Origin: Saprospiraceae bacterium
GTDB taxonomy: Bacteria > Bacteroidota > Bacteroidia > Chitinophagales > Saprospiraceae
Reading direction: 5' to 3'
NCBI GenBank assembly: GCA_022842725.1
Contig: JALHOZ010000004.1
Coordinates: 1 to 64,000, forward strand
DNA length: 64,000 nt
Shown: piece by piece, positions 1 to 64,000 of the stretch
How positions within the stretch are numbered: the first letter of the stretch is position 1
Layout of the letters: each line of letters opens with the position of its first letter
Position numbers and translations under genes: made by a program
Notes under the pieces: generated by a model
The model's input: only the letters and a program-made list of their open reading frames with translations
What the model was told of the DNA's origin: nothing
Database searches by the model: none

Positions 1-44
1 GGTAGAAAAAATTTAAATTTTTAACCCGTCAGATCATCCTCAAA

Positions 45-119
45 GGTGGTTCACTTTGCTCCGGAATAGGTGGCTCAGTTTGGACCGGAATCGATGGTTC
101 AGTTTGACCGGAATATGCA
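45..119. mobile_element. Three 24-bp repeats, probable end of an IS21-family element
   Basis: Three direct copies of a 24-bp unit lie head to tail at 45-68, 69-92 and 93-116, each of the form G(G/A)TGG(T/C)TCA(C/G)TTTG..CCGGAAT. The block closes with a CA dinucleotide at 118-119. IS21-family elements are known for multiple repeated terminal sequences and CA-3' ends, and this unit resembles those near Bacteroidota IS21 ends; that match is from memory. No istA/istB reading frame lies in the window, so the element, if present, extends to the left or is only a remnant. The short frame over this block (56-244) is not a credible gene. Confidence 0.5.
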
Positions 120-423
120 CTATACGTTTTAGTGTGCAAAGATCTAATTATGTAAAACAAGGTAGTCAAAAGCTAATCGATATATCTGTAACTCTAAAAC
201 GATCCATTCCTTTTTTGATAGCAAGAAATGTAGACTTTTTGTAAAGATATATTCAAAAAATGATTTTTACGTTTTGAACTTTACGTTCCGATATGTTACT
301 TAGGAGAGTCAAAAATTTTTTGTACATATCTATAAAGATATAAATATTCATCGAATCTCCTCATGTTATGTAGCCTTATAAAATAGTAGAGCAAACTTCA
401 GTATGTAAATGTGGTATGTTATT
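120..423. other. AT-rich intergenic stretch
   Basis: About 300 bases between the repeat block and the 3' end of the minus-strand defence operon. I see no credible gene, tRNA or strong hairpin in it. It should contain the terminator of the long operon, but I could not pick out a convincing stem followed by a T-run. Confidence 0.4.
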
Positions 424-1119
424 TTAAGCCATCATCTGTTCCAACTTCATTTTCCATTTCTGCCAATCAGGCATTTCTTTGGTTTGCAAATCAAAAAACT
501 TACTTGTATGGTCGTGGTGTACTAAATGGCAGAGTTCATGAATGATAACATATTCAATACACCTCTTTGGCGCTTTGATTAATTCCGGATTTAAAATGAT
601 TTTTCCTGTAGGTGTACAACTGCCCCATCTGGAGACCATATTTCTAAGTATAATTTCAGATGGTTTTACCCCATATTTTTGAAATTGTAGAATTAACGAC
701 TCTGAAATCTGCAGTAATTTTATTTTAGCATGTTTGACATACCAATCTTTTACCAGAATTTCAACTTTGTCTTTATTAGTGGTTGAGACTATCAAATATT
801 TCCCTGAAAGTTTAACGGAACCGGAATTTCCCTGTATTACTTTCAATCGGTATTGCCTGCCCAAATAATAATGTGTTTCACCGGAAAGGTATTTTTTTTC
901 AGGCAACTTAGGATGAAAAGTTAAAAAAAATGCTTTTTGTTTTATGATCCAGGGAGCTTTATTTCTTATTGTTTGCAGTATTTTATCTTTTGTGGCATGT
1001 ACAGGCGCCTTTACAACGACTTCCATTAAGGGTGTGACTGTGATACCAAGGGTTTTTCGATCACTATATTCAAGTGAATAAAGAATGGTTTCCGAACCAA
1101 ATTCTAATTGGTGTATCAT
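424..1119 (-). CDS. YgjP-like (DUF45) zinc metallopeptidase
   Basis: Protein of 231 residues of the YgjP/DUF45 family, SprT-like gluzincins whose genes are very often the last member of type I restriction operons. The zinc motif HELCH is at residues 194-198, a further His-rich HHDHTSKFF segment (201-209) should supply the third ligand, and the family marker WGSC is at 165-168. The length is normal for the family. The start overlaps the stop of hsdR by four bases, so the two are translationally coupled. The substrate is unknown; the family has been proposed to process or protect the restriction complex, which is inference. No signal peptide is visible, so it should act in the cytoplasm. Confidence 0.88.
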   Translation of the reverse strand: MIHQLEFGSETILYSLEYSDRKTLGITVTPLMEVVVKAPVHATKDKILQTIRNKAPWIIKQKAFFLTFHPKLPEKKYLSGETHYYLGRQYRLKVIQGNSGSVKLSGKYLIVSTTNKDKVEILVKDWYVKHAKIKLLQISESLILQFQKYGVKPSEIILRNMVSRWGSCTPTGKIILNPELIKAPKRCIEYVIIHELCHLVHHDHTSKFFDLQTKEMPDWQKWKMKLEQMMA

Positions 1120-4100
1120 CCTTTATATCTTAATTTAGCGATTGCAATACATTTACCAGCTATGTCATCCATATCTCCAAAAGTAAGAGCTGTCAATTTA
1201 TATTTGTCTCTGACTTCATCAATTAAAAAATCACCGATATCAATTAATAACTTACCGGTAATGTTTGACTTATTTTGCCACTCCACAATCGGAACATCTT
1301 TGTCCAAAACCACATTCCTGATTGTATCATCAATTTGAATAGCAACATCAGTTGACATTTCTTTTACCAACTCGACATCACTAAACTTGTCACTGAAAGC
1401 TTCATGAAGTATTCCATAAAAAGCCTGAGCTACACCTGTGCCCCTTAACTTGTCAGGAATATCAGAATCCGTATGTGAAAGAACATTATTCATGATTTCC
1501 TGAACTCGTTTCAAATATTGAGCGTCACTAAGTCTTTGTGCCTCATAATCTGCTATAGTTTCACGTAACATTTGAGAAAATTTCTTATAAAACACAGGAT
1601 CTTCATCCATTTTTTGTGATATGTGTTTAGCCGTTCTGCTGGCTATCTTGTCTGCCTTTGCCGCAGTGCCTGTTGTGGATTCTACCTCTTCTTTAAACTT
1701 ATCTTTGTCAAAAATATTTACAAGCTCAGTTATGGTTTCGACTTTTTCTGAATTGATATGGGTATCTATCAATTTTTGAATCTGATCAGCATATTTCCTG
1801 TAATCAACAGGATCACTATACCGACTTATAACTGCGAGCCGCAATTTCATAAACATTGCCAGATCAGTTTTATATTGATTGATTGATTTATCATCAGTAT
1901 TACGATGAAAGTCGATAGAGGATAATGCAAGTTTAAGGGATTTGGCAAAAGCGGATAATTTATCATAAAAGATAAATCTGACAGCTTCATCACGCAATAT
2001 GGTCTGATAAGCCTCTGCATCTCTTTTGTTGGGAATTGTTTTAAATATATCCCATAATTCAGAATGCTTTTGAGGGAGCTTTTTGATTTCTTCATGAATA
2101 TTTGTCAGCGTACCCACAAGATCTTCTTTGTCAAACTCTTCAAATGATGAATACATTTCCAAAGCATTGTCCAGATTCTTAATCACACCATAATAGTCAA
2201 TAATATAACCAAAATCTTTGTCATCAAATACTCTGTTTACCCTGGCAATGGCCTGAAGTAGTTTATGCCCTTGCAGATTTCTTGTAAGGTACAAAACTGT
2301 ATTTTTTGGTTCATCAAAACCTGTAAGTAATTTATCAACTACAATGATGATCTCCGGGTCCTTTTGATTTTTAAAGCTCTTAATAATGTTGGATTCATAT
2401 TTTTTGGCATTACCGTGTGTATCCATCATCGTATCCCAAAACTTTTTTGTGATGTTGTCTGAAGCTTCATATGAACTATGTTCTCCCTCCCGGTCGTCAG
2501 GTGATGAAATCAACACCTCTGAACTCACCATACCAAATTCATCCAAAAACTTTTTATATCTTATGGCATTCATTTTTTTATCACATACCAATTGGCCTTT
2601 GAATGGTGTACCCTGCCAGCTCTCTTTAAAGTGTTTACTTATATCATAAGCAATCATTCTGATTTTTTGTTCTGCGGCATTAAGTTGATCCGCTCTGCTG
2701 AATTTTTTCTTAAAATCTGCTTTTTGGTATTCTGTAAAAGGTTCCGTGACGATTTCAAAAAAGGTATCCATCGGATTGTCATTGACAGATTGTTTGGAAA
2801 TCCTACCTTCATATAATAAAGGAACCACTGCCTTATCAGTAACTGCCTGATCTACAGTATAAGCATCAATAATACCACCAAATTTGGCAGCTGTACTTTT
2901 ATCTTTTTTGAAAAGGGGCGTCCCGGTCATGGCAATAAAACACGCATGTGGCAATGCTTTTTCCATTTCTATACTAAATGTACCGTGTTGAGACCGGTGT
3001 CCCTCATCTATCAGGACAAAGATATCCCTGCTTTGAACAGGCTCCTTAATTTTTTTGACTGCTGCAACAAATTTATTGATAATGGTGGTCACCACCGCAT
3101 CGCTGCTACTTACCAAAAGTTCTGCCAGCCTTTGGCCGGTCGTAGCATTTTGAACAAATTTGCCACACTTTCTAAAAGTATCTGTAATCTGCTCGTCCAA
3201 ATCGGTTCTGTCAGTTACTAATATTATCTTGGGATTACGGATTGAAGATTCAGATGCAATGGCTTGGGCTAGCATCACCATAGTCAAAGACTTTCCACTG
3301 CCCTGGGTATGCCAGATGACACCCCCTTTGCGTCTGCCGTCGATATCCAGATGTATACCGATTATGGTTTTTTTAATCGCAAAATATTGTTGGTACCTGG
3401 CTATCTTTTTTATTCCATTGTCATAAACGATGAATCCAAAAATTAAATCTAATAATCTTTCAGGTCTGCACAATCCATAAAGATATTCATCCTGTAAAAC
3501 AGGCAGCACGGGTTGTGATTCAAGGTCATCAAAGTATTTTCTAACATAGCTAAATCTTTCAGAAAAAAGTTTGTCTTTATCCTCTTTGGGCAATGGCAGA
3601 TTTTTGATTGCTTTCAGATCATCATGAAACATACTATTATATATCTGACCCAAACTATCCTTTGACTGACTATCTTCTTTTTCTTTCCATTGTGACCAAA
3701 ATTTTTCAGGTGTTCCGATCGTTGCATAACTGGCTTGTTGAGTGGCTAAAGACAATACCATCTGAACATAAACATATAAGTTTCTGATACCATCATCCTG
3801 CTGATTCCGGAGATGTTGACTTATCGCTTGTTTTATAGGCTCCTTCATATCCGGACGTTTACATTCGATCACACAAAGTGGTATGCCATTTACAAACAGG
3901 ACAATGTCAGGTCTGTAATGTTCTTTACCTGCTGTTCTAAGTACCGAAAACTCTTCTGTGACATGAAAAACATTATTCGACAGATTCTGCCAGTCAATAT
4001 ATTGTACTGTAAAACTCTTTTTTTCACCATCTACCATTTGATCGAAGGTTTTACCAAGTGTCAAAGTATTGTATAAAACCTGAGAAGCCATGATATATCC

Positions 4101-4370
4101 TTCTTGCAGGGGTAACTCTTTGAGTGATTTGATTGCATTTTCAATATTGGTCTCACTGATGTAGGTAGTACGTGTCGAACTGATCCGTTTGTCTGCATTG
4201 ATCACTCTCAACTGTTGTCTCAGGATGTCTTCGAGGATTACCTGAGAAGTTTTACCTCCTCTGTACCTGTCCGCCTGTGAAGGAGGAAGGTAGGTATATC
4301 CCATTTTAATCAGCAGCTGCAAAGCAGGAATCTGACTGATATGATCTTCTTTAAAACTTGGTGTGTCCAT
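1116..4370 (-). CDS. hsdR: Type I restriction enzyme R subunit (HsdR)
   Basis: The 1,084-residue motor and nuclease subunit of a type I restriction-modification complex; it translocates DNA using ATP and cuts unmethylated DNA. The N-terminal PD-(D/E)xK nuclease has D155 in RPDIVLF and E169/K171 in CVIECKR. The superfamily 2 helicase core has Walker A HTQGSGKS near 354-361, a DEGH box at 455-458, a TGTP motif at 482-485 and a QAIARVNRVF motif VI. The C-terminus is helical and should contact HsdM. The length is typical and I see no frameshift. It starts 15 bases after the DUF2188 gene and overlaps the YgjP gene. Unusually, it is separated from hsdM by about 7 kb of other defence genes. Confidence 0.95.
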   Translation of the reverse strand: MDTPSFKEDHISQIPALQLLIKMGYTYLPPSQADRYRGGKTSQVILEDILRQQLRVINADKRISSTRTTYISETNIENAIKSLKELPLQEGYIMASQVLYNTLTLGKTFDQMVDGEKKSFTVQYIDWQNLSNNVFHVTEEFSVLRTAGKEHYRPDIVLFVNGIPLCVIECKRPDMKEPIKQAISQHLRNQQDDGIRNLYVYVQMVLSLATQQASYATIGTPEKFWSQWKEKEDSQSKDSLGQIYNSMFHDDLKAIKNLPLPKEDKDKLFSERFSYVRKYFDDLESQPVLPVLQDEYLYGLCRPERLLDLIFGFIVYDNGIKKIARYQQYFAIKKTIIGIHLDIDGRRKGGVIWHTQGSGKSLTMVMLAQAIASESSIRNPKIILVTDRTDLDEQITDTFRKCGKFVQNATTGQRLAELLVSSSDAVVTTIINKFVAAVKKIKEPVQSRDIFVLIDEGHRSQHGTFSIEMEKALPHACFIAMTGTPLFKKDKSTAAKFGGIIDAYTVDQAVTDKAVVPLLYEGRISKQSVNDNPMDTFFEIVTEPFTEYQKADFKKKFSRADQLNAAEQKIRMIAYDISKHFKESWQGTPFKGQLVCDKKMNAIRYKKFLDEFGMVSSEVLISSPDDREGEHSSYEASDNITKKFWDTMMDTHGNAKKYESNIIKSFKNQKDPEIIIVVDKLLTGFDEPKNTVLYLTRNLQGHKLLQAIARVNRVFDDKDFGYIIDYYGVIKNLDNALEMYSSFEEFDKEDLVGTLTNIHEEIKKLPQKHSELWDIFKTIPNKRDAEAYQTILRDEAVRFIFYDKLSAFAKSLKLALSSIDFHRNTDDKSINQYKTDLAMFMKLRLAVISRYSDPVDYRKYADQIQKLIDTHINSEKVETITELVNIFDKDKFKEEVESTTGTAAKADKIASRTAKHISQKMDEDPVFYKKFSQMLRETIADYEAQRLSDAQYLKRVQEIMNNVLSHTDSDIPDKLRGTGVAQAFYGILHEAFSDKFSDVELVKEMSTDVAIQIDDTIRNVVLDKDVPIVEWQNKSNITGKLLIDIGDFLIDEVRDKYKLTALTFGDMDDIAGKCIAIAKLRYKG

Positions 4371-4385
4371 TATCTAGGAATAAAT

Positions 4386-4622
4386 TCATTTTGTATCTTT
4401 GGGTGGATTCGGATCATTGCCATAACTATTTGGATTTTGAAATTTTCCATCTTTTTTATGTGGAATCAGCTCTGAACCTTCTTCTTTGGCTTTTTCCTTA
4501 CTCCAATCCATGGCTTCTTTTTTGGTCTCAAAATGTTTGGAAGCTCGTTCTGCATTTTCTCTTTTGGAATCCCAACCTCCCCGATCAGGATTAAATACTA
4601 CATGTCTTTCTTTGCGTGGCAT
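4386..4622 (-). CDS. DUF2188 family small protein
   Basis: Protein of 78 residues with the DUF2188 pattern: an N-terminal HVVFNPDRGGWDSKRENAER strand segment, an alpha helix rich in Lys/Glu (AMDWSKEKAKEEGSEL) and a C-terminal HKKDGKFQNPNSYGNDPNPP tail. The GxIxxxxSYGxDP ending is the family's best signature. The function of DUF2188 is unknown; members are often found beside restriction or other accessory genes. It sits between the TIR gene (13 bases upstream) and hsdR (15 bases downstream) and is clearly co-transcribed with them. No signal peptide or membrane segment is present. Confidence 0.8.
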   Translation of the reverse strand: MPRKERHVVFNPDRGGWDSKRENAERASKHFETKKEAMDWSKEKAKEEGSELIPHKKDGKFQNPNSYGNDPNPPKDTK

Positions 4623-4635
4623 AAGTTAATAAATT

Positions 4636-5409
4636 TTAATTTTGTATTAATTCAGCTATTTCATTGGCTATTTCTTCTACGGTGAAATTTGCTGTGTTAC
4701 GTGCAAGTTTATCAGCGATGGAAGGTGAAAAATCTACTACTTCTTGTTTGGTTATATTGTGCCAAATAGGAAGCAAAACTTGTTCCCCACTCATGACTTT
4801 TGTTATGATTCCATCTAATTCATAGTTTGTCCAGCCTTTTTTGATAAAGCTTTTCGAAAGTACAACAATTCCGAATTTGCTTTTTGCAAGTCCCTTATCA
4901 ATTTTTTGCCTCAGGCTATCTCCAATTTTTAACTCGAATTCATCATACCAAACTGATAATCCAGCATTTCTTAATGCCAAAGCCAATGGACGAACTATAT
5001 CGTCTTTGTCTTCTGATGCATGTGAAATAAAGACATCATGCTCTCTCAAACCTTCAATGTGACTTTCAAAAGGGAATTTTTCTCTCCCTTGTACTAATGA
5101 TGGAACTGATGAAAGTGGAGCTCCTTGAAATGCAGGCAAAGCTGACGGCAATACTTGTACACTGGCATTTGTTGATCCTTTTAGCCCTTGCATGTCAACT
5201 GTAAGATAAAAGTGCCCTGAATTGGGAACACTTAATACTATCGGTGATTTTGTAACTAATCCACCAACATAACGATGAGTTCTTCCTGCTTTATAATTGT
5301 TATAACTAGTACTATCCATCAATCTAACATTAGCTGCATTACCGGTTAAAGATACTTTTACTCTTTCGCCCATTTTAAGTTGTTTTAAGTCCCAGACAAG
5401 ATATTTCAT
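4636..5409 (-). CDS. DUF1883-TIR domain protein, candidate NADase effector
   Basis: Protein of 257 residues. Residues 1-85 form a beta-rich DUF1883 domain, and residues 124-257 form a bacterial TIR domain starting HDVFISHASEDK. The glutamate expected to be catalytic for NAD+ cleavage is E197 in WTNYELDG, and the BB-loop-like segment WYDEFELKIGDSL (154-166) is intact, so the protein looks active. TIR proteins in defence islands usually deplete NAD+ once triggered. The gene starts 19 bases after the DUF5706 membrane effector of the Pycsar pair. It lacks the cyclic-nucleotide-binding domain of known PycTIR effectors, so it is either a separate defence gene or a second effector with a different sensor. 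That choice is open. Confidence 0.85.
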   Translation of the reverse strand: MKYLVWDLKQLKMGERVKVSLTGNAANVRLMDSTSYNNYKAGRTHRYVGGLVTKSPIVLSVPNSGHFYLTVDMQGLKGSTNASVQVLPSALPAFQGAPLSSVPSLVQGREKFPFESHIEGLREHDVFISHASEDKDDIVRPLALALRNAGLSVWYDEFELKIGDSLRQKIDKGLAKSKFGIVVLSKSFIKKGWTNYELDGIITKVMSGEQVLLPIWHNITKQEVVDFSPSIADKLARNTANFTVEEIANEIAELIQN

Positions 5410-5428
5410 GTACCTACCTAATTAAAGA

Positions 5429-6010
5429 TTAAAGAAAATATTTAATAATTGGCAACGAAATTATAAACAAAATAAAACCAAGTAAAAATAAAAATGCACC
5501 GATTTTAAAAAGTTGATATTTTAACCAGGTAATCCGGGAGTTATAAAGTATTTGTGTACTAAGTTCCGTTTCGTAAACTGTAAAAGCTTCTGAAAAACCA
5601 GTTTTTGTTTTCAGTTTTGATTCAAATTCAGCTTCATTTATATCCTTAAGATACCCATAAAAGTGTATATTTTCAAACGAATTTTCTTTATCTATCAAAT
5701 TGCTAAGATAGTTAATAAAGCTTTTAATAATATTCTCCCTTTTACTTTTTGTTTTCCTTTCAATTATAGCAAGAATTGGAAATAAGGAAATTAAGCATGG
5801 CAAAAAAGACAATAGTATGAAAGGCAAAAAAACATAACTACCAGCAATTTTTATAACACTGTTATTATCAAAAGTTGTTTGACTGAATCCAAATACTATT
5901 GCTGCGTTTAAAGTTAAAAGGCCAAAGTTTTTTGCCTCAGCAAATTTCAACCAATCATTCACATTTGTAAGTATTTTATAAAGCTGTTCTTCGTATTTTA
6001 ATTTCGTCAT
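5429..6010 (-). CDS. pycTM: Pycsar membrane effector, DUF5706 (PycTM-like)
   Basis: Protein of 193 residues with the DUF5706/PycTM architecture. An amphipathic N-terminal helix carries the family-like segment AEAKNFGLLTLNAAIVFG (25-42), which forms the first membrane span. A second span is at about 57-80, a Lys/Glu-rich cytoplasmic region at about 85-160, and a final span at about 167-192. In characterised Pycsar systems such proteins respond to cCMP or cUMP by damaging the inner membrane, aborting phage infection. The gene begins one base after the stop of the cyclase gene, the expected synthase-effector order. Assignment rests on this adjacency and the N-terminal motif. The precise ligand cannot be read from the sequence. 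Confidence 0.8.
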   Translation of the reverse strand: MTKLKYEEQLYKILTNVNDWLKFAEAKNFGLLTLNAAIVFGFSQTTFDNNSVIKIAGSYVFLPFILLSFLPCLISLFPILAIIERKTKSKRENIIKSFINYLSNLIDKENSFENIHFYGYLKDINEAEFESKLKTKTGFSEAFTVYETELSTQILYNSRITWLKYQLFKIGAFLFLLGFILFIISLPIIKYFL

Positions 6011-6011
6011 T

Positions 6012-7004
6012 TTAATTATCTATAGGTGAAAAATTCCAAATTAAGTTGCTACCATATACTTTGCTTTTTACATTTTTTATTTCATGTTTTTGCTCTACCC
6101 ATAAGTTCTGTCTAATTGAATTACGCTGTGAATTTGCAGATTTAAAGCCTTTATATACTTTTTCTGTCATCAAAATATTTGGATATCTAAATTTTAAAAT
6201 ATTTTTATGAAAATTGACGATTGTTGAACCAATTGAATCTAAAGTTCCATTTTTAAAACTTAGAATTAAGTTTAAAAATTCCTCAGAAGTAATTGATTCT
6301 ATGCGATCAAAAAATTCAGGTAATCTTTTAAGTTTTAAAAATGGAGAAATATCTGAAATTGGTCTCAGAAAAGTATTAATTGGCCTGTAATACCTTTTTG
6401 TAATTTCAAAAGTAATCTGTTCAACTTCTTTATTTGCAATATCGGTTAATCTTGAAGCTATATTTGCAGGATAACCTACCCAAACTAGACCTTTGTTTTC
6501 ACTATGTTCAGTTCCATTTCTTTGAATTCCAACTTTTATTACTCTTAGATCTCCATAATCAATTCCTATTCCGCATTTAAAATCAACATTACTAAATTTC
6601 TTTTTTATTACAAAATGGGCGATATGATTTATAGATATTGCACAATCTACTGCATTTGTAAAACAGTTTTTTGATGGGAATACTATCATAATTCTATCAC
6701 CAATAATATTTCGAATGTGGCCATTATGATGACGAGCTACTTTTAAAACAGCTTTAGTAAAGGCAGTATAAATCCTGCCCATTGTTTGAGTTTGATGCTT
6801 CTCAGTTAAAGCAACAGAATTTCGTATATCAACATAAAGGACGCAAGTTGTAATTTTCTTTCCTTTTTTAGCTTGTCCTCTCTCATAGGTTAATTGGCCA
6901 TCATCAGAACGTGGCACAACATCAGTATCCACATGCTCGAAAGAAGTTCCTGTTACATCTAAAACATCTGAATCAATTTCTGCAATTATATTTTTTAATG
7001 ACAT
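6012..7004 (-). CDS. pycC: Class III nucleotide cyclase, probable pyrimidine cyclase (PycC)
   Basis: Protein of 330 residues with a class III adenylate/guanylate cyclase catalytic fold at about 50-200. Metal-binding aspartates are D59 (LYVDIRNSV) and D103 (IIGDRIMIVF), and the transition-state pair is N181 and R185 (GYPANIASRL). The position that is usually Asp in adenylate cyclases just before this motif is Tyr here (Y178), consistent with a base preference other than adenine. No receptor, HAMP or membrane segment is present, as in Pycsar cyclases. The C-terminal 120 residues are not recognised and could sense infection. The tight link to the DUF5706 gene makes a Pycsar cyclase the best call. 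Whether it makes cCMP or cUMP is not decidable here. Confidence 0.82.
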   Translation of the reverse strand: MSLKNIIAEIDSDVLDVTGTSFEHVDTDVVPRSDDGQLTYERGQAKKGKKITTCVLYVDIRNSVALTEKHQTQTMGRIYTAFTKAVLKVARHHNGHIRNIIGDRIMIVFPSKNCFTNAVDCAISINHIAHFVIKKKFSNVDFKCGIGIDYGDLRVIKVGIQRNGTEHSENKGLVWVGYPANIASRLTDIANKEVEQITFEITKRYYRPINTFLRPISDISPFLKLKRLPEFFDRIESITSEEFLNLILSFKNGTLDSIGSTIVNFHKNILKFRYPNILMTEKVYKGFKSANSQRNSIRQNLWVEQKHEIKNVKSKVYGSNLIWNFSPIDN

Positions 7005-7083
7005 AATATTGCTGTTAAATTTTCAATCTTTTCCTACCCGTTATCACCATCTCTATCAATCTTCCTTTTGTCTGAATCATAAT

Positions 7084-7494
7084 TTACTGAATTTTAGAAT
7101 TTTCTGAATCAGGTTTGGGATGATACTTTGGATTGAACAACAACTTGTGTTGGAGGCTCTGACCACCAAAGTTAATCAAAAGACCATTCGGAAAGTCATA
7201 AGCCACGACATAATTTTTGGCTTGCGCCAAATGTACATCTTCAAGATTTACCAATGCTTTTATCTCTACCACTATTTTATTGTCCACAACAAAATCGGCT
7301 CTGCGTGTACCTACATCAACACCTTCGTAATATATGGTGTGTTCCTGCTCTCTGACATAACTCAATCCGGCTTTCTGAAACTCGATACCCAAACATCTTT
7401 GGTAAATAACCTCCTGAAATCCCGGCCCCAGCGTGTTGTGCACTTTCATAGCACAACCTATTATTTTATATGTCAATTCATCCTTCACTATCAT
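7084..7494 (-). CDS. GxxExxY family protein (PD-(D/E)xK-like)
   Basis: Protein of 136 residues. The name-giving motif is G25, E28 and Y31 in GPGFQEVIYQ, and a nuclease-like core has D67, E77 and K79 in RRADFVVDNKIVVEIKA. These small proteins resemble very short PD-(D/E)xK nucleases and are scattered through Bacteroidota genomes, often in accessory regions. No biochemical role is established. It lies between hsdS and the cyclase in the same direction. The 42-base gap to hsdS contains part of a repeated 20-mer that also forms the hsdS tail. Confidence 0.85.
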   Translation of the reverse strand: MIVKDELTYKIIGCAMKVHNTLGPGFQEVIYQRCLGIEFQKAGLSYVREQEHTIYYEGVDVGTRRADFVVDNKIVVEIKALVNLEDVHLAQAKNYVVAYDFPNGLLINFGGQSLQHKLLFNPKYHPKPDSENSKIQ

Positions 7495-7515
7495 TCTGAA
7501 AATTTTGCTACATTC

Positions 7516-7598
7516 TGTAAATTCTGATCCATTCTGTCAATTCTTTAATTCTGTAAATTCTGATCCATTCTTCAATTTTGTAAATTCTGATCCATTCT
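7516..7598. repeat. Three copies of a 20-mer at the hsdS 3' end
   Basis: The 20-mer TGTAAATTCTGATCCATTCT occurs at 7516-7535, 7552-7571 and 7579-7598. The last two copies lie inside hsdS and encode the repeated peptide NGSEFT; the first lies immediately beyond its stop codon. Spacings are 36 and 27 bases, both multiples of three, so gain or loss of a unit would lengthen or shorten the protein tail without a frameshift. Partial copies (TGTCAATTCTTT, TGTAAATTCAG) surround them. Confidence 0.85.
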
Positions 7599-8832
7599 GT
7601 AAATTCAGATTCAGACGCTTCTTCCCCGTCAACAACACCTGCATCAATCCCTTTTTCTGCTCCCTGAGTTTGTCTACTTTTGTTTTGAGCAAATTGATTT
7701 CTTTATCTGCAGTTTGTAATACTTTGGCAATGGCTTGTTGTTCTTGGTAAGATGGGAAGGGAATTTCCAGTTCATTAAAATTGGAAAGATGAACTCTTTT
7801 TTTTTCAATTAAAGACCCTATTGCAATTCTGTCATATAAATTCATGAAAATTGGTGTTTTGAATAATGCTTCATAATAATCAACATAAGCATTTTCAATT
7901 TTGGGGTATAATGAATTATAGTAAGCTGAGACAGAGACTATTTTATCAATTTTAGATTTGGCAATTGCTCCGAACCTTAAATTCATTGGGTTGAACAATA
8001 TATCATTAGGATATATCAATTTATATAAATTTTCTTCTTTGTTTTTTAGAAGGAAACTTCTCTCGTATCTTTCCGTCTTTTCAGTTAAACCATTTTCTAT
8101 TGTTAAACTAAATAAAGGATATGCCAATTGGTCTTTTGATGTTTGTTTTCTTTCGCTGAAAATATCTTTTACTCGAACAATTACCCAATCCAGTGGTATT
8201 TTAAGCCCTAATTCAGTTTTATGATACACAGTTTTATTCTCAAACCCCTTCAACCTCTTCTTTCCTGTCAACAACTGCTGCATAAGCCATTTTTTGCGCA
8301 ACTCTTTTTGTTTGATCAAAGCTTCCGTCTTTTGTATAGCTTCATCCCAGGTAGAAAGGACGGCTGCAATGGCTTTTTGTTCGGATATATTATTAGTTAT
8401 AAGAATTTTAAACTTTTTTACATCTTCTGAACTAACAGCTGTAAATGTGCTACCTTGTTCAATTTTTTTCCATTTAACTTCATTAAACAAGAGGATTTGA
8501 TACAAATAGTCTCTGTTTATGTTGGTTGGTTGGATAGCACATACTCCACGACCAATACACGAGAAAAATGAAGCTATACCGATAGTTCCGACAGGAGCTC
8601 TTACAGACAAGATAAAATCCCCTTTATCGCAAATCTTAGTAATATGGGTAGTGAAAATACGTCCAATAGATTTTCTATTTTGAAGGTCAGCATTTCCTTG
8701 AATTAGTGGTATTCCTTCACTTAAATCATTATAGTATTCAGATTCTGGAGATTGACCCATCGTTATATTAGCAACATCTTGTAACTCAAATATCTGAAAA
8801 TCACTTGATCGCAAAATTTGTAAACTATCCAT
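7537..8832 (-). CDS. hsdS: Type I restriction specificity subunit (HsdS), two target-recognition domains
   Basis: About 431 residues from the preferred start at 8832. A longer frame to 8868 would overlap the upstream stop, while MDSLQIL at 8832 sits just after it. It contains two target-recognition domains, each followed by a conserved helical repeat: EQKAIAAVLSTWDEAI...LLTGKKRL and EQQAIAKVLQTADKEI...LLTGKKRL. These are the classic spacers that set the distance between the two halves of a bipartite recognition site. The protein ends in a repeated NGSEFT(K/E)LKN tail that HsdS proteins normally lack. It is the second S gene of the island; its partner hsdM lies three genes upstream. Confidence 0.93.
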   Translation of the reverse strand: MDSLQILRSSDFQIFELQDVANITMGQSPESEYYNDLSEGIPLIQGNADLQNRKSIGRIFTTHITKICDKGDFILSVRAPVGTIGIASFFSCIGRGVCAIQPTNINRDYLYQILLFNEVKWKKIEQGSTFTAVSSEDVKKFKILITNNISEQKAIAAVLSTWDEAIQKTEALIKQKELRKKWLMQQLLTGKKRLKGFENKTVYHKTELGLKIPLDWVIVRVKDIFSERKQTSKDQLAYPLFSLTIENGLTEKTERYERSFLLKNKEENLYKLIYPNDILFNPMNLRFGAIAKSKIDKIVSVSAYYNSLYPKIENAYVDYYEALFKTPIFMNLYDRIAIGSLIEKKRVHLSNFNELEIPFPSYQEQQAIAKVLQTADKEINLLKTKVDKLREQKKGLMQVLLTGKKRLNLNLQNGSEFTKLKNGSEFTELKN

Positions 8833-8836
8833 AAAA

Positions 8837-9550
8837 TTAGTTTTTATTTTTAGGTTCCATTGATTCAAGATACGACCAAAATTTTTCTATATCATTCAAT
8901 ATTCGTATAATATATTCATTTTCTGTATCCGTGTCACCTTTATAAATTGCTTGTAAAAAAAGAAAACTTTTCCATAATTCAAATTCTATGTTGGATTTAA
9001 AAGTTTGAAAAATCAATGTGGCGTCTTCATCAGACATTTTTTCTAAATTTTTAAGATTGAACAGTAAATTTACACTATTGGCTGTTAGTATTGTAACTGG
9101 GGTAATCAACCTTAAAAATGATGGAAGTTCCCTGGCTGCGTTTTCAGATGTAATTAATTTTCTACTTTTTTGTATAGCAACTACACCGATGTAGTGTTTG
9201 TTTTCTGGATTTGCTACAAAACCTAATAAAGGATCTGACTCAATAAATTCAATTTGTGATAATGATTTCTCAATTATGTCAATTTGTTTGTAAACTACAG
9301 TCATTGCTCGACTATTCATAAACTCTCTCCTTTGCGCACTCAACTCCTCCTGCTGTTGTCTTAATGTGATGATGATACCTGCAAAGGACAGACCTGTAAA
9401 TAAGGCATTGATGGCACCAAATTGGTCTCCAAAGGTTCCGGCATTGCCATTCTCCAGTTTAAATATAAATCTGATAACAAAATAACTACCCAGCCATAAT
9501 GTCGTAGCACCTACAAACCACATCCAATTTCTGTTTGTTTTTTTAGCCAT
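8837..9550 (-). CDS. Putative phage abortive-infection membrane protein (putAbiC-like)
   Basis: About 237 residues from the chosen start at 9550 (MAKKTNRNW). A longer frame to 9592 would overlap the Fic gene by 29 bases. There are two N-terminal membrane spans (about 12-30 and 41-62). The second begins GDQFGAINALFTGLSFAGII and is followed by TLRQQQEELSAQRREF, the hallmark of the putative AbiC/DUF4760-like family. The remaining region is cytoplasmic and helical. Members occur next to restriction genes and are thought to be infection-triggered, but their mechanism is unproven. The gene lies between the Fic gene and hsdS with only a few bases either side. Confidence 0.72.
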   Translation of the reverse strand: MAKKTNRNWMWFVGATTLWLGSYFVIRFIFKLENGNAGTFGDQFGAINALFTGLSFAGIIITLRQQQEELSAQRREFMNSRAMTVVYKQIDIIEKSLSQIEFIESDPLLGFVANPENKHYIGVVAIQKSRKLITSENAARELPSFLRLITPVTILTANSVNLLFNLKNLEKMSDEDATLIFQTFKSNIEFELWKSFLFLQAIYKGDTDTENEYIIRILNDIEKFWSYLESMEPKNKN

Positions 9551-9563
9551 AAGAATAAATTGA

Positions 9564-10943
9564 TTATAACTGATTTGAATCTGTTGGATCATAATCGATT
9601 GCCATTTTGTTGATAATACTATTACCTATGTACTCGATAATAACTTGTTGCTCATCTTCGGAAATTCCATGATCATAAGTAAATTTTGATAAAACTTTAT
9701 TTTCCATACCGCAAACTTCTATTCTATTGGTAAAAAAGTCAAATGTTACCCAATCAGAGAGAATGCTATTTACGTTTACTGATGGATTAATTGGGCGGTT
9801 TAGTTCAACTGAAAAACTGAAAGTTTCTAAATCACGTTTGCTTTTAATTCCCGTGAACATGTTTTCATTATGAGAAAAATTGAAATATTCATCAATAATA
9901 TTTGAAGCATTTGTAATGTCAATAATATTCAAATTGTTAATTGTGAGGGTTAATTTTCTATTGCTATATAACATATCAAATTTTTCCAAAAGCTGTTCTA
10001 AACCTTGAAACAGGTTTTTAAAGGAATTATTCATCAAAGCATCTACTTTTTTAATTGAATACTTTCCTGCAACGTCACCTTTTAGGCTTTCTTGTTTTAG
10101 TAAAAGATCCAGTTTTTTAGAAAGGTCACCCATTTCCTCTACACTTTCGCCCTTAGCTGCTTTCATAGATATTTCCAGACTCCAAATAATTTGTTCGGCG
10201 ATAAACCTTATAAAAGCTTCCATATCTCCTGCATCTGCCAACCGAAGGGCATTCAAGTATGTTTGTTTTTCAGCGGATTTGATGATAACCGGAGGAAAAC
10301 CGTTTTTCATCAAAATATAATTCATCAATAATCGGGACAACCTGCCGTTTCCATCATCAAAAGGATGAATCAATACAAATTTGTGGTGAAATACTGCTGC
10401 TAACGTTATGGGGTGAATGGAAGTCTTTTCGTCCCTGTACCAATCCATCAATTCCTGCATTTTGACAGGCACATCTAATGGATCAGCATAATAAAAGATC
10501 TCACCATTTGCTAACAATACTGAATTGGGATCACTTTTGTATTCCCCTGCTTTGATTATTTTTCTGGTTGGTTGCCCTTCCGGGGTTATCGCATCTTTAT
10601 AAAAGTCTTTGACGAGGATGATTTTATTCAATTCACGGATATCTCTCTCCGTAATCTCCCTATCCGGTTCAGCAGCCCACTCTCTGATCATTGCATAGGC
10701 CACATCATGGGCTTTCATCTCTTCCAGTTCGCGCATTTGATACAGCTTTCCCTGAGGTAGTATATCTTTTAACAATAATACCTTTGTATCCTGATAGGTC
10801 AGTGTGTTGCCTTCCATGTGGTTGGAATTGTAATTAAATTCCAGTCTGAATTTTTCATCCAGTCGTCTTTGATCTTTTTCGGACATGGTCAGAACAGAAA
10901 ATTCAGATTTGAGGTGATTTATTTTGTTGAAAATGTTAACCAT
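9564..10943 (-). CDS. Fic family AMPylase with N-terminal inhibitory helix
   Basis: Protein of 459 residues. The catalytic motif HPFDDGNGRLSR is at 193-204, with the essential His at 193. An upstream SNHMEGN segment at 40-46 fits the (S/T)xxxE(G/N) autoinhibitory motif, making this a self-inhibited (class II) Fic enzyme that would transfer AMP or another nucleotide to a protein target. The 180 residues after the Fic core (about 280-459) are not recognised and may choose the target. Fic genes are frequent passengers inside type I RM operons. The 224-base gap upstream is the largest within the operon and could hold an internal promoter. Confidence 0.92.
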   Translation of the reverse strand: MVNIFNKINHLKSEFSVLTMSEKDQRRLDEKFRLEFNYNSNHMEGNTLTYQDTKVLLLKDILPQGKLYQMRELEEMKAHDVAYAMIREWAAEPDREITERDIRELNKIILVKDFYKDAITPEGQPTRKIIKAGEYKSDPNSVLLANGEIFYYADPLDVPVKMQELMDWYRDEKTSIHPITLAAVFHHKFVLIHPFDDGNGRLSRLLMNYILMKNGFPPVIIKSAEKQTYLNALRLADAGDMEAFIRFIAEQIIWSLEISMKAAKGESVEEMGDLSKKLDLLLKQESLKGDVAGKYSIKKVDALMNNSFKNLFQGLEQLLEKFDMLYSNRKLTLTINNLNIIDITNASNIIDEYFNFSHNENMFTGIKSKRDLETFSFSVELNRPINPSVNVNSILSDWVTFDFFTNRIEVCGMENKVLSKFTYDHGISEDEQQVIIEYIGNSIINKMAIDYDPTDSNQL

Positions 10944-11167
10944 ATTTTACTATTTATCATCATGTAAATGATTTTTACTACAAAAGCGAAATTTTTGCTT
11001 TAACTCTTTAACGTGAAATGGCTTTTACTTTTGCAATTGACACATTTTAAAATGTTTAAACTTATTCATTTTATCACTTATTTGGAAAAAAATGTTCTGA
11101 AAGCATTCCTCAATAATATAAGTGTTATCAAAAATAAACTCATTTTATTTAATCAAAAATCCATCAA

Positions 11168-11494
11168 TTAACAAATCTCCAAACCTGGTTCTATTCGATC
11201 GTTACATGTTGGGCAAATATTCCTATTAGGATCAAAAGGCTCACAATCAAAACCACTTATAAGTTGAAAATTATTGTTTAAATATTGTTCCATTTCAGCC
11301 TTTTCCAATTCAACTGGTTCATCAATGACATTACATCCTTCTTCCAATCCAGTAGAATCTAACAAGTAAGTATTCTTTTGGTCATTTACACATTTTGTTA
11401 TTGTAAGCTTTAAGATTTTACCTGTATTTGCGCATTTAACATCAGGATTCCAAGCAGAACATACACCACATTCATCTAAATTAAATTTACTCAT
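11168..11494 (-). CDS. Small Cys-rich protein, possible zinc-binding
   Basis: Protein of 108 residues that I do not recognise. It has eight cysteines: DECGVCSAW and CANTG near the N-terminus, and a CPTCNDRIEPGLEIC ending that resembles a zinc ribbon half. There is no signal peptide or membrane span. It starts 18 bases after the stop of hsdM and points the same way, so it should be co-transcribed with the restriction genes. The regular position and intact frame favour a real gene, but there is no family to name. Confidence 0.55.
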   Translation of the reverse strand: MSKFNLDECGVCSAWNPDVKCANTGKILKLTITKCVNDQKNTYLLDSTGLEEGCNVIDEPVELEKAEMEQYLNNNFQLISGFDCEPFDPNRNICPTCNDRIEPGLEIC

Positions 11495-11512
11495 TTTTGT
11501 TAAGTTTTTATT

Positions 11513-13084
11513 TTAAAAATTTATTAATTCATTCAAATATTTTTCCAATTCCTTTTCTACCTCTTTCAACTCTTTTTCCAGGCTGATGATTTCTTTTTGC
11601 ACCGCTTTTATATCTACTTCAGCTTCCTCTTCAAAAGTATCAACGTATCGCGGGATATTGAGGTTGAAATCATTTTCTTTGATTTCATCAAAACTTGCCA
11701 CATAACTATATTTGTCTTCAAAGATTCCTGGAGATAACTTGCCTTCATGAAACTTCCTGTAGGTTTCAACGATTTTGTTTATATCTTCAGGTCGGAGTTT
11801 ATTTTGATTTTTAGCACTTTCGTAATGTTTGCTTGCGTCGATAAAAAGCACATTTTTAATGTCACCTTTTCCTTTGTTAAAGATTATGATGGCTGCCGGA
11901 ATACCCGTACCAAAAAACAGGTTGGAGGGCAGACCTATGACGGCTTCTAGGATATTTTCTTCGATGGTTTTTTGTCTGATCTTTCCTTCACTGGCGCCAC
12001 GAAAAAGGACACCGTGTGGAACCACAACACCTACTTTACCTTTACCTTCATAAGTAGTCTCAATCATATGAGAGATAAATGCCCAATCTCCTTTACTTTT
12101 AGGTGGCACACCACGCCAGAATCTTTGGTACTGATCGGTCTCAGGATCGTATGATATAGTTGTTTTGTCACCATCCTTGTCTTCGACCTTACCCCATTTG
12201 TCCAATGAAAAAGGTGGATTTGCGACCACGGTATCAAACTTCATGAGCGCATCACCTTCTTTAAGTTTAGGATTGCGTATGGTATCGCCCCATCGTATCG
12301 ATGCATTATCAAATCCATGCAGGAACATATTCATGACGGCAAGAGCCCAGGTTGAACCATTGGCTTCCTGACCATAAAGCGAAAAATTATCCGAACCTAC
12401 TTCCTGACCTGCCTTGATCAATAAAGATCCTGAACCACAGGTAGGATCACAAATACGGGATCCCGGCGCCGATTTTGTCAGCTTTGCCAACAACGTTGAC
12501 ACTTCTGCCGGCGTAAAAAACTCTCCGGCTTTTTTTCCGGCATCACTGGCAAAATTGGAAATCAGGTATTCATAAGCTCCGCCAATAATATCATTTCCAG
12601 CCAGGTGAGAAGGCCGAAGGTCCAGGGATTCCTTATTAAAATCAAGGAGCAGGTTTTTGAGACGTGTATTTTTGTCTTTTGTATCTCCCAATACCGAACT
12701 GTTGAAGTTGATGTTTTGAAAGATTCCTGCGCCATCTTCGCTGTATAATTTTTCACGGTTTTGTTCTTCCAGGTCAGCAAGTGCAATATCAATCAATTCT
12801 CCAATATTTGAATCATTGCGATGCTCATATAAATACCTGAAATGACTATGTGGTGGAATAACAAATCGTTCATGCTGCATTGCTCTTCGTGCCCGTTCTT
12901 CATCACCATTGTATTTGGTCAGATACGTTTGATATTTATCATCATGTACGTCACTCAGATATTTTATAAATAACATGGTAAGTACGTAGTCCTTATATAT
13001 ACTCGGATCAATACTTCCTCTGAAAGTATCACATGCTTTCCAAACAGCATCATTGATGTCTTTTTGTGTTATTGTTTTGGCCAT
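11513..13084 (-). CDS. hsdM: Type I restriction-modification DNA methyltransferase subunit (HsdM)
   Basis: Protein of 523 residues. An N-terminal HsdM helical domain is followed by an adenine-N6 methyltransferase core: S-adenosylmethionine motif DPTCGSGS at 213-220 and catalytic NPPF at 289-292. A long C-terminal coiled segment (VQKEIISLEKELKEVEKELE) should pack against HsdS. It methylates the host site and is also needed for restriction. The gene begins one base after the stop of the half-size hsdS. The length is normal and the motifs are intact, so it should be active. Confidence 0.95.
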   Translation of the reverse strand: MAKTITQKDINDAVWKACDTFRGSIDPSIYKDYVLTMLFIKYLSDVHDDKYQTYLTKYNGDEERARRAMQHERFVIPPHSHFRYLYEHRNDSNIGELIDIALADLEEQNREKLYSEDGAGIFQNINFNSSVLGDTKDKNTRLKNLLLDFNKESLDLRPSHLAGNDIIGGAYEYLISNFASDAGKKAGEFFTPAEVSTLLAKLTKSAPGSRICDPTCGSGSLLIKAGQEVGSDNFSLYGQEANGSTWALAVMNMFLHGFDNASIRWGDTIRNPKLKEGDALMKFDTVVANPPFSLDKWGKVEDKDGDKTTISYDPETDQYQRFWRGVPPKSKGDWAFISHMIETTYEGKGKVGVVVPHGVLFRGASEGKIRQKTIEENILEAVIGLPSNLFFGTGIPAAIIIFNKGKGDIKNVLFIDASKHYESAKNQNKLRPEDINKIVETYRKFHEGKLSPGIFEDKYSYVASFDEIKENDFNLNIPRYVDTFEEEAEVDIKAVQKEIISLEKELKEVEKELEKYLNELINF

Positions 13085-13085
13085 A

Positions 13086-13646
13086 TCAGTTGTTGAGTGA
13101 TTTTAAAATTTGTTGTTGAATCAATTCGTCTTTTAGCGACATAATTTCCTGAGTGATTTTTTTATGTTTTTTCCTGAATTTATCTATTTTTAAAATGAGT
13201 TGTTGTTTTTCCACAGGTATAACGGGTATCTCAATGTCTTCGAGCGATGTTTTTGATATGGATGGTATGGCTGTTCCTTTTGCTTCTCCTTTTAATGAAG
13301 ATATTGTATCAGTTTGATTCAGATACCAGGTCAGAAATTCCGGTAAAAGCTTATCACTATTAATACGTAGTACAAAAAAAGAAGTTGAGGCAACAGCAAG
13401 CGGGAATCTTGATCTTCTCATTGCAGCAAAATTTTTACTACCTTTGGCTGCAAATATAATATCACCTTCGTCGAGAATATGTTTAGGTTGGACGTCATCC
13501 TGTGAAACTGAAAGAGACCAGATACCTTTATGTTGGCCATCATCATCAAAATCACTCACCTGAAGACATGTCATATTACCCTTTATATTCGTTTTGGCAA
13601 AAACTCCTGTTCGAATGTGTACTAAATCTTTAAGATAATGTTTCAG
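13086..13646 (-). CDS. hsdS: Half-size HsdS (single target-recognition domain), possible CTG start
   Basis: The first ATG (13574) gives only 162 residues and starts inside the domain. The open frame continues upstream to about 13661, and my translation adds KHYLKDLVHIRTGVFAKTN, a typical HsdS N-terminus, directly after a CTG at 13644-13646. No ATG, GTG or TTG precedes it in frame. From the CTG the product is about 187 residues: one recognition domain and one conserved helix (EKQQLILKIDKFRKKHKKIT). Half-size S subunits can dimerise to recognise a palindromic bipartite site. The gene ends one base before hsdM. Either CTG is used as start, or an ATG has mutated and the gene is crippled. Confidence 0.75.
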   Translation of the reverse strand: MKHYLKDLVHIRTGVFAKTNIKGNMTCLQVSDFDDDGQHKGIWSLSVSQDDVQPKHILDEGDIIFAAKGSKNFAAMRRSRFPLAVASTSFFVLRINSDKLLPEFLTWYLNQTDTISSLKGEAKGTAIPSISKTSLEDIEIPVIPVEKQQLILKIDKFRKKHKKITQEIMSLKDELIQQQILKSLNN

Positions 13647-14173
13647 ATAAAATATTTAATTAAGTAGAACAACTACAAAATGTTGTAAAAAGTTTCATAT
13701 AAGCAAGAAAAAAGCAAATATTTTATAAACACGTAACAAAATAATCCACATTACTCATTAATATACAGCACTTTGCAAAAACAACAGGTGAAATATTTTT
13801 TTTTAGATCAGAAACATTGTTTCAAATTGGGTTATAATAAAAACAAATTTTTTTTTGCATTTTTGTCTTATGATCTATCAAAACATGCTTAAAGTGAATA
13901 CTTATAACTGCACTTTTGGTGTTAATCCTGGTTATCTTCTATCTAAAACATAAGATTCTTAACATTAGATAACCAAAAAAACATTACATGTTTGATGTTG
14001 TTTTAAAACAATTACCTGAATAGTCTTGGACTCTTTAATTTACAACTCTTTCTACCACAAAACAACTGTACTTATTAAATAACAATGTTATTCCTCTCCC
14101 TTTTTCCAATGAATATATCAAATTGTGACGTCTCAGGCATACATAAATAGCAACTACGAAGGGGTTCCACTTA
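13647..14173. other. AT-rich upstream region of the defence operon
   Basis: About 530 bases with no credible gene. It should contain the promoter of the long minus-strand operon, but I found no clear TAnnTTTG box on the minus strand. The only notable structure is a 14-bp perfect palindrome, TTGTTTTAAAACAA, at 13998-14011. Confidence 0.4.
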
Positions 14174-15030
14174 AATCATAATGTTATTTAAAGTGTTCTC
14201 CTCAGGTGGACAACTAAAAAACACCGATTTGTTCTTGGATTGCTGAGGCAGACAATTAAAAAACACCAAATTATTCCTTTCAACTTCATGCAGACTACAA
14301 AAAAACTCCGGTTTATTCCTTTCTTCCTTAGGCAGGCTGTCATCCATCACCGATTTATTCCTGTATTGCTGACTGCATGACCTGCCCTTCGCGTGATTTA
14401 TATTTTCATCCTAACGGAATGAGCTTTCCTTCGCATGATTTTTAGATTCATCCATGCGGAATGACTTTCCCTTCGGTTGATTTTTGTTTTCATCCTCATA
14501 AAATGACCTTTCCTTCATGTATTTTTTTGTGTCAATCTCATGCAGACAGCATTTAATCGGGTGTTTTTCCATTCCGCTTGACGCAGACTTGCACAAAACA
14601 CTGATTTATTGCTGTCTGCATGACAAAATCAACAATCCTTCACGTGATAATTGCTGTCTGTGTAACAAAATGAACAATCCTTTTCGTGATAATTGCTGTC
14701 TGCGTGACAAAATGAACAATCCTTCACATGATATTTGCTGCCTGCGTGGTAAAATGAAGAATCCTTCACGTGATCATTACTTTCTGCATAAAGCAGACTA
14801 CATTGTTTTATTTGATTTATCCGTTCCGCCTGACGCTCACTTCAACAAAACACTGATTTATTGCTGTCTGCGTGACAAAATCAACAATCAGTTACCTGAT
14901 AATTGCTGTCTGCGTAACAAAATGAACAATCCGTTACGTAATAATTGCTGTCTGCGTGACAAAATGAACAATCCTTCACGTGATTTTTAGAGTCAGCCTG
15001 ACGTGGACAACTACTTTTTATGTGATATAT
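14174..15030. repeat. Degenerate tandem array with 42-bp period
   Basis: Three related blocks share an exact 42-bp period. Four units start at 14216, 14258, 14300 and 14342 (AAAAAACACCGATTTNTTC...). Four start at 14394, 14436, 14478 and 14520 (TGATTTTTAGATTCATCC...). Nine slots run from 14608, with seven well-conserved units at 14608, 14650, 14692, 14734, 14860, 14902 and 14944 (ATTGCTGTCTGCGTGACAAA...TTCACGTGAT). The two degenerate slots between 14776 and 14859 keep the register. A longer-range copy, TTCCGC(T/C)TGACGC...AACACTGATTTATTGC, recurs at about 14571 and 14823, 252 bp (six periods) apart. There is no constant repeat with variable spacers, so it is not CRISPR. Confidence 0.85.
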
Positions 15031-15337
15031 AAAGTCCGCCTCGCACGGACTTCTTTTCATCAGGTGATTATTTTTACACGTCGTGGTCCAGTCCTGGATG
15101 GATATGTGTATAATGTTCGTAGAATCCTTTATAATCGAGTAGACCGCCCCAGATGTTGTGGCTCACTTTGACCTTACTATGCTTATATATCCATAAAGAC
15201 TCTTTATCTTTGTGTGATAGACAATCATAAAGAGTCGTGTGAAGGCAGAATGTAACGAATAGTACCATGAGAACGAGGGGTGAGATTCCTCTGCATCACT
15301 TGACCAATATATTTATCACAAAAAATACATTTAAAAA
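15031..15337. other. Non-coding stretch with one IS21-like repeat trace
   Basis: About 300 bases between the 42-bp array and the HAD gene. A single motif GTGGCTCACTTTGACC at about 15157-15172 resembles the 24-bp repeats at the left edge of the window, suggesting a second, decayed mobile-element end. A 64-codon minus frame (15074-15268) covers it, but its product matches nothing I know and it is not called as a gene. Confidence 0.35.
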
Positions 15338-16018
15338 ATGAATCTAATTGTTTTTGACATTGATGAAACCTTAACCATGAGCGATTATCATCATAAAGTG
15401 GCTTATTTAAAAACAATGGAAGAAATTGGAGTAACGGAGATTAACCAGGACTGGAAAAATTATAAACATCATACTGACAGTTATATTTTAAAAGTAAACT
15501 ATGAAAACAATCTTCCCAAAAAATTTGACTTTCAAATATTAAGTCACTTTGAACATAGAATGGCTGAAATAATGTTAACTTTAGAACCGGTTAAAGAAAT
15601 CCGTGGAGCCATAAAATTTGTGGACTATCTGAAAAAAGAAAAAAACTATGCTTTGACATTTGCAACAGGCTCTCTGCTAAAACCTGCGATTTTGAAATTG
15701 GAGCAAGCAACAATTTGGCACGACATAAAACTAATTTCTTCATCAAACAACTTTTTCGAAAGGGAAGAGATTGTAAAAGATGCTATAGAAAGAGCAAAAC
15801 AATATTATAATGTAGTTGACTTTGAAAATGTTATTTCAATTGGCGACGGAATTTGGGACTTAAAAACAGCAATAAACTTAAATATTAAGTTTATTGGAGT
15901 AGGTAAAAAAAATTACAACGACTTCAAAAAAGAAAATATTAAAATTCATACTGAAGTTTGGGACCATTTTGACTTTGAAAATGCAGAAAACATCCTTTTA
16001 AACAATACGTCAGCATAA
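15338..16018 (+). CDS. HAD superfamily hydrolase
   Basis: Protein of 226 residues starting MNLIVFDIDETLT, which is HAD motif I with nucleophile D7 and acid D9. Motif II is probably the T/S in FATGSL. The C-terminal motif GDGIWD supplies metal-binding aspartates. A helical cap fills residues 15-85. Small soluble HADs of this layout are phosphatases; the substrate cannot be told. It stands alone on the plus strand between the repeat array and a REP-like palindrome, so it may be part of the accessory region rather than core chromosome. Confidence 0.85.
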   Translation: MNLIVFDIDETLTMSDYHHKVAYLKTMEEIGVTEINQDWKNYKHHTDSYILKVNYENNLPKKFDFQILSHFEHRMAEIMLTLEPVKEIRGAIKFVDYLKKEKNYALTFATGSLLKPAILKLEQATIWHDIKLISSSNNFFEREEIVKDAIERAKQYYNVVDFENVISIGDGIWDLKTAINLNIKFIGVGKKNYNDFKKENIKIHTEVWDHFDFENAENILLNNTSA

Positions 16019-16038
16019 CATTAGACAACCCCTATGCT

Positions 16039-16061
16039 GGCGCAAGTTTGCAACTTGTGCC
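16039..16061. repeat. REP-like palindrome after the HAD gene
   Basis: A 23-base inverted repeat GGCGCAAGTT-TGC-AACTTGTGCC has ten pairs (one G-T) and a 3-base loop, 20 bases after the HAD stop. There is no T-run after it, so it is a poor intrinsic terminator. It resembles dispersed REP-type palindromes of Bacteroidota genomes; its copy number cannot be judged from one window. Confidence 0.5.
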
Positions 16062-16155
16062 TATACTTTAATTCATACCATCATCTATAAATTTTGTAAT
16101 TCCAATCAAAAATATAAAAATACTACCCGTGATCAAATAAAAAAAAGTATACCTC

Positions 16156-17352
16156 TTATTTTTGATGTTCATCTAACGTGTGGTTTAATGCAAATGCCCC
16201 CGGTACATTGCCCGTAAATTTTTTGATGGCTCGGTGGAAGGTTGCTTTTGAGTTAAATCCGCAATCGTAAGCGATGGCCACGAGGGTGAGGTTTTTATTT
16301 TTTTCATCTTTGACAGCTTCCTGAAATGATTGTACCCGATACTCATTGATAAAATCATTAAAGTTTTTTCCAAATCCCTGATTGATCACACCGGAAAGAA
16401 CAGAAGTATTGCTATGCATCAACACGGCCAGCTGACGCAAAGTGAGATCAGGATTGAGAAATGGTTTTTGACTTTCCATAAACGTCAGCAGTTTTTCTTT
16501 CAGGTTGTTTTCTTCATCAGCCAATGGTTTTTCTTCTTCTTTTATATTTTCTGATGTTTTCTTTTCTTCTTCAAAATGTATGTTTTTATTCTGCTCCTGG
16601 GTCAATCCGGAAAAACCTACATATATTATGGTGGCGACAGTAAACAATTGCCAGTAGTAATCCTGGTCAAAAGGCAGATCATACACCAGATCAATGACAG
16701 TATTGATCAAATGAATCACAGCTCCGATCATAAAAAACCACAAAAAATTGCGTAGCCATTGTAATTCAACCTCATAAAGATTTGAATACTGGTTTTCAGC
16801 CCAAAACTTATAATTTCTGTAAATCCGCAAAGACCTGTAAAAATAATAAAAGATACCACCGTAATTCAATACATAAACACTTATATCCCAAACGGTTCCC
16901 AAGGTGGTCTGGTACAACCCGTTATTGGGTGTTCGCCCGGTGAACAACAATACAACTGACACCAAAACATAAAAGATATAAGGCATCACATGATAAATAT
17001 GCCTTTTTTCCAACCTGAAATCTGCATTGGTCTGGGCCAGAAAATAAAAGTAGACAGTCGCCGGAAACAACCAGGGAAAATGCCGGGGCCAACCATCCAG
17101 TTCTTCCCAAAGAACATTGATACCGGCAAATCCAAAGGTATAATCCTGTATAAGCATGGCCATAAAAAACATCACCCATGCCAACATTTTGTCAGATAGT
17201 CTGTCTTCTCTGAATCCCCTGACCATAAAAATGACAAAAAACAGGAGAGCGAGAAAATATCCGAACTGAAGCCCGGTCGTTTTCAGGTTAAAACTCCATG
17301 ACACAAATAAAAAAAACATGTTTACAGGATTATTGGATGAAATTTTGGGCAA
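16156..17352 (-). CDS. Membrane-bound AraC family transcriptional regulator
   Basis: Protein of 398 residues. The N-terminal 240 residues form about seven hydrophobic spans with a conserved DG.PRHFPWLFPATVYFYF segment. A charged linker (about 250-280, EEEKKTSENIKEEEK) leads to a C-terminal AraC double helix-turn-helix (about 285-390) with LTLVAIAYDCGFNSKATFHR and a KFTGNVPGAF end. Such seven-span AraC proteins are common in Bacteroidota and probably sense an envelope signal and bind DNA from the membrane. It is 77 bases after the lipoprotein gene of the preceding operon and may belong to it. An alternative start is the ATG at 17319. Confidence 0.88.
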   Translation of the reverse strand: MPKISSNNPVNMFFLFVSWSFNLKTTGLQFGYFLALLFFVIFMVRGFREDRLSDKMLAWVMFFMAMLIQDYTFGFAGINVLWEELDGWPRHFPWLFPATVYFYFLAQTNADFRLEKRHIYHVMPYIFYVLVSVVLLFTGRTPNNGLYQTTLGTVWDISVYVLNYGGIFYYFYRSLRIYRNYKFWAENQYSNLYEVELQWLRNFLWFFMIGAVIHLINTVIDLVYDLPFDQDYYWQLFTVATIIYVGFSGLTQEQNKNIHFEEEKKTSENIKEEEKPLADEENNLKEKLLTFMESQKPFLNPDLTLRQLAVLMHSNTSVLSGVINQGFGKNFNDFINEYRVQSFQEAVKDEKNKNLTLVAIAYDCGFNSKATFHRAIKKFTGNVPGAFALNHTLDEHQK

Positions 17353-17429
17353 AGAAACAAATGTTATCGCACATTATATCTGTTTGATGCACACATAACC
17401 CATGCCATTTTCAAAATGTTTATCCCGGA

Positions 17430-17798
17430 TTAATTCATTTTGTCAAATATCGCCCGGTACACCGTAGTATCTGTTGTTGTGTCAAACATAAATCTCCGGT
17501 TTTCCTGTCCCGACAGTTCAAATTGGCCGTTGACGACAAACTTTACTTCAGCACCCAAATATCCGGTTACAAAAGTGATGTCTGCCACATAGAGGCTGTC
17601 TTGTATCAATTCCTTCATCGGGTAATCATTTTCCCAGTTCAACGGGAGATTCGACCCTCGGACAGATACTTCACTGACATTGGGAATATGGCTTACATCC
17701 AATACAAACCTGACCGGATAAGAATGTGTTTTTTGTACACAGGAAAACAAACCCGTCAAACCCAAAAGTAAAAAAGCTGTTATTTGTAAGGTATTCAT
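17430..17798 (-). CDS. Small lipoprotein with a starch-binding-like fold
   Basis: Protein of 122 residues with a lipoprotein signal peptide (ITAFLLLGLTGLFSC, lipid Cys at about 20). The remainder is a single beta-sandwich-like domain with VSEVSVRGSNLPLNW, AEVKFVVNG and DTTVYRAIF strands, recalling CBM20/CBM48 modules such as those at 18.8-19.7 kb. That resemblance is weak. It follows the DoxX gene by one base, so it is in the same operon. The role is unknown; a substrate-binding or sensing lipoprotein is a reasonable guess. Confidence 0.7.
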   Translation of the reverse strand: MNTLQITAFLLLGLTGLFSCVQKTHSYPVRFVLDVSHIPNVSEVSVRGSNLPLNWENDYPMKELIQDSLYVADITFVTGYLGAEVKFVVNGQFELSGQENRRFMFDTTTDTTVYRAIFDKMN

Positions 17799-17799
17799 C

Positions 17800-18276
17800 T
17801 TATTTTATTTTTTTTGAAATGATATAATCCAGCCCGAAACGACCCGAACCTACAATCATATAGACTATAGCTAGCCAAAGGAATCCCATACCCGGCAACA
17901 TATTCCACATGCCATTATCGCCATGCTGCCAAAAAACAGCGACGACCATAGTACACAAAATCAAAAATGAAAATAACCGGGTTTGCAGGCCTACCATCCA
18001 GAACAAACCACCGACTGCTTCACTGAAGGCTGCCATCCACGCAAAAAAAGCAGGAAACCAGGAGAAGGGCGCACCAAAATCCGCCACATCAGCGGGAAAC
18101 CAAAAAGCAACCTCAAACAGGTTGAGATTTTTTTCTTCCGAAGACCAGGGCATTCCGAATTTTGATGCACCAAAGTTTGCCGCCAACAGATATCCATAAA
18201 CCACTCTGGGAATGGCCAACAAAAAATCCTGAAATACATAAGGCATTTCGATCGGTTTAATCAATCTTTTTAACAT
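17800..18276 (-). CDS. DoxX family membrane protein
   Basis: Protein of 158 residues with four hydrophobic spans and the DoxX pattern: an N-terminal RVVYGYLLAANFGASKFGMP span, AAFSEAVGGLFWMVGLQTRL in the second and a GMWNMLPGMGFLWLAIVYMI span near the end. DoxX proteins are inner-membrane proteins linked to thiol or respiratory functions, with no single defined activity. It is packed between two lipoprotein genes (gaps of one and two bases), so all three are surely translated from one message. Confidence 0.85.
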   Translation of the reverse strand: MLKRLIKPIEMPYVFQDFLLAIPRVVYGYLLAANFGASKFGMPWSSEEKNLNLFEVAFWFPADVADFGAPFSWFPAFFAWMAAFSEAVGGLFWMVGLQTRLFSFLILCTMVVAVFWQHGDNGMWNMLPGMGFLWLAIVYMIVGSGRFGLDYIISKKIK

Positions 18277-18278
18277 GA

Positions 18279-18653
18279 TTATCCTTTTATTTTGTTATAG
18301 CCCATAGACAATCCTGTATCTCCGGTGACCCTGAGCTTTACGGCTGCTTCCTTATCTTGTTTGTTTTCGATTTTTAAAGCCGTATCTTTATCTACTTTTA
18401 TCCTTACACTTTGATTCGGTCGGACAATGACCGGAGAATGCCGGCCTCCATCAATAGGTGCTTCCCAAATGGAAAGTTCGTGACCGGATATATTTTTCAC
18501 CCTGACCTTAAACGATCCATGCTGATTGTTGCCCAATTCAAAATGTTCTCCGGGTTTGATAAAAGTAGTAGAAGTCAGACTACAGGAAGACAGCAAAAAA
18601 GTAAATGCCAGACTAAAGATAAATGGTTGCATGATTATTGTTTTGATCACCAC
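18279..18653 (-). CDS. Small lipoprotein of unknown function
   Basis: Protein of 124 residues; the start may instead be the ATG at 18632, which gives a cleaner signal peptide MQPFIFSLAFTFLLSSC with the lipid Cys at its end. The mature part is about 100 residues of beta-strands (GSFKVRVKNISGHELSIWEA, RPNQSVRIKVDKDTALKI). No family recognised. It is the first gene of the lipoprotein-DoxX-lipoprotein operon, and an 18-bp palindrome lies about 60 bases upstream. Confidence 0.75.
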   Translation of the reverse strand: MVIKTIIMQPFIFSLAFTFLLSSCSLTSTTFIKPGEHFELGNNQHGSFKVRVKNISGHELSIWEAPIDGGRHSPVIVRPNQSVRIKVDKDTALKIENKQDKEAAVKLRVTGDTGLSMGYNKIKG

Positions 18654-18714
18654 GACATTGTGAATGACAGGGCAAAGATGGGTGCAACCTTCCGTTTAAT
18701 CGCGACAATATATC

Positions 18715-18732
18715 ATTTGAGACGTCTCAAAT
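18715..18732. promoter_or_regulatory. 18-bp perfect palindrome, candidate operator
   Basis: ATTTGAGACGTCTCAAAT reads identically on both strands and lies 62-79 bases upstream of the lipoprotein-DoxX operon. Its length and position fit an operator for a dimeric regulator of that operon; the AraC-like regulator encoded at the operon's end is one candidate. There is no T-run next to it, so it is not a terminator. Confidence 0.55.
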
Positions 18733-18800
18733 CATAGAATGAGACAAATACTTTGAACTTTCAGCCTTATAAATTAAAAATACCGAAGAATTATCAGGGT

Positions 18801-19727
18801 TTAATATACCATCAGGATGGAATTGATATTTCCACCTTCGTCTCTTTCCTGAATTTTATTATCAGGGTCGATGATCCATTCACGTCCATCGATAACAAAC
18901 TTGTAATAATGTTTGCCGGGAGGAAGTTTTTGGACCACCCTCCAGCCATCTTTTGATTTGGTAAGCGGCAGCCCATCTTCATCCCAATTGTTGAAACTGC
19001 CTGAAAGGGCCACATGTTTGGCATTTTGGAATCCTTTAAGGAAAAACAAAACATCTTTCCCAACGACCAATATAGAATTGTAGGTATAATGCTGATTCTG
19101 AACCCTGAACTTATTGGCAGGATCGGTTATCCAGTCACCGTCAACAATAAATTTGTATTCATATAATCCGGTAGGCATCTTCAATTTTAATTTCCAGACG
19201 TCTCCGGTTTTGATCATTTTAAAATCCCGTTCATTCCAATCATTAAATGTACCGGACAAAATCACCTGGTTAGCTTTGCCTCTTCCTTTTAAAACAAACT
19301 CCACATTACCATTAAAGTCTACCCGAACCGGTTCTTTTTCCACAGGATGGTTGCCTTGTTTTATCCGCTCTGAAACGGGGTAAGCCCAATAAGATATGTC
19401 AATATTAAACTTATCTTCCATCGAAAACAGTTTGTCAAACAAACTCAGTTTTTTGTGCAATTGGTAGGTTAAGGCACCGGTTTTTGCCAGCGTCCATCCA
19501 TCTTGCGTCCATGTGGTGTATGCGCCGGATCGGATTAATCCCGTTAAATCATACTTTTTAAAATCTTCCAGCGCAGCACAATCTTCATTGGTCGAGTTGA
19601 GACACGATTCATGAAATCTGATAAAAACATCCTCACCCTGAATTTCACATCTTGAGTAAGGACTTTCCTGAGCGGATAATAAAGAACAGGAAAACAAAAT
19701 AAATAAAAAAAGAGTCCGTGTTTTCAT
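18801..19727 (-). CDS. Secreted protein with two tandem CBM48-like (AMPK glycogen-binding) domains
   Basis: Protein of 308 residues with signal peptide MKTRTLFLFILFSCSLLSAQ. After a 100-residue unrecognised N-terminal domain come two glycogen-binding-type beta-sandwiches at about 142-218 and 226-305. Both have the paired signatures SG(T/S)FN(D/N)W and YEYKFIVDG / YYKFVIDG, and both end in a W.(T/I)DP.NK motif. No hydrolase domain is attached, so it probably binds alpha-glucans or uses the fold structurally. Its start overlaps the stop of the upstream protease gene as TAATG, so the two are translationally coupled and likely act together in the periplasm. Confidence 0.85.
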   Translation of the reverse strand: MKTRTLFLFILFSCSLLSAQESPYSRCEIQGEDVFIRFHESCLNSTNEDCAALEDFKKYDLTGLIRSGAYTTWTQDGWTLAKTGALTYQLHKKLSLFDKLFSMEDKFNIDISYWAYPVSERIKQGNHPVEKEPVRVDFNGNVEFVLKGRGKANQVILSGTFNDWNERDFKMIKTGDVWKLKLKMPTGLYEYKFIVDGDWITDPANKFRVQNQHYTYNSILVVGKDVLFFLKGFQNAKHVALSGSFNNWDEDGLPLTKSKDGWRVVQKLPPGKHYYKFVIDGREWIIDPDNKIQERDEGGNINSILMVY

Positions 19728-20677
19728 TAGGGTACGACAACTTTAAGTGGATGCAAATATAACATTTGTTTTTTATAATTGATGCTAAACAGCCAGGGTG
19801 ATAAAAATTCAAATCCCAAAATCCCGTCCAGATTGGTGCGGTATATTTTGTTGAGATTGTCCATATTCATCAAAACGGTACCCATGGCGCCGCAATTGTA
19901 TTTATCTAAGATCTTCACCCGCTGCAATCTGCCAGCGATGACTTCACTTTCTTCATTATTGGCACCTGCCAGCCGTATCGTCCTCATCGGAAGAAACTCT
20001 GTCATGATGTTTTTGGATCGTTTTAAGTCGAGCAGGTTGATTTCTGCCCCTGAATCAATGCCAAACTTTTTGGTAAACCCATTTACCTTGACTTCAATCA
20101 CCGGAATAAAATTGCCCATCACAAAAGTAAGGCTGTCGACCTTGTCCAATACAAAAGGCATGGGATCGATGATCCGACCATTGACATCGACCCTCGACAG
20201 AGCAATGAGACGCTCCCGGTAGTGAAACATCACCTCAAAGTCTTTAAGCAAAGAAAAACCAATCAGGCCTGCTATTCTGATGTTTTTATTATTTTCGATA
20301 GCCGTAAGATCGACGACATCAGCGGAAATTCCTGAAAAGGTAAGTCCTTCCGCAGAGATATTATTGTTTTTGCTTACGGTAAGTCCTCTGCCGCGACCAT
20401 TGACGCCGTAATAGGAACGGGATTCATCGGTGACTCCCTGGTAATATTTTTTATTGAGTACCAGACCTTCGGCGCCGGTATCGATGACAAAATTACCCAT
20501 CGAATCATTAATCATCGCCTGAATGATGATGAGACCTCCCTGCAGGGTAAAAGGTACGATATAACCATCTCGTTGTTGACTGACCGGAATGTGTAAGTTT
20601 GTTATATGAGCAGCACCTGCCATGTTGCAAATGAAGCAAAACAAAACGGACCATAAAATTTTTCTGACTCCGGACAA
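19727..20677 (-). CDS. Secreted retropepsin-like aspartyl protease
   Basis: Protein of 316 residues with an N-terminal signal sequence (about 1-22). It carries two retropepsin-type lobes in one chain: D66 in FVIDTGAEGLVL and D208 in FGIDSGAEINLL, each followed by hydrophobic-hydrophobic-Gly segments (IAGLIGFSLL, LDGILGFEFL). Bacterial proteins of this type (PF13650/PF13975) are periplasmic proteases or peptide-binding proteins. A TATCTTTG box about 20 bases upstream fits a Bacteroidota -7 element and supports this start. It is followed by the CBM48-like gene with a TAATG overlap. Confidence 0.85.
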   Translation of the reverse strand: MSGVRKILWSVLFCFICNMAGAAHITNLHIPVSQQRDGYIVPFTLQGGLIIIQAMINDSMGNFVIDTGAEGLVLNKKYYQGVTDESRSYYGVNGRGRGLTVSKNNNISAEGLTFSGISADVVDLTAIENNKNIRIAGLIGFSLLKDFEVMFHYRERLIALSRVDVNGRIIDPMPFVLDKVDSLTFVMGNFIPVIEVKVNGFTKKFGIDSGAEINLLDLKRSKNIMTEFLPMRTIRLAGANNEESEVIAGRLQRVKILDKYNCGAMGTVLMNMDNLNKIYRTNLDGILGFEFLSPWLFSINYKKQMLYLHPLKVVVP

Positions 20678-20696
20678 AGGTTGATGGTTTGAGACC

Positions 20697-20704
20697 CAAA
20701 GATA
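20697..20704 (-). promoter_or_regulatory. -7 box (TATCTTTG) of the protease-CBM48 operon
   Basis: Matches TAnnTTTG on the minus strand, 20 bases before the protease start codon, implying a leader of about 13 bases. No matching -33 element was identified. Confidence 0.45.
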
Positions 20705-20834
20705 AAAAGAAAAACCAAAGCATATTTTAAATTAACAAATCGCCAAATTATCCCGTTTCCTTTGCAAAAGCGTTCGATTATCCGTTATTGTAAGCCTTTT
20801 GTCTATAAGATGATGCTGTTTTGACAGGAATTTG

Positions 20835-20842
20835 TACTTTTG
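20835..20842 (+). promoter_or_regulatory. -7 box (TACTTTTG) of the LytS-type kinase gene
   Basis: Matches TAnnTTTG, 31 bases before the ATG at 20866. Its position inside the longer frame starting at 20821 favours the downstream ATG as the true start. Confidence 0.45.
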
Positions 20843-20865
20843 TTTTTCATTTGAAAGTCGGATTG

Positions 20866-21918
20866 ATGTTGTCAGACGTACAAAATACCTTTAAAAAATC
20901 CACCAAACGGGATACGCTTTACCATATATTGTTATGGGTACTTTTGTATTTAATGCAAACCATCAGTCACAGACATTTCGGATTGACCATGCAGTTGGGC
21001 CTACCCCTGGTCAATGTGGTTTTTTATGCCTTTATGGCTTATTTTAATATTGGTTTTCTTTTCAAAAGATACGTTGCCAATGGAAGAATATGGGCACATT
21101 TTCTGATGTTGTTATTGACATCAGCTGTTTTGACCCCGATCAAGTCTATTATTTTGTTTACCATGTCTCAGGCAGACCCGGATTATCAGGCAAGTATCAT
21201 CGATGGTCAGATTTACAACTTTTTTTCTTTGTTTCTCGTAGGGGCTTCCGCCACGATTTATCAGGTGATGCAGGAATGGCTGATTCAAAAAGGTGACAAA
21301 AAAGAATTGGAAAGCCAAAATCTTCAGAGCGAGTTGAAGTTGCTCAAGTCACAGATCAACCCACATTTTTTGTTTAACACTCTCAACAGTTTGTATGCGC
21401 TGACGCTCAAAAAATCTGATCTTGCACCTGAAATCGTCCTCAAACTGTCAGAAATGATGCGATACATGCTGTATGAATGTAACGAAAAAGAGGTCAACCT
21501 GGAAAAAGAAATCAACTATATGAAAAACTACCTCGAACTCGAAAAATTGCGGCATGGCGCAAAAATGGACATATCGTTGGAGATCGAAGGAGAAGCGACG
21601 GATCAGAAAGTAGCACCTCTTCTACTCATGCCCTTTATCGAAAATTCGTTCAAACACGGCATCAACAATCAGTTGAATACCGGATTTGTCAATCTTCATA
21701 TGAAAATCCTGGACGACAGAGTCATCATGGATTTAAAAAATTCCAAAGCGCCTTCCATGCCAAAAATCCGCGATAAAAAATCCGGAGGTATAGGCCTCAA
21801 CAATGTCAAAAGACGTTTACAAATATTATATCCCAAACATCACGAACTCAAAATCGAAGAAAGTCCTTTTGATTATAAAGTTCAGTTGTCTTTACAATTT
21901 ATTGATTCATTACCTTAA
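20866..21918 (+). CDS. LytS/YehU-type sensor histidine kinase
   Basis: About 350 residues from the ATG at 20866; the frame extends to a TTG at 20821, but that region contains the promoter box. Four membrane spans occupy the first 140 residues. A helix follows, then the His_kinase domain with phospho-acceptor motif INPHFLFNTLNSLY and an ATPase domain with LLMPFIENSFKHG (N box) and GGIGLNNVKRRL (G box). It should phosphorylate the LytTR regulator encoded 15 bases downstream. The signal sensed is unknown. Confidence 0.92.
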   Translation: MLSDVQNTFKKSTKRDTLYHILLWVLLYLMQTISHRHFGLTMQLGLPLVNVVFYAFMAYFNIGFLFKRYVANGRIWAHFLMLLLTSAVLTPIKSIILFTMSQADPDYQASIIDGQIYNFFSLFLVGASATIYQVMQEWLIQKGDKKELESQNLQSELKLLKSQINPHFLFNTLNSLYALTLKKSDLAPEIVLKLSEMMRYMLYECNEKEVNLEKEINYMKNYLELEKLRHGAKMDISLEIEGEATDQKVAPLLLMPFIENSFKHGINNQLNTGFVNLHMKILDDRVIMDLKNSKAPSMPKIRDKKSGGIGLNNVKRRLQILYPKHHELKIEESPFDYKVQLSLQFIDSLP

Positions 21919-21933
21919 CAAAAACAAATCATC

Positions 21934-22659
21934 ATGATCAAAGCCATCCTTGTCGACGACGAACCTCTGGCACTGGAAGTATTGGAAACGTATATTCAAC
22001 AAATACCGAATATCACCCTGGTCGCAAAATGCGAAAATGCTTTTCAAGCCAATGAAGCCTTAAAAAATAATGCCATCGACCTGATGTTTCTCGATATTCA
22101 GATGCCTCAATTATCCGGCATTGACTTTCTCAAAACTTTAGCAAATCCTCCGGCAGTTATTTTTACAACCGCCTATCCGGATTATGCGGTTGAAGGATTC
22201 GAACTGAATGCTGTCGATTATTTGCTGAAACCGATATCCCTCGAAAGATTTCTCAAAGCCGTCAACAAAGTGAGTGAAAAGATTCAGGCAAAAAAGTCGG
22301 ACCACGAAGATGTCGCTCCCGAAGAACAGGAAGACTATATTTTTGTCAAGGCTGATAAAAAGTTTATCAAAGTTCATTTTGATGACATCCTTTACATCGA
22401 AGGGTTAAAAGATTATGTGATCATTCGCCATGAAACCGGAAGAATCATCACCCTGCAGACCATGAAAAGTCTTGAAGAAAGGCTTCCTGAAAATAAGTTC
22501 AGAAGGATCCACCGATCTTACATTGTCAATATCCGCAAGATGAGTGCTATCGTCGGCAATATGGTCGAACTCATGGAAGGTGGCAAATTAAAACAATTGC
22601 CTGTAGGTAAAAACTACAAAGACGAATTATTGGATCTGGTCAATGACAATAAACTATAG
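21934..22659 (+). CDS. LytTR family response regulator
   Basis: Protein of 241 residues. The receiver domain has the acidic pair D8/D9 (LVDDEPLALE), phospho-acceptor D54 (DLMFLDIQMP), a TTAYPDYAVEGF switch region and the conserved Lys in LLKPISLERF. After a variable linker, the LytTR DNA-binding domain (about 140-241) has YIEGLKDYVIIRHETGR and FRRIHRSYIVNI. It is the cognate partner of the kinase immediately upstream. Target genes cannot be named. Confidence 0.94.
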   Translation: MIKAILVDDEPLALEVLETYIQQIPNITLVAKCENAFQANEALKNNAIDLMFLDIQMPQLSGIDFLKTLANPPAVIFTTAYPDYAVEGFELNAVDYLLKPISLERFLKAVNKVSEKIQAKKSDHEDVAPEEQEDYIFVKADKKFIKVHFDDILYIEGLKDYVIIRHETGRIITLQTMKSLEERLPENKFRRIHRSYIVNIRKMSAIVGNMVELMEGGKLKQLPVGKNYKDELLDLVNDNKL

Positions 22660-22694
22660 AAGGTTGTTGATTTGTTGGGTTGATGTTCTGACAG

Positions 22695-22734
22695 ATTCCT
22701 TTCTTTGATAATAACGTTTGTCAAAGAAAGGAAT
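22695..22734. other. 14-bp inverted repeat between convergent genes
   Basis: ATTCCTTTCTTTGA at 22695-22708 and its exact complement at 22721-22734 form a 14-bp stem with a 12-base loop, between the convergent LytTR and AraC genes. The flank after the stem lacks a T-run on both strands, so it is a stable hairpin that may still act at the 3' ends of both messages. Confidence 0.6.
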
Positions 22735-22766
22735 AAAAAACTTTATCTGAATTTGATGGCAGGTGC

Positions 22767-23687
22767 TCACCTTTTTTCTTTTCCCGGCGGTAACCCAAAA
22801 TACTGTTTGTAGGCCTTACTCAGGGAATACACGTCCCCGTATCCGACTTCAAAAGCTACTTGTTCGAGTGACATACGGCTAGTCTGCAGTAAGTTTCTGG
22901 CCTTCTGCAAACGAATAACTTTTAAATACTGATAAGGACTCTGTCCGTAAATCTGTCTGAAAAGTCGAAAAAAATGGTATTCAGACATACAGGATTCCAT
23001 AGCCACATCAGCTATATTGATATCTTTTACAATGCATGAATCCAGATATTTTTTGCCAAGCTCTACTTTTTTTAAAATTTCTTTTTTGGTACTGATTTTT
23101 TTTGAGTTTATGGATTGTAGTTGTTTTAAAACAGGCACATAATCTTTGATAATATTTTCACACAAGTGATAATAAAATTCATCTGAAAACTGATATTTTT
23201 TGTAAGGATCCGGTTTGATGGTATTTTCCAGTTGCAACATGAACTTTCCAACAAAAGCCTGACCGGCACCAAACTTTTTTTCCATAAAATCAGCAGATGT
23301 AAAGAAGGAAGTTTCAGCAAAAATATTACAAACTTCATCAGGGAATACCTGACCGGAAAGCACTTCAGTCAGCACCTCATTCCGAACGTCTATACAAATT
23401 CCTTTGACATCACTTTTACTGTCGATGAGGACACCGCCTTCACAATGTTGGTTGGTGAGCAGATATTCTCCGGGCTGGAGAACATATTCTTCATCTTTAA
23501 GTCGGTATATTTCCTCACCCTCCATCACATATTTTACACCAAAATTATGAAAGGGAAGTTTTGTTTCCAATTTTTTGATAGCTGAGTACATAACGAGATT
23601 GTCGCAACGTGAGGTAGTCGGATTTTCAATGCCGGAAGCATCAGACGTAAGGTACATGATATCATTATTTCCGTCAAATGTATACAT
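22767..23687 (-). CDS. AraC family transcriptional regulator
   Basis: Protein of 306 residues without membrane spans. The N-terminal 190 residues form a cupin-like sensor region (EEIYRLKDEEYVLQPGEYLL). The C-terminal AraC domain has two helix-turn-helix units, INIADVAMESCMSEYHFFRL and MSLEQVAFEVGYGDVYSLSK, ending in KAYKQYFGLPPGKEK. It stands alone and converges on the LytTR gene. The inducer and targets are unknown; the divergent outer-membrane receptor gene is oriented the same way and is not obviously linked. Confidence 0.9.
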   Translation of the reverse strand: MYTFDGNNDIMYLTSDASGIENPTTSRCDNLVMYSAIKKLETKLPFHNFGVKYVMEGEEIYRLKDEEYVLQPGEYLLTNQHCEGGVLIDSKSDVKGICIDVRNEVLTEVLSGQVFPDEVCNIFAETSFFTSADFMEKKFGAGQAFVGKFMLQLENTIKPDPYKKYQFSDEFYYHLCENIIKDYVPVLKQLQSINSKKISTKKEILKKVELGKKYLDSCIVKDINIADVAMESCMSEYHFFRLFRQIYGQSPYQYLKVIRLQKARNLLQTSRMSLEQVAFEVGYGDVYSLSKAYKQYFGLPPGKEKR

Positions 23688-23812
23688 TCAAAACATGGAA
23701 ACAGGAGCAAATCGACCAAACCCCTTCATAAATCGATATAAATAATACGAATAGTATCGGTTACGACATTTCAATTTTTTTTTAAAACCATTCGCCCGAC
23801 CATCTAAACCGG

Positions 23813-26254
23813 TTATGATTTTACTCTTTGTTGCTCACTGTCCGAACCACTGCCGGATGGTTTTGATTTTTGTGAAACGGCCTTTCCGAATCTGTAAGAA
23901 AATGCCACCGTTACAGACCGCGTATCCAATCTGCTGTTCCAATCTGCCTGTGTATTTCTGAGATTGTTGATGACACCGTCCGCTCTTCGGGTGTAAAACA
24001 GATCACTTACCAATATGCGGATATTACCCACATCTTTTAATATTTTTTTATTCACACCAAAATTGACAATACCAAAACTTTTGATCAGTAACTGACTGTA
24101 CACTACGTCACTCCTGTATTCACCACGCAATTCAAATGACCACCCTTTATTAAGTGAAAAAGTATTGGTAACATTCATGGCGTAATATAATCCCGAAGTG
24201 TCCAGGTTTTCTGTATACAACCGACTTCTGTAAGACAGGTAACCGACTTCACCGTAAGCATTGATCCGGTACCAGGGCGCCACGTTAAAGGCACCATCCA
24301 CAGCCAATGAAAAGGAATGATTGTTGGATATATTTCCCGGTCTGCTGTAATAGATACTGTCAACGATTTCGAGGGTTTCGTTGATGCCGTCACTTACAAA
24401 TCCATAGGAAAAAGTCGTGTTAATTTTATTTTTAAATGAATGGGTCAACGAAAAATTATTTGAATACGTTGGCTTTAACCCGGGATTTCCTCCGTAAAAA
24501 GTATATTTATCCAACGGACTGACGAAGGGATTCAGGTCTTGAAAAAATGGTCTGTCGATACGTCTTCCGAAAGAAAACTGTAACATATGAACATTTGCCG
24601 TATCCAATGCTCCCGAAATAAATAAAGTTGGAAAAAGATTGTGATACACCCTTGTAAAACTGGTATCAGGATTTCTGATATTGCCCGGTTGATAACCTTT
24701 AAAACTGGTGGTTTCTGCCCTTAATCCGATTTGGGCTTCCCATTTACCAATATTTCTGTTGTAATTTACAAAAGCTGCATGTATCCATTCATTATAAACA
24801 AACTGATTGCTGAGATCATAGTCAGGTGTGGTAATATTGCCAATGGTCTTGGTATAAACAGCTGTATTGTCGGTTTGGGTATTTGCTGTTTTTACACCGA
24901 TTTCCATTTTTGATTTATCCTTCAAAAATTTTTCATATTGGATTCTTCCGGTTACAATGGTAATATCTGAAGGTAAGTCACCACGTATAATATCACGATA
25001 CGCAGGATTATTATTGTTCGAAAATATATCATTATTAAAAATCTGATTGCTCTGCGAACGGTAAAGCACATAATCAACATCCGCCAGGATATGCCCGCCT
25101 TCATCATCAGTAAGGTATTTTGTATACAAATTAGAAGCTACATTTCTGAAACTGTTTTGCGTGGTGTTGTCTGCAAAAACGCGATTGCGGATTTCATCAG
25201 ACTGATCTCTGATCAAAGCATTATTAACGGTATGGTTATCATTGGGATTGGTCAGACCTCTGACAAAAAACCCCAAAGTCATTTTGGTCGACATATAATA
25301 ATCCATTCCCCATTTAATATTGACAGAATGACCCTTTTTGACGATAAATGAGTTTTGAGAAAAAGAAGACGCATTGGTCGAAAGATTATTTTTATAATAC
25401 CTGTTGATATTCAAATCCTGGAAACTGTTGCGCACGCCACCTGAAATATTCAGATACGTACTCCACTTATTTTTATTATAAAACACATTGAGATTGTTGT
25501 TACTTCGGGTATATCTCCCTTGTTGAAGACTCAGGGACAGATTTCCGAAAAAACCGGCGACAAGATTTCTTTTGGTAACAATATTGATAACTCCGGCATT
25601 ACCTGCTGCATCGTATTTTGCAGGAGGGTTGGCCATGATTTCAATATGTTTAACAGATGATGCCGGAATAGAAGACAAATAATTCTGCAAATCAATACCC
25701 GAAAGATATAATGGTTTATCATCGACAAACACAGCCACGCCACTTCGTCCCTTAAGGGAAATATCACCGGATGGATCCAGCCAGATGCCGGGAGCTTTTT
25801 CCAAAGTTTCGAGGATATTACTTCCTGCATTGGATATCAAAACATCAGGATTAACGACAATACGATCCGTTTTTCGTTCGATAAATGCGGTTTTTCCTTT
25901 GACCACAACCTCATCCAGGGTTGCGGAAGTGCATGTCAGAACAAAATTTCCCTGATCTTCAGCTACACCATTTTTGTTGATTTGTATTTTTTGAAACAAA
26001 ACATCACATCCAGGAAAACCAATATCAAGATTGTACATACCTTCATCTATCCTGTTGACCAAAAAACTGCCATCCTGATCAGAAAACACCGAATACCTGA
26101 TGGTTGAATCTGAAGTTGATACCAAAGTGACCAAAGCCAGATCAATGGCATTGCCGTTTTGGTCAAAAATATTTCCCTGAAAATTGATGGTATTTTGAGA
26201 AGACAAACTTGTTCCAAAAACCAATAAAAAGAGATGTATATAAATCGAACGCAT
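23813..26254 (-). CDS. Outer-membrane receptor with CarboxypepD-like, plug and beta-barrel domains
   Basis: About 813 residues from the ATG at 26254, which gives a good signal peptide MRSIYIHLFLLVFGTSLSSQ; the frame extends further, but into a hydrophobic region crossing a hairpin. A CarboxypepD_reg-like domain comes first (INFQGNIFDQNGNAIDLALV), then a plug (DEVVVKGKTAFIERKTDRIVV...IMANPPAKYDAAGNAGVINIV), then a large barrel of the OMP_b-brl_3 family ending in SYRFGK plus a short Ser-rich tail. This family resembles SusC/TonB-dependent receptors but usually lacks a typical TonB box. The substrate is unknown and no SusD gene is adjacent. Confidence 0.9.
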   Translation of the reverse strand: MRSIYIHLFLLVFGTSLSSQNTINFQGNIFDQNGNAIDLALVTLVSTSDSTIRYSVFSDQDGSFLVNRIDEGMYNLDIGFPGCDVLFQKIQINKNGVAEDQGNFVLTCTSATLDEVVVKGKTAFIERKTDRIVVNPDVLISNAGSNILETLEKAPGIWLDPSGDISLKGRSGVAVFVDDKPLYLSGIDLQNYLSSIPASSVKHIEIMANPPAKYDAAGNAGVINIVTKRNLVAGFFGNLSLSLQQGRYTRSNNNLNVFYNKNKWSTYLNISGGVRNSFQDLNINRYYKNNLSTNASSFSQNSFIVKKGHSVNIKWGMDYYMSTKMTLGFFVRGLTNPNDNHTVNNALIRDQSDEIRNRVFADNTTQNSFRNVASNLYTKYLTDDEGGHILADVDYVLYRSQSNQIFNNDIFSNNNNPAYRDIIRGDLPSDITIVTGRIQYEKFLKDKSKMEIGVKTANTQTDNTAVYTKTIGNITTPDYDLSNQFVYNEWIHAAFVNYNRNIGKWEAQIGLRAETTSFKGYQPGNIRNPDTSFTRVYHNLFPTLFISGALDTANVHMLQFSFGRRIDRPFFQDLNPFVSPLDKYTFYGGNPGLKPTYSNNFSLTHSFKNKINTTFSYGFVSDGINETLEIVDSIYYSRPGNISNNHSFSLAVDGAFNVAPWYRINAYGEVGYLSYRSRLYTENLDTSGLYYAMNVTNTFSLNKGWSFELRGEYRSDVVYSQLLIKSFGIVNFGVNKKILKDVGNIRILVSDLFYTRRADGVINNLRNTQADWNSRLDTRSVTVAFSYRFGKAVSQKSKPSGSGSDSEQQRVKS

Positions 26255-26301
26255 GATGAAGTTTACAATATGATTCCAAAAAACAAACAGGATATAACAG
26301 A

Positions 26302-26337
26302 AAAAAACCCGAACAAATGTCAGGTTTTTTTTTGATA
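26302..26337 (-). terminator. Terminator-like hairpin after the M43 protease gene
   Basis: An AAAAAAACC..GGTTTTTTTT inverted repeat with an approximately 13-base loop lies 20-60 bases beyond the stop of the M43 gene, with A and T runs on both sides. It can act on either strand. Confidence 0.5.
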
Positions 26338-26358
26338 GCATAAGGTTGGGTTCCACAA

Positions 26359-28461
26359 TTACAACAAAACAACTTTTATAACCGACACAGAATACCCTTT
26401 GATAAATATTTTCAGAAAATAAATTCCAGCCGGCAAAACAAGTTTGTCGTTCAGGGTAAAATGGGTTGTTCCGTTGCTTTCCGAACCTTCCTGTAAAACG
26501 TGAATATTATTTCCGGTGATATCAGAAAGAGTCACCCCGGCGATCAAACTTTTTTGAAATGGAACTGACAGGTTTACGACCCCGTTGGAAGGATTGGGAA
26601 AAACTTCAAAAATATCAGGTGAAAGTTCTTCGGTTGCCGTCGAAACTTCATCGGTAATATTGATTTCATCGAGATACATATTATTGGAGCCTGCATTATT
26701 GGAATCCGACCCGAAATAAAAGCGGAAACGTACACTGGGTTTGTTTTTAAAAATATTCGAAAAGTTTCCTGTCAGATTGACTTTTCTCCAATCTTCCGGT
26801 CCGACAGGTTCAAACAAGGTACTTTTTACTTTTCCTGTATTATTGGCCATAACATTGGCAGAAGGAACTCCGGGAAAGTTTTTCCAGGATTCTCCGCAAT
26901 CAAAAGTATATTCTAACCTGAAAGAATCAGCCTGGTTTTCATATCTTTTAGAATAAGCATAATAAAATGACATCTCAGGTTTGTCTGACAGGCTCAGATC
27001 AAAAAATCCGGTTTCAAAATAATCCCGTTTGGCACCTAAAGCCGGATTGGAAAAGTTATTCAGATAAATACAACCTTCTGTTTGATTGGCACCAATAAAA
27101 GGTTGAATTTCCCATTTAGAACCGTCAGCAGGTTGATTGTAAACTTCAAGATCATCGGGTAAAAACTCTTCAGAAAATGAATACCTGTGTTCCGGTCTTT
27201 TACCGTTTTCACCGTCAAGTACTTTCACAAACCGGCTCAATGTATCGCTGCCATTAGCGCTGGTTACCACCAGGGTTATCAAAAACTCACCAACTTCTGC
27301 AAAAGTAGCTTCAACCGTGCTGTCTGTGGAAGTCTCCGGGAAACCACCTTCAAAATTCCATAACAAACTCCCTGAAGTATCTCCGGTTTGACTTTGGTTG
27401 GTAAAAACAACCGACTGACCTTTACAAATGGTTAAACTACTCATGTCAAAATCAGCTTTGACGGCACAAAGATTACTTCCTGTTACTCCGGTCGCAATGA
27501 GGTTTTCTTCACTGATCAACTGATTCCTTTTGTTTAATCCGAGATTTATGGTTTCATGCATATAATCCGACTGGCCGTTGGTAAACATGAGTTTGCAAGG
27601 TGCATAATCCATATAATTCTGAACACTTTCTTCGATAAGCGGGTCACAAATTTTTGAATTATTGATCGCACAGGTTGTAAAACCTTTGGTTAACGGTGTA
27701 TCGTCGACAAAATCATCACCACATGCCACGCCGGGTGCATTTGTAACTCCCCACGTATGCGGCAAACCAAACCAATGGCCTACTTCATGCGTCAGTGCTC
27801 TGGAATTGGCTACACTTGCGGTGCCGATACTTCCCATGATATTGTGTTGAATGACGATCGCATCGGCAGATTCCGGGATGCCGATACCCGGAAGAAAAGT
27901 ATAAGCCGGAGCTATGTTGATAGAGCGAACGACATAAACATTCAGGTATTTTTCCGGAGGCCACGTGTAGGTAAAATCTGCCAGGTTGTTGGCATTCCAT
28001 ACCGTTTTGGGAGTGTAATGGCGGACGATCCCATTGGTACAATAACCATCCGGATCAATGGTTGCCAGTTTAAAGGCAAAATTTACTTTGGCAATGTTGT
28101 TTTTAAAGGCCGGAACCACCATGGAAGTATCTGCATTCATTTTTTGATAATCACGGTTCAGAATCCTGATCTGATCAAAAATCTGTTCGTCACGCACATT
28201 TTCAGGTCCGTTGAGATGCAATATATGAAATACTACCGGTATGGTATAAAGTGTATCATTCCGGTTTTCAATATGTTTATTTTTCAGATTTTTGTAAATC
28301 TTTTCCAATGTTACGTCATAGTTGTTCATCTTTTCAGGATGTTTGACAAACCATTGTCGGGTGACGTGCGCCTGTCCACATGGCTCATCGTGCTGAGCAT
28401 AAAGCGTAAAACACGAAAAAAACCAAAAACTAAGGGTAAAAAAATACATTTTAAACAACAT
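26359..28461 (-). CDS. Secreted M43 (pappalysin-type) metallopeptidase with PKD domain and T9SS type A tail
   Basis: Protein of 700 residues; the ATG at 28449 is an equally good start. After a signal peptide, the M43 catalytic domain carries HEVGHWFGLPH (H225, E226, H229, H235) and the Met-turn region VQNYMDYAP. A PKD-like beta-domain (about 340-420) is followed by a jelly-roll region with paired cysteines. A C-terminal type A sorting domain begins FEVFPNPSNGVVNLS and ends with Ile/Val-rich strands. It should be exported through T9SS as an extracellular protease. It is monocistronic, with a -7 box just upstream and a hairpin downstream. Confidence 0.9.
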   Translation of the reverse strand: MLFKMYFFTLSFWFFSCFTLYAQHDEPCGQAHVTRQWFVKHPEKMNNYDVTLEKIYKNLKNKHIENRNDTLYTIPVVFHILHLNGPENVRDEQIFDQIRILNRDYQKMNADTSMVVPAFKNNIAKVNFAFKLATIDPDGYCTNGIVRHYTPKTVWNANNLADFTYTWPPEKYLNVYVVRSINIAPAYTFLPGIGIPESADAIVIQHNIMGSIGTASVANSRALTHEVGHWFGLPHTWGVTNAPGVACGDDFVDDTPLTKGFTTCAINNSKICDPLIEESVQNYMDYAPCKLMFTNGQSDYMHETINLGLNKRNQLISEENLIATGVTGSNLCAVKADFDMSSLTICKGQSVVFTNQSQTGDTSGSLLWNFEGGFPETSTDSTVEATFAEVGEFLITLVVTSANGSDTLSRFVKVLDGENGKRPEHRYSFSEEFLPDDLEVYNQPADGSKWEIQPFIGANQTEGCIYLNNFSNPALGAKRDYFETGFFDLSLSDKPEMSFYYAYSKRYENQADSFRLEYTFDCGESWKNFPGVPSANVMANNTGKVKSTLFEPVGPEDWRKVNLTGNFSNIFKNKPSVRFRFYFGSDSNNAGSNNMYLDEINITDEVSTATEELSPDIFEVFPNPSNGVVNLSVPFQKSLIAGVTLSDITGNNIHVLQEGSESNGTTHFTLNDKLVLPAGIYFLKIFIKGYSVSVIKVVLL

Positions 28462-28478
28462 AATCTCAATATTTTTGA

Positions 28479-28486
28479 CAAAATTA
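28479..28486 (-). promoter_or_regulatory. -7 box (TAATTTTG) of the M43 protease gene
   Basis: Matches TAnnTTTG on the minus strand, 18 bases before the ATG at 28461 and 30 before the ATG at 28449. The latter gives the leader length seen at other genes here. Confidence 0.4.
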
Positions 28487-28684
28487 CGGAGGACACCTGC
28501 TACAAAATTTATCCAAAACTGCTAATTTAGCAACATGCCGGGAAAAATAATTTCCTTAATGACCATCATAAAAAATATTCACAAAAAATACACTGATTTT
28601 TGAAGACTGCGGCAACAAATGTAAACAAATATATAATTTACAATTCCTTTTTGCCCAACTCCTACCTACTCAAACAATAATTGT

Positions 28685-28692
28685 TATTTTTG
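28685..28692 (+). promoter_or_regulatory. -7 box (TATTTTTG) of the HhH barrel gene
   Basis: Matches TAnnTTTG, 28 bases before the ATG at 28713. Confidence 0.45.
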
Positions 28693-28712
28693 CTGTCGGC
28701 AATAAAAATTTT

Positions 28713-30812
28713 ATGATCCGATCACATTACAGACAGCAAACTTTGCGCTTCCTTTCCTTATGGTTTGGGGTTCAGTTAATGTTTGTATACCCTTCATTTT
28801 CACAAAATGTGCAGGACAATCCATTAGTTGCCACCATTATTGAGGATTTTTTGGAAAACAGTGAAGACGAAAATTTTGATTTTAACACCATATTCGAAAA
28901 TCTGTCTTTCTACTATCAGAATCCTATCGACATTAATGAGGCCACGGAAGAAGAACTTCGCGATCTCATCATCATCAATGAAAACCAGATTCGTCAGCTG
29001 CTGCAACACCGAAATACCTTCGGCAATTTCCTGAGTATTTATGAATTACAGACCATTCCGTCCTGGACACTTCCGTTTATCAAAAACATTGTTCCGTTTC
29101 TTACCGTCAAAAGAGGATTTAAGGATTTGTACGCCTTCAACTGGAAAGAATTTTACAAAGAGGGAGATTCCGATCTTTTCCTCAAAGCAAAAAGGGTCAT
29201 GCAAACCCGCAAAGGTTACCTTCCCAACAGTGATGGTGTCCCACCTTATATTGGCGATCCCAACAGTTTTTACCTTCGTTACCGATATCAGGCAGGCAAT
29301 TATTTCAGGATGGGTCTGACGGCTGAAAAAGATCCCGGAGAACCCTTTTTCAGAGATATCAATCGGGCAGGTTTTGACTTTTATTCGTTTTTCCTGCACG
29401 GAACCAAACTCACACCCAAGATCAATTCAGTTACTATCGGTGATTTTACGGCGAGTATGGGTCAGGGTCTCATCATCCACAATGATTTTGGCGGCCGAAA
29501 ATCATCTTTTGTGATGAATGTCAAAAAAGGCAACCGTTTTTCGCGTCCTTACAGTTCGGTAAATGAAGTTAATTATTTCCGGGGCGTGGCAGCGGAGTTT
29601 CAACCACACCCACAGATTCGTGTCGGATTATTGGCGTCTTACAAACCACTTAATGCACGAATTCAAAGTGATACAACTGAAAATTCTGATTTTGAAAATT
29701 TTTCGTCCATCATAGAAAGTGGTTTACACCGCACCGCTACAGAAATGTTAGGCAAAAATATTGCAAAACAAATGAATGCCGGTGGCAGTGTAAAATATGA
29801 AAATAAAAACCTGAGACTGGGTCTGAATTATTTATATACAGGATTCAACATTCCTTTCATCAGAGACGAAGCTTTGTACCGAAAATATACCTTTACAGGA
29901 AAACAATTGCACAATACCAGTTTTGATTATCAATATCAAAGACGAAATGTCACCTTTTTCGGAGAATGGGCAGTCAGTGACAACGGAGCACCTGCCATTA
30001 CCAATGGTTTATTAGCCAGTCTGGACAGAAGGGTTGATTTTTCCATGTTATACAGGCATTTTTCGCCTGAATATCAGGTGTTGAACGCCAATGCATTCGG
30101 AGATGGCACCTTGCCCATCAATGAAAATGGTTTGTATACCGGATTTGATATCCGCCCTTTTCCAAAAATTGTCGTCAGCACCTATGTTGACTTCTGGAAA
30201 AATCCCTGGGTGGGCTATCGCCGCAACGGACCGACACAAGGCAGAGACTTTTTTGTCAAAATCGCTTATACACTCAAACGAAAACTCGATGTGTATACAC
30301 AATATCGTTTTGTCAATAAACAACTCAATCCTTCTTCTACATCAGGAGATTACATCTATGCACCAGAGGATTTTGTTTTACAACGACTGCGGTTTCATAT
30401 GAATTACAAAATCTCTTCCGAATGGGAAATCCGGAACAGGATTGAATTTTCTTTTTATGAAAAAGGTAGCCGGTCTTCAGGTGTACTCATGTACCAGGAC
30501 CTCATTTACAAACCTATCGCCAAACCCTTCTCTTTTTCGGCCCGATACTGTGTTTTTGACATTGAAAGTTTTGATGCCAGAATTTATACCTATGAAAATG
30601 ACATCTTATTTGAGTTTTTTATACCTTTTTTCCAACACAGAGGGTCCAGGGTATATGCCAATTTCAGATACCGCATCAACAATTGGCTGACCTGGGAATT
30701 TCGTTACGGCAACACCTTTTTTACCACAGATGGTGTCATCGGTTCCGGCAATGAATTTATAGACGGCCGCAACAGAACTGAGTTGAAAACCCAATTAAAA
30801 ATCAGTTTCTAA
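28713..30812 (+). CDS. Helix-hairpin-helix outer-membrane barrel protein
   Basis: Protein of 699 residues with a signal peptide (cleavage near YPSFSQ). Residues about 65-130 contain two helix-hairpin-helix-like units resembling ComEA (IDINEATEEELRDLIIINEN and FGNFLSIYELQTIPSWTLPF). The remaining 550 residues alternate aromatic and polar residues and end in LKTQLKISF, as expected for an outer-membrane beta-barrel with a C-terminal Phe. This HhH-plus-barrel family is widespread in Bacteroidota. A role in DNA binding or uptake has been suggested by the HhH part only. It is followed 11 bases later by the Smr gene. Confidence 0.85.
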   Translation: MIRSHYRQQTLRFLSLWFGVQLMFVYPSFSQNVQDNPLVATIIEDFLENSEDENFDFNTIFENLSFYYQNPIDINEATEEELRDLIIINENQIRQLLQHRNTFGNFLSIYELQTIPSWTLPFIKNIVPFLTVKRGFKDLYAFNWKEFYKEGDSDLFLKAKRVMQTRKGYLPNSDGVPPYIGDPNSFYLRYRYQAGNYFRMGLTAEKDPGEPFFRDINRAGFDFYSFFLHGTKLTPKINSVTIGDFTASMGQGLIIHNDFGGRKSSFVMNVKKGNRFSRPYSSVNEVNYFRGVAAEFQPHPQIRVGLLASYKPLNARIQSDTTENSDFENFSSIIESGLHRTATEMLGKNIAKQMNAGGSVKYENKNLRLGLNYLYTGFNIPFIRDEALYRKYTFTGKQLHNTSFDYQYQRRNVTFFGEWAVSDNGAPAITNGLLASLDRRVDFSMLYRHFSPEYQVLNANAFGDGTLPINENGLYTGFDIRPFPKIVVSTYVDFWKNPWVGYRRNGPTQGRDFFVKIAYTLKRKLDVYTQYRFVNKQLNPSSTSGDYIYAPEDFVLQRLRFHMNYKISSEWEIRNRIEFSFYEKGSRSSGVLMYQDLIYKPIAKPFSFSARYCVFDIESFDARIYTYENDILFEFFIPFFQHRGSRVYANFRYRINNWLTWEFRYGNTFFTTDGVIGSGNEFIDGRNRTELKTQLKISF

Positions 30813-30823
30813 ACAAAGCTATT

Positions 30824-31309
30824 ATGTCATTCTGGATAGGGGAAAAAGTGTTTCTGATCAAATCCCAACGTAAAGGGGTCGTTCAGGAAGTTTTGAAAGA
30901 TGGCAAAGTCCGGGTTAAAACAGATGAAGGCGTCATATTAACCAACGCCGGCAATATCAAAGTGTTGGATGAAGAAAAATTTGAGTTTCCGGATTGGGTA
31001 TTTGACAAAAAAGAGTCAAAACCGGTTCTGATGGATATCACACAATCCAACACAATCGACCTGCATATCGAAAAACTCGAACCTTCGATGATAAACAGTG
31101 GTGCCATTCTTATATTACAATACCAGCTCAGGATGTGTCGCGCCTTTTTTAAGGACAGTTATCAAAGAAAGAGATCAATCGTCTACGTTATCTGTGGAAA
31201 AGGAGAAGGCGTACTCAAAAGTGAGGTCACCGCTGTAGCGAAAAATGAATTTTCGGTTCGTTTTGTCTATGAAAAAAATGAAGGTGGTATGCTTGAAATC
31301 TGGCTGTAA
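30824..31309 (+). CDS. Smr domain protein (DUF2027-like)
   Basis: Protein of 161 residues. An N-terminal SH3-like barrel (IGEKVFLIKSQRKGVVQEVL) is followed by a C-terminal Smr domain with IDLHIEKL and the conserved GKGEGVLKSEV loop. Smr domains of MutS2-type proteins bind or nick branched DNA or RNA. This stand-alone protein resembles the Bacteroidota DUF2027/Smr group whose role is undefined. No signal peptide. Probably co-transcribed with the preceding barrel gene. Confidence 0.85.
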   Translation: MSFWIGEKVFLIKSQRKGVVQEVLKDGKVRVKTDEGVILTNAGNIKVLDEEKFEFPDWVFDKKESKPVLMDITQSNTIDLHIEKLEPSMINSGAILILQYQLRMCRAFFKDSYQRKRSIVYVICGKGEGVLKSEVTAVAKNEFSVRFVYEKNEGGMLEIWL

Positions 31310-31385
31310 AAGGATCTTCCTATCATTTTGAAGATTTTTTTATCTTTTTCATGATTGAAATGCCGAAAAATAAATGATTAATTAC

Positions 31386-31393
31386 TACATTTG
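31386..31393 (+). promoter_or_regulatory. -7 box (TACATTTG) of the yceD-rpmF operon
   Basis: Matches TAnnTTTG exactly, 36 bases before the ATG at 31422. It lies inside the longer frame that starts at 31374, which argues against that start. Confidence 0.55.
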
Positions 31394-31421
31394 CAGCCCG
31401 ATTTCAAAAAGTTCTTTTATC

Positions 31422-31937
31422 ATGGACAAGTTACAACATTTTTCATTACCAATATCGGGGTTGAAGAATGAGTTACACGAATATACGTTTGAGATAGATG
31501 ATGATTTTTTTGCTGAGTTCGATCAGAATTTGGTCAAAAAAGGAAAGTTTATTGCAAATGTTGACGTAGATAAAAGGAGTAACCATATCATACTTCATAC
31601 CAAAATCAAAGGATTTGTGGAAACGAATTGTGATCGTTGTCTGGCTGATATTCATTTGCCTGTTGTTGCTGAAAGCACTTTGCACGTCAAACCGGGCAAT
31701 CCCGATGAAAGTGATGACGAAGTGATGTTTATCAAAGAAGAGGACACATCATTGAATCTTGCCGGATTACTTTATGAAAACATTTTGGTATCTGTCCCAC
31801 TCATCAAAATTTATGATTGCGAAAGTGAAAATATCCGCCCTTGTAATGATGAAGTGTTAAAATATCTGACAGAAACCAGAGAACAAAAAGAAGACGATGG
31901 GGATACCATCAATATATTCAAAGACATTAAATTGTAA
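31422..31937 (+). CDS. YceD/DUF177 family protein
   Basis: About 171 residues from the ATG at 31422 (MDKLQHFSLPISGL). A conserved FVETNCDRCLADIHLPV segment carries the paired cysteines of DUF177, and the C-terminus has VPLIKIYDCES. DUF177/YceD genes lie directly upstream of rpmF in most bacteria and are needed for normal 23S rRNA processing in some. Here rpmF follows by 18 bases, the standard arrangement. Confidence 0.9.
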   Translation: MDKLQHFSLPISGLKNELHEYTFEIDDDFFAEFDQNLVKKGKFIANVDVDKRSNHIILHTKIKGFVETNCDRCLADIHLPVVAESTLHVKPGNPDESDDEVMFIKEEDTSLNLAGLLYENILVSVPLIKIYDCESENIRPCNDEVLKYLTETREQKEDDGDTINIFKDIKL

Positions 31938-31955
31938 GTACTAAAATATTTTATT

Positions 31956-32156
31956 ATGGCACATCCTAAGAGCAGGGTTTCCAAATCCAAAAAAAATAAA
32001 AGAAGAACACACCACAAGGCAGAGATGCCTCAGTTGACCGTATGCAGAACTACCGGTGAAACCCACATGATGCACAGAGCTTACTGGCATGAAGGCAACA
32101 TGTATTATAACAGCAAAATGGTCATTCAGGCCAAAGTAGAAGAAGAGGTAGAATAA
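31956..32156 (+). CDS. rpmF: 50S ribosomal protein L32
   Basis: Protein of 66 residues with the L32 start AHPKSRVSKSKKNKRRTHHK and the middle MPQLTVCRTTGETHMMHRAY. It has only one cysteine, so it is the zinc-free (C-minus) form. Translation follows yceD on the same message, and a hairpin terminator lies 27 bases downstream. Confidence 0.97.
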   Translation: MAHPKSRVSKSKKNKRRTHHKAEMPQLTVCRTTGETHMMHRAYWHEGNMYYNSKMVIQAKVEEEVE

Positions 32157-32182
32157 TTTCCTTATTTCGGATACAAAATAAT

Positions 32183-32214
32183 AAGCTCCTTTTCATTTGA
32201 TGAGGGGCTTTTCT
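32183..32214 (+). terminator. Terminator of the yceD-rpmF operon
   Basis: AAGCTCC and GGGGCTT arms enclose a TCAT...ATGA inner stem and are followed by TTTTC. The stem is short with one G-T pair but sits where a terminator is expected. Confidence 0.6.
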
Positions 32215-32273
32215 TGTTTGATTAAGACTACCCTTTTTGTAAAAAATCACCGTGCAATACCGGAATATTTTAA

Positions 32274-32281
32274 TATTTTTG
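32274..32281 (+). promoter_or_regulatory. -7 box (TATTTTTG) of the 32.3-kb secreted protein gene
   Basis: Matches TAnnTTTG, 29 bases before the ATG at 32303, supporting that start rather than an earlier one at 32252. Confidence 0.4.
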
Positions 32282-32302
32282 CTGCTTACAAATCCCGCAA
32301 AA

Positions 32303-33301
32303 ATGAAAATGTTATTTTTACTCTTTATAGGTTTTACGTTTTCCCTCCAAACCGTGGCACAAAATCAGGGTTGTAAAAACTTCGGATTGTATTACGAGGC
32401 ACACAGACAAAGCAAAAAAGGAAATATCGATAAAGCTGATTCCCTGTTTTATGAAGTTTTTTCGTCAGGATTCGGCGATTTGTCACATACCTACAATACC
32501 CTTTCCTGGGCTTTCCGGGAAAAAAGAGAAAAACTGATACCCGTTCTGCTGAAACACGGATGTCTGAAAGGTGAGTCGTATTATGAACTTCAATCTTACC
32601 TGAGTCAAAATGGTCAGCAAAACCATTTCCTTTCTGAAGAAGATTATCTGGTTTGGAGAAAAACCTATGAAAGCGGACTCGACACCCTCATGATCAAAGA
32701 ATTATTGGACATGGAATCCAAAGATCAGTACGTTCGCTCTTCCGAAGATCTTTTTAAATCTCCTTACCGCGCCATGGTCGACAACACCAATGCTTTCAGA
32801 CTAAAACAATTAATCACCTACAACCGGGGAAAATTTCCTTCTTACGCTCAGATCGGAAAGGATGGTTATGACGCATTATGTCTGCTTATGGTTCATCAGA
32901 ACATTGATGTGATATCTGACATCCTGCCTGTTTTGATTGATGCCATCCAAAATAATGAATTTTATGACCATCATGCCGTATTATATCAGATAGACAGAAA
33001 TATGGAGGGCAATCCTTTTGTTTTTGAATATGAACCTTCCACAAAATCATTGGTAAAAACAAAACCCAATGTTGAAATTCCGGGATACGGTTTTACCCAA
33101 TATTACGGTTCCCTGCATGTTTTTGACCCAAAATCTCAAAAGGTCTACCGTATCCCGAATTTTCCGGAAGTCGATCAAACAAAAAAACAGGCATTGTTTG
33201 ATGCCCTTTGCTATCCCGACCCCAATCCGCTCAATGATCATGTAAGAAATGTCGACATAAATACTTTTTTGAATATTTTTGACCTGAACCAAAAAAAATA
33301 A
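32303..33301 (+). CDS. Secreted protein of unknown function
   Basis: About 332 residues from 32303, with signal peptide MKMLFLLFIGFTFSLQTVAQ. Two short helical repeats near the N-terminus (YYEAHRQSKKGNIDKADSLF, FREKREKLIPVLLKHGC) suggest a TPR-like region; the rest is mixed alpha/beta with several Tyr-Asp rich stretches. No family recognised. It is monocistronic on the plus strand and should be periplasmic. Confidence 0.75.
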   Translation: MKMLFLLFIGFTFSLQTVAQNQGCKNFGLYYEAHRQSKKGNIDKADSLFYEVFSSGFGDLSHTYNTLSWAFREKREKLIPVLLKHGCLKGESYYELQSYLSQNGQQNHFLSEEDYLVWRKTYESGLDTLMIKELLDMESKDQYVRSSEDLFKSPYRAMVDNTNAFRLKQLITYNRGKFPSYAQIGKDGYDALCLLMVHQNIDVISDILPVLIDAIQNNEFYDHHAVLYQIDRNMEGNPFVFEYEPSTKSLVKTKPNVEIPGYGFTQYYGSLHVFDPKSQKVYRIPNFPEVDQTKKQALFDALCYPDPNPLNDHVRNVDINTFLNIFDLNQKK

Positions 33302-33414
33302 TGAAGTATGTTTTGAGTAAACAAGACCGGTTTTAAGTGCTTATAAAACAAAGTTTTGTTGAAAAAAACACGAAATATTTTGGCCGAATTTCCGGTTTTA
33401 CCACCAACAATTAG

Positions 33415-33422
33415 TACTTTTG
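33415..33422 (+). promoter_or_regulatory. -7 box (TACTTTTG) upstream of the coiled-coil protein gene
   Basis: Matches TAnnTTTG, 75 bases before the ATG at 33490, implying a leader of about 60 bases. Confidence 0.35.
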
Positions 33423-33489
33423 CATGTAACATCGTCGTTATATAAGTAGTTATATCTTTTTTATTCATCACCTTTCAACTTTAGTAAAC

Positions 33490-33900
33490 ATGTATTTCAA
33501 AATCATTTCTTCCCTTTCTGTTTTTTTAATGATCGTTTTGGCCAATCCTCAATCAGCTTTGGCACAACGAAACGAAAAAGATTATCAGTTTCTTAAAATG
33601 GCTGAAAAAGATCTTTCCGTAAGTCAGAAAACGCTTGAAAAAGCTCAGAAATCTTATGAAAAAGCCAATGCTACTTATGCCAAAGCTGAAGCCACCTACG
33701 AAAAACAAATGGGAAAAAATGGCGAAAAAGCAGCAAAAATGAAACTGAAAGACGCCGAAAAAAATGTCAAATACGCTGAAAAAGATGTAGCCAAATGCGA
33801 AAAAGAAGTCGAAAAAGCCCAACAAAAAGTTGATAAATACAAAGAAAAAATGGGCATGGATTCAGAAGACGAAGGCGAAACCGAAGAAGAAGATAATTAA
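33490..33900 (+). CDS. Secreted coiled-coil protein, Lys/Glu/Ala rich
   Basis: Protein of 136 residues: a signal peptide to about residue 25 (SALAQ), then a continuous heptad-like helix of Lys, Glu and Ala (for example KMKLKDAEKNVKYAEKDVAK), then an acidic tail (DSEDEGETEEEDN). A single Cys lies in the helix. It should form a periplasmic or surface coiled coil. No family can be named from composition alone. Codon use matches its neighbours. Confidence 0.72.
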   Translation: MYFKIISSLSVFLMIVLANPQSALAQRNEKDYQFLKMAEKDLSVSQKTLEKAQKSYEKANATYAKAEATYEKQMGKNGEKAAKMKLKDAEKNVKYAEKDVAKCEKEVEKAQQKVDKYKEKMGMDSEDEGETEEEDN

Positions 33901-33924
33901 TCAACATAATTAAACATATTATTT

Positions 33925-34314
33925 GTGTCTAAAAAAATCATCAACAGCAGTAAAGCACCCAGTCCGGTAGGTCCGTATAATCAATCCGTTTTGGCAGGAA
34001 ATACACTTTATGTTAGCGGTCAGATAGCCATAGATCAGAATACAGGTGAGTTGCAACTTTCAGATATCGAGACGGAAACCCATCAGGTTATGAAAAACCT
34101 TTCTTTTATTTTGGCTGAAGCAGGACTGACGTTTGATCATGTAGTCAAATGTTCTGTTTTTGTCAAAGATATGGGCATGTACTCCCGAATCAATGCAGTA
34201 TATGCATCCTATTTTGACGAATCCACAGCGCCCGCCCGAGAATTGGTGGAGGTGGCCAATTTACCCAAATATGTCAACGTAGAAGTGAGTTGTATCGCCG
34301 TGTTACCAGGCTAA
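33925..34314 (+). CDS. RidA family enamine/imine deaminase
   Basis: Protein of 129 residues from a GTG start. The family segments are SPVGPYNQSVLAGNTLYVSG and the Arg-containing APARELVEVANLP loop, whose Arg anchors the substrate carboxylate. RidA trimers hydrolyse reactive enamine/imine intermediates from PLP enzymes. The length is standard. It is followed 10 bases later by the GH109-like gene, probably in one transcript. Confidence 0.92.
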   Translation: MSKKIINSSKAPSPVGPYNQSVLAGNTLYVSGQIAIDQNTGELQLSDIETETHQVMKNLSFILAEAGLTFDHVVKCSVFVKDMGMYSRINAVYASYFDESTAPARELVEVANLPKYVNVEVSCIAVLPG

Positions 34315-34324
34315 ACCGTTTTTT

Positions 34325-35695
34325 ATGTTACGAAGAACTTTTTTAAAAGATGTAGCGGTAGTCACTGCTGCTACAAGTATTCTGCCTGATACATTGATCG
34401 GTCAAAAACATAAACTAAACAAAATTTCACTTGCTTTTATCGGTGTGGGAGCCAGAGGTATGGATACCCTTTCCCTGGCACTGTTGAGAGATGATGTGAT
34501 CGTAACTGCCATCGGTGATATCGATGTTGCGGAAGCCGAAAAAGCCAAACAACTGGTCAAAGAAAAACAAGGCCACGAACCAAAACTTTTTACCAAAGGT
34601 CCCTATGATTACCGGAATCTTTTGGTGCAAACCAAACCGGATGCAGTAATCATTTCCACACCATGGGAATGGCACACCATCATGTCGGTGGATGCTCTGG
34701 AAAACAAAACAGCCGTAGGTTGTGAAGTTGCAGGCGCTACAAGTATTGAAGAATGCTGGCAGCTGGTGCGTGCTTATGAATCCACAAGGACACCCTTTAT
34801 GATTCTCGAAAATGTTTGTTACCGCAGAGATGTGATGGCCGTTTTACAAATGGTCAGACAAAATATCTTCGGAGAACTCATCCATCTCGAAGGAGGGTAT
34901 CAACATGATCTGAGAGAAGTAAAATTCAATAACGGCAAACAACTTTACGGTGGTGGCGTCGAATTTGGTGAAAAAGGATTTAGTGAAGCCCGGTGGCGCA
35001 CCCAACATTCGGTATACAGAAACGGTGACCTCTACCCTACGCATGGTATTGGACCCATTCACAACATGCTGAATATCAACCGCGGCAATCGTTTTGTCAG
35101 ATTGACTTCCATAGCTTCAAAGTCACGTGGACTTCATGAACATATCCTCAATCACCCGAATGGCGGCAAAAACCATCCGAATACAGATGTAAAATTTTCC
35201 CTGGGTGATGTGGTTGTTACTTCTATTCAAACCCATAACGGAGAAAGTATCATCCTGACCCATGACACAAGCCTGCCCAGACCTTATTCCCTGGGTTTCC
35301 GTGTGCAAGGCACCAAAGGTATCTGGATGGATATCAACAAGTCCATACATATCGAAGGAAAAAGTCCGGCCCATAAATGGGAAAATGCCGACACATACCT
35401 GAAACAGTACGACCATCCTCTTTGGCAAAAATACGGAGAAAAAGCCTCAGGTGCCGGTCATGGTGGTATGGATTTTTTTGTTTTACACGCCTTTATTGAG
35501 GCATTAAAAAGAAAGGAAGATATGCCTCTGGATGTGTATGACCATGCATGCTGGGCTGCCATCACGTGTTTATCAGAACAATCCATAGCTGAAGGAAATG
35601 CACCACAATCATTTCCCGACTTTACAAATGGAAAATGGATGTCAAGAAAACCGATATTTGCGATGGCAGGAGAAAATAACGAATGGTTGTATTGA
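34325..35695 (+). CDS. Gfo/Idh/MocA oxidoreductase, GH109-like
   Basis: Protein of 456 residues. A twin-arginine-type start MLRRTFLKD and hydrophobic stretch suggest Tat export. The Rossmann segment ISLAFIGVGARGM binds NAD. The YPTHGIGPIHNMLNINRGNRF segment and GAGHGGMDFFVLHAFIEAL are typical of glycoside hydrolase family 109, NAD-dependent alpha-N-acetylgalactosaminidases. The GH109 assignment is by motif recall; related MocA-type sugar dehydrogenases remain possible. Confidence 0.82.
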   Translation: MLRRTFLKDVAVVTAATSILPDTLIGQKHKLNKISLAFIGVGARGMDTLSLALLRDDVIVTAIGDIDVAEAEKAKQLVKEKQGHEPKLFTKGPYDYRNLLVQTKPDAVIISTPWEWHTIMSVDALENKTAVGCEVAGATSIEECWQLVRAYESTRTPFMILENVCYRRDVMAVLQMVRQNIFGELIHLEGGYQHDLREVKFNNGKQLYGGGVEFGEKGFSEARWRTQHSVYRNGDLYPTHGIGPIHNMLNINRGNRFVRLTSIASKSRGLHEHILNHPNGGKNHPNTDVKFSLGDVVVTSIQTHNGESIILTHDTSLPRPYSLGFRVQGTKGIWMDINKSIHIEGKSPAHKWENADTYLKQYDHPLWQKYGEKASGAGHGGMDFFVLHAFIEALKRKEDMPLDVYDHACWAAITCLSEQSIAEGNAPQSFPDFTNGKWMSRKPIFAMAGENNEWLY

Positions 35696-35800
35696 TTTTA
35701 ATTATCCTTACACATGGGATTGTTTCCAAACCAAACGTCTCATGAGTACACTTTTTTTACTTAACTTCATCTTTCCGAAAGGAAAAAATAATTGTGTTTT

Positions 35801-36265
35801 ATGTACCTGCGCACCCTTAGGATGTTTTCGTTTTTTGTAGCTCTGATAGTTATGCTTATGTCATTTTCATGCAAAACCACTCCGTTCATTCCCGGTGATA
35901 AGAAAGAACAATATATCCGATTTGGCAATGGTGGTGGTTTTACCGGCGGCGTTACTGTATACTACCTTACGGAAAAAGGAGATGTTTACAACGAGGTCGA
36001 TAATACATTGACAAAACTTTTTAGAGCAGATGCCGCTTTCACCGAACAAATGTTTGCCATGCCCAAAATCCTGAATATCCGGAATAAGCCGTACAATAAT
36101 CCGGGTAACAGATATTTTTTTATTGAAGTATCCACGGAAACAGACCAACAAAAAATAGTTTGGGGTGGTGATAAAATCCAGATTAAAGAATATGAAACCT
36201 GGTATCAAAACCTGATGTTTATGGTCAAAAAAGAGAACTTAAATCCTGATTCACCTGTTAAATAA
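35801..36265 (+). CDS. Small lipoprotein of unknown function
   Basis: About 154 residues from the ATG at 35801; an earlier TTG exists at 35792. The signal peptide ends in a lipobox (VMLMSFSC). The mature region is a compact beta-rich domain beginning YIRFGNGGGFTGGVTVYYLT. No known family. It stands alone between the GH109-like gene and the M4 protease gene. Confidence 0.75.
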   Translation: MYLRTLRMFSFFVALIVMLMSFSCKTTPFIPGDKKEQYIRFGNGGGFTGGVTVYYLTEKGDVYNEVDNTLTKLFRADAAFTEQMFAMPKILNIRNKPYNNPGNRYFFIEVSTETDQQKIVWGGDKIQIKEYETWYQNLMFMVKKENLNPDSPVK

Positions 36266-36411
36266 AAGGTTGATTGTACACAAGGAACAAAATATACCCA
36301 CAAACCATTTCAAATCAAATCATCCAGCCCGATTCCGGCATGATGTAATGTCCTCCGGTAAACAACAATAATTAACAATGCTTTTTTTATATTCATTCAA
36401 AATGTTTTTTT

Positions 36412-39400
36412 ATGGTAAACGGTAAATCCTTTTTTAGCTTGTTGGCTTTCATTTTTGTTGCTCTTTTACCTCAGGCAGAAGGACAGTTTAAAGAAATCCA
36501 AGGTAATGCTAACCCAAATCCCGGACCAAAACCGGTCTATACTTTGTCTCCTAAACCGGATCATGTAAAAAACAATACACCGACGACCCAACAGCTTACT
36601 TTCAAACCGGAAACTTTACCGTATTTCGGAGGACCAACCCCTTTGAAAGCCGGCAGTTTGAATGAAGATGGATTACCTTCCTATATTGAAGGAAAATTAA
36701 AAAATTCAGTTAAAAATCTACCTTTAGAAGATCAGGCTTTGGCCTATGTTGCAGAAGCAAAACCCCTGATGAAACTCAGGGATGAAAATATCACTTTTTT
36801 GCCAATACAAAACAGTACGGACGAATTGGGTATAAACCATGTCAAAATGACCCAATACTACAAAGGGTTTCCCGTTTTTGGTGCGGAAATTATTGTTCAT
36901 GGCGATGCTGAAGGATTCGATTTTATGAACGGCAAATATGTTGCCGACATAACATGGGAAGAGATGCCTGTAACATTTTCCGAAAACCAAGCCAAAGAAA
37001 AAGTCACTGGTGAATTTTTATATTGGCAAAAAATGGAAGAAAATCATAAAATATTGCTTCCCGGAGAAAGGACAAAATCACAATTAGTTCTGTATCGAAA
37101 TGAAAACAATCAGTTTGTATTGGCCCATCATCTGACCACATATTCTGATATTACCAACCGTTGGGAAGTTTTTGTCGACGCCACAACCGGCCAAATTTTG
37201 GACAAATACCCTTCTTTGTGTAAATTTCATGGTTTTGGTCTCCAAAAATCAGGGATGTGTACCCATCAGCATCCTGCTCCGGAAGACAACAATACTGTTT
37301 TGCTGGACGGAAAAGCCCAGGCAGTTGCCAGAGATTTATTAAATGTCAACCGATCCATCAATACGTATGAAGCAGGTAATAAATTTTATCTGATTGATGC
37401 ATCGAGAGATATGTTTTCGGCACAATCCTCCTTTCCGAATGATCCGCAAGGCGTGATATGGACGATTGATGCTTTTAATACCTCACCTGCCAAAGATAAC
37501 TTCACTTTTGATCATGTGACTTCGTCCAATAATACCTGGAGCAATTCACCTGCGGGCGTTTCTTCACATTATAATGGTGGTAAAGCTTTTGAATATTTCA
37601 GAATCGTTCACAACAGAAATTCAATAGATGGTAATAAAGGAAATATTGTCTCACTCATCAATGTAGCTGATGAAGACGGTTCTTCTATGGGCAATGCTTT
37701 CTGGAATGGAGCCGCTATGTTTTATGGCAATGGCGACAATGCTTTTTTACCGCTTGCCAGAGGACTTGATGTGGCAGGACATGAAATGTCACATGGTGTG
37801 ATTCAAAACACGGCAAACCTTGTTTATGAGGGAGAATCAGGCGCTTTAAATGAATCATTTGCCGATATTTTTGGTGCTATGATCGACAGGGATGATTGGA
37901 ATATAGGGGAAGATGTGGTGAGAACATCAGCGTTCCCTTCCGGAGCGTTGAGATCATTGTCCAATCCGCATAACGGCGCGCAGACCAACCAATTCAGCAA
38001 AGGATGGCAGCCAAAACATTATAATGAACGATATACAGGAAGTGAAGACAATGGCGGTGTTCACATCAACAGCGGTATTCCAAACCATGCTTTCTTTTTA
38101 TTTGCAACAGCAGTAGGAAAAGAAGTTGCCGAAAGGGTTTTTTACCGTGCTTTGTCACAGTATCTGACCAAATCTTCAAAATTTAAAGATTGCAGGGTAG
38201 CCGTGATCAAAGCAGCAACAGATTTTTTTGGAGCAAGTTCCAATGAAGTCACCGCTGCTAAAAAAGCATTCACGGACGTTGGAATTCTGGGAGACAGTCA
38301 GGATGATTACCAAAATGATGCACCACAAAATCCGGGACAGGATCTGATACTTTTTACCAATCAGAATAAAAACGGATTGTTTATCACCAATGCAAACGGA
38401 CAACCGCTGGCCTTTGCCAATCCTCTGACCTCGAGATCCATCATAAGTAAACCAAGTATCTCTGACGATGGATCAGAAATCGTCTATGTCGGGGCTGACA
38501 AAAAAATATATTATATCAACATCAACTGGAATACCAATCAAAAAACAGAAACGGTTCTTGGTAGTGATCCCGTGTGGAGAAGTGTGATCATCTCCAAAGA
38601 TGGCCTGAAAGTAGCCGCATTGGAGGACGATTTGAGTAACCTGATTTATGTTTTCGATTTTTCAGGATCATCTGTTGTTTCCAATACTTATGAACTGTAC
38701 AACCCTACTTTTACATCAGGTGTGACGACCGGAGATGTTTTATATGCCGATGCGATGGAATTTGACCTAACCGGCGAGTATATCATGTATGACGCAGAAA
38801 ACGAACTTCGTAGTGCCTCCGGAGGAACAATCTCATATTGGGATATAGGATTTATCAAGGTTTGGAATAATGCCAGCAACTCCTTCGCCCTGGGAGATAT
38901 CGACAAGTTGTTTTCCGCTTTGCCCAATGATGTGAGTACAGGTAATCCGACTTTTTCAAAAAACAGTCCTTATATCATAGCTTTTGACTACATTGACGGA
39001 AGTGATAATTATTTGTTGGGAGCCAATTTAGAAACAGCAACCGTAGAGACCATTTTTGAAAATAATGTTTTGGCCTATCCTACGTACTCAACAAAAGACA
39101 ATCAGATGATGTTTGATAATTTTGATGTGAATGAATACAGGATAGCACGGATAGATCTTCAGGACAATAAAATCGAATCAAAACCCAATACAGGTGTTGT
39201 TTGGTTGGAAGGATTCAGATGGGCTACCTGGTTTTCGAATGGGAAAAGAGTTCTGTCATCCAATGAAGATGTAACCGAAACAAACAAATCGCTGTTTGTT
39301 TTTCCAAATCCAACTTCTGCGGACGTGAACATCACTTTTGAAAGTATCGCACAGCAAGCCGCTGACATCGTCATTCATGACATAAAAGGAGTAAAAATCT

Positions 39401-39540
39401 GGGAACAGAAATTTCAGGCGGAAAACGGTAAAAATACCTTTTCTTTACCTGTTCATGGTTGGATGAATGGTGTGTATTTTGTCAGCGTTATGTTGGAAAA
39501 TAAAATATACGATGTTAAAATGATTCAGATTCAAAAATAA
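36412..39540 (+). CDS. Secreted M4 (thermolysin-type) metallopeptidase with propeller-like region and T9SS type A tail
   Basis: Protein of 1,042 residues. Signal peptide, FTP/PepSY propeptide (about 90-265), then the M4 domain with HEMSH at 457-461, the third zinc ligand E481 in NESFAD, and the HINSGIPNHAFF segment with the catalytic His. Between about 650 and 950 lie repeated blocks of the form ISKPSISDDGSEIVYVG and PTYSTKDNQMMFDN, like TolB/WD40-type propeller blades. The C-terminal sorting domain starts LFVFPNPTSADVNITF. It should be exported by T9SS and process itself. A YbaB-like gene follows 15 bases later. Confidence 0.92.
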   Translation: MVNGKSFFSLLAFIFVALLPQAEGQFKEIQGNANPNPGPKPVYTLSPKPDHVKNNTPTTQQLTFKPETLPYFGGPTPLKAGSLNEDGLPSYIEGKLKNSVKNLPLEDQALAYVAEAKPLMKLRDENITFLPIQNSTDELGINHVKMTQYYKGFPVFGAEIIVHGDAEGFDFMNGKYVADITWEEMPVTFSENQAKEKVTGEFLYWQKMEENHKILLPGERTKSQLVLYRNENNQFVLAHHLTTYSDITNRWEVFVDATTGQILDKYPSLCKFHGFGLQKSGMCTHQHPAPEDNNTVLLDGKAQAVARDLLNVNRSINTYEAGNKFYLIDASRDMFSAQSSFPNDPQGVIWTIDAFNTSPAKDNFTFDHVTSSNNTWSNSPAGVSSHYNGGKAFEYFRIVHNRNSIDGNKGNIVSLINVADEDGSSMGNAFWNGAAMFYGNGDNAFLPLARGLDVAGHEMSHGVIQNTANLVYEGESGALNESFADIFGAMIDRDDWNIGEDVVRTSAFPSGALRSLSNPHNGAQTNQFSKGWQPKHYNERYTGSEDNGGVHINSGIPNHAFFLFATAVGKEVAERVFYRALSQYLTKSSKFKDCRVAVIKAATDFFGASSNEVTAAKKAFTDVGILGDSQDDYQNDAPQNPGQDLILFTNQNKNGLFITNANGQPLAFANPLTSRSIISKPSISDDGSEIVYVGADKKIYYININWNTNQKTETVLGSDPVWRSVIISKDGLKVAALEDDLSNLIYVFDFSGSSVVSNTYELYNPTFTSGVTTGDVLYADAMEFDLTGEYIMYDAENELRSASGGTISYWDIGFIKVWNNASNSFALGDIDKLFSALPNDVSTGNPTFSKNSPYIIAFDYIDGSDNYLLGANLETATVETIFENNVLAYPTYSTKDNQMMFDNFDVNEYRIARIDLQDNKIESKPNTGVVWLEGFRWATWFSNGKRVLSSNEDVTETNKSLFVFPNPTSADVNITFESIAQQAADIVIHDIKGVKIWEQKFQAENGKNTFSLPVHGWMNGVYFVSVMLENKIYDVKMIQIQK

Positions 39541-39555
39541 TAAAACCCAAAAAAT

Positions 39556-39867
39556 ATGTTTGACGGTCTTTTAGATAATATGAAGGAGCAGGAAGCTGCC
39601 ATGCAACAAAAATTGGCGACAACCCGCGTTCTCGCCAATGTTCAGGGAATATCTATGGAAGGAAATGCTGCCATGATCCTTGATCAAATTCGCATTGACG
39701 AGGAATTATTGCATCCTGACAAAAAAGAAGAATTGGAGGATTTGTTGATCACATGTTTTACAGAATGGAAAAACAAAGTGGATAAGTTGGCTACTGAATA
39801 TTCTCAAGCCATGGTCAATGACATCCTGCCTCCGGGTTTTGATGATTTAATCAAAAATTTTAAATAA
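39556..39867 (+). CDS. YbaB/EbfC-like nucleoid-associated protein
   Basis: Protein of 103 residues with an N-terminal helix (MKEQEAAMQQKLATTRVLAN), a short strand region (GNAAMILDQIRIDEELL) and a C-terminal helix, the YbaB/EbfC layout. The central beta-meander is less typical than in classical YbaB. It probably binds DNA as a dimer. It sits between two T9SS cargo genes with gaps of 15 and 5 bases. Confidence 0.75.
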   Translation: MFDGLLDNMKEQEAAMQQKLATTRVLANVQGISMEGNAAMILDQIRIDEELLHPDKKEELEDLLITCFTEWKNKVDKLATEYSQAMVNDILPPGFDDLIKNFK

Positions 39868-39872
39868 GATTC

Positions 39873-41081
39873 ATGAAGTTCTTCAAGATAAAATTTACTC
39901 TTTTTTTACTTGTTATATCTTTTTATTCTGTCCTTTCACAATCGTCCGTGCAATATACTTTTGATAATTGTGACTACAAAGAAGCACAAGGATTGATGGC
40001 CGATGTAACGGTAACCGGAAATCCGGCTTGCGTCTGCGGATTAAATGGAAACAGTTTGCTTTTTGAAGGAAATGATACACTGGTTTTTCCAAAAACGTAT
40101 TCAGACCTCTTCATTCGAGAATCCTATACCTTTGATTTCTATTTTACTTTGGTAGATGTACAGTCTGATATGGATATTTTTGCTACCTCTGCAAATTGTA
40201 TTGGCAATGATTCCACCATGACCTTAAAATACCTGACTGCAAACGATGAATTATTATTTTTTATGGGAAGTAGTTCCAATAATTTTATGATCAATCTTAC
40301 CAAACTCGATCCGTCTATCTGTTGGCATCGTTTTACGCTGGTAAAATCGGAAACCGAATATTTTTACTATCTGGACAATGTGTTGCAGGAAAGATTTGTT
40401 TCCAGAGAAAATATTCCTGTAAGTAAAACAAATCCTTTGACTTTCGGCGCTAATAAATGTAGTGTATTAGGAAGTGTGCCGATGAATGGCCAACTCGACA
40501 ACATCTCATGGACTGAAAGAGCTTTGTCTCCTCTTGAAATAGCTGCTTCATACATTTTCCCTGATCAGATTATCACAAGGGACACAACGATTTTCAGCGG
40601 TAGCAGTGTATCGATCGCTATGGGAAGTTCCTGTGCACAAACTATAGGATGGTCTCCCCTAGACAATTTAGATCTGACCAATCCTTTTGCACCGATAGCA
40701 ACACCTGATGAAAGTACGACCTACACTTCCGTGATAAATTACCGACATTGTACCATAACGGACACCGTCAGAATATACGTTGTCGACGAAGATGATATTG
40801 ATTGCAACAATATTTTACTACCGAAAGCCTTCACACCCAATAATGATGGCTTAAATGAAAGTTATGGCATCAGCAATCAGTTTATACTCGAAGGAATGGA
40901 GTTTTTCCAGATTTTTGATCGTTCCGGCGCAAAACTCTGGGAAGCACAAACAGAATTTTCGACCTGGGACGGCACTTTCAAAGGCCAACCGATGACTTCG
41001 GGATTGTACTTTTACAAAGTAAAATATCGTTGCAAAGGTGAAGAGTTTTTAAATATTGATTCGTTTACACTGATAAGATAA
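39873..41081 (+). CDS. LamG-like protein with gliding-motility-type C-terminal (T9SS type B) domain
   Basis: Protein of 402 residues. After the signal peptide, a LamG/concanavalin-like domain spans about 25-220 (SYTFDFYFTLVDVQSDMDIF, ICWHRFTLVKSETEYFYYLD). A linker region follows, and the CHU_C-type C-terminal domain starts PKAFTPNNDGLNESYGI and ends with a TSGLYFYKVKYRC strand. This is the T9SS type B signature, so the protein is probably attached to or released at the surface. It may bind carbohydrate. Its terminator lies inside the convergent TonB gene. Confidence 0.85.
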   Translation: MKFFKIKFTLFLLVISFYSVLSQSSVQYTFDNCDYKEAQGLMADVTVTGNPACVCGLNGNSLLFEGNDTLVFPKTYSDLFIRESYTFDFYFTLVDVQSDMDIFATSANCIGNDSTMTLKYLTANDELLFFMGSSSNNFMINLTKLDPSICWHRFTLVKSETEYFYYLDNVLQERFVSRENIPVSKTNPLTFGANKCSVLGSVPMNGQLDNISWTERALSPLEIAASYIFPDQIITRDTTIFSGSSVSIAMGSSCAQTIGWSPLDNLDLTNPFAPIATPDESTTYTSVINYRHCTITDTVRIYVVDEDDIDCNNILLPKAFTPNNDGLNESYGISNQFILEGMEFFQIFDRSGAKLWEAQTEFSTWDGTFKGQPMTSGLYFYKVKYRCKGEEFLNIDSFTLIR

Positions 41082-41087
41082 TACTCA

Positions 41088-41131
41088 AATAATCCCTTAT
41101 TCCAACCTGAAATTGACAGGGATTATTTTTT
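41088..41131 (+). terminator. Intrinsic terminator embedded in the convergent gene
   Basis: A perfect 11-bp stem (AAATAATCCCT / AGGGATTATTT) with a 20-base loop is followed by a T-run. It serves the plus-strand LamG-like gene but overlaps the last codons of the minus-strand TonB-C gene, which starts its stop at 41097. Confidence 0.7.
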
Positions 41132-41573
41132 CAGATTCTACAGGTACTCCACCCTGAAGAGCCGGAATCCAGGGTATCATTTGTTCTTTCATTTTTTCAA
41201 AATAACTGATCACAGCTTTACCGCAGCCACCACCGATATCTTTGATCAGACGCATATCTTTGATATATCCCTCTTTGGTTATGGTCACAGAAACTTCCAC
41301 GGTACCCTGAATTCCGTTTTCCCGGGCCAGAGCAGGATATCTGAGTTCGGTATAAAAATCCGTGTACATCTGTTGATTCGCACATTTACCTTTTTCGGTG
41401 TCCTCTGCTATATTTTCACAATCTTTATGAAAATATCTTGGCTCACTTAATAAGGTATCTCTCAAAAGTTTAGAAGAAACGATATCTTTATTTGTCAGAT
41501 TTTGAAAAACATCCAGTTTGTTTTCGATATCCAAAACAAAGGAAAACAAAATGATATACACCAAATTAAACAT
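41097..41573 (-). CDS. TonB C-terminal domain protein
   Basis: Protein of 158 residues. A short N-terminal hydrophobic stretch is followed by a linker and a TonB_C domain: YPALARENGIQGTVEVSVTI, YIKDMRLIKDIGGGCGKAVI and a VPVESEKIIPVNFRLE end. It lacks the Pro-rich spanning linker of classical TonB, so it may be a periplasmic partner rather than an energy transducer. It converges on the LamG-like gene, only 15 bases apart. Confidence 0.82.
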   Translation of the reverse strand: MFNLVYIILFSFVLDIENKLDVFQNLTNKDIVSSKLLRDTLLSEPRYFHKDCENIAEDTEKGKCANQQMYTDFYTELRYPALARENGIQGTVEVSVTITKEGYIKDMRLIKDIGGGCGKAVISYFEKMKEQMIPWIPALQGGVPVESEKIIPVNFRLE

Positions 41574-41593
41574 AATGTCTGTCTATTAGAATA

Positions 41594-43201
41594 TTACCAA
41601 AACATGTAATAAATAAATCCAACCATAGCCGTGATGATGATGGCCATTACATTAAAAGTATTACTTGTTTTAAACAAACCTGCATCAAAATAAATAGCTT
41701 TCGGGTCGTCTTTGTCTTTGTTGGTTAAATAAGATATAAGAACCATTACGCCGATGATGATCAAAAAACAAATACCCATTCTGTCTATGAAGGGCAGCTC
41801 TGGTGTCAAAAACTTAAAAATAGCTGAAAGAGGAATAGAGATTAATACTGCTGTAAAAGCTGCATTGGCTGAGGTTTTTTTCCAAAACATTCCCAACAAA
41901 AAGATGGCGACAACACCAGGGCTGATAAAACCTGTAAATTCCTGAATAAACTGAAAGGCCTGATCGAGTGTACCCAAAGAAGGCGCTACCACCATTCCAA
42001 CGACAAGGGCAACCAAAGCAGATATTTTACCCACTTTCACCAGTTTATCCTGTTTGATTTCTTCAGTTTCGCTGGGTTTCAGGAAAAAATGCTGATAGAT
42101 ATCCAAAGTAAAAATGGTCGAAGTACTGTTTACCATCGCGGCAACAGATGATCCGATAGCAGCTATTAATGCCGCCAGGGTTATCCCCTTTAATCCGGAA
42201 GCTACATGATTGTTCAACACCCACGAATAAGCCTGATCGGATTTGGTTAATTCGGCACCCAATACATAAGCCGCTATACCCGGAATGACGATGATCAATG
42301 GTAAAAAAACCTTAATAAAAGCTGCAAAAGCTGCTCCTTTCTGAGCCTCGTCCAGTGATTTGGAAGCCAGGGCCCGTTGTATAATATATTGATTACTGCC
42401 CCAATAATATAAATTGGCAATCCACATTCCACCTATGAGTACGCTGATTCCCGGAAGATCCATGTACGCATCTTTTAATCCTCCTTTCCCATCAGGAATC
42501 ATCATGGTCCCCTTTTCAATGATCATGTCAAATTTTTCAGGGGCACGGGCGATCAATTCTTTCAGTCCTTCAATAATACCACCGCCAACAACGTCCAAAA
42601 CGCCGTACGTAGCCACCAATCCTCCAAGTACCAATGCAATCACCTGAACAACATCTGTCCATACAACCGCTTTTAACCCTCCGGTTATGGAAAAGGTTGC
42701 CGCATAAATGCCCAAAAACAAAATACTATACATCATCGAGATGCCGGTTATGGATTCCAAAGCGAGAGCCCCCAAATACAAAACGGAAGTAATATTTACA
42801 AAAACAAAAAGTAATACCCAAAATATAGCCAAACCACTACGAACAGACTTGTTGTATCGCTGTTCGAGAAATTGAGGCATGGTATAAATCTGTTTATTGA
42901 TGTATACCGGCAATAAAAATTTTGCGACCAATATCAAGGTAATGGCGGCCATAAGTTCGTATGCTGCGATGGCAAAACCCAGGGCATAACCTGAACCCGA
43001 CATTCCGATAAATTGTTCCGCAGAGATGTTGGCTGCGATCAGCGATCCACCGACAGCCCACCAGGGAATGGAGTTTGACGCCAAAAAATAATCCTGCGCC
43101 GTTTTCTTTTTACTTCTGTAAGAAACTATTATGCCAAAGGTCATCATGAAGACCAACCAGGCCATAACGATAATAATATCAAGGGTTGTTAAAGATGTCA
43201 T
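41594..43201 (-). CDS. Sodium/solute symporter (SSS family, SGLT-like)
   Basis: About 535 residues from the ATG at 43201. A TAnnTTTG box at 43224-43231 lies inside the longer frame to 43234, favouring the inner start. There are about 13-14 membrane spans, with an N-terminal SIPWWAVGGSLIAANISAEQ segment (sodium-site region), a GLKAVVWTDVVQ signature and SNQYIIQRALASKSLDEAQK in the loop typical of sugar symporters. The substrate, perhaps a sugar or sialic-acid-like compound, is not determined. Confidence 0.92.
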   Translation of the reverse strand: MTSLTTLDIIIVMAWLVFMMTFGIIVSYRSKKKTAQDYFLASNSIPWWAVGGSLIAANISAEQFIGMSGSGYALGFAIAAYELMAAITLILVAKFLLPVYINKQIYTMPQFLEQRYNKSVRSGLAIFWVLLFVFVNITSVLYLGALALESITGISMMYSILFLGIYAATFSITGGLKAVVWTDVVQVIALVLGGLVATYGVLDVVGGGIIEGLKELIARAPEKFDMIIEKGTMMIPDGKGGLKDAYMDLPGISVLIGGMWIANLYYWGSNQYIIQRALASKSLDEAQKGAAFAAFIKVFLPLIIVIPGIAAYVLGAELTKSDQAYSWVLNNHVASGLKGITLAALIAAIGSSVAAMVNSTSTIFTLDIYQHFFLKPSETEEIKQDKLVKVGKISALVALVVGMVVAPSLGTLDQAFQFIQEFTGFISPGVVAIFLLGMFWKKTSANAAFTAVLISIPLSAIFKFLTPELPFIDRMGICFLIIIGVMVLISYLTNKDKDDPKAIYFDAGLFKTSNTFNVMAIIITAMVGFIYYMFW

Positions 43202-43223
43202 AGAGTTTGTGTTGAATAGACAA

Positions 43224-43231
43224 CAAACATA
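43224..43231 (-). promoter_or_regulatory. -7 box (TATGTTTG) of the symporter gene
   Basis: Matches TAnnTTTG on the minus strand, 23 bases before the ATG at 43201. Confidence 0.45.
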
Positions 43232-43412
43232 CAATAATTGTAGAAATTGATGTTCTTCCGGAGCATAAATTTCATTTTGAAAAAATAATATAGCTGTCTG
43301 AATCCTGAATATGTGTTAACATATTGTCAATCATTGTATGTTTTTGAAACTAAAGTAATATAAAATTCTGTTTACAGTTATTGATTTAGAATAATTCAAA
43401 ATTATATTCGGC

Positions 43413-44018
43413 ATGAATCTTCAAAATATCCTCAGCATAACTTTAATATTATTTTCTGTAATTGATATATTGGGAAATATCCCGATCATCATCGACCTTA
43501 AGAAAAAAGGGGTGGTCGTAGATTCAATGCAGGCTGCTTTGGTTTCGATGGGACTGATGATCGCATTCCTGTACGCCGGAGAAGTCATACTTTCTTTATT
43601 TGGTCTGGATGTACAGTCCTTTGCAGTGGCAGGTTCCATCATATTGTTTTTTCTCGGTTTGGAAATGATACTTGGAGTCCGGTTTTTTAGGGAAAGTGCC
43701 GGTTCCAATACCGGGACTATTGTCCCTATTGCCTTTCCATTGATAGCAGGAGCCGGGACAATGACCACCCTGATTTCTCTTAAGTCCAAATATGAAAACC
43801 TCGAAATTCTGATTTCGATTTTTATCAATATTGTAGTAGTTTTTGCGGTTTTACATTTTTCTGACTTTGTCAAAGAAAAATTGGGTGATGCAGGAACTGC
43901 TGTATTAAGAAAAGTTTTTGGCATCATTCTTTTAGCCATAGCTATAAAATTGTTTAAAGAAAATTTTCACCTCATTATCACTCCTGATAAAAAACTGGGG
44001 ATAGCAAAATTGTATTAA
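43413..44018 (+). CDS. MarC family membrane protein
   Basis: Protein of 201 residues with six membrane spans and the MarC pattern: an N-terminal LFSVIDILGNIPIIIDL segment and PIAFPLIAGAGTMTTLISL in the centre. The function of MarC proteins is not known; the name comes from the E. coli mar locus, but a role in multidrug resistance was not upheld. Monocistronic. Confidence 0.88.
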   Translation: MNLQNILSITLILFSVIDILGNIPIIIDLKKKGVVVDSMQAALVSMGLMIAFLYAGEVILSLFGLDVQSFAVAGSIILFFLGLEMILGVRFFRESAGSNTGTIVPIAFPLIAGAGTMTTLISLKSKYENLEILISIFINIVVVFAVLHFSDFVKEKLGDAGTAVLRKVFGIILLAIAIKLFKENFHLIITPDKKLGIAKLY

Positions 44019-44107
44019 TTTTTCTCTTGTGGTCGATTGAAATATTGGATTTGTCGATCAGCTTGATTTTTTTGGTTATATTTATGTTAAAAACAGGTTT
44101 TTTCGCA

Positions 44108-44115
44108 TAACTTTG
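44108..44115 (+). promoter_or_regulatory. -7 box (TAACTTTG) of the Prc gene
   Basis: Matches TAnnTTTG, 38 bases before the ATG at 44146, implying a leader of about 24 bases. Confidence 0.45.
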
Positions 44116-44145
44116 TCTGTTATTTGAGTTTATAATCCGGAGTTT

Positions 44146-46341
44146 ATGCCGGAGCAAACACTTCAGAAATATCCATTAATGACATTTTTAAAATCAAAAA
44201 TCATGCGCTACAGTGCTTCCCTGATTATCGTTGCTTTGTTTGGCTTTTTTATGTACAAAGCAGCCCAACCTAAAATTATCAATCCAAGTAAAGAAGGTTT
44301 GGTATTGGAAAGCATTATTTCAACGATACAGGCAGTCCACCTGAACCCAAAACCCATCGACGATGCCTTCAGTAAAACGGTCTTTGATGACTTTATCAAA
44401 AAACTGGACCCTTCCAAAATCTTTTTTATTAAAAAGGAGTTTGTTGAACTTCAGAAATTTGAAATGCTGGTAGACGATCAGGTCAATGCGAGAAATTTTG
44501 ATTTTTTCGACAAAGCATTTTTATTGTCTGAATCTGCCATAGACAGAGCAAAAATCATTTTCGAAGAAGAAATAGAAAAACCTTTTGATTTTGATAAAAA
44601 TGAGGTTATCGAAACTGACAGGGACAAAAGAGTGTATGCGAAAGATGAAAAAGAATTACGCAAATTCTGGAATCAGGAATTAAAATACGACATCCTTCAG
44701 ACCTGGGTATCCAAAACAACTGCACAGGATAAAAAAGAAAATAAGGAGGAAATCAAATCTGACGAAGAATTGAAAGCCGAAGCTGTAAAGGAAGTTAAAA
44801 AACGTTTTACCAATTATTTTAAAAGATTAAAAGAATTGAGACGTTCGGACAAAATGGAATTTTACCTGAATTCCATAACCACCTATTTTGATCCACATAC
44901 AGACTATTTCAGCCCCAAAGACAAAGAAGACTTTGACATCAATATGGGTGGGCAACTGGAAGGAATCGGCGCCAGACTACAAAGTGATGGCGAATACACC
45001 AAAGTTTCCAGTGTTGTCGTAGGAGGACCCGCCTGGAAAACCAAAAAACTGGAGGACAATGACATCATCCTCAAAGTAGCTCAAAAAGGAGAAGAATCTG
45101 TTGATATTGCAGGGATGCGTCTGGACGATGTCGTACAACTTGTCAGAGGTAAAAAAGGTACGGTTGTCGTGCTTACCATCAAGAAAAAGGACAATAGCAT
45201 CGTCGAGATAGAAATTGAAAGAGATAAAGTACAACTTGACGATTCCAAAGCTAAATCGGTGATGATCAATATTCCGGGAACACTCAAAAATATCGGATAT
45301 ATCAACCTGCCAAAATTTTATTCCTCTTTTGAATTGGAAGGTGGCAACAGCTGCGCTTATGACGTATTGATGGAAATCCGTAAACTTAAAGAGGAGGATG
45401 TCAATGGGATTATCCTGGACCTGAGAAACAATTCCGGAGGCTCGCTGAATGATGTGGTGGAAATGAGCGGTTATTTTGTGGAAGACGGACCCATAGTTCA
45501 GGTTAAAGGAAGGGAAGACAGTCCTTTTGTTCACCAGGACAAAAATAAATCAGTAGAATACGATGGTCCTTTGGTAATCATGGTCAATCAGTTCAGTGCT
45601 TCCGCTTCCGAAATTATAGCTGCGGCCATGCAGGATTACGGAAGAGCCATTGTGGTCGGTACACCTACTTTCGGAAAAGGTACCGTACAACGTTTTTTTG
45701 ATCTTGACAGATCTATACGTGGTTACAACGAATTAAAACCTTTGGGAAATGTAAAAATGACAACTCAAAAATTTTACAGAATCAACGGAGGTTCCACTCA
45801 ATTGCAGGGAGTTATTCCCGATATCACTTTACCGGATTTGTATGCTTACATCGATGTCGGAGAAAAAGAATATGAAAATGCCATGACATGGACTGAAATC
45901 AAACCGGTAAAATACAGTCAGAATGTAGTAGAACTGACTCAAAAAAACATGTTGATTGCCAAAAGCAAATCAAGGGTTGACAATCATCCACAATTTTCTT
46001 TAATAAAAGAAAGTGCTCTGAAGATTAAAGAAGATAAAGAAAAGACATCGATGCCTCTTGAAAAAGTTTCTTATGTTAACATGAGAAATCAGAGGGAACA
46101 AGATAATAAAAAGTATGATATCGTCATGAAAGACGAAATCGCCGGCCTTGAGATAAGTAATCTGGCTTCTGATTTGGAAAAAATCAATCTTGATGAAAAA
46201 AATCAGGCGTTGAATCAGGAATTCATCAAAGACTTGCGTAAGGATAGATATCTGGAGGAGGTGTTATTCATTATGAAGGACATGATTCAACTTGAAAAGT
46301 CGTTTGCAGTACAGCAGAAAAAGATCGTTGAGGCAAAATAA
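44146..46341 (+). CDS. prc: Carboxy-terminal processing protease (S41A, Prc type)
   Basis: Protein of 731 residues with an N-terminal membrane anchor (about 20-42). A helical N-domain is followed by a PDZ domain (YTKVSSVVVGGPAWKTKKLE, VVQLVRGKKGTVVVLTI). The S41 core has GIILDLRNNSGGSL, the catalytic Ser region VNQFSASASE at about 480-489, and the Lys in TFGKGTVQ some 25 residues later. A C-terminal helical extension of the tail-specific protease type follows. It degrades or trims periplasmic proteins from their C-termini. The length and motifs are typical, and a strong hairpin follows. Confidence 0.93.
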   Translation: MPEQTLQKYPLMTFLKSKIMRYSASLIIVALFGFFMYKAAQPKIINPSKEGLVLESIISTIQAVHLNPKPIDDAFSKTVFDDFIKKLDPSKIFFIKKEFVELQKFEMLVDDQVNARNFDFFDKAFLLSESAIDRAKIIFEEEIEKPFDFDKNEVIETDRDKRVYAKDEKELRKFWNQELKYDILQTWVSKTTAQDKKENKEEIKSDEELKAEAVKEVKKRFTNYFKRLKELRRSDKMEFYLNSITTYFDPHTDYFSPKDKEDFDINMGGQLEGIGARLQSDGEYTKVSSVVVGGPAWKTKKLEDNDIILKVAQKGEESVDIAGMRLDDVVQLVRGKKGTVVVLTIKKKDNSIVEIEIERDKVQLDDSKAKSVMINIPGTLKNIGYINLPKFYSSFELEGGNSCAYDVLMEIRKLKEEDVNGIILDLRNNSGGSLNDVVEMSGYFVEDGPIVQVKGREDSPFVHQDKNKSVEYDGPLVIMVNQFSASASEIIAAAMQDYGRAIVVGTPTFGKGTVQRFFDLDRSIRGYNELKPLGNVKMTTQKFYRINGGSTQLQGVIPDITLPDLYAYIDVGEKEYENAMTWTEIKPVKYSQNVVELTQKNMLIAKSKSRVDNHPQFSLIKESALKIKEDKEKTSMPLEKVSYVNMRNQREQDNKKYDIVMKDEIAGLEISNLASDLEKINLDEKNQALNQEFIKDLRKDRYLEEVLFIMKDMIQLEKSFAVQQKKIVEAK

Positions 46342-46353
46342 ATATTATGATGG

Positions 46354-46396
46354 GAATCAGAAAAATTTCAAGAATACATTGAAATTTTTCTGATTC
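46354..46396 (+). terminator. Perfect 18-bp stem hairpin after prc
   Basis: GAATCAGAAAAATTTCAA and its exact complement flank a 7-base loop, 13 bases after the prc stop. The following sequence is T/A rich (TATATATAAAGTTTCATTTTT). A very stable 3'-end hairpin. Confidence 0.75.
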
Positions 46397-46580
46397 TATA
46401 TATAAAGTTTCATTTTTGTGGAAACTGTATTTTTAAAAATGCTGACTTTATTATCCAAATATGGCTGAAAAATTTGCTCCAATACATATCCAAGGTGCGG
46501 ACAATGAAATTGTATCATAGCTAACACATTTATTACTCATTGATTTTTCTTTTTATACTGTGTTTTTAGCAGACCTAAAG
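46397..46580. other. Intergenic stretch, no gene seen
   Basis: About 180 bases between the prc hairpin and the C1 peptidase terminator hold only very short frames, such as a 19-codon one at about 46461. Confidence 0.5.
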
Positions 46581-46626
46581 TAAAAAGTTCAGATACCGGC
46601 ACTTTATTCCGGAATCTGAACTTTTA
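46581..46626 (-). terminator. Terminator of the C1 peptidase gene
   Basis: AAAAGTTCAGAT-A-CCGG and CCGG-A-ATCTGAACTTTT form a long stem with a 9-base loop and A/T runs on both ends, so it can work in either direction. It lies about 55 bases beyond the C1 peptidase stop. Confidence 0.8.
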
Positions 46627-46679
46627 AATAAAATATAAGTTATTATCCGTTGATTGTTTTATCACATATACATAATCGC

Positions 46680-47831
46680 TTATTCACTAACCAGATACAA
46701 ATAATTTTTACTACCTTCCGCAACGATTTTATAATTTTTTCCTTGTGTAGGGTCGTAGTCCCCGTACCAGTCACAAAGAACTTTGCATTGCCAGATATCA
46801 AAATCATTACCTTTTATGTATGATGTCAGCACTCTGCTCTCACCTTTTTTAATAGTATATTCAACTGAATTCATCCTTACTTTTACATCTTTGGTGGTAA
46901 CATTTCTTACTTTTATATCCTTTGGAAATATAGGATTCATAATGTATAATTCAGTGGCTATGGTCGGGAAAAGTGTATATTTAATGTAAAATATCCCTTT
47001 ATCATGCCAGTAAGTACCCCAAGAGTTCTGGACAATAAAACATTGTTTTTGGTCATCATACCCTACAATGGTAACGGCATGCCAACCGGTGTCAGATGTT
47101 TTTTTATAGCTTGAATAAATTGCCGGCATTTTTAAAGCTTGTTTGTCAAAATTACTGTTGGCATCGAATACCAGAATAACAGGATAACCTTTGTCCAAAA
47201 GTGTTTTTACAGAGGAAACGTTTCGTGCGACAGTACTCCAGGAAAGAATTTTTGCAATTCCACCTTCATTTAAATGATAACTATTGGGTTTTATGGAACA
47301 ACCATTATTATCAGAATAGGGCATGTCAGACCAGGAACAAACTCCTTTAGCTTTAATAAAATTTAAAACGTTTGGCATGTTTGCCCCGGCTTTATCACAA
47401 GCCCCTGCTGATTTTGTTGAATTATAAACATATTCAGGACTTCTGTTAGCGCCTTGATTTGTATAAGGTTTTCCGGCAAAAACTCTGGTATAATAACTTG
47501 AAATCGTATAAGCACTGGCAAATGCTGTGCAGCTACCTTCATTGCCTTGGTTAGCAACAGGTGGTGTGTTGATTCTTCTGTAAGAACTTCGGGTCTCAAC
47601 TTCATTTTCTGAAGTTAATGATGCTAAAGATTCGATATCTGCTTGCGGAAACATTGCATATGTTTGCGGATCTTCCGGAAGTGCACCGAAAGCTTTGGGC
47701 TCTGTAATATATTCTTCATGTATATCATTATCTTCCATTTGAACTATGTTCGAATCTTTATCACAGGAAGTAAAAAAAAACATACATACAACGATACTGA
47801 GTTTGAAATGGATGGATTGTAAATTTGTCAT
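46680..47831 (-). CDS. Papain-like (C1) cysteine peptidase lipoprotein
   Basis: Protein of 383 residues with a lipoprotein signal (VVCMFFFTSC, lipid Cys at about 24). After a 60-residue linker comes a C1 domain: PVANQGNEGSCTAFASAY with the catalytic Cys preceded by the Gln of the oxyanion hole, GWHAVTIVGYDD with the catalytic His, and VQNSWGTYW with the Asn. About 70 C-terminal residues form a beta-rich extension (KGESRVLTSYIKGNDFDIWQ). It is probably anchored at the outer membrane and degrades external or periplasmic protein. A 12-base motif upstream is shared with the next lipoprotein gene. Confidence 0.9.
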   Translation of the reverse strand: MTNLQSIHFKLSIVVCMFFFTSCDKDSNIVQMEDNDIHEEYITEPKAFGALPEDPQTYAMFPQADIESLASLTSENEVETRSSYRRINTPPVANQGNEGSCTAFASAYTISSYYTRVFAGKPYTNQGANRSPEYVYNSTKSAGACDKAGANMPNVLNFIKAKGVCSWSDMPYSDNNGCSIKPNSYHLNEGGIAKILSWSTVARNVSSVKTLLDKGYPVILVFDANSNFDKQALKMPAIYSSYKKTSDTGWHAVTIVGYDDQKQCFIVQNSWGTYWHDKGIFYIKYTLFPTIATELYIMNPIFPKDIKVRNVTTKDVKVRMNSVEYTIKKGESRVLTSYIKGNDFDIWQCKVLCDWYGDYDPTQGKNYKIVAEGSKNYLYLVSE

Positions 47832-47941
47832 GTCTTAATTTTGAATCTAACTTTGCTTACTCTAAACGTTTTTCAGCTTCCCCGCCTTACTCTTTCCGGA
47901 TTTTCAGGTTTCTCCTTTCTGACCTTAATAACGGCTGCTTT

Positions 47942-47953
47942 GAAAGGTAACCC
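47942..47953 (-). promoter_or_regulatory. Shared 12-mer GGGTTACCTTTC upstream of the C1 peptidase gene
   Basis: The same 12-mer (read on the minus strand) occurs at 49501-49512 upstream of the next lipoprotein gene. It lies 111 bases before this start codon. A common regulatory element is possible but unproven. Confidence 0.35.
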
Positions 47954-48073
47954 GATTTTGAAAAAAAATTATAATTTTTGAGTACATTAACGGAAAAGTA
48001 ATTTTTATAAAGCCACGGATGTCAAGTTCAAAATTTCCAACTATTATTCAGACAATCTCTTTCGTTTTTACAT

Positions 48074-48108
48074 AAAAAAAAGTTGCCCGATTCCGGGCAA
48101 CTTTTTTA
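48074..48108 (-). terminator. Intrinsic terminator of the PPC/LamG-like lipoprotein gene
   Basis: AAAAAAGTTGCCCG-ATT-CCGGGCAACTTTTTT is a near-ideal GC-rich stem flanked by A and T runs, about 20 bases beyond the stop at 48129. It can act in both directions. Confidence 0.93.
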
Positions 48109-48128
48109 AAAAATATGTTCATTACTTT

Positions 48129-49439
48129 TTATAACTTACTTACACATACATCGTCGATAAAAAACTGTGAATTGTTGGCGTATGGGTAAAAGTTGATCGC
48201 TTCAAACCGCATGGATCCATTCAAGGTTTTTGAACTTTCCTTCGCAGTCCACACTGCTTTAACTACTCCGTTTATCAAAAGTACGGTTTGATTATTTCTC
48301 ATGTTGATATCCAGTTCAACATTCATCCATGCGTTTTGTGTATAACTGAAGTTTAGCGTTCTGTTTGACAACTTAACTTGTCCTTGTCCATTGCCTGAGA
48401 AGTAAACCTGACCTCCCCACTCAGTTGCTATGAATTTCTGTATGTTGAAATGAGCAGTTTTACCACCATAGATGTACATTTTGAAACCAACTTTGATTCT
48501 TTCATTAAATCCTCTTTCACCGATATTCAATAATACATCCGGTTGGTTTTGTGCACTTGTATTGATTTTTCGTTCGATTTTTAAGTATTTATTACCTCCT
48601 GACATACCTACTTCTCCGTCGTAGAAACTATTTGCATTCCATTTTTCCCACAAATAAGATTGTTGAGATACATTACCGAGATTGTATGATTGGAAGTTGT
48701 CAAAGATCAAACCTGTATTGGAACCGTTACATGAAACAAAATTTGACTGACAGTTGATATGAAGGTCAAAGTTACTTCCGTTACCCGGCGCTGAATCGAT
48801 GATCAACAAATATTTTCCGGCGGTAAGGCTCAATGGTCCTAAATGTTCTTCATAGGTAGAGTGAGAGGAACTGTAAGCTACCAATTCGTCAAATCTTTCA
48901 ACAACATAGTATATTCCGTTTCTATATTCACATACCCAGTTGCCTCTGAATAAACTCATGGCCATATTTTTATTTGTTTTGGTAAGGTCAAATCTCAGAA
49001 GCTGATCTTGAGTCAATTCTACATAAAATTGCGCATCACCCCCGTTTAAATTGGTTGAAAATCCCAATTTATTATAAAAATCATTGCTGTATCGGTTAGA
49101 TTTACCTATGGTTGAGCTTTTAATCCGGTTTCCGCATTTCAAAATGGCATTGCCATATCCTCCTGTTCCGAAGTTGGACGTGATTTGAACACCACTTCTA
49201 TTCTCCAGTCCCGGGCCGTCTTTGGATTCTTCTATCAAAGCAGATTCTTCAGAAGAATCATCCGTTTTACTTAAATCTTCGCTTTCTTCAAATTCGACAG
49301 CGTTGCCAGTCGGAGCGGTGATGTCTTGTTGGTTTTGTTGATTTTGTTGTTGAGTTGAAGTTAGTTCTTCATTTTCCATACATGAAGAAACCATTACTAA
49401 AACAAGGAAAAGGGCGATTACATTTTTTAAAGTTTTCAT
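48129..49439 (-). CDS. Surface lipoprotein with PPC-like and LamG-like domains
   Basis: Protein of 436 residues with a lipoprotein signal (ALFLVLVMVSSC) and a Gln/Asn/Glu-rich linker (about 25-80). A PPC-like beta-domain follows (DQLLRFDLTKTNKNMAMSLF, GKYLLIIDSAPGNGSNFDLH), then a concanavalin/LamG-like domain to the end, closing FFIDDVCVSK. The same two modules appear in the giant adhesin at 57-64 kb, where the LamG-like part ends FFIDNICIAEC. The gene has its own strong terminator and shares an upstream 12-mer with the C1 peptidase gene. It probably binds a surface ligand. Confidence 0.78.
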   Translation of the reverse strand: MKTLKNVIALFLVLVMVSSCMENEELTSTQQQNQQNQQDITAPTGNAVEFEESEDLSKTDDSSEESALIEESKDGPGLENRSGVQITSNFGTGGYGNAILKCGNRIKSSTIGKSNRYSNDFYNKLGFSTNLNGGDAQFYVELTQDQLLRFDLTKTNKNMAMSLFRGNWVCEYRNGIYYVVERFDELVAYSSSHSTYEEHLGPLSLTAGKYLLIIDSAPGNGSNFDLHINCQSNFVSCNGSNTGLIFDNFQSYNLGNVSQQSYLWEKWNANSFYDGEVGMSGGNKYLKIERKINTSAQNQPDVLLNIGERGFNERIKVGFKMYIYGGKTAHFNIQKFIATEWGGQVYFSGNGQGQVKLSNRTLNFSYTQNAWMNVELDINMRNNQTVLLINGVVKAVWTAKESSKTLNGSMRFEAINFYPYANNSQFFIDDVCVSKL

Positions 49440-49500
49440 TTTTAAAATTTTTAAAGTTTGTTAAATTATTCGATGATATACCCTTTATATCTGTACCGAA

Positions 49501-49512
49501 GAAAGGTAACCC
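49501..49512 (-). promoter_or_regulatory. Shared 12-mer GGGTTACCTTTC upstream of the PPC/LamG-like gene
   Basis: Second copy of the motif at 47942-47953, here 62 bases before the start codon. Confidence 0.35.
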
Positions 49513-49596
49513 ACTTTCTCAATTTTTTTTAAAAAAACTTTTTAAAACGAAAAATATGAATCTCCTTATCTGAAAAGAGACTCATATTCCTGAAAT

Positions 49597-50121
49597 TTAT
49601 AACGGATCTTGCTTTGGAACTTTTTTAAAAATCACAGCAGCAAGCAACGCAAAAATAATGACATAAAATAAAGACCCAAACATTCCTAATAAAGTATTTT
49701 GAAATCCAAATAATTTTTCAGGACTCATTTCATCATCAATACCTTCTTCTATACTCAATAACATATCTTCATCACTTATCATCCATCGATACATTGCTTT
49801 TTGACTTTCAACATATCTTTCGAAAATTTCTGTTTTTGTTTCTTCTGAGATTACACTATGGTAAATCAAGGTAAACAACATGGACATAAATAAGCCGATA
49901 AATATAATCAAAAAATACAATTTAAACAATTCACCAAAAGTGGCATACCCTTCATTTTTTGATTTAAATTCCCGCCCTGCCAACCAAAGCAGTAAAATCA
50001 GCAATAAAATTCCCACGACTGAATTCAAACCCATCCCGATAAAACCATGATAATACATCATCACTGAAATAATGCTGAATGCCCCGTATATTAATCCGAA
50101 CTTTAAAAAAATGTTTTTCAT
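49597..50121 (-). CDS. DUF4199 family membrane protein
   Basis: Protein of 174 residues with four membrane spans and the DUF4199 layout: two short N-terminal spans, a KNEGYATFGELFKLYFLI segment before the third, an approximately 45-residue acidic loop (SEETKTEIFERYVESQK) and a C-terminal span. The function is unknown. It is followed on the minus strand by a terminator-less gap before the PPC gene. Confidence 0.82.
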   Translation of the reverse strand: MKNIFLKFGLIYGAFSIISVMMYYHGFIGMGLNSVVGILLLILLLWLAGREFKSKNEGYATFGELFKLYFLIIFIGLFMSMLFTLIYHSVISEETKTEIFERYVESQKAMYRWMISDEDMLLSIEEGIDDEMSPEKLFGFQNTLLGMFGSLFYVIIFALLAAVIFKKVPKQDPL

Positions 50122-50211
50122 TTAAAAAATTTATAAAATTAATAATTTATGGTTACTAAATGTCTTGATTTTAATGAATGCTGAATAACGGCAAAACGAG
50201 ATTCAGATGAT

Positions 50212-51786
50212 TTATTCTTTCAATTTATAAAACGGAATGTTTATATGACTTATCCCAAAGGTATCCTTACTAATTCCGAACTTATCGTCATTTTTTTCCT
50301 TGTGCATCTTCCTTTTGATGTATATGTTATGAAACCCATTTTCCATTGATTTTACAGGAATATAACATAATACACCTTTTTCCCCTTTATTAGGGTGGAT
50401 GTACCACTTACATTGCAGACTATCGGAATATGAAACATTATCAATCTGCACATCAAATATTTTTAAAAATGTTTTTAATCTGAGATGATCCATACCGGCC
50501 CAATATTTTCTGAGTGAATCCCATTTTACATCATCGAGACTATCTATCCTAAGCAACAATTCTTTGCGATTTTTTTCGTCTTTACTGCTTTTTCGAAGTT
50601 TTAATACTTCGGATTTTTGTTTCGTAAAAAATTTTTTAATATTCTCCTCCAATGTGTCACTGACCCATTCATCCTGTATTTCAGTGATAAAACCTGTTTT
50701 AAAATTTGGAGGAATGCCCTCAATTTTTTCGAGGTATTTATCATCTTTATTTATCATTCTTAAAAATAATGACAAATGATCTCCGGAAACTTCATACGAA
50801 TTCAAACTAACCAAAGGAATGATAGTTTTATCCTTAGACACGTTATTTTTTAGTAAATAATTATAACGTAAATCATCGTAATTATTCCAAAACACCAAAT
50901 GTTCTGATGTACAATCCATACAACCTTCAGGAATGGGAAAATTAGCCGAATTTAAAACTTTGATATTCGGAATACAGATAAATACTATTAAAAAATAAGG
51001 AATAGAAAACCATATAAACCTCCGTGAATAAGCATTATCAATAAAATTATATACCAACGCCCTATAAAAAAATGACAAAGTTAAAATATTAAAAACCCTG
51101 TAGATGTAAAAATAGATTTTTGAAATGGTTTTATCTTTTACCTTTTTAAATCCTCCCATAAAAACTACATCAATCCCGTAAATCAGACCCAAAAGAAAAT
51201 AAGGTAACGCAATCATACTGATAAAAATCCCCTGATCACTACTATCCAAATTATCAGTGAGAGATTCCACACCCGAAATAATTAATACAAAGACACCAAA
51301 ATAGGCCATTAGGGAGACAAATATAAAAAACAACAAAAAAGTATATGCATATAAAATACTACAAAAACGTTCCAGTTTTTCAATATAGACATCAAAACGA
51401 CCCACCTTTTTTTCAAGATGTTTTTCAAAAATTTCACTATAATTCAACGATTTGTAATCAACTTCACCACTTACATAGCGAAGTCCGATTGCCCCTATCC
51501 AAAATCCTCTTGCCAATATATGCACTATCAGGTTTATAATAAATATCACCCAACTACCATAAAACAAATCACTGGCAAATGAAATAGGGTTTAGTGTTGT
51601 ATAATCATACATTTCCGCATAAACGGCAAAGTCTTCAATATACACCCTGGCTTCATAAACCAGGTATAAAGCAAGACCTGATATGACCAGTTCCAATTGC
51701 CAGCTCTCCTGCTGAAGTTTCTCAAGCCATTGTGTAAAAATATTTCTTTGAACATTTTGACCTTCGTTCTGATTTTGATTTTCCAT
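50212..51786 (-). CDS. Large membrane protein of unknown function
   Basis: Protein of 524 residues. The first 290 residues hold about six membrane spans, including LYVYEARVYIEDFAVYAEM near the start and several Phe/Tyr-rich spans. The remaining 230 residues are soluble and presumably periplasmic or cytoplasmic (CMDCTSEHLVFWNNYDDLRY, SYSDSLQCKWYIHPNKGEKG). A coiled region surrounds residue 390 (QKSEVLKLRKSSKDEKNRKE). No family recognised. It lies directly downstream of the three-fold membrane-module cluster and may be its last gene. Confidence 0.75.
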   Translation of the reverse strand: MENQNQNEGQNVQRNIFTQWLEKLQQESWQLELVISGLALYLVYEARVYIEDFAVYAEMYDYTTLNPISFASDLFYGSWVIFIINLIVHILARGFWIGAIGLRYVSGEVDYKSLNYSEIFEKHLEKKVGRFDVYIEKLERFCSILYAYTFLLFFIFVSLMAYFGVFVLIISGVESLTDNLDSSDQGIFISMIALPYFLLGLIYGIDVVFMGGFKKVKDKTISKIYFYIYRVFNILTLSFFYRALVYNFIDNAYSRRFIWFSIPYFLIVFICIPNIKVLNSANFPIPEGCMDCTSEHLVFWNNYDDLRYNYLLKNNVSKDKTIIPLVSLNSYEVSGDHLSLFLRMINKDDKYLEKIEGIPPNFKTGFITEIQDEWVSDTLEENIKKFFTKQKSEVLKLRKSSKDEKNRKELLLRIDSLDDVKWDSLRKYWAGMDHLRLKTFLKIFDVQIDNVSYSDSLQCKWYIHPNKGEKGVLCYIPVKSMENGFHNIYIKRKMHKEKNDDKFGISKDTFGISHINIPFYKLKE

Positions 51787-51949
51787 TGATACCGAATTAA
51801 ATTTAAGGCCTGTACGAAATTATAATAATAAAAATGGATTATTATAATATTTTATTCTGCGTATTTCTAATTTTTTGAACAATAATATCAAATTTCTAAA
51901 TATTAAAACACAAATAAAACAAATAAATATAATATACAAAAATTTATTT

Positions 51950-52375
51950 TTATAGAGTGACTTCTTCCCACATTGGCTCTTCTCTTTTGTCAAGAAAAGC
52001 TAAAAACATTAATGCCGCAAATATTAGTATTGAAAAATCTTTATTCTGAAATTCGGTTTTATCATAAAGACCAAATAATATTAATATCAAACCAATAACA
52101 GACAGGCTAAATTTAAAATAAACATGCCACTTTGGTTCCTTTATCTCAAGATTAAAATAATAATCGCCGGGTTCCTTAACCGTAAAAAGTTTGGTGTAAA
52201 GTTATTTACCAACGACTGCCTTAAGTTTGATTGGTCCGGGTATCACTTCTACAGTTGTTGATTCTGACGAACTTAATGAACCTAGCTTATCATCATTGAG
52301 ATATAAAGTAAAAACTACCTGCTCATATTTTTTATGAGACATCCGGGTAATGTGAATAGTGGCCATATTATCCAT
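51950..52375 (-). pseudogene. Beta-domain/2-TM protein gene interrupted by an in-frame TAA
   Basis: Direct translation from the ATG at 52375 gives 57 residues (MDNMATIHITRMSHKK... to KLKAVVGK), then TAA at 52202-52204. The same frame then runs open for 83 further codons to a stop at 51950-51952 (LYTKLFTVKEPGDYYFNLEI..., with two hydrophobic spans). Total length and layout (N-terminal beta domain, then two C-terminal spans) match the frameshifted gene at 54.2-54.6 kb. A Gln (CAA) to TAA change would explain it. It starts 15 bases after the 184-residue membrane protein gene. A sequencing error is a possible alternative. Confidence 0.75.
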
Positions 52376-52389
52376 TTCTATAAAGTTGA

Positions 52390-52944
52390 TTATTTATTTT
52401 TAAAGTTTTGCAAACTGTCTTGCCTTATTTGTTCCAGCGCGTCTTTTTTGCCGGCTTCCTGACCTTTACTTCGTACATATTCCCGAAGTTGTGCATATCC
52501 GACAAGGGATATTATTATTACAACTATAATAGAATTAAATAATAAAAAAGAATCTTTGGTAAGGTGTTGTAGAGTGCTTCTATTGTCTTCTTCAACTTTA
52601 GGTTTCAGGGTCCCCCATCGGTCATTTTTATCCATCCATACCATGGCTTTCCAATACATCCAAACTCCAAGTAAAAATAGGATTGTAAACAGAGACCCGA
52701 TAATGATATGATCAATGTTGATGATAAATACAACAATAAATCCAATAAACCCTATAAAATAGAACAAAACAGTTTCTTTTAAATCAAATAAATTAACCAT
52801 CCCAATGTTGAACGACAAATTTACATACCAGGGTGCGCCTTTATATCTGGCAGGTTGATCCATATATTTGAGTAAATATACTCTTGCTATGATCTGAGCA
52901 ATAATCATAGGAATAAAGGCTATAAAAAAATAATTACTTGACAT
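52390..52944 (-). CDS. Multi-span membrane protein, module 3
   Basis: Protein of 184 residues with about four hydrophobic spans (3-22, 56-75, 77-100, 133-152), a KAMVWMDKNDRWGTLKPKVE loop and a charged C-terminal tail (RSKGQEAGKKDALEQIRQDS). No family recognised. It occupies the same position relative to a beta-domain/TM gene as the 165- and 166-residue proteins of the two upstream modules, and is followed 15 bases later by the interrupted gene at 51.95-52.38 kb. Confidence 0.72.
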   Translation of the reverse strand: MSSNYFFIAFIPMIIAQIIARVYLLKYMDQPARYKGAPWYVNLSFNIGMVNLFDLKETVLFYFIGFIGFIVVFIINIDHIIIGSLFTILFLLGVWMYWKAMVWMDKNDRWGTLKPKVEEDNRSTLQHLTKDSFLLFNSIIVVIIISLVGYAQLREYVRSKGQEAGKKDALEQIRQDSLQNFKNK

Positions 52945-53031
52945 TTTGTTTCGATTTTAAAATGAAGAATAAAAGTTTCCGTCAAGGCTATTCAGAGGCC
53001 CAAGACTCAATATTATATGTATCACTGATGT

Positions 53032-53367
53032 TTATCTATCCCGTAAGCCTAACAAAAAGCCGGCAACAACAAACAAAATTAAGATACCTAAAATAATCCA
53101 GAATCGTTGTTTCGATTTTGAATGTTGGACAATGGGTTTGTTGTCAATATTCAGATCAATCTGGAAGCCATAAGGAAAGTTGTATCCTATTTTGACCACA
53201 GCTTCTTTAGCCTGTCCATTTTCCTGAATATTGAAGGGATGTTCGATACCAAACAAAGACCATTTTTGGGATACGGTTTCTCCGTTCAGTTTTACCGTTT
53301 CGGTTCCCCAGATGTTGTTGTCCAGCTCAATAATATTGTCGCCGATGTAAAAAGTTACGAGTTTCAT
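53032..53367 (-). CDS. Beta-domain protein with C-terminal membrane span, module 2
   Basis: About 111 residues from the ATG at 53367 (MKLVTFYIGDNIIELDNNIW); the longer frame to 53418 overlaps the upstream gene. Residues 1-85 are beta-rich (TVKLNGETVSQKWSLFGIEH, GYNFPYGFQIDLNIDNKPIV), followed by a single span (FWIILGILILFVVAGFLLGL). It is the only intact one of the three beta-domain/TM genes of this cluster. Function unknown. Confidence 0.72.
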   Translation of the reverse strand: MKLVTFYIGDNIIELDNNIWGTETVKLNGETVSQKWSLFGIEHPFNIQENGQAKEAVVKIGYNFPYGFQIDLNIDNKPIVQHSKSKQRFWIILGILILFVVAGFLLGLRDR

Positions 53368-53396
53368 GTTGTTTTGTTTAAGATTAAAAAATATTT

Positions 53397-53624
53397 TTAT
53401 TTGTTGTGGATGATCCATTTTTTAGCTGATTGATACCAAAAGCTTATCACTAAGATTATGCATAAATGGATGAACCAAATATTGTACACGTAATCCATCG
53501 TGAGGAATATCAGCATGAAGAAAAATATTCCTCCTGCCCATTCAAAGGTTTTTAAATATTTGCCGTTGCCGGATAAAAAAAGCAAAGGTCTGACGAAAAT
53601 TGGTGGTTTTGGTTGGTTGTTCAT
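53397..53624 (-). CDS. Small two-span membrane protein, module 2
   Basis: Protein of 75 residues: a Pro-rich N-terminus (MNNQPKPPIFVRPLL), two hydrophobic spans (about 31-49 and 51-65) and a basic end (QSAKKWIIHNK). No family. It lies 12 bases after the 165-residue gene and just before the beta-domain gene, so it is part of the same transcript. Confidence 0.65.
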   Translation of the reverse strand: MNNQPKPPIFVRPLLFLSGNGKYLKTFEWAGGIFFFMLIFLTMDYVYNIWFIHLCIILVISFWYQSAKKWIIHNK

Positions 53625-53636
53625 TTTGTGATTTTT

Positions 53637-54134
53637 TTATGCTTTTAATGACTTTTTCCATTCATGGATTTTGGTCAGGTTGTTTTGGTAAGCCAACCCA
53701 ATAATCATGATAAAATACATGCCTGAGTATTCGTGACTTACTTTTGCTATGCTGGTTTCTAAAATTAGTAAGATGAAAGAAAAAATAAAAACCTGCCTGA
53801 TACGGTATTCATACTTTAGGTATTCAGAAATGTAGTTGACCACATCGTTTTGTTGATTTTCTAATAATTTACCCTGCTGTTGTAATAAACTTCCATACCG
53901 GTAAGCCATAAAAAACATAACACCCACACATGCGAAATAAATTGGTAATGTGTATAAGATAGCATTTGAATCACTTATTATCTTAAAAATCTCTTCTTTT
54001 TGGTAGGTAAAAAGCACAGGTAATATCGCAATAATCGGGTACGATAAAAATGTACCTACCCTATTATAAGAAGCTTTCTGTTTCATAAACAAAAAACTTT
54101 TTTCATGAAAAAATGGTGCGGGTGTTGTTTCCAT
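53637..54134 (-). CDS. Multi-span membrane protein, module 2
   Basis: Protein of 165 residues with four spans (about 29-45, 63-80, 114-130, 137-150) and a middle amphipathic helix (RYGSLLQQQGKLLENQQNDV). It ends in TKIHEWKKSLKA, recalling the DPMEWKKIDTV end of the 166-residue protein at 54.66-55.16 kb. The two are probably paralogues, although their overall identity is low by eye. Function unknown. Confidence 0.7.
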   Translation of the reverse strand: METTPAPFFHEKSFLFMKQKASYNRVGTFLSYPIIAILPVLFTYQKEEIFKIISDSNAILYTLPIYFACVGVMFFMAYRYGSLLQQQGKLLENQQNDVVNYISEYLKYEYRIRQVFIFSFILLILETSIAKVSHEYSGMYFIMIIGLAYQNNLTKIHEWKKSLKA

Positions 54135-54198
54135 TGGATTTATTTTGTTTCTCAGGATTGACTATTAAATTTTATTTGATGTTTATATAATTAAAAGG

Positions 54199-54605
54199 TT
54201 ACTTTTCTACAGGATTATTTGACTCAATTAACTCCAGTTTCCGGCTGAATAATAATAAAAAACTTGTCGGAATAATAAGTAGGAGTCGTATCCATTTTGT
54301 GATTTTATCCGGATTAATATCATAAAAAAATATCACTGCTACAAGTATAATGACTGCCGTTAAAATATATGGAATATTTTTTTTACACGCAGGTGTAAAG
54401 GGCCCGGAAGATATATATTTTTAATATTGGATACCGGAATCCAGAAAATGCTGAGGTAAATAGCCACTTTTCCATTGGAGGCGGCTTCGGCTTCCAAACT
54501 AATTTCTTTATCATTTTTACCCAGCTTGCCAACTTTTTTATTGTTTACCATTATATCATAACTAAAAATGCTTTTATCCACCAGATTAGAAAATTTGATT
54601 AACAT
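54199..54605 (-). pseudogene. Beta-domain/2-TM protein gene with a frameshift in an A8 tract, module 1
   Basis: The frame from ATG at 54605 gives 81 residues ending LHLRVKKIFHIF at a TAA. In the adjacent frame, starting at the A8 tract at 54377-54384, translation continues KKNIPYILTAVIILVAVIFF... with two spans and ends LIESNNPVEK at a stop at 54199-54201. Adding one A would join both parts into a protein of about 135 residues, the same size and layout as the interrupted gene at 52 kb. Loss of an A, a homopolymer sequencing error, or programmed slippage on A-AAA-AAA are all possible. Confidence 0.75.
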
Positions 54606-54654
54606 AATATGATTTTAAAATTTATTATTGAATTATATGACAACATACAACTTG

Positions 54655-55155
54655 TTAGCTGACCCATTTCACGGTATCAATTTTTTTCCATTCCATTGGG
54701 TCTTTGATTTTCGGATTGGAAAATAAAATCATACCCATGATCGCAACAATTGAAAGCAGTTCAATAATTTCCGGGTTTCTTTTTATAAAAAGCAAAAGCA
54801 GAAACATAAAGAAAAAATAGGCGGCCTTCAGCGGTATTTCAGATATGCTGAATTTGGATATATACGGGCAAATACTGTCAAAATCATTGGTCAGATTTTT
54901 ACCCATTTCGTTTAGCTCGTTGCCTCTTATCCAAACATATACAAACATAGCCAAAATATAGAGGGAAACAAAAATCGTCACCAATGGCTCATCCGAAAAA
55001 AGGGACATAAATTTTGGATCATCAAAACACATCAAAGCCAGTCCAAAGAGGATAAAAGCCGGGTATATTGATAAATTGTATTTATTTGCCTGCGCCTTCT
55101 TTTTCATTTTTTCAAAACGAGGCTCATCAATCTGGGTTTCGTGTTGGATATTCAT
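54655..55155 (-). CDS. Multi-span membrane protein, module 1
   Basis: Protein of 166 residues: a charged N-terminus (DEPRFEKMKKKAQANKYNLS), four spans (about 28-44, 61-78, 112-127, 131-146) and a DPMEWKKIDTVKWVS end. It is followed 49 bases later by the frameshifted beta-domain gene, repeating the order of module 2. No family recognised. Confidence 0.7.
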   Translation of the reverse strand: MNIQHETQIDEPRFEKMKKKAQANKYNLSIYPAFILFGLALMCFDDPKFMSLFSDEPLVTIFVSLYILAMFVYVWIRGNELNEMGKNLTNDFDSICPYISKFSISEIPLKAAYFFFMFLLLLFIKRNPEIIELLSIVAIMGMILFSNPKIKDPMEWKKIDTVKWVS

Positions 55156-55224
55156 TTTTTACTGATTTAAAGTTGAAAAATTTAAATGTTTGGATACTAA
55201 TAAATATTTGAATGCTACATAAAT

Positions 55225-55422
55225 TTATTCATTTTTTAATCTCATTCTGGTTTCCGAAAATTCATTAAAAACCTCAGATACAAAATCATACAAATAAGAG
55301 GAAACCATAAAAAATCCACCTATAACAAGAAGCCTTCTTGACCATGGTTTGGAAGGGTTAAAAACACCAACGAGGAATATAATAAATCCTAAGATGCTGA
55401 TAATGTCTAATATGTTTTTCAT
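55225..55422 (-). CDS. Small two-span membrane protein, first gene of the module cluster
   Basis: Protein of 65 residues: MKNILDIISILGFIIFLVGV, then a short basic loop (NPSKPWSRR), a second span (LLVIGGFFMVSSYLYDFV) and a charged end. Its start codon lies inside one arm of a 41-nt palindrome, so translation may be controlled by that structure. No family. It may correspond to the 75-residue protein of module 2. Confidence 0.65.
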   Translation of the reverse strand: MKNILDIISILGFIIFLVGVFNPSKPWSRRLLVIGGFFMVSSYLYDFVSEVFNEFSETRMRLKNE

Positions 55423-55456
55423 TTGATTTTACTTTAAAAGTAAAATCAAATGAAAA
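55416..55456. promoter_or_regulatory. 41-nt perfect palindrome over the start codon of the module cluster
   Basis: Twenty bases on each side pair perfectly around a single central base at 55436; the arm is TTTTCATTTGATTTTACTTT. The start codon of the 65-residue gene (55420-55422, minus strand) lies within the arm. In RNA it would fold into a long A/U-rich hairpin burying the start codon. In DNA it could be an operator or a cruciform-forming site. There is no GC-rich stem plus T-run, so a simple terminator for the upstream ybjQ-like gene is less likely. Confidence 0.8.
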
Positions 55457-55502
55457 TGTATTGAGAAATTGTATTGTTGATTTTCAATTTGACAGGTTGT
55501 CA

Positions 55503-55817
55503 TTAAGTATATCGAACCGCCGTACCCGAAGCCACGACCATCAACATGCCGTTACTGATGGTTTCATAGTCCAGATCGATACCAACAATCGCATTGGCTC
55601 CAAGACTGGTTGCCTGCGCTTTCATTTCTCCGATTGCGGTTTCTTTGGCCTCTCTTAATACTTTTTCATAGGACGCAGACCTGCCTCCTACTATATCGGT
55701 AATGCTGGCAAAAAAATCTTTAAAAATATTGGCACCTATGATGGTTTCTCCGGATACCAATCCCAGGTATTCCTGAATGTTTTTATTTTCCAATTGGGGT
55801 GTGGTGGATAATATCAT
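55503..55817 (-). CDS. YbjQ/DUF74 family protein
   Basis: About 104 residues from the ATG at 55817 ([20 protein letters not shown]); a longer frame to 55988 overlaps the PorP gene. Family motifs are [20 protein letters not shown], the [19 protein letters not shown] helix and [20 protein letters not shown]. These proteins form pentameric rings; older annotation as heavy-metal binding is weakly supported. It sits between the adhesin/PorP pair and the membrane-module cluster, all on the minus strand. Confidence 0.92.
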
Positions 55818-55878
55818 TTTTATTTTTAAATTTAAGTTGGTTAATATTTGTTGGATAATATCTAAAGAAAAAAGTATC

Positions 55879-56826
55879 CTAAAACTTTGAAAATTTATTC
55901 GATGTAAATCTATACTGGAGCCCAAAGGCAATTCCCGGATTGACGTAGGTATCCAATTCTCCCAAAGGCATGTTGCCATTGACAACAAAAGCCAATTCTG
56001 TATCAGAAACCAACAAATCGCTCAATGTTAAACCGACCAAAAATCCGATGGTGCTAAATTTGTCGTAGGACACACCAACGTGAACGAGGTTGACAAATTT
56101 CATTTCTGTAGATAATATCCCGTTAAACAACTTGCCCCCTTCATATTGAAGTTCGAGTTGGGATCTCCACGACATATCTTTGGAAAGCGGTATAATAGCG
56201 GCAGCCAATCCGCCAAAATAAAACTGTTCTTTGTAGGAAAGGGAAGTCAGATTGACATTTTGAGGAAGTGCCTTCAATCCGGACAGACCAAACTGAAAGG
56301 AAGATTTTCGGCTCCTGGGGTCCATCGACCTCAGTGAAGAATAAAACACCCCAAATCCAAGATTGGTGCCAAAAGCAGACTCAAATCCATTCGCAATCAG
56401 GGGATCGTTTGTGTTAGTTGCTTTGATTTTGTCGCCATTAACGCCTACCCTGTTAAAAGTAACGCCGATTCCCCCGGCCAGATAATCTCCGTTATTGAAC
56501 ATATTCAGAATTTTATAGGACGAAGACAAATTGATACTTGTGTTATTGATGACACCGGCATTTTCATTATAAACCGCCAACCCGACACTAACATTTTGGT
56601 TAGGTACAGCAAATTGCAGCCCGGCAAACATATTGACAGGTGCATTACTGATAGCAGTAAAGTTATTCTGATAATACAACCCCAACTCAGTCTGATTCCA
56701 GGCGCACAAGGCGGCCGGATTTCTCAGGAATTGGTTGTCAAAATTAAACCTCATTTCGTCTGTTTGCTGCGCTTGAACAATGGCTATGTTGAAAAAAATG
56801 ATTAGAAATAAAATTATATTTTTCAT
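55879..56826 (-). CDS. PorP/SprF family type IX secretion membrane protein
   Basis: Protein of 315 residues: signal peptide ([18 protein letters not shown]), then an outer-membrane barrel with the family features [20 protein letters not shown] near the start and Gly/Asn-rich strands ending [15 protein letters not shown]. PorP/SprF proteins anchor or help export T9SS type B cargo such as SprB. The gene lies 60 bases after the giant type B protein gene, the usual cargo-partner pairing. Confidence 0.92.
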
Positions 56827-56886
56827 TTTGGATGATTTTAAAATTATTATTAATGGATCAGAAAATTTTGATGATGAATTTTGTCA

Positions 56887-59800
56887 TTATTGTCTTCTGA
56901 TGATGGTGATATCACTCTTGAATTCATATTGATCCGGGGTGGTATTCCCGTATCTCAGCACATAATAATATGCACCATCAGGAAGCGGTCGTCCGTCCAA
57001 GGTTCCATCCCAATCATTATTATATCCTTCAAAGGTTCTTACAATCTGCCCCCACCGGTTGAAAATAATCAACTTACGATAAGTGAATCTGTCCAGATTT
57101 TCAAATTCAAGCACATCATTGGCACCGTCACCATTGGGAGAGATGAAATTTGGTCCCTCTATCGGTGAAGTATTAAAAGTCAATTCAATCGTATCCGTTT
57201 TGGTACATCCGTTGGCATCTGTTGCTGTCACAATAACGGTAGTATTTTGAACAAATGTAAAGGTTGTCAACAAACACGAAGTACAGGACAATACAGCATC
57301 TGTAGTAAGCCATTCGGCACTGACTGCACCTATGGCTTCCAGGGTGACCACTTCATCCTGATCAATATCGATTCTGTCTTCAGGAAGTTCGATGACATCA
57401 TCAAAATAATTCACGACGATGGTATCCCTTCTTACACAATTTTGTGTATTGGAAACAACGGCAACATAGGTACCTGCTTCAGAAACTTGCAGCGTTCTGG
57501 TATTGGAAGAAACGAGGATTCCGTTCCTAAACCACTCTATGGTTACATTAGAAGCATTGACCACACCGACATCCAATGTTTTGATTTCATTGGCACATAA
57601 GGTCATATCGCTACCAAAGTTAAATAAGGCAAGTGCTTCTGAGGCATTCACTATAATTCCTTCTAAAGTAGCTGTACAACCATTTACGTCCGTTACCGTC
57701 ACATTATAACTACCGGCAGCCAGCATAGAGACCACAGAATCAGAGGCAAGAGAAGCCAGTGACCAACTATAGGATTGGATGGCTACATTATTTAATACAC
57801 TGATACGAATTTCACCATTATTTTCACCACAGGAAGTCTGCGTTATTGTTGCTTCAAGATTGGCCAACTCCGGTGCTGTCAACGTAAATGTAAAGGTGGT
57901 ATCCTTACCTGATCCATCTGTCACGGTAACAGAATAATTCCCGGCTCCGAGATTATTGATAACTTCGGTGGTTGCCGCATTACTCCACAGTATCTGCACC
58001 GGTGGAATTCCTCCGGATATATTTAAGTCTATACTTCCGTCATTGATATTGCCACAGGAAGGATTTACGACAACCGGACTGAAGTTGATTTCGCCAACTT
58101 CAATGTCTCTGCATTGCTGACAGAATGTATTACATTCATCGGTTACGGTCAGACAAACTGTATATTGCCTGTTTTCACTCGGGTAAGTGTGCGAAACCGA
58201 TGTCAGATCACTCGTACTTGTCGTACCATCCCCAAAGTCCCAAAGGTAACTTACCCCTCCAATGATATTGTGGGTAAAGGTATATATTCTGTCGTTTGAC
58301 GGATTGATGGTAAATGTAATCGGTTCGCAATTCAATCCAAAAGACAAACAGAAACTCTGGCAGCAGGATATGGTATCCTGACATCCGTTCAGATAATTCC
58401 TGCAAATGGTATAATCACCTTCAAGAGTATTGGAATACGTTGTAATACTTCCTCCCAGCGATACCCCCATTCCATTCGGTAGCGTAATTTCCGTGCTGAT
58501 GGCCCCTGTATTGGTGTCCGTGAAGGTAAATGTAAAATTATTGACCCCTACAACAGAGGTGATGTCAAAATTATCACAATCCACCGTTGCCGGAAGGATA
58601 CAAACCGGAGTACAACATACTCTGCAGCATCCATTTTCCATGTACACGACACACACATTGATCGTAGAATTGCCCTGAACCAACGGTATGATTTGAGGGT
58701 CGGTCAGGTCAATTTCAGGATTCTGAGATTCAGAATAAATGCCCGGCAATCCTTCAATGGTCCACACCGGATTATTGACGGAAGTACTCAGGGATATGAG
58801 GTTATTGACCGGCAAACCGGCAGTAATTTTATCACAACCTGCATACGGATCGACAAGACATAATCGTTTGCAACATATTCTGAAACATTCCGAAACCGGA
58901 TCATAATATCTCACCGTTACAAATATTTCGGAACCTAAGGTAACACCTAATGTTTCAAAATCTACTTCAAAAGACGCCTGATCACTAAGGAAGGTATTGG
59001 TATTGTCGAGCGTCCAACTGATAAACTGAGCTCCAGGCACATCCAGTACAAAATTGTAAATTAATGGATTGGTTGGAGAACCCGAATAATAATATTTAAT
59101 TGAGGTACATTCAAAAGGATTTTGGGCAATACAGAAACACTTGCAACAAACCTTATAACATCCGGTCACTCTGTCCCGATAGAAAATACTGATACAAACT
59201 TTATCGAGTGTCAACGTTGGATATAATACCGCCAAGGCTTCAAAATCTACCACATCTGACATAGAGCCCGAACCAATGTCAATCGTTTGATTGGTACCCG
59301 GAATATGTAATCTCCAGACAATATCTTCAAAATCATCTGATGGGTTCACTTCAAAAGTATATTGCAATCCATTTCCTGTATAAATCGGGAAGATATTGTT
59401 ACATTCCTCTACCGGAGTCGTCACCGGTATACAAATACGTCGGCAACAGATTTTCAAACAACCGTCGGCATCAATATATCGTACACTAATGACGATTTTC
59501 TGACCGGGCAATATTCCAAAATCTGCAGGATTAAATCTTTGCGGATTGTCCATACCGATGTAACCTCTGTTTGGAAGACCTGTAGGTATGTCAATATTCC
59601 AGCTTATAATTTGTTGAATGCCTTCCGCACTTAAAATGTATTCATTGTTGGCACCGTCGTAATCGATGATAATTCTATCACAATTCAACGGGTATTCGAC
59701 GCAGATGCGACGACAACACCACACATAACATTTGGTCAAAGGATCCCAGAAAACACAGTAGACATAATAGGTGCCTTGTTCGGGGAATCTGTAGGTCAGC

Positions 59801-62800
59801 GTGGAAACATTGTCCGCCACTTTGGTATCACCCACGTACCAGGCTACCAGTTCCAATCCATCCGGGTTGGGGTTTTCCAACACAAAATCAAAGGTCAGGT
59901 TTTCCGGGTCATTGTCACCTGCAAAATAAGGTGTATAATAATGACACCCGTCAGGAATATTTACTTTGTAGCAACAGTATTGGACACATCCGTTTTCGTC
60001 CAGATATTTAAAACAAACGATATAGGTTTTGCCCGGCAAAAATCCCGGAAATGTCAAGGTTGTGGATCCTGAAAAGTCTTCATAAACCGTGGTCATCACA
60101 GTACCAAGGACTTCTTTGACCACCCAGCCTTCGCCGGTGGCTGTGCCATTATAGGTAAATTGTCCTGAAATAACATCATTTCCTCCGGAACCAAATCCAT
60201 TCAACACGATGTCGTCACAAGGGAAAAAATCACCGGGATCGACGGTTGGGGGCTGGCAAGTCATACATTCGGCGATACAGATATTATCTATAAAAAACCC
60301 ATCTCCTGCAAAATTAATTTTATTGATGGTGGCACCGGCATTTTCCCAATTATTGCCACCAGGCCCTGTATAATTTACTTTACGACCATCAATAAACATT
60401 TTCACCGGACCTGACCGATCAATTAATATTTGCAATTTGTGCATACACCAAACTAAGTCCCCACCACCACAAAATTTCAACAATGACGAATTATTTGCAA
60501 GGATATCAGAAAGAGAAGGTGTATAACAAAATCCATTACCTACCGTCTCTGTTTGACAAAGTGCAATCTCTCCCAGGAAAGCCGGCATTTGTTGTCCGGT
60601 TATTGGATTGCGTATCCACTCTACCTCAAAATCTAATGTGACTTTAAAAATATTAACATTGTCAAGGGAGGGATTATCCAATCTCAGACAGAGAATGTCG
60701 TCACCATTCATTGTACCCCGAGCAGTACCTACCACACCCTGACCTTTCCACCAATCCATGTTGATATTGATTGAATCACCTTCCATATATCCATAACCCA
60801 AAGGAGGTCCATTCTCAAAATCTTCGTTATAAATCGGTCTGAAATAATCACACTCCTCCCCGAATTGTTCGCATCCATCCGGCCCTTTCAGGCATACCCG
60901 AATACAACATACTTTCCAGCAGAAACCTACCCGATAGTAAAAATATACAAAAAGATATTCAGGTTGCTGAGCGGTGATATAATTCTGAATTTCCGGATCA
61001 GACAGGTCGAAAGTATTTTGATCCATGTTGAAGCAAAGTCCCTCCAGGCCTCCGATCATCCAATACGTCTTCTCATAATTACCCGTTGTGGTGAATGTAT
61101 AATTGTTTTCACTGACGTACAGTGGTGTGAACGTGTTACAATTAAACGGAGGCTCAAGTCGTATTTTCAGATAACACCATCGACATGCTTTCAAACACGG
61201 GTCATAAAACATAGCACAAATAAAAATATCGGTGCCCGGTTGGCCATAAAATGACAAATCTATATCATTCAAAGTACTCAACCCGTCATATTCAGGATAA
61301 TGGATTCCGTTAATACTCCATTTAATGTCACTCATCTGTCGCATAGGTTCAGTACAATCACTATTCAATTCAATGGTATATACATTGGGATTTCCTTCAT
61401 TTCCTCTGAACCAATGTTTTAATAAGGCGCAATCATAAGGGTACGTAATACAAATCCTTTTACAACAAATTACATAACATTCATTGACAGGGTCGTAGAT
61501 GAGTACGGAAATCGTATAACATCCCGGTGTCAGGAAATTATAAGATACAGAGCGGGTGTTTTCACCGATCACCAGGTCCAATTCATCAATACGCCATTCT
61601 ACGCCGACGAGGTCATCAGGTATAGTGAAGCCATATTCAAGGCTCAGGTCACCCGGGCCGCCGAGATATCGCGGCGTGATGTAGGTACAATCAAAGGGGT
61701 CGTTATAACAAAAAACTTTTCCACAAGACTCCTCAACACCACAACATCCTGCATATACTTTTTTTATTTCATAGGAAAACCCGGGCTCCAATTGAATAAC
61801 CGGACTATCGCCATAATAAATTTGTGTCATGGCTAAATTCCCCAGTGGTGTAACCTCCCACCTCAATACTGGTCTTCCAACCGTACAAACCAATCGGACT
61901 TTATTATTGGGTAGAGGTATTACCCTGAAACTATTTTCGCAAGGAACTTCCGGTTCATTGTCAATACAAGTATACACGCAACAGGTATCTCTCAAAATGA
62001 TGGTGCCCATGTTTGTTAAACCGATGCCACATACCTTATAAACACCAGGTCCGGGATACCTTGCTGTCATCATGTTGCCGTTGGTTGTGAAATTCACGGA
62101 CGGCATGATGGTCCATTCCAAACCGTCCTGACTACCTGACCAGGTATATTTATATTCTGTAGGCGAAAGTTTTTCAACCAATATATTCTCTTTTCCACAT
62201 GCCAGATCTGCAGGCGGAATATAGGGCAGACAAATGATTTTACAGCAAACATCCCAGGCATGACAAACCGGGTCAAAGTGCCAGCAACAAATTTCGTATT
62301 CACCGTGGGGTAAGTTTATATCTGAACCGCATGGGTATTCCGAAATGGTTGTTCCATTGGTGGGTTTCACTTTGATCAGACAAATGTCTTCCATCATCAA
62401 AGAATTTTTGCCGACCATACCCCCGTCTTCACAGGTTACTCTGATTGTAGAAGAATTATTGGTCATACTGACTTCCTCTATAATCGGATACACACAATCA
62501 TACTTTTTTATGATCGGGCAATATTTAAAACAACATTTTATAATCTGGTTATTCACCCGGTAATAAAAACATACTTCATAACATCCCGGGAACGGGAAAT
62601 GACATGAAATGGTGCCATCTCCGTTTATCAGTGAAAGAGAGTCTGTGTACGTATAATTTTGGCCAATCGCGTCATATGGGAATTTAATCGAGTGGGAAAC
62701 ATAAGTACCCTGGCTATTATTTTCAAAAATAATATCATTGCCGCTTTGGTTGGCCAATGGCCTGAAAAGATTACAATCACAATTGACCCAAAAAACGAAA

Positions 62801-64000
62801 TCATCGGAAGCATTCAGGGAAGAGAGCTCCACGAATATATAATAGGTGACCCCTGCAGTGAGAAAAGCTGAGTTACGGGTAATGCCGTGATCTCCTGACC
62901 AGGAACAATCCACCAAGGAACATTCCAACTGTGGCTCGCTTGTAGCGGTCACATCACAGCAATCCGAGATAAAGATGGCCGGGGATGGCCCGAAAGATGA
63001 TAAAGCATTAAACGTGTAGGTTTGAGACACGGTTGGCGTAAATGTATAGATTTGTTCCGCGTTTTCGTATCGTTGGAAATTGCCGCCAGGGCTGCATTGA
63101 TAAATGTTAACTTTGCTACTACCATTCTGAAACGAACCTGAATAATTTTGGTCACAAACGACAGATGTACTTCCCTGACACACGTTGGTTTCACATTCTA
63201 TCCAGATAAGAAAGTCATCGGGGGCATTCAGTTTTTTTTCAGCAAAGATATAATATGTAACCCCTGCCTCCAAAAATACAGATATTTCAGAATACAATGT
63301 ATTGGTCTCTGATTGTTGACAAAAAGTACAATTTTCCCCGATTATATAGTAAGGTACTTCTCCACCTGTGGACGTTGCCGAGCAACAATTTAAAATAAAT
63401 AAATCGGGATGTAAAAAGCTATTTTGATGTCTTGCCCTAATTTTATATTCTTTTGATTCGGTGGGTGTAAAAGTGTAAATCCTTTCATTTTGATTATAAA
63501 ATGTATTGAGATTACAGTCATACTCGGAAATACCGGAAGGAGCCTGTTGATATGTTTCTTCATAAATAATACCGCATTCCAGTTCCGGGGCCAAGTCGCA
63601 AGGATTATTGCCACATGTCAAACGAATATCATAGTCGGCCGGAAACTGAGAATCTACAATTACTTGATAATCCAATAGATTGCCATTCGGATCGATATTA
63701 AAAGTTATGGATTGGGTGCCAAAACTTCCGCACTCAACCACAAAATGTGGTGTACAGAAATTTACTCCAAATTGAAGCCTGGCTCTTATAAAAAAATCTA
63801 CATTTCCGGTTACGGTAACCGTAACGGGTCCTGTCACACTTGGGTCAATACGCCACACTTCTTCTGCCCCTTGATATTCCACATCGGCACAAGGTGGGCT
63901 ATACGATTGTATACATCCAAAGCAGCCATTATCGTTAATAATTGTTACAAATCCTTGATAAGTGTCCCCACATGTTAAGGTTTCATCTCTTACAGAATGT
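56887..64000 (-). CDS. Giant T9SS type B surface protein with Cys-rich repeats (5' end outside window)
   Basis: The frame is open to the window edge, so at least about 2,370 residues are encoded here; the GTG at 63882 is not the true start. From N to C it has two or more PPC-like domains (63.9-62.7 kb, YTFTPT...AGVTYYIF), then about 14 PKD-like repeats of about 100 residues, each ending in a C-x3-CC-x3-C type motif such as CYVWCCRRIC. A LamG-like insert is at about 60.2-60.9 kb (ends FFIDNICIAEC) and a PKD domain at about 58.1-58.3 kb (YLWDFGDGTTS). SprB-like Gly/Thr repeats follow, then a CHU_C domain (ISPNGDGANDVLEFENLDRF). It should be a secreted adhesin exported with the adjacent PorP/SprF protein. 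Confidence 0.92.
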   Translation of the reverse strand, partial: HSVRDETLTCGDTYQGFVTIINDNGCFGCIQSYSPPCADVEYQGAEEVWRIDPSVTGPVTVTVTGNVDFFIRARLQFGVNFCTPHFVVECGSFGTQSITFNIDPNGNLLDYQVIVDSQFPADYDIRLTCGNNPCDLAPELECGIIYEETYQQAPSGISEYDCNLNTFYNQNERIYTFTPTESKEYKIRARHQNSFLHPDLFILNCCSATSTGGEVPYYIIGENCTFCQQSETNTLYSEISVFLEAGVTYYIFAEKKLNAPDDFLIWIECETNVCQGSTSVVCDQNYSGSFQNGSSKVNIYQCSPGGNFQRYENAEQIYTFTPTVSQTYTFNALSSFGPSPAIFISDCCDVTATSEPQLECSLVDCSWSGDHGITRNSAFLTAGVTYYIFVELSSLNASDDFVFWVNCDCNLFRPLANQSGNDIIFENNSQGTYVSHSIKFPYDAIGQNYTYTDSLSLINGDGTISCHFPFPGCYEVCFYYRVNNQIIKCCFKYCPIIKKYDCVYPIIEEVSMTNNSSTIRVTCEDGGMVGKNSLMMEDICLIKVKPTNGTTISEYPCGSDINLPHGEYEICCWHFDPVCHAWDVCCKIICLPYIPPADLACGKENILVEKLSPTEYKYTWSGSQDGLEWTIMPSVNFTTNGNMMTARYPGPGVYKVCGIGLTNMGTIILRDTCCVYTCIDNEPEVPCENSFRVIPLPNNKVRLVCTVGRPVLRWEVTPLGNLAMTQIYYGDSPVIQLEPGFSYEIKKVYAGCCGVEESCGKVFCYNDPFDCTYITPRYLGGPGDLSLEYGFTIPDDLVGVEWRIDELDLVIGENTRSVSYNFLTPGCYTISVLIYDPVNECYVICCKRICITYPYDCALLKHWFRGNEGNPNVYTIELNSDCTEPMRQMSDIKWSINGIHYPEYDGLSTLNDIDLSFYGQPGTDIFICAMFYDPCLKACRWCYLKIRLEPPFNCNTFTPLYVSENNYTFTTTGNYEKTYWMIGGLEGLCFNMDQNTFDLSDPEIQNYITAQQPEYLFVYFYYRVGFCWKVCCIRVCLKGPDGCEQFGEECDYFRPIYNEDFENGPPLGYGYMEGDSININMDWWKGQGVVGTARGTMNGDDILCLRLDNPSLDNVNIFKVTLDFEVEWIRNPITGQQMPAFLGEIALCQTETVGNGFCYTPSLSDILANNSSLLKFCGGGDLVWCMHKLQILIDRSGPVKMFIDGRKVNYTGPGGNNWENAGATINKINFAGDGFFIDNICIAECMTCQPPTVDPGDFFPCDDIVLNGFGSGGNDVISGQFTYNGTATGEGWVVKEVLGTVMTTVYEDFSGSTTLTFPGFLPGKTYIVCFKYLDENGCVQYCCYKVNIPDGCHYYTPYFAGDNDPENLTFDFVLENPNPDGLELVAWYVGDTKVADNVSTLTYRFPEQGTYYVYCVFWDPLTKCYVWCCRRICVEYPLNCDRIIIDYDGANNEYILSAEGIQQIISWNIDIPTGLPNRGYIGMDNPQRFNPADFGILPGQKIVISVRYIDADGCLKICCRRICIPVTTPVEECNNIFPIYTGNGLQYTFEVNPSDDFEDIVWRLHIPGTNQTIDIGSGSMSDVVDFEALAVLYPTLTLDKVCISIFYRDRVTGCYKVCCKCFCIAQNPFECTSIKYYYSGSPTNPLIYNFVLDVPGAQFISWTLDNTNTFLSDQASFEVDFETLGVTLGSEIFVTVRYYDPVSECFRICCKRLCLVDPYAGCDKITAGLPVNNLISLSTSVNNPVWTIEGLPGIYSESQNPEIDLTDPQIIPLVQGNSTINVCVVYMENGCCRVCCTPVCILPATVDCDNFDITSVVGVNNFTFTFTDTNTGAISTEITLPNGMGVSLGGSITTYSNTLEGDYTICRNYLNGCQDTISCCQSFCLSFGLNCEPITFTINPSNDRIYTFTHNIIGGVSYLWDFGDGTTSTSDLTSVSHTYPSENRQYTVCLTVTDECNTFCQQCRDIEVGEINFSPVVVNPSCGNINDGSIDLNISGGIPPVQILWSNAATTEVINNLGAGNYSVTVTDGSGKDTTFTFTLTAPELANLEATITQTSCGENNGEIRISVLNNVAIQSYSWSLASLASDSVVSMLAAGSYNVTVTDVNGCTATLEGIIVNASEALALFNFGSDMTLCANEIKTLDVGVVNASNVTIEWFRNGILVSSNTRTLQVSEAGTYVAVVSNTQNCVRRDTIVVNYFDDVIELPEDRIDIDQDEVVTLEAIGAVSAEWLTTDAVLSCTSCLLTTFTFVQNTTVIVTATDANGCTKTDTIELTFNTSPIEGPNFISPNGDGANDVLEFENLDRFTYRKLIIFNRWGQIVRTFEGYNNDWDGTLDGRPLPDGAYYYVLRYGNTTPDQYEFKSDITIIRRQ

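Follow-up and report, generated by a model that had tools for sequence, protein, structure and literature searches.

FAIM protects animal cells from stress and protein aggregation. Mammalian FAIM is reported to prevent the aggregation of proteins (PMC9570119). Published accounts describe the protein as lacking a homologue, and one of them places its origin in the holozoan ancestor, so that bacterial relatives would be the part of greatest interest. Two Pfam families, DUF2846 (PF11008) and DUF4199 (PF13858), also bear on the locus described here.

We analysed a run of genes at 51950-55422 in a 64,000-nucleotide stretch of DNA from a Saprospiraceae bacterium (the window). We favour, with moderate confidence, a reading as a mixed cluster: eight short genes for membrane proteins in which one unit was once duplicated and has partly decayed, and which include one FAIM-fold member.

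Organization of the gene run

All genes of the run are codirectional on the minus strand, and the ORFs of 166, 165 and 184 amino acids that a first-pass annotation had reported in one direction are present. The run begins with S1 (55225..55422), a small two-span protein of 65 aa, and continues with the 166-aa multi-span protein M1 (54655..55155), the split B1, composed of a DUF2846-like beta domain and a two-span tail (54199..54605), the 165-aa multi-span protein M2 (53637..54134) and the small two-span membrane protein S2 of 75 aa (53397..53624). These are followed by B2, an intact 111-aa protein with a predicted FAIM-fold beta domain (residues 1-84) and one C-terminal span (53032..53367, the start at 53367 being placed from homologues), the 184-aa multi-span protein M3 (52390..52944) and the interrupted B3, with a DUF2846-like beta domain and two spans (51952..52375). 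The intergenic gaps from S1 to B3 are 12-87 nt. Small two-span proteins had been described as lying in between. Both exist, and family scans place neither in a family, but S1 is 5' of M1, S2 is between M2 and B2, and units two and three have no small gene separating them. Genes for PorP/SprF and a very large ORF occur near the run, and no long DNA repeat connects the units.

Among ten cluster proteins scanned against Pfam and NCBIfam, DUF4199 was the sole family above its curated cut-off; the DUF4199 protein has one additional sub-threshold NCBIfam match, and the lowest sub-cut-off E value in the other proteins was 0.0042, for M1 against 7TMR-DISM_7TM. Codon usage, a weak test for genes so short, gives M1, the N-terminal part of B1 and B2 values over the 95th percentile of spurious ORFs, which is 0.112; M3 is just under it (0.107), and S1, S2, M2, the B1 tail and both parts of B3 are lower.

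A perfect inverted repeat of 20 + 1 + 20 nt (55416..55456, assigned to neither strand) overlaps the start codon of S1. Its arms are 100% complementary, and it is the sole perfect close inverted repeat of more than 14 nt listed for the window. The central 33 nt are unique in the genome at up to 3 mismatches, the predicted fold has an energy of -19.3 kcal/mol, and Rfam gave no match over 49-57 kb, which includes the repeat. We consider it a candidate operator or leader hairpin.

The 524-residue membrane protein said to follow the cluster is present downstream (50212..51786, minus strand) and belongs to an unnamed family that is widespread in relatives (39 of 148 genomes, this one included). A DUF4199 protein (49597..50121, minus strand; PF13858, E 2.4e-20) is its partner gene. 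A DUF4199 match also adjoins the 524-aa relative in 8 of 19 relative loci, each viewed with about 1.5 kb of flank, and the paralogue of the 524-aa protein in the same genome has one as well. No relative of the M proteins, the S proteins or B1 was found beside such pairs in the neighbourhoods searched, and we judge the pair to be separate from the cluster.

Multi-span proteins and gene order

M1 and M2 are homologous. They are 23% identical, their local alignment reaches a z of 13.6 (0 of 300 shuffles), and they have a common EWKK end, as the first-pass annotation had noticed for two of the multi-span proteins. M3 resembles neither of them (z 0.6 and -0.2, respectively), and its span spacing differs from theirs. 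Simple hydropathy indicates four spans in M1 and M3, and three over the threshold used in M2. S1 resembles the tail of B1 (z 5.0, 0 of 300 shuffles) and scores only 3.6 bits against the B1/B3 family profile.

Outside the window, an M1/M2 profile searched against 248 genomes of the family gave weak matches only (E 7e-5 to 9e-3; 10 genomes). Of the ten places matched, nine are pyrophosphatase-like and the other is L068. Eight of these non-self places carry what we take to be the pyrophosphatase motif and a ninth (L070) looks alike; the motif is also present in L002, the single foreign-genome match of another search with the M proteins. Two of the pyrophosphatase-like proteins were scanned, and both match PF03030 (H_PPase). 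Against the pyrophosphatase N-terminus, M2 scores 21.1 bits (0 of 1000 class-preserving shuffles) and the M1/M2 alignment has an hhalign probability of 77.7. M1 scores just 2.4 bits, a value reached by 98 of 1000 shuffles, and therefore homology of M1 and M2 to H_PPase was not accepted. M3 gave one weak match in 148 genomes, to an amino-acid permease. Two scans of genome contigs, one for M2 and one for B2, yielded no confirmed relative, in a collection that may omit records near this genome.

Conservation of the gene order elsewhere, which had been expected of a repeated module, was not found with the M1/M2 profile in 248 genomes, with M3 in 148 genomes or in 33 neighbourhoods. Eight queries (S1, M1, M2, S2, M3, the two parts of B1, and YbjQ) gave two weak matches among the 1558 ORFs of these neighbourhoods. 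B2-type genes are also present in other contexts.

Interrupted beta-domain proteins

A beta-domain protein with C-terminal spans had been described as recurring three times. B2 is intact, whereas B1 and B3 are not intact ORFs. To reach the two spans, the N-terminal part of B1 (54605-54360, 81 aa) has to change frame at an A8 run, located near 54377-54384 at the border of the beta domain and the first span. In B3 the N-terminal part (52375-52202, 57 aa) is separated from its spans by an in-frame TAA; this stop is codon 58 and coincides with the beginning of strand 6 in the modelled beta-sandwich of seven strands. The frames beyond both breaks are open and retain two spans. Should the assembly be wrong at these places, both genes may be whole in the organism.

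Pairwise comparison of B1, B2 and B3 detects little or nothing, the top value being z 2.0 between B2 and the N-terminal part of B3 (reached by 12 of 300 shuffles). Against a profile of a beta plus two-span family (A4), joined B1 scores 16.5 bits (0 of 1000 shuffles, best shuffle 8.6), its N-terminal part alone 9.4 bits, B3 read through the stop 22.8 bits (0 of 1000 shuffles, best shuffle 8.1), and B2 only 2.3 bits. A relative-seeded search recovers B3 in its own genome through the TAA at E 8.8e-5. By these profile comparisons, B1 and B3 belong to one family, with B2 outside it. The A4 alignment was drawn from 18 loci without L085, L090, L093 (this genome) and L095, and with L074 in place of L079. 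None of its 14 rows has an internal stop, and neither do 16 of the 17 other places found by the relative-seeded search (frames of 136-177 aa, and one of 306); L095, a weak place, has two. B1 and B3 thus differ from the family in not being single uninterrupted ORFs. Many beta-sandwiches match the B3 model, with a tie at the best Z of 8.5, and therefore we claim no relative from this model.

The three-fold repeated module proposed in the first-pass annotation does not hold, given that M3 is unlike M1 and M2 and that B2 is outside the B1/B3 family. Similarity of equivalent members is found for M1/M2 and, via the profile, for B1/B3, and is absent across both three-way sets. Since M1 and M2 are homologous and B1 and B3 form one family, growth by duplication holds for two copies at most.

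A predicted FAIM fold in B2

The AlphaFold2 model of B2 (mean pLDDT 88.8) has eight strands (E2-8 to E77-83) and a helix, and in this model the strands form two sheets as in the human FAIM-NTD. VIA-align compares it with human FAIM (3mx7) at Z 11.4 (rmsd 2.5, 81 aligned residues, 15% identity); the other FAIM rows (FAIM-CTD) follow at Z 7.4 and 7.2, and the next row is at 6.0. Foldseek ranks 3mx7 second (probability 1.00, E 0.094), behind an unrelated chain, and gives nothing at E 0.001 or better. With a viral fold library, too, nothing reached E 0.001, and a sequence search of the PDB with the B2 profile brought up no FAIM chains.

Sequence links to FAIM1 (PF06905) run through relatives of B2. 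The B2 profile retrieves L161 at E 1.1e-6 (28.8 bits, 0 of 1000 shuffles), and this protein passes the PF06905 cut-off (25.0 against 22 bits). Proteins of the L101 type, FAIM plus TPR, align with the B2 profile at an hhalign probability of 96.3 (E 1.7e-9); L101 matches PF06905 at E 3.3e-4 with 20.8 bits, under the cut-off, and one of six proteins of this type matches the family. PF06905 does not match B2 up to E 1, nor any of 16 relatives aligned with B2 (ten of which were rescanned as single domains), nor 9 of 10 further relatives. Bacterial FAIM1-matching proteins (A6) do not align with the B2 profile A5 (probability 2.6) or the L101 profile (probability 1.0). Against A6, the score of B2 is 4.8 bits (10 of 1000 shuffles do as well) and that of L101 is 11.7 bits (2 of 1000). 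In the other direction, the scores of the A6 members against a widened B2 profile do not rise above those of shuffles. The alignments were built as follows: A5 is A2 without L015 and L016; A6 was taken from 20 loci without L101 (TPR type) and L103 and L116 (not FAIM-like); A7 holds 6 of 30 loci, picked for near full-length matches; and the widened profile is A5 with 8 of the 14 loci found by the B2 profile, 12 of the 14 having been read.

These results could reflect convergence of B2 on a common two-sheet beta-sandwich rather than homology, as the failure of PF06905 to match B2, the lack of an alignment between the A5 and A6 profiles and the modest Foldseek value would suggest. We regard this as unlikely, because three FAIM structures head the VIA-align list, separated from the next row, and because L161 is both found by the B2 profile and above the FAIM1 cut-off. 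The most likely view is that B2 and animal FAIM are distantly related. Given that B2 itself is below the PF06905 cut-off, we do not assign it to FAIM1 and regard it only as a probable remote relative that has the fold. With one C-terminal span and no N-terminal span, the beta domain should be on the cytosolic face of the inner membrane.

Origin and possible function of the cluster

We hypothesize that the starting point was an M-B unit, in which a multi-span protein is paired with a DUF2846-like beta domain that has a two-span tail, and that a single old duplication of this unit probably yielded M1-B1 and M2...B3. S2, B2 and M3 now lie between M2 and B3. The B genes of both copies carry an interruption in the assembly, so that the M-B unit looks decayed, and we infer decay rather than error or recoding from these interruptions. 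B2 would be a membrane-tethered FAIM-fold protein on the cytosolic face of the inner membrane. By analogy with the anti-aggregation role of mammalian FAIM, it may bind or hold unfolded or partner proteins, as a holdase or an adaptor; a tethered domain of this kind is the most likely mechanism for B2, which we put forward tentatively.

The alternative closest to the first-pass annotation is a functional, undescribed envelope system that arose by three-fold M-B duplication, with M3 and B2 diverged past recognition. The tight, codirectional packing of the genes, the occurrence three times of a multi-span gene before a beta plus span gene, and the homology of M1 and M2 are all consistent with it. 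We nevertheless find it highly improbable, as the B2 domain comes from another family, M3 has a different span spacing and no similarity, two of the three B genes are interrupted, and a conserved order was not found. The envelope-system label is unproven, and the beta domains are predicted to be cytosolic, at the inner membrane. Also highly improbable is a collection of small immunity or defence genes, unrelated to one another, beside a secretion locus. In its favour, the run holds several short membrane proteins that are unrelated and for which few relatives or none were detected, and PorP/SprF and a very large ORF are nearby. PADLOC identified no defence family among the ten proteins (one weak match, E 0.038), and the presence of B2-type genes in other contexts also argues against a collection of this kind.

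The interruptions themselves could be assembly or sequencing errors, leaving B1 and B3 intact and the cluster a working set of inner-membrane proteins. The assembly is in 87 contigs, the B1 break is in a homopolymer, and the parts past each break still increase the family score. However, nine long ORFs of the window stay open across the ten A or T runs of 8-9 inside them, and the B3 break is a stop codon with no homopolymer; we give this explanation a minor but real chance. Programmed recoding, in which A8 slippage would produce soluble and membrane-anchored forms of B1 and the B3 stop would be read through, appears very unlikely. The position of the A8 run at the border of the beta domain and first span fits it, as do the open downstream frames with two spans kept, but the A4 relatives are uninterrupted, and, because the B3 stop falls at the start of a strand in the model, the short product would be an incomplete domain. 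We retain the mixed, partly decayed run as the preferred reading.

Comparison with known systems

The architectures in the proposed bacterial FAIM superfamily are FAIM plus a span, FAIM plus TPR, and FAIM plus a span and a further region. It is conceivable, though speculative, that Bacteroidota carry an old and diverse FAIM superfamily with B2 as a tethered member, that animal FAIM descends from such genes, and that the shared ancestral activity is the binding of unfolded or partner proteins. Bacterial relatives that are small, have a single domain and could be made in E. coli would allow the ancestral binding and the origin of FAIM to be tested. The locus also offers a caution: genes alike in size and span pattern need not be copies of one module.

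The 524-aa and DUF4199 genes of the window resemble the pairs seen in relatives. B1 and B3 are like DUF2846 in that six of eight scanned relatives match PF11008 (E 7.9e-6 to 1.2e-3). They are unlike it in that these relatives are all under the gathering score (best 26.3 against 34.3 bits) and add a two-span tail, and B1 and B3 are themselves interrupted; their N-terminal parts, which were the parts scanned, have no PF11008 match up to E 1, and strict membership fails. B2 is like FAIM1 in the eight-stranded fold predicted over residues 1-84 and in having a family member, L161, above the Pfam cut-off. It differs in being bacterial and below Pfam detection, and in having one beta domain and one span where animal FAIM has two domains (NTD and CTD). 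Among its own aligned relatives, 11 of 16 have TPR, whereas B2 has a C-terminal span.

Gene organization and relationships among the units

Eight short genes on the minus strand, running from 55422 to 51952 in the order S1, M1, B1, M2, S2, B2, M3 and B3, are separated by intergenic gaps of 12 to 87 nt. S1 (65 aa) and S2 (75 aa) are small two-span proteins, M1 (166 aa), M2 (165 aa, 53637-54134) and M3 (184 aa) are multi-span proteins, and each B protein has a beta domain followed by one or more C-terminal spans. Genes for a YbjQ-family protein (PF01906, E 1.2e-40) and a PorP/SprF protein are found upstream of the cluster, and 165 nt downstream are the gene for a 524-aa protein (50212-51786) and a DUF4199 gene. 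A perfect inverted repeat, with 20-bp arms around a single central base (55416-55456), overlaps the S1 start codon; the 33 nt at its core occur nowhere else in this genome at up to 3 mismatches.

The first-pass annotation had described this region as a three-fold repeated module, which holds only in part. M1 is homologous to M2 (z 13.6, reached by 0 of 300 shuffles, 23% identity), but M3 has no detectable homology to either (z 0.6 and -0.2) and a different spacing of predicted spans, and B2 is of another family than B1 and B3. Compared directly, the three B proteins show little likeness, the top z of 2.0 (B2 against the N-terminal part of B3) being reached by 12 of 300 shuffles, and no long DNA repeat joining the units was found. 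The simplest history would be a single ancient duplication of an M-B unit, giving M1-B1 and M2-B3, with S2, B2 and M3 now sitting between M2 and B3. Over residues 57-146, M2 also shows similarity to the initial spans of membrane H+-pyrophosphatase (21.1 bits, a score that none of 1000 shuffles reached); its homologue M1 does not.

S1, M1, M2, S2, M3, two parts of B1 and the YbjQ protein were searched against 1558 ORFs from 33 neighbourhoods: those around relatives of either B2 or the 524-aa protein, that of a weak M2 match, and one locus of the same genome. Two matches reached E 0.1 or better: M2 with a pyrophosphatase frame at E 2.6e-4, and M3 with a DUF4199 protein at E 0.038. Neither Pfam nor NCBIfam matches the 524-aa protein, whose family is present in 39 of 148 genomes, this one included. 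A DUF4199 match adjoins the family gene at 8 of the 19 relative loci, as well as at the paralogue in the same genome (38% identity, contig C28, 21961-23520); the two look like a separate pair.

Interrupted genes of the B1/B3 family

When read through its stop codon, B3 retrieves an uninterrupted relative of 137 aa, L074 (E 1.8e-4). With L074 as query, 17 of 248 genomes of the order have a match, including this one, where B3 is recovered across one TAA (E 8.8e-5). A profile built from 14 such proteins, with a beta domain and two spans, scores 22.8 bits with read-through B3 and 16.5 bits with joined B1, both above all 1000 shuffles, and 2.3 bits with B2; these scores place B1 and B3 in one family and B2 in another. 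Of the 18 loci of this search, eight (L084-L086, L088-L090, L092 and L096) have the relative next to an aspartate-kinase-like gene, and the two of these genes that were scanned both match AA_kinase plus ACT_9.

Both genes are interrupted. The beta domain of B1 ends in a short out-of-frame tail, and an A8 run marks the junction with a different frame that encodes the two-span tail. In B3, codon 58 is a TAA, corresponding to residue 55 of the read-through model (mean pLDDT 81.2), which is the first residue of strand 6 of seven and precedes the two-span hairpin. Decay is the likeliest explanation for these interruptions, ahead of an assembly error, which would place the frame change and the stop in the contig only, and of recoding, by which both would be bypassed.

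B2 and its resemblance to FAIM

The start of B2 was set at 53367 by its homologues. The domain occurs at E 0.001 or better in 14 of 148 relatives, this genome included, and is followed by a TPR region in 11 of 16 aligned relatives; in the closest, at 44% identity, one C-terminal span follows the domain, as in B2. Across the phylum, 14 of 395 genomes, again including this one and spread over four family-level groups, carry it at E 1e-4 or better, with a predicted span after the domain in 8 of 12 foreign loci read.

The AlphaFold2 model of B2 (mean pLDDT 88.8) has eight strands and a C-terminal helix. VIA-align places three FAIM entries on top, led by the human FAIM N-terminal domain, 3mx7 (Z 11.4, rmsd 2.5, 81 aligned, 15% identity); the other two score Z 7.4 and 7.2, and the row below them 6.0. 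Foldseek gives no match at E 0.001; its second rank, after an unrelated chain, is 3mx7 (E 0.094, prob 1.00).

Two proteins link the families in sequence. L101, a FAIM-TPR protein, scores 22.0 bits with the B2-family profile (0 of 1000 shuffles) and 20.8 bits with FAIM1 (PF06905), just under the cut-off of 22; the L101 group and the B2 group align with each other (probability 96.3, E 1.7e-9), and PF06905 matches one of the six L101-group members. L161, a foreign B2-domain locus, scores 28.8 bits with the B2 profile, more than any of 1000 shuffles, and 25.0 bits with PF06905, above the cut-off. PF06905 matches neither B2 nor its 16 first relatives, nor nine of ten further relatives that include L161. 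A profile of FAIM1-positive bacterial proteins aligns with neither the B2 group (prob 2.6) nor the L101 group (prob 1.0); B2 scores 4.8 bits against it (reached by 10 of 1000 shuffles) and L101 11.7 bits (2 of 1000), and against the widened B2 profile its members do no better than shuffles. In the PDB the B2 profile found no FAIM chain, and the FAIM1-positive profile matched 3mx7 at E 0.036 at best. Because of these PF06905 misses, profile non-alignments, shuffle-level scores and PDB results, we consider kinship between B2 and FAIM likely rather than proven, and do not assign B2 to FAIM1.

PF06905 itself matches at E up to 0.1 in 36 of 150 genomes of the family, five over the cut-off and this genome not among them, and in 1 of 14 control genomes, below the cut-off. 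Twenty of these loci were read: 17 encode FAIM plus a span, one (L101) FAIM plus TPR, and two something else. The loci L097-L100, L102 and L104-L115 form a second bacterial FAIM1-like group in the same family of genomes, with one span after the domain and lengths of 119-145 aa or, where there is a further region, about 280-310 aa; some exceed Pfam's cut-off.

Comparison with known FAIM proteins

Passages in PMC7056718, PMC6628066 and PMC9570119 describe FAIM as without homology to other proteins; PMC7056718 also dates its origin to the last common holozoan ancestor, and text of PMC6343361 reports FAIM1 in most Metazoa. Among the matches listed, open PMC text held no paper on bacterial FAIM. 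Curators may know of bacterial FAIM1 proteins, since Pfam's cut-off already admits some.

In B1, B2 and B3 alike, no span precedes the beta domain, and for this reason these domains would lie in the cytosol, anchored to the inner membrane by the spans. For B2, the most likely role, still a tentative one, may be that of a membrane-tethered holdase or adaptor, by analogy with mammalian FAIM, which in the text of PMC9570119 suppresses aggregation in cell-free assays; PMC6628066 reports the N-terminal domain of mammalian FAIM as a dimer.
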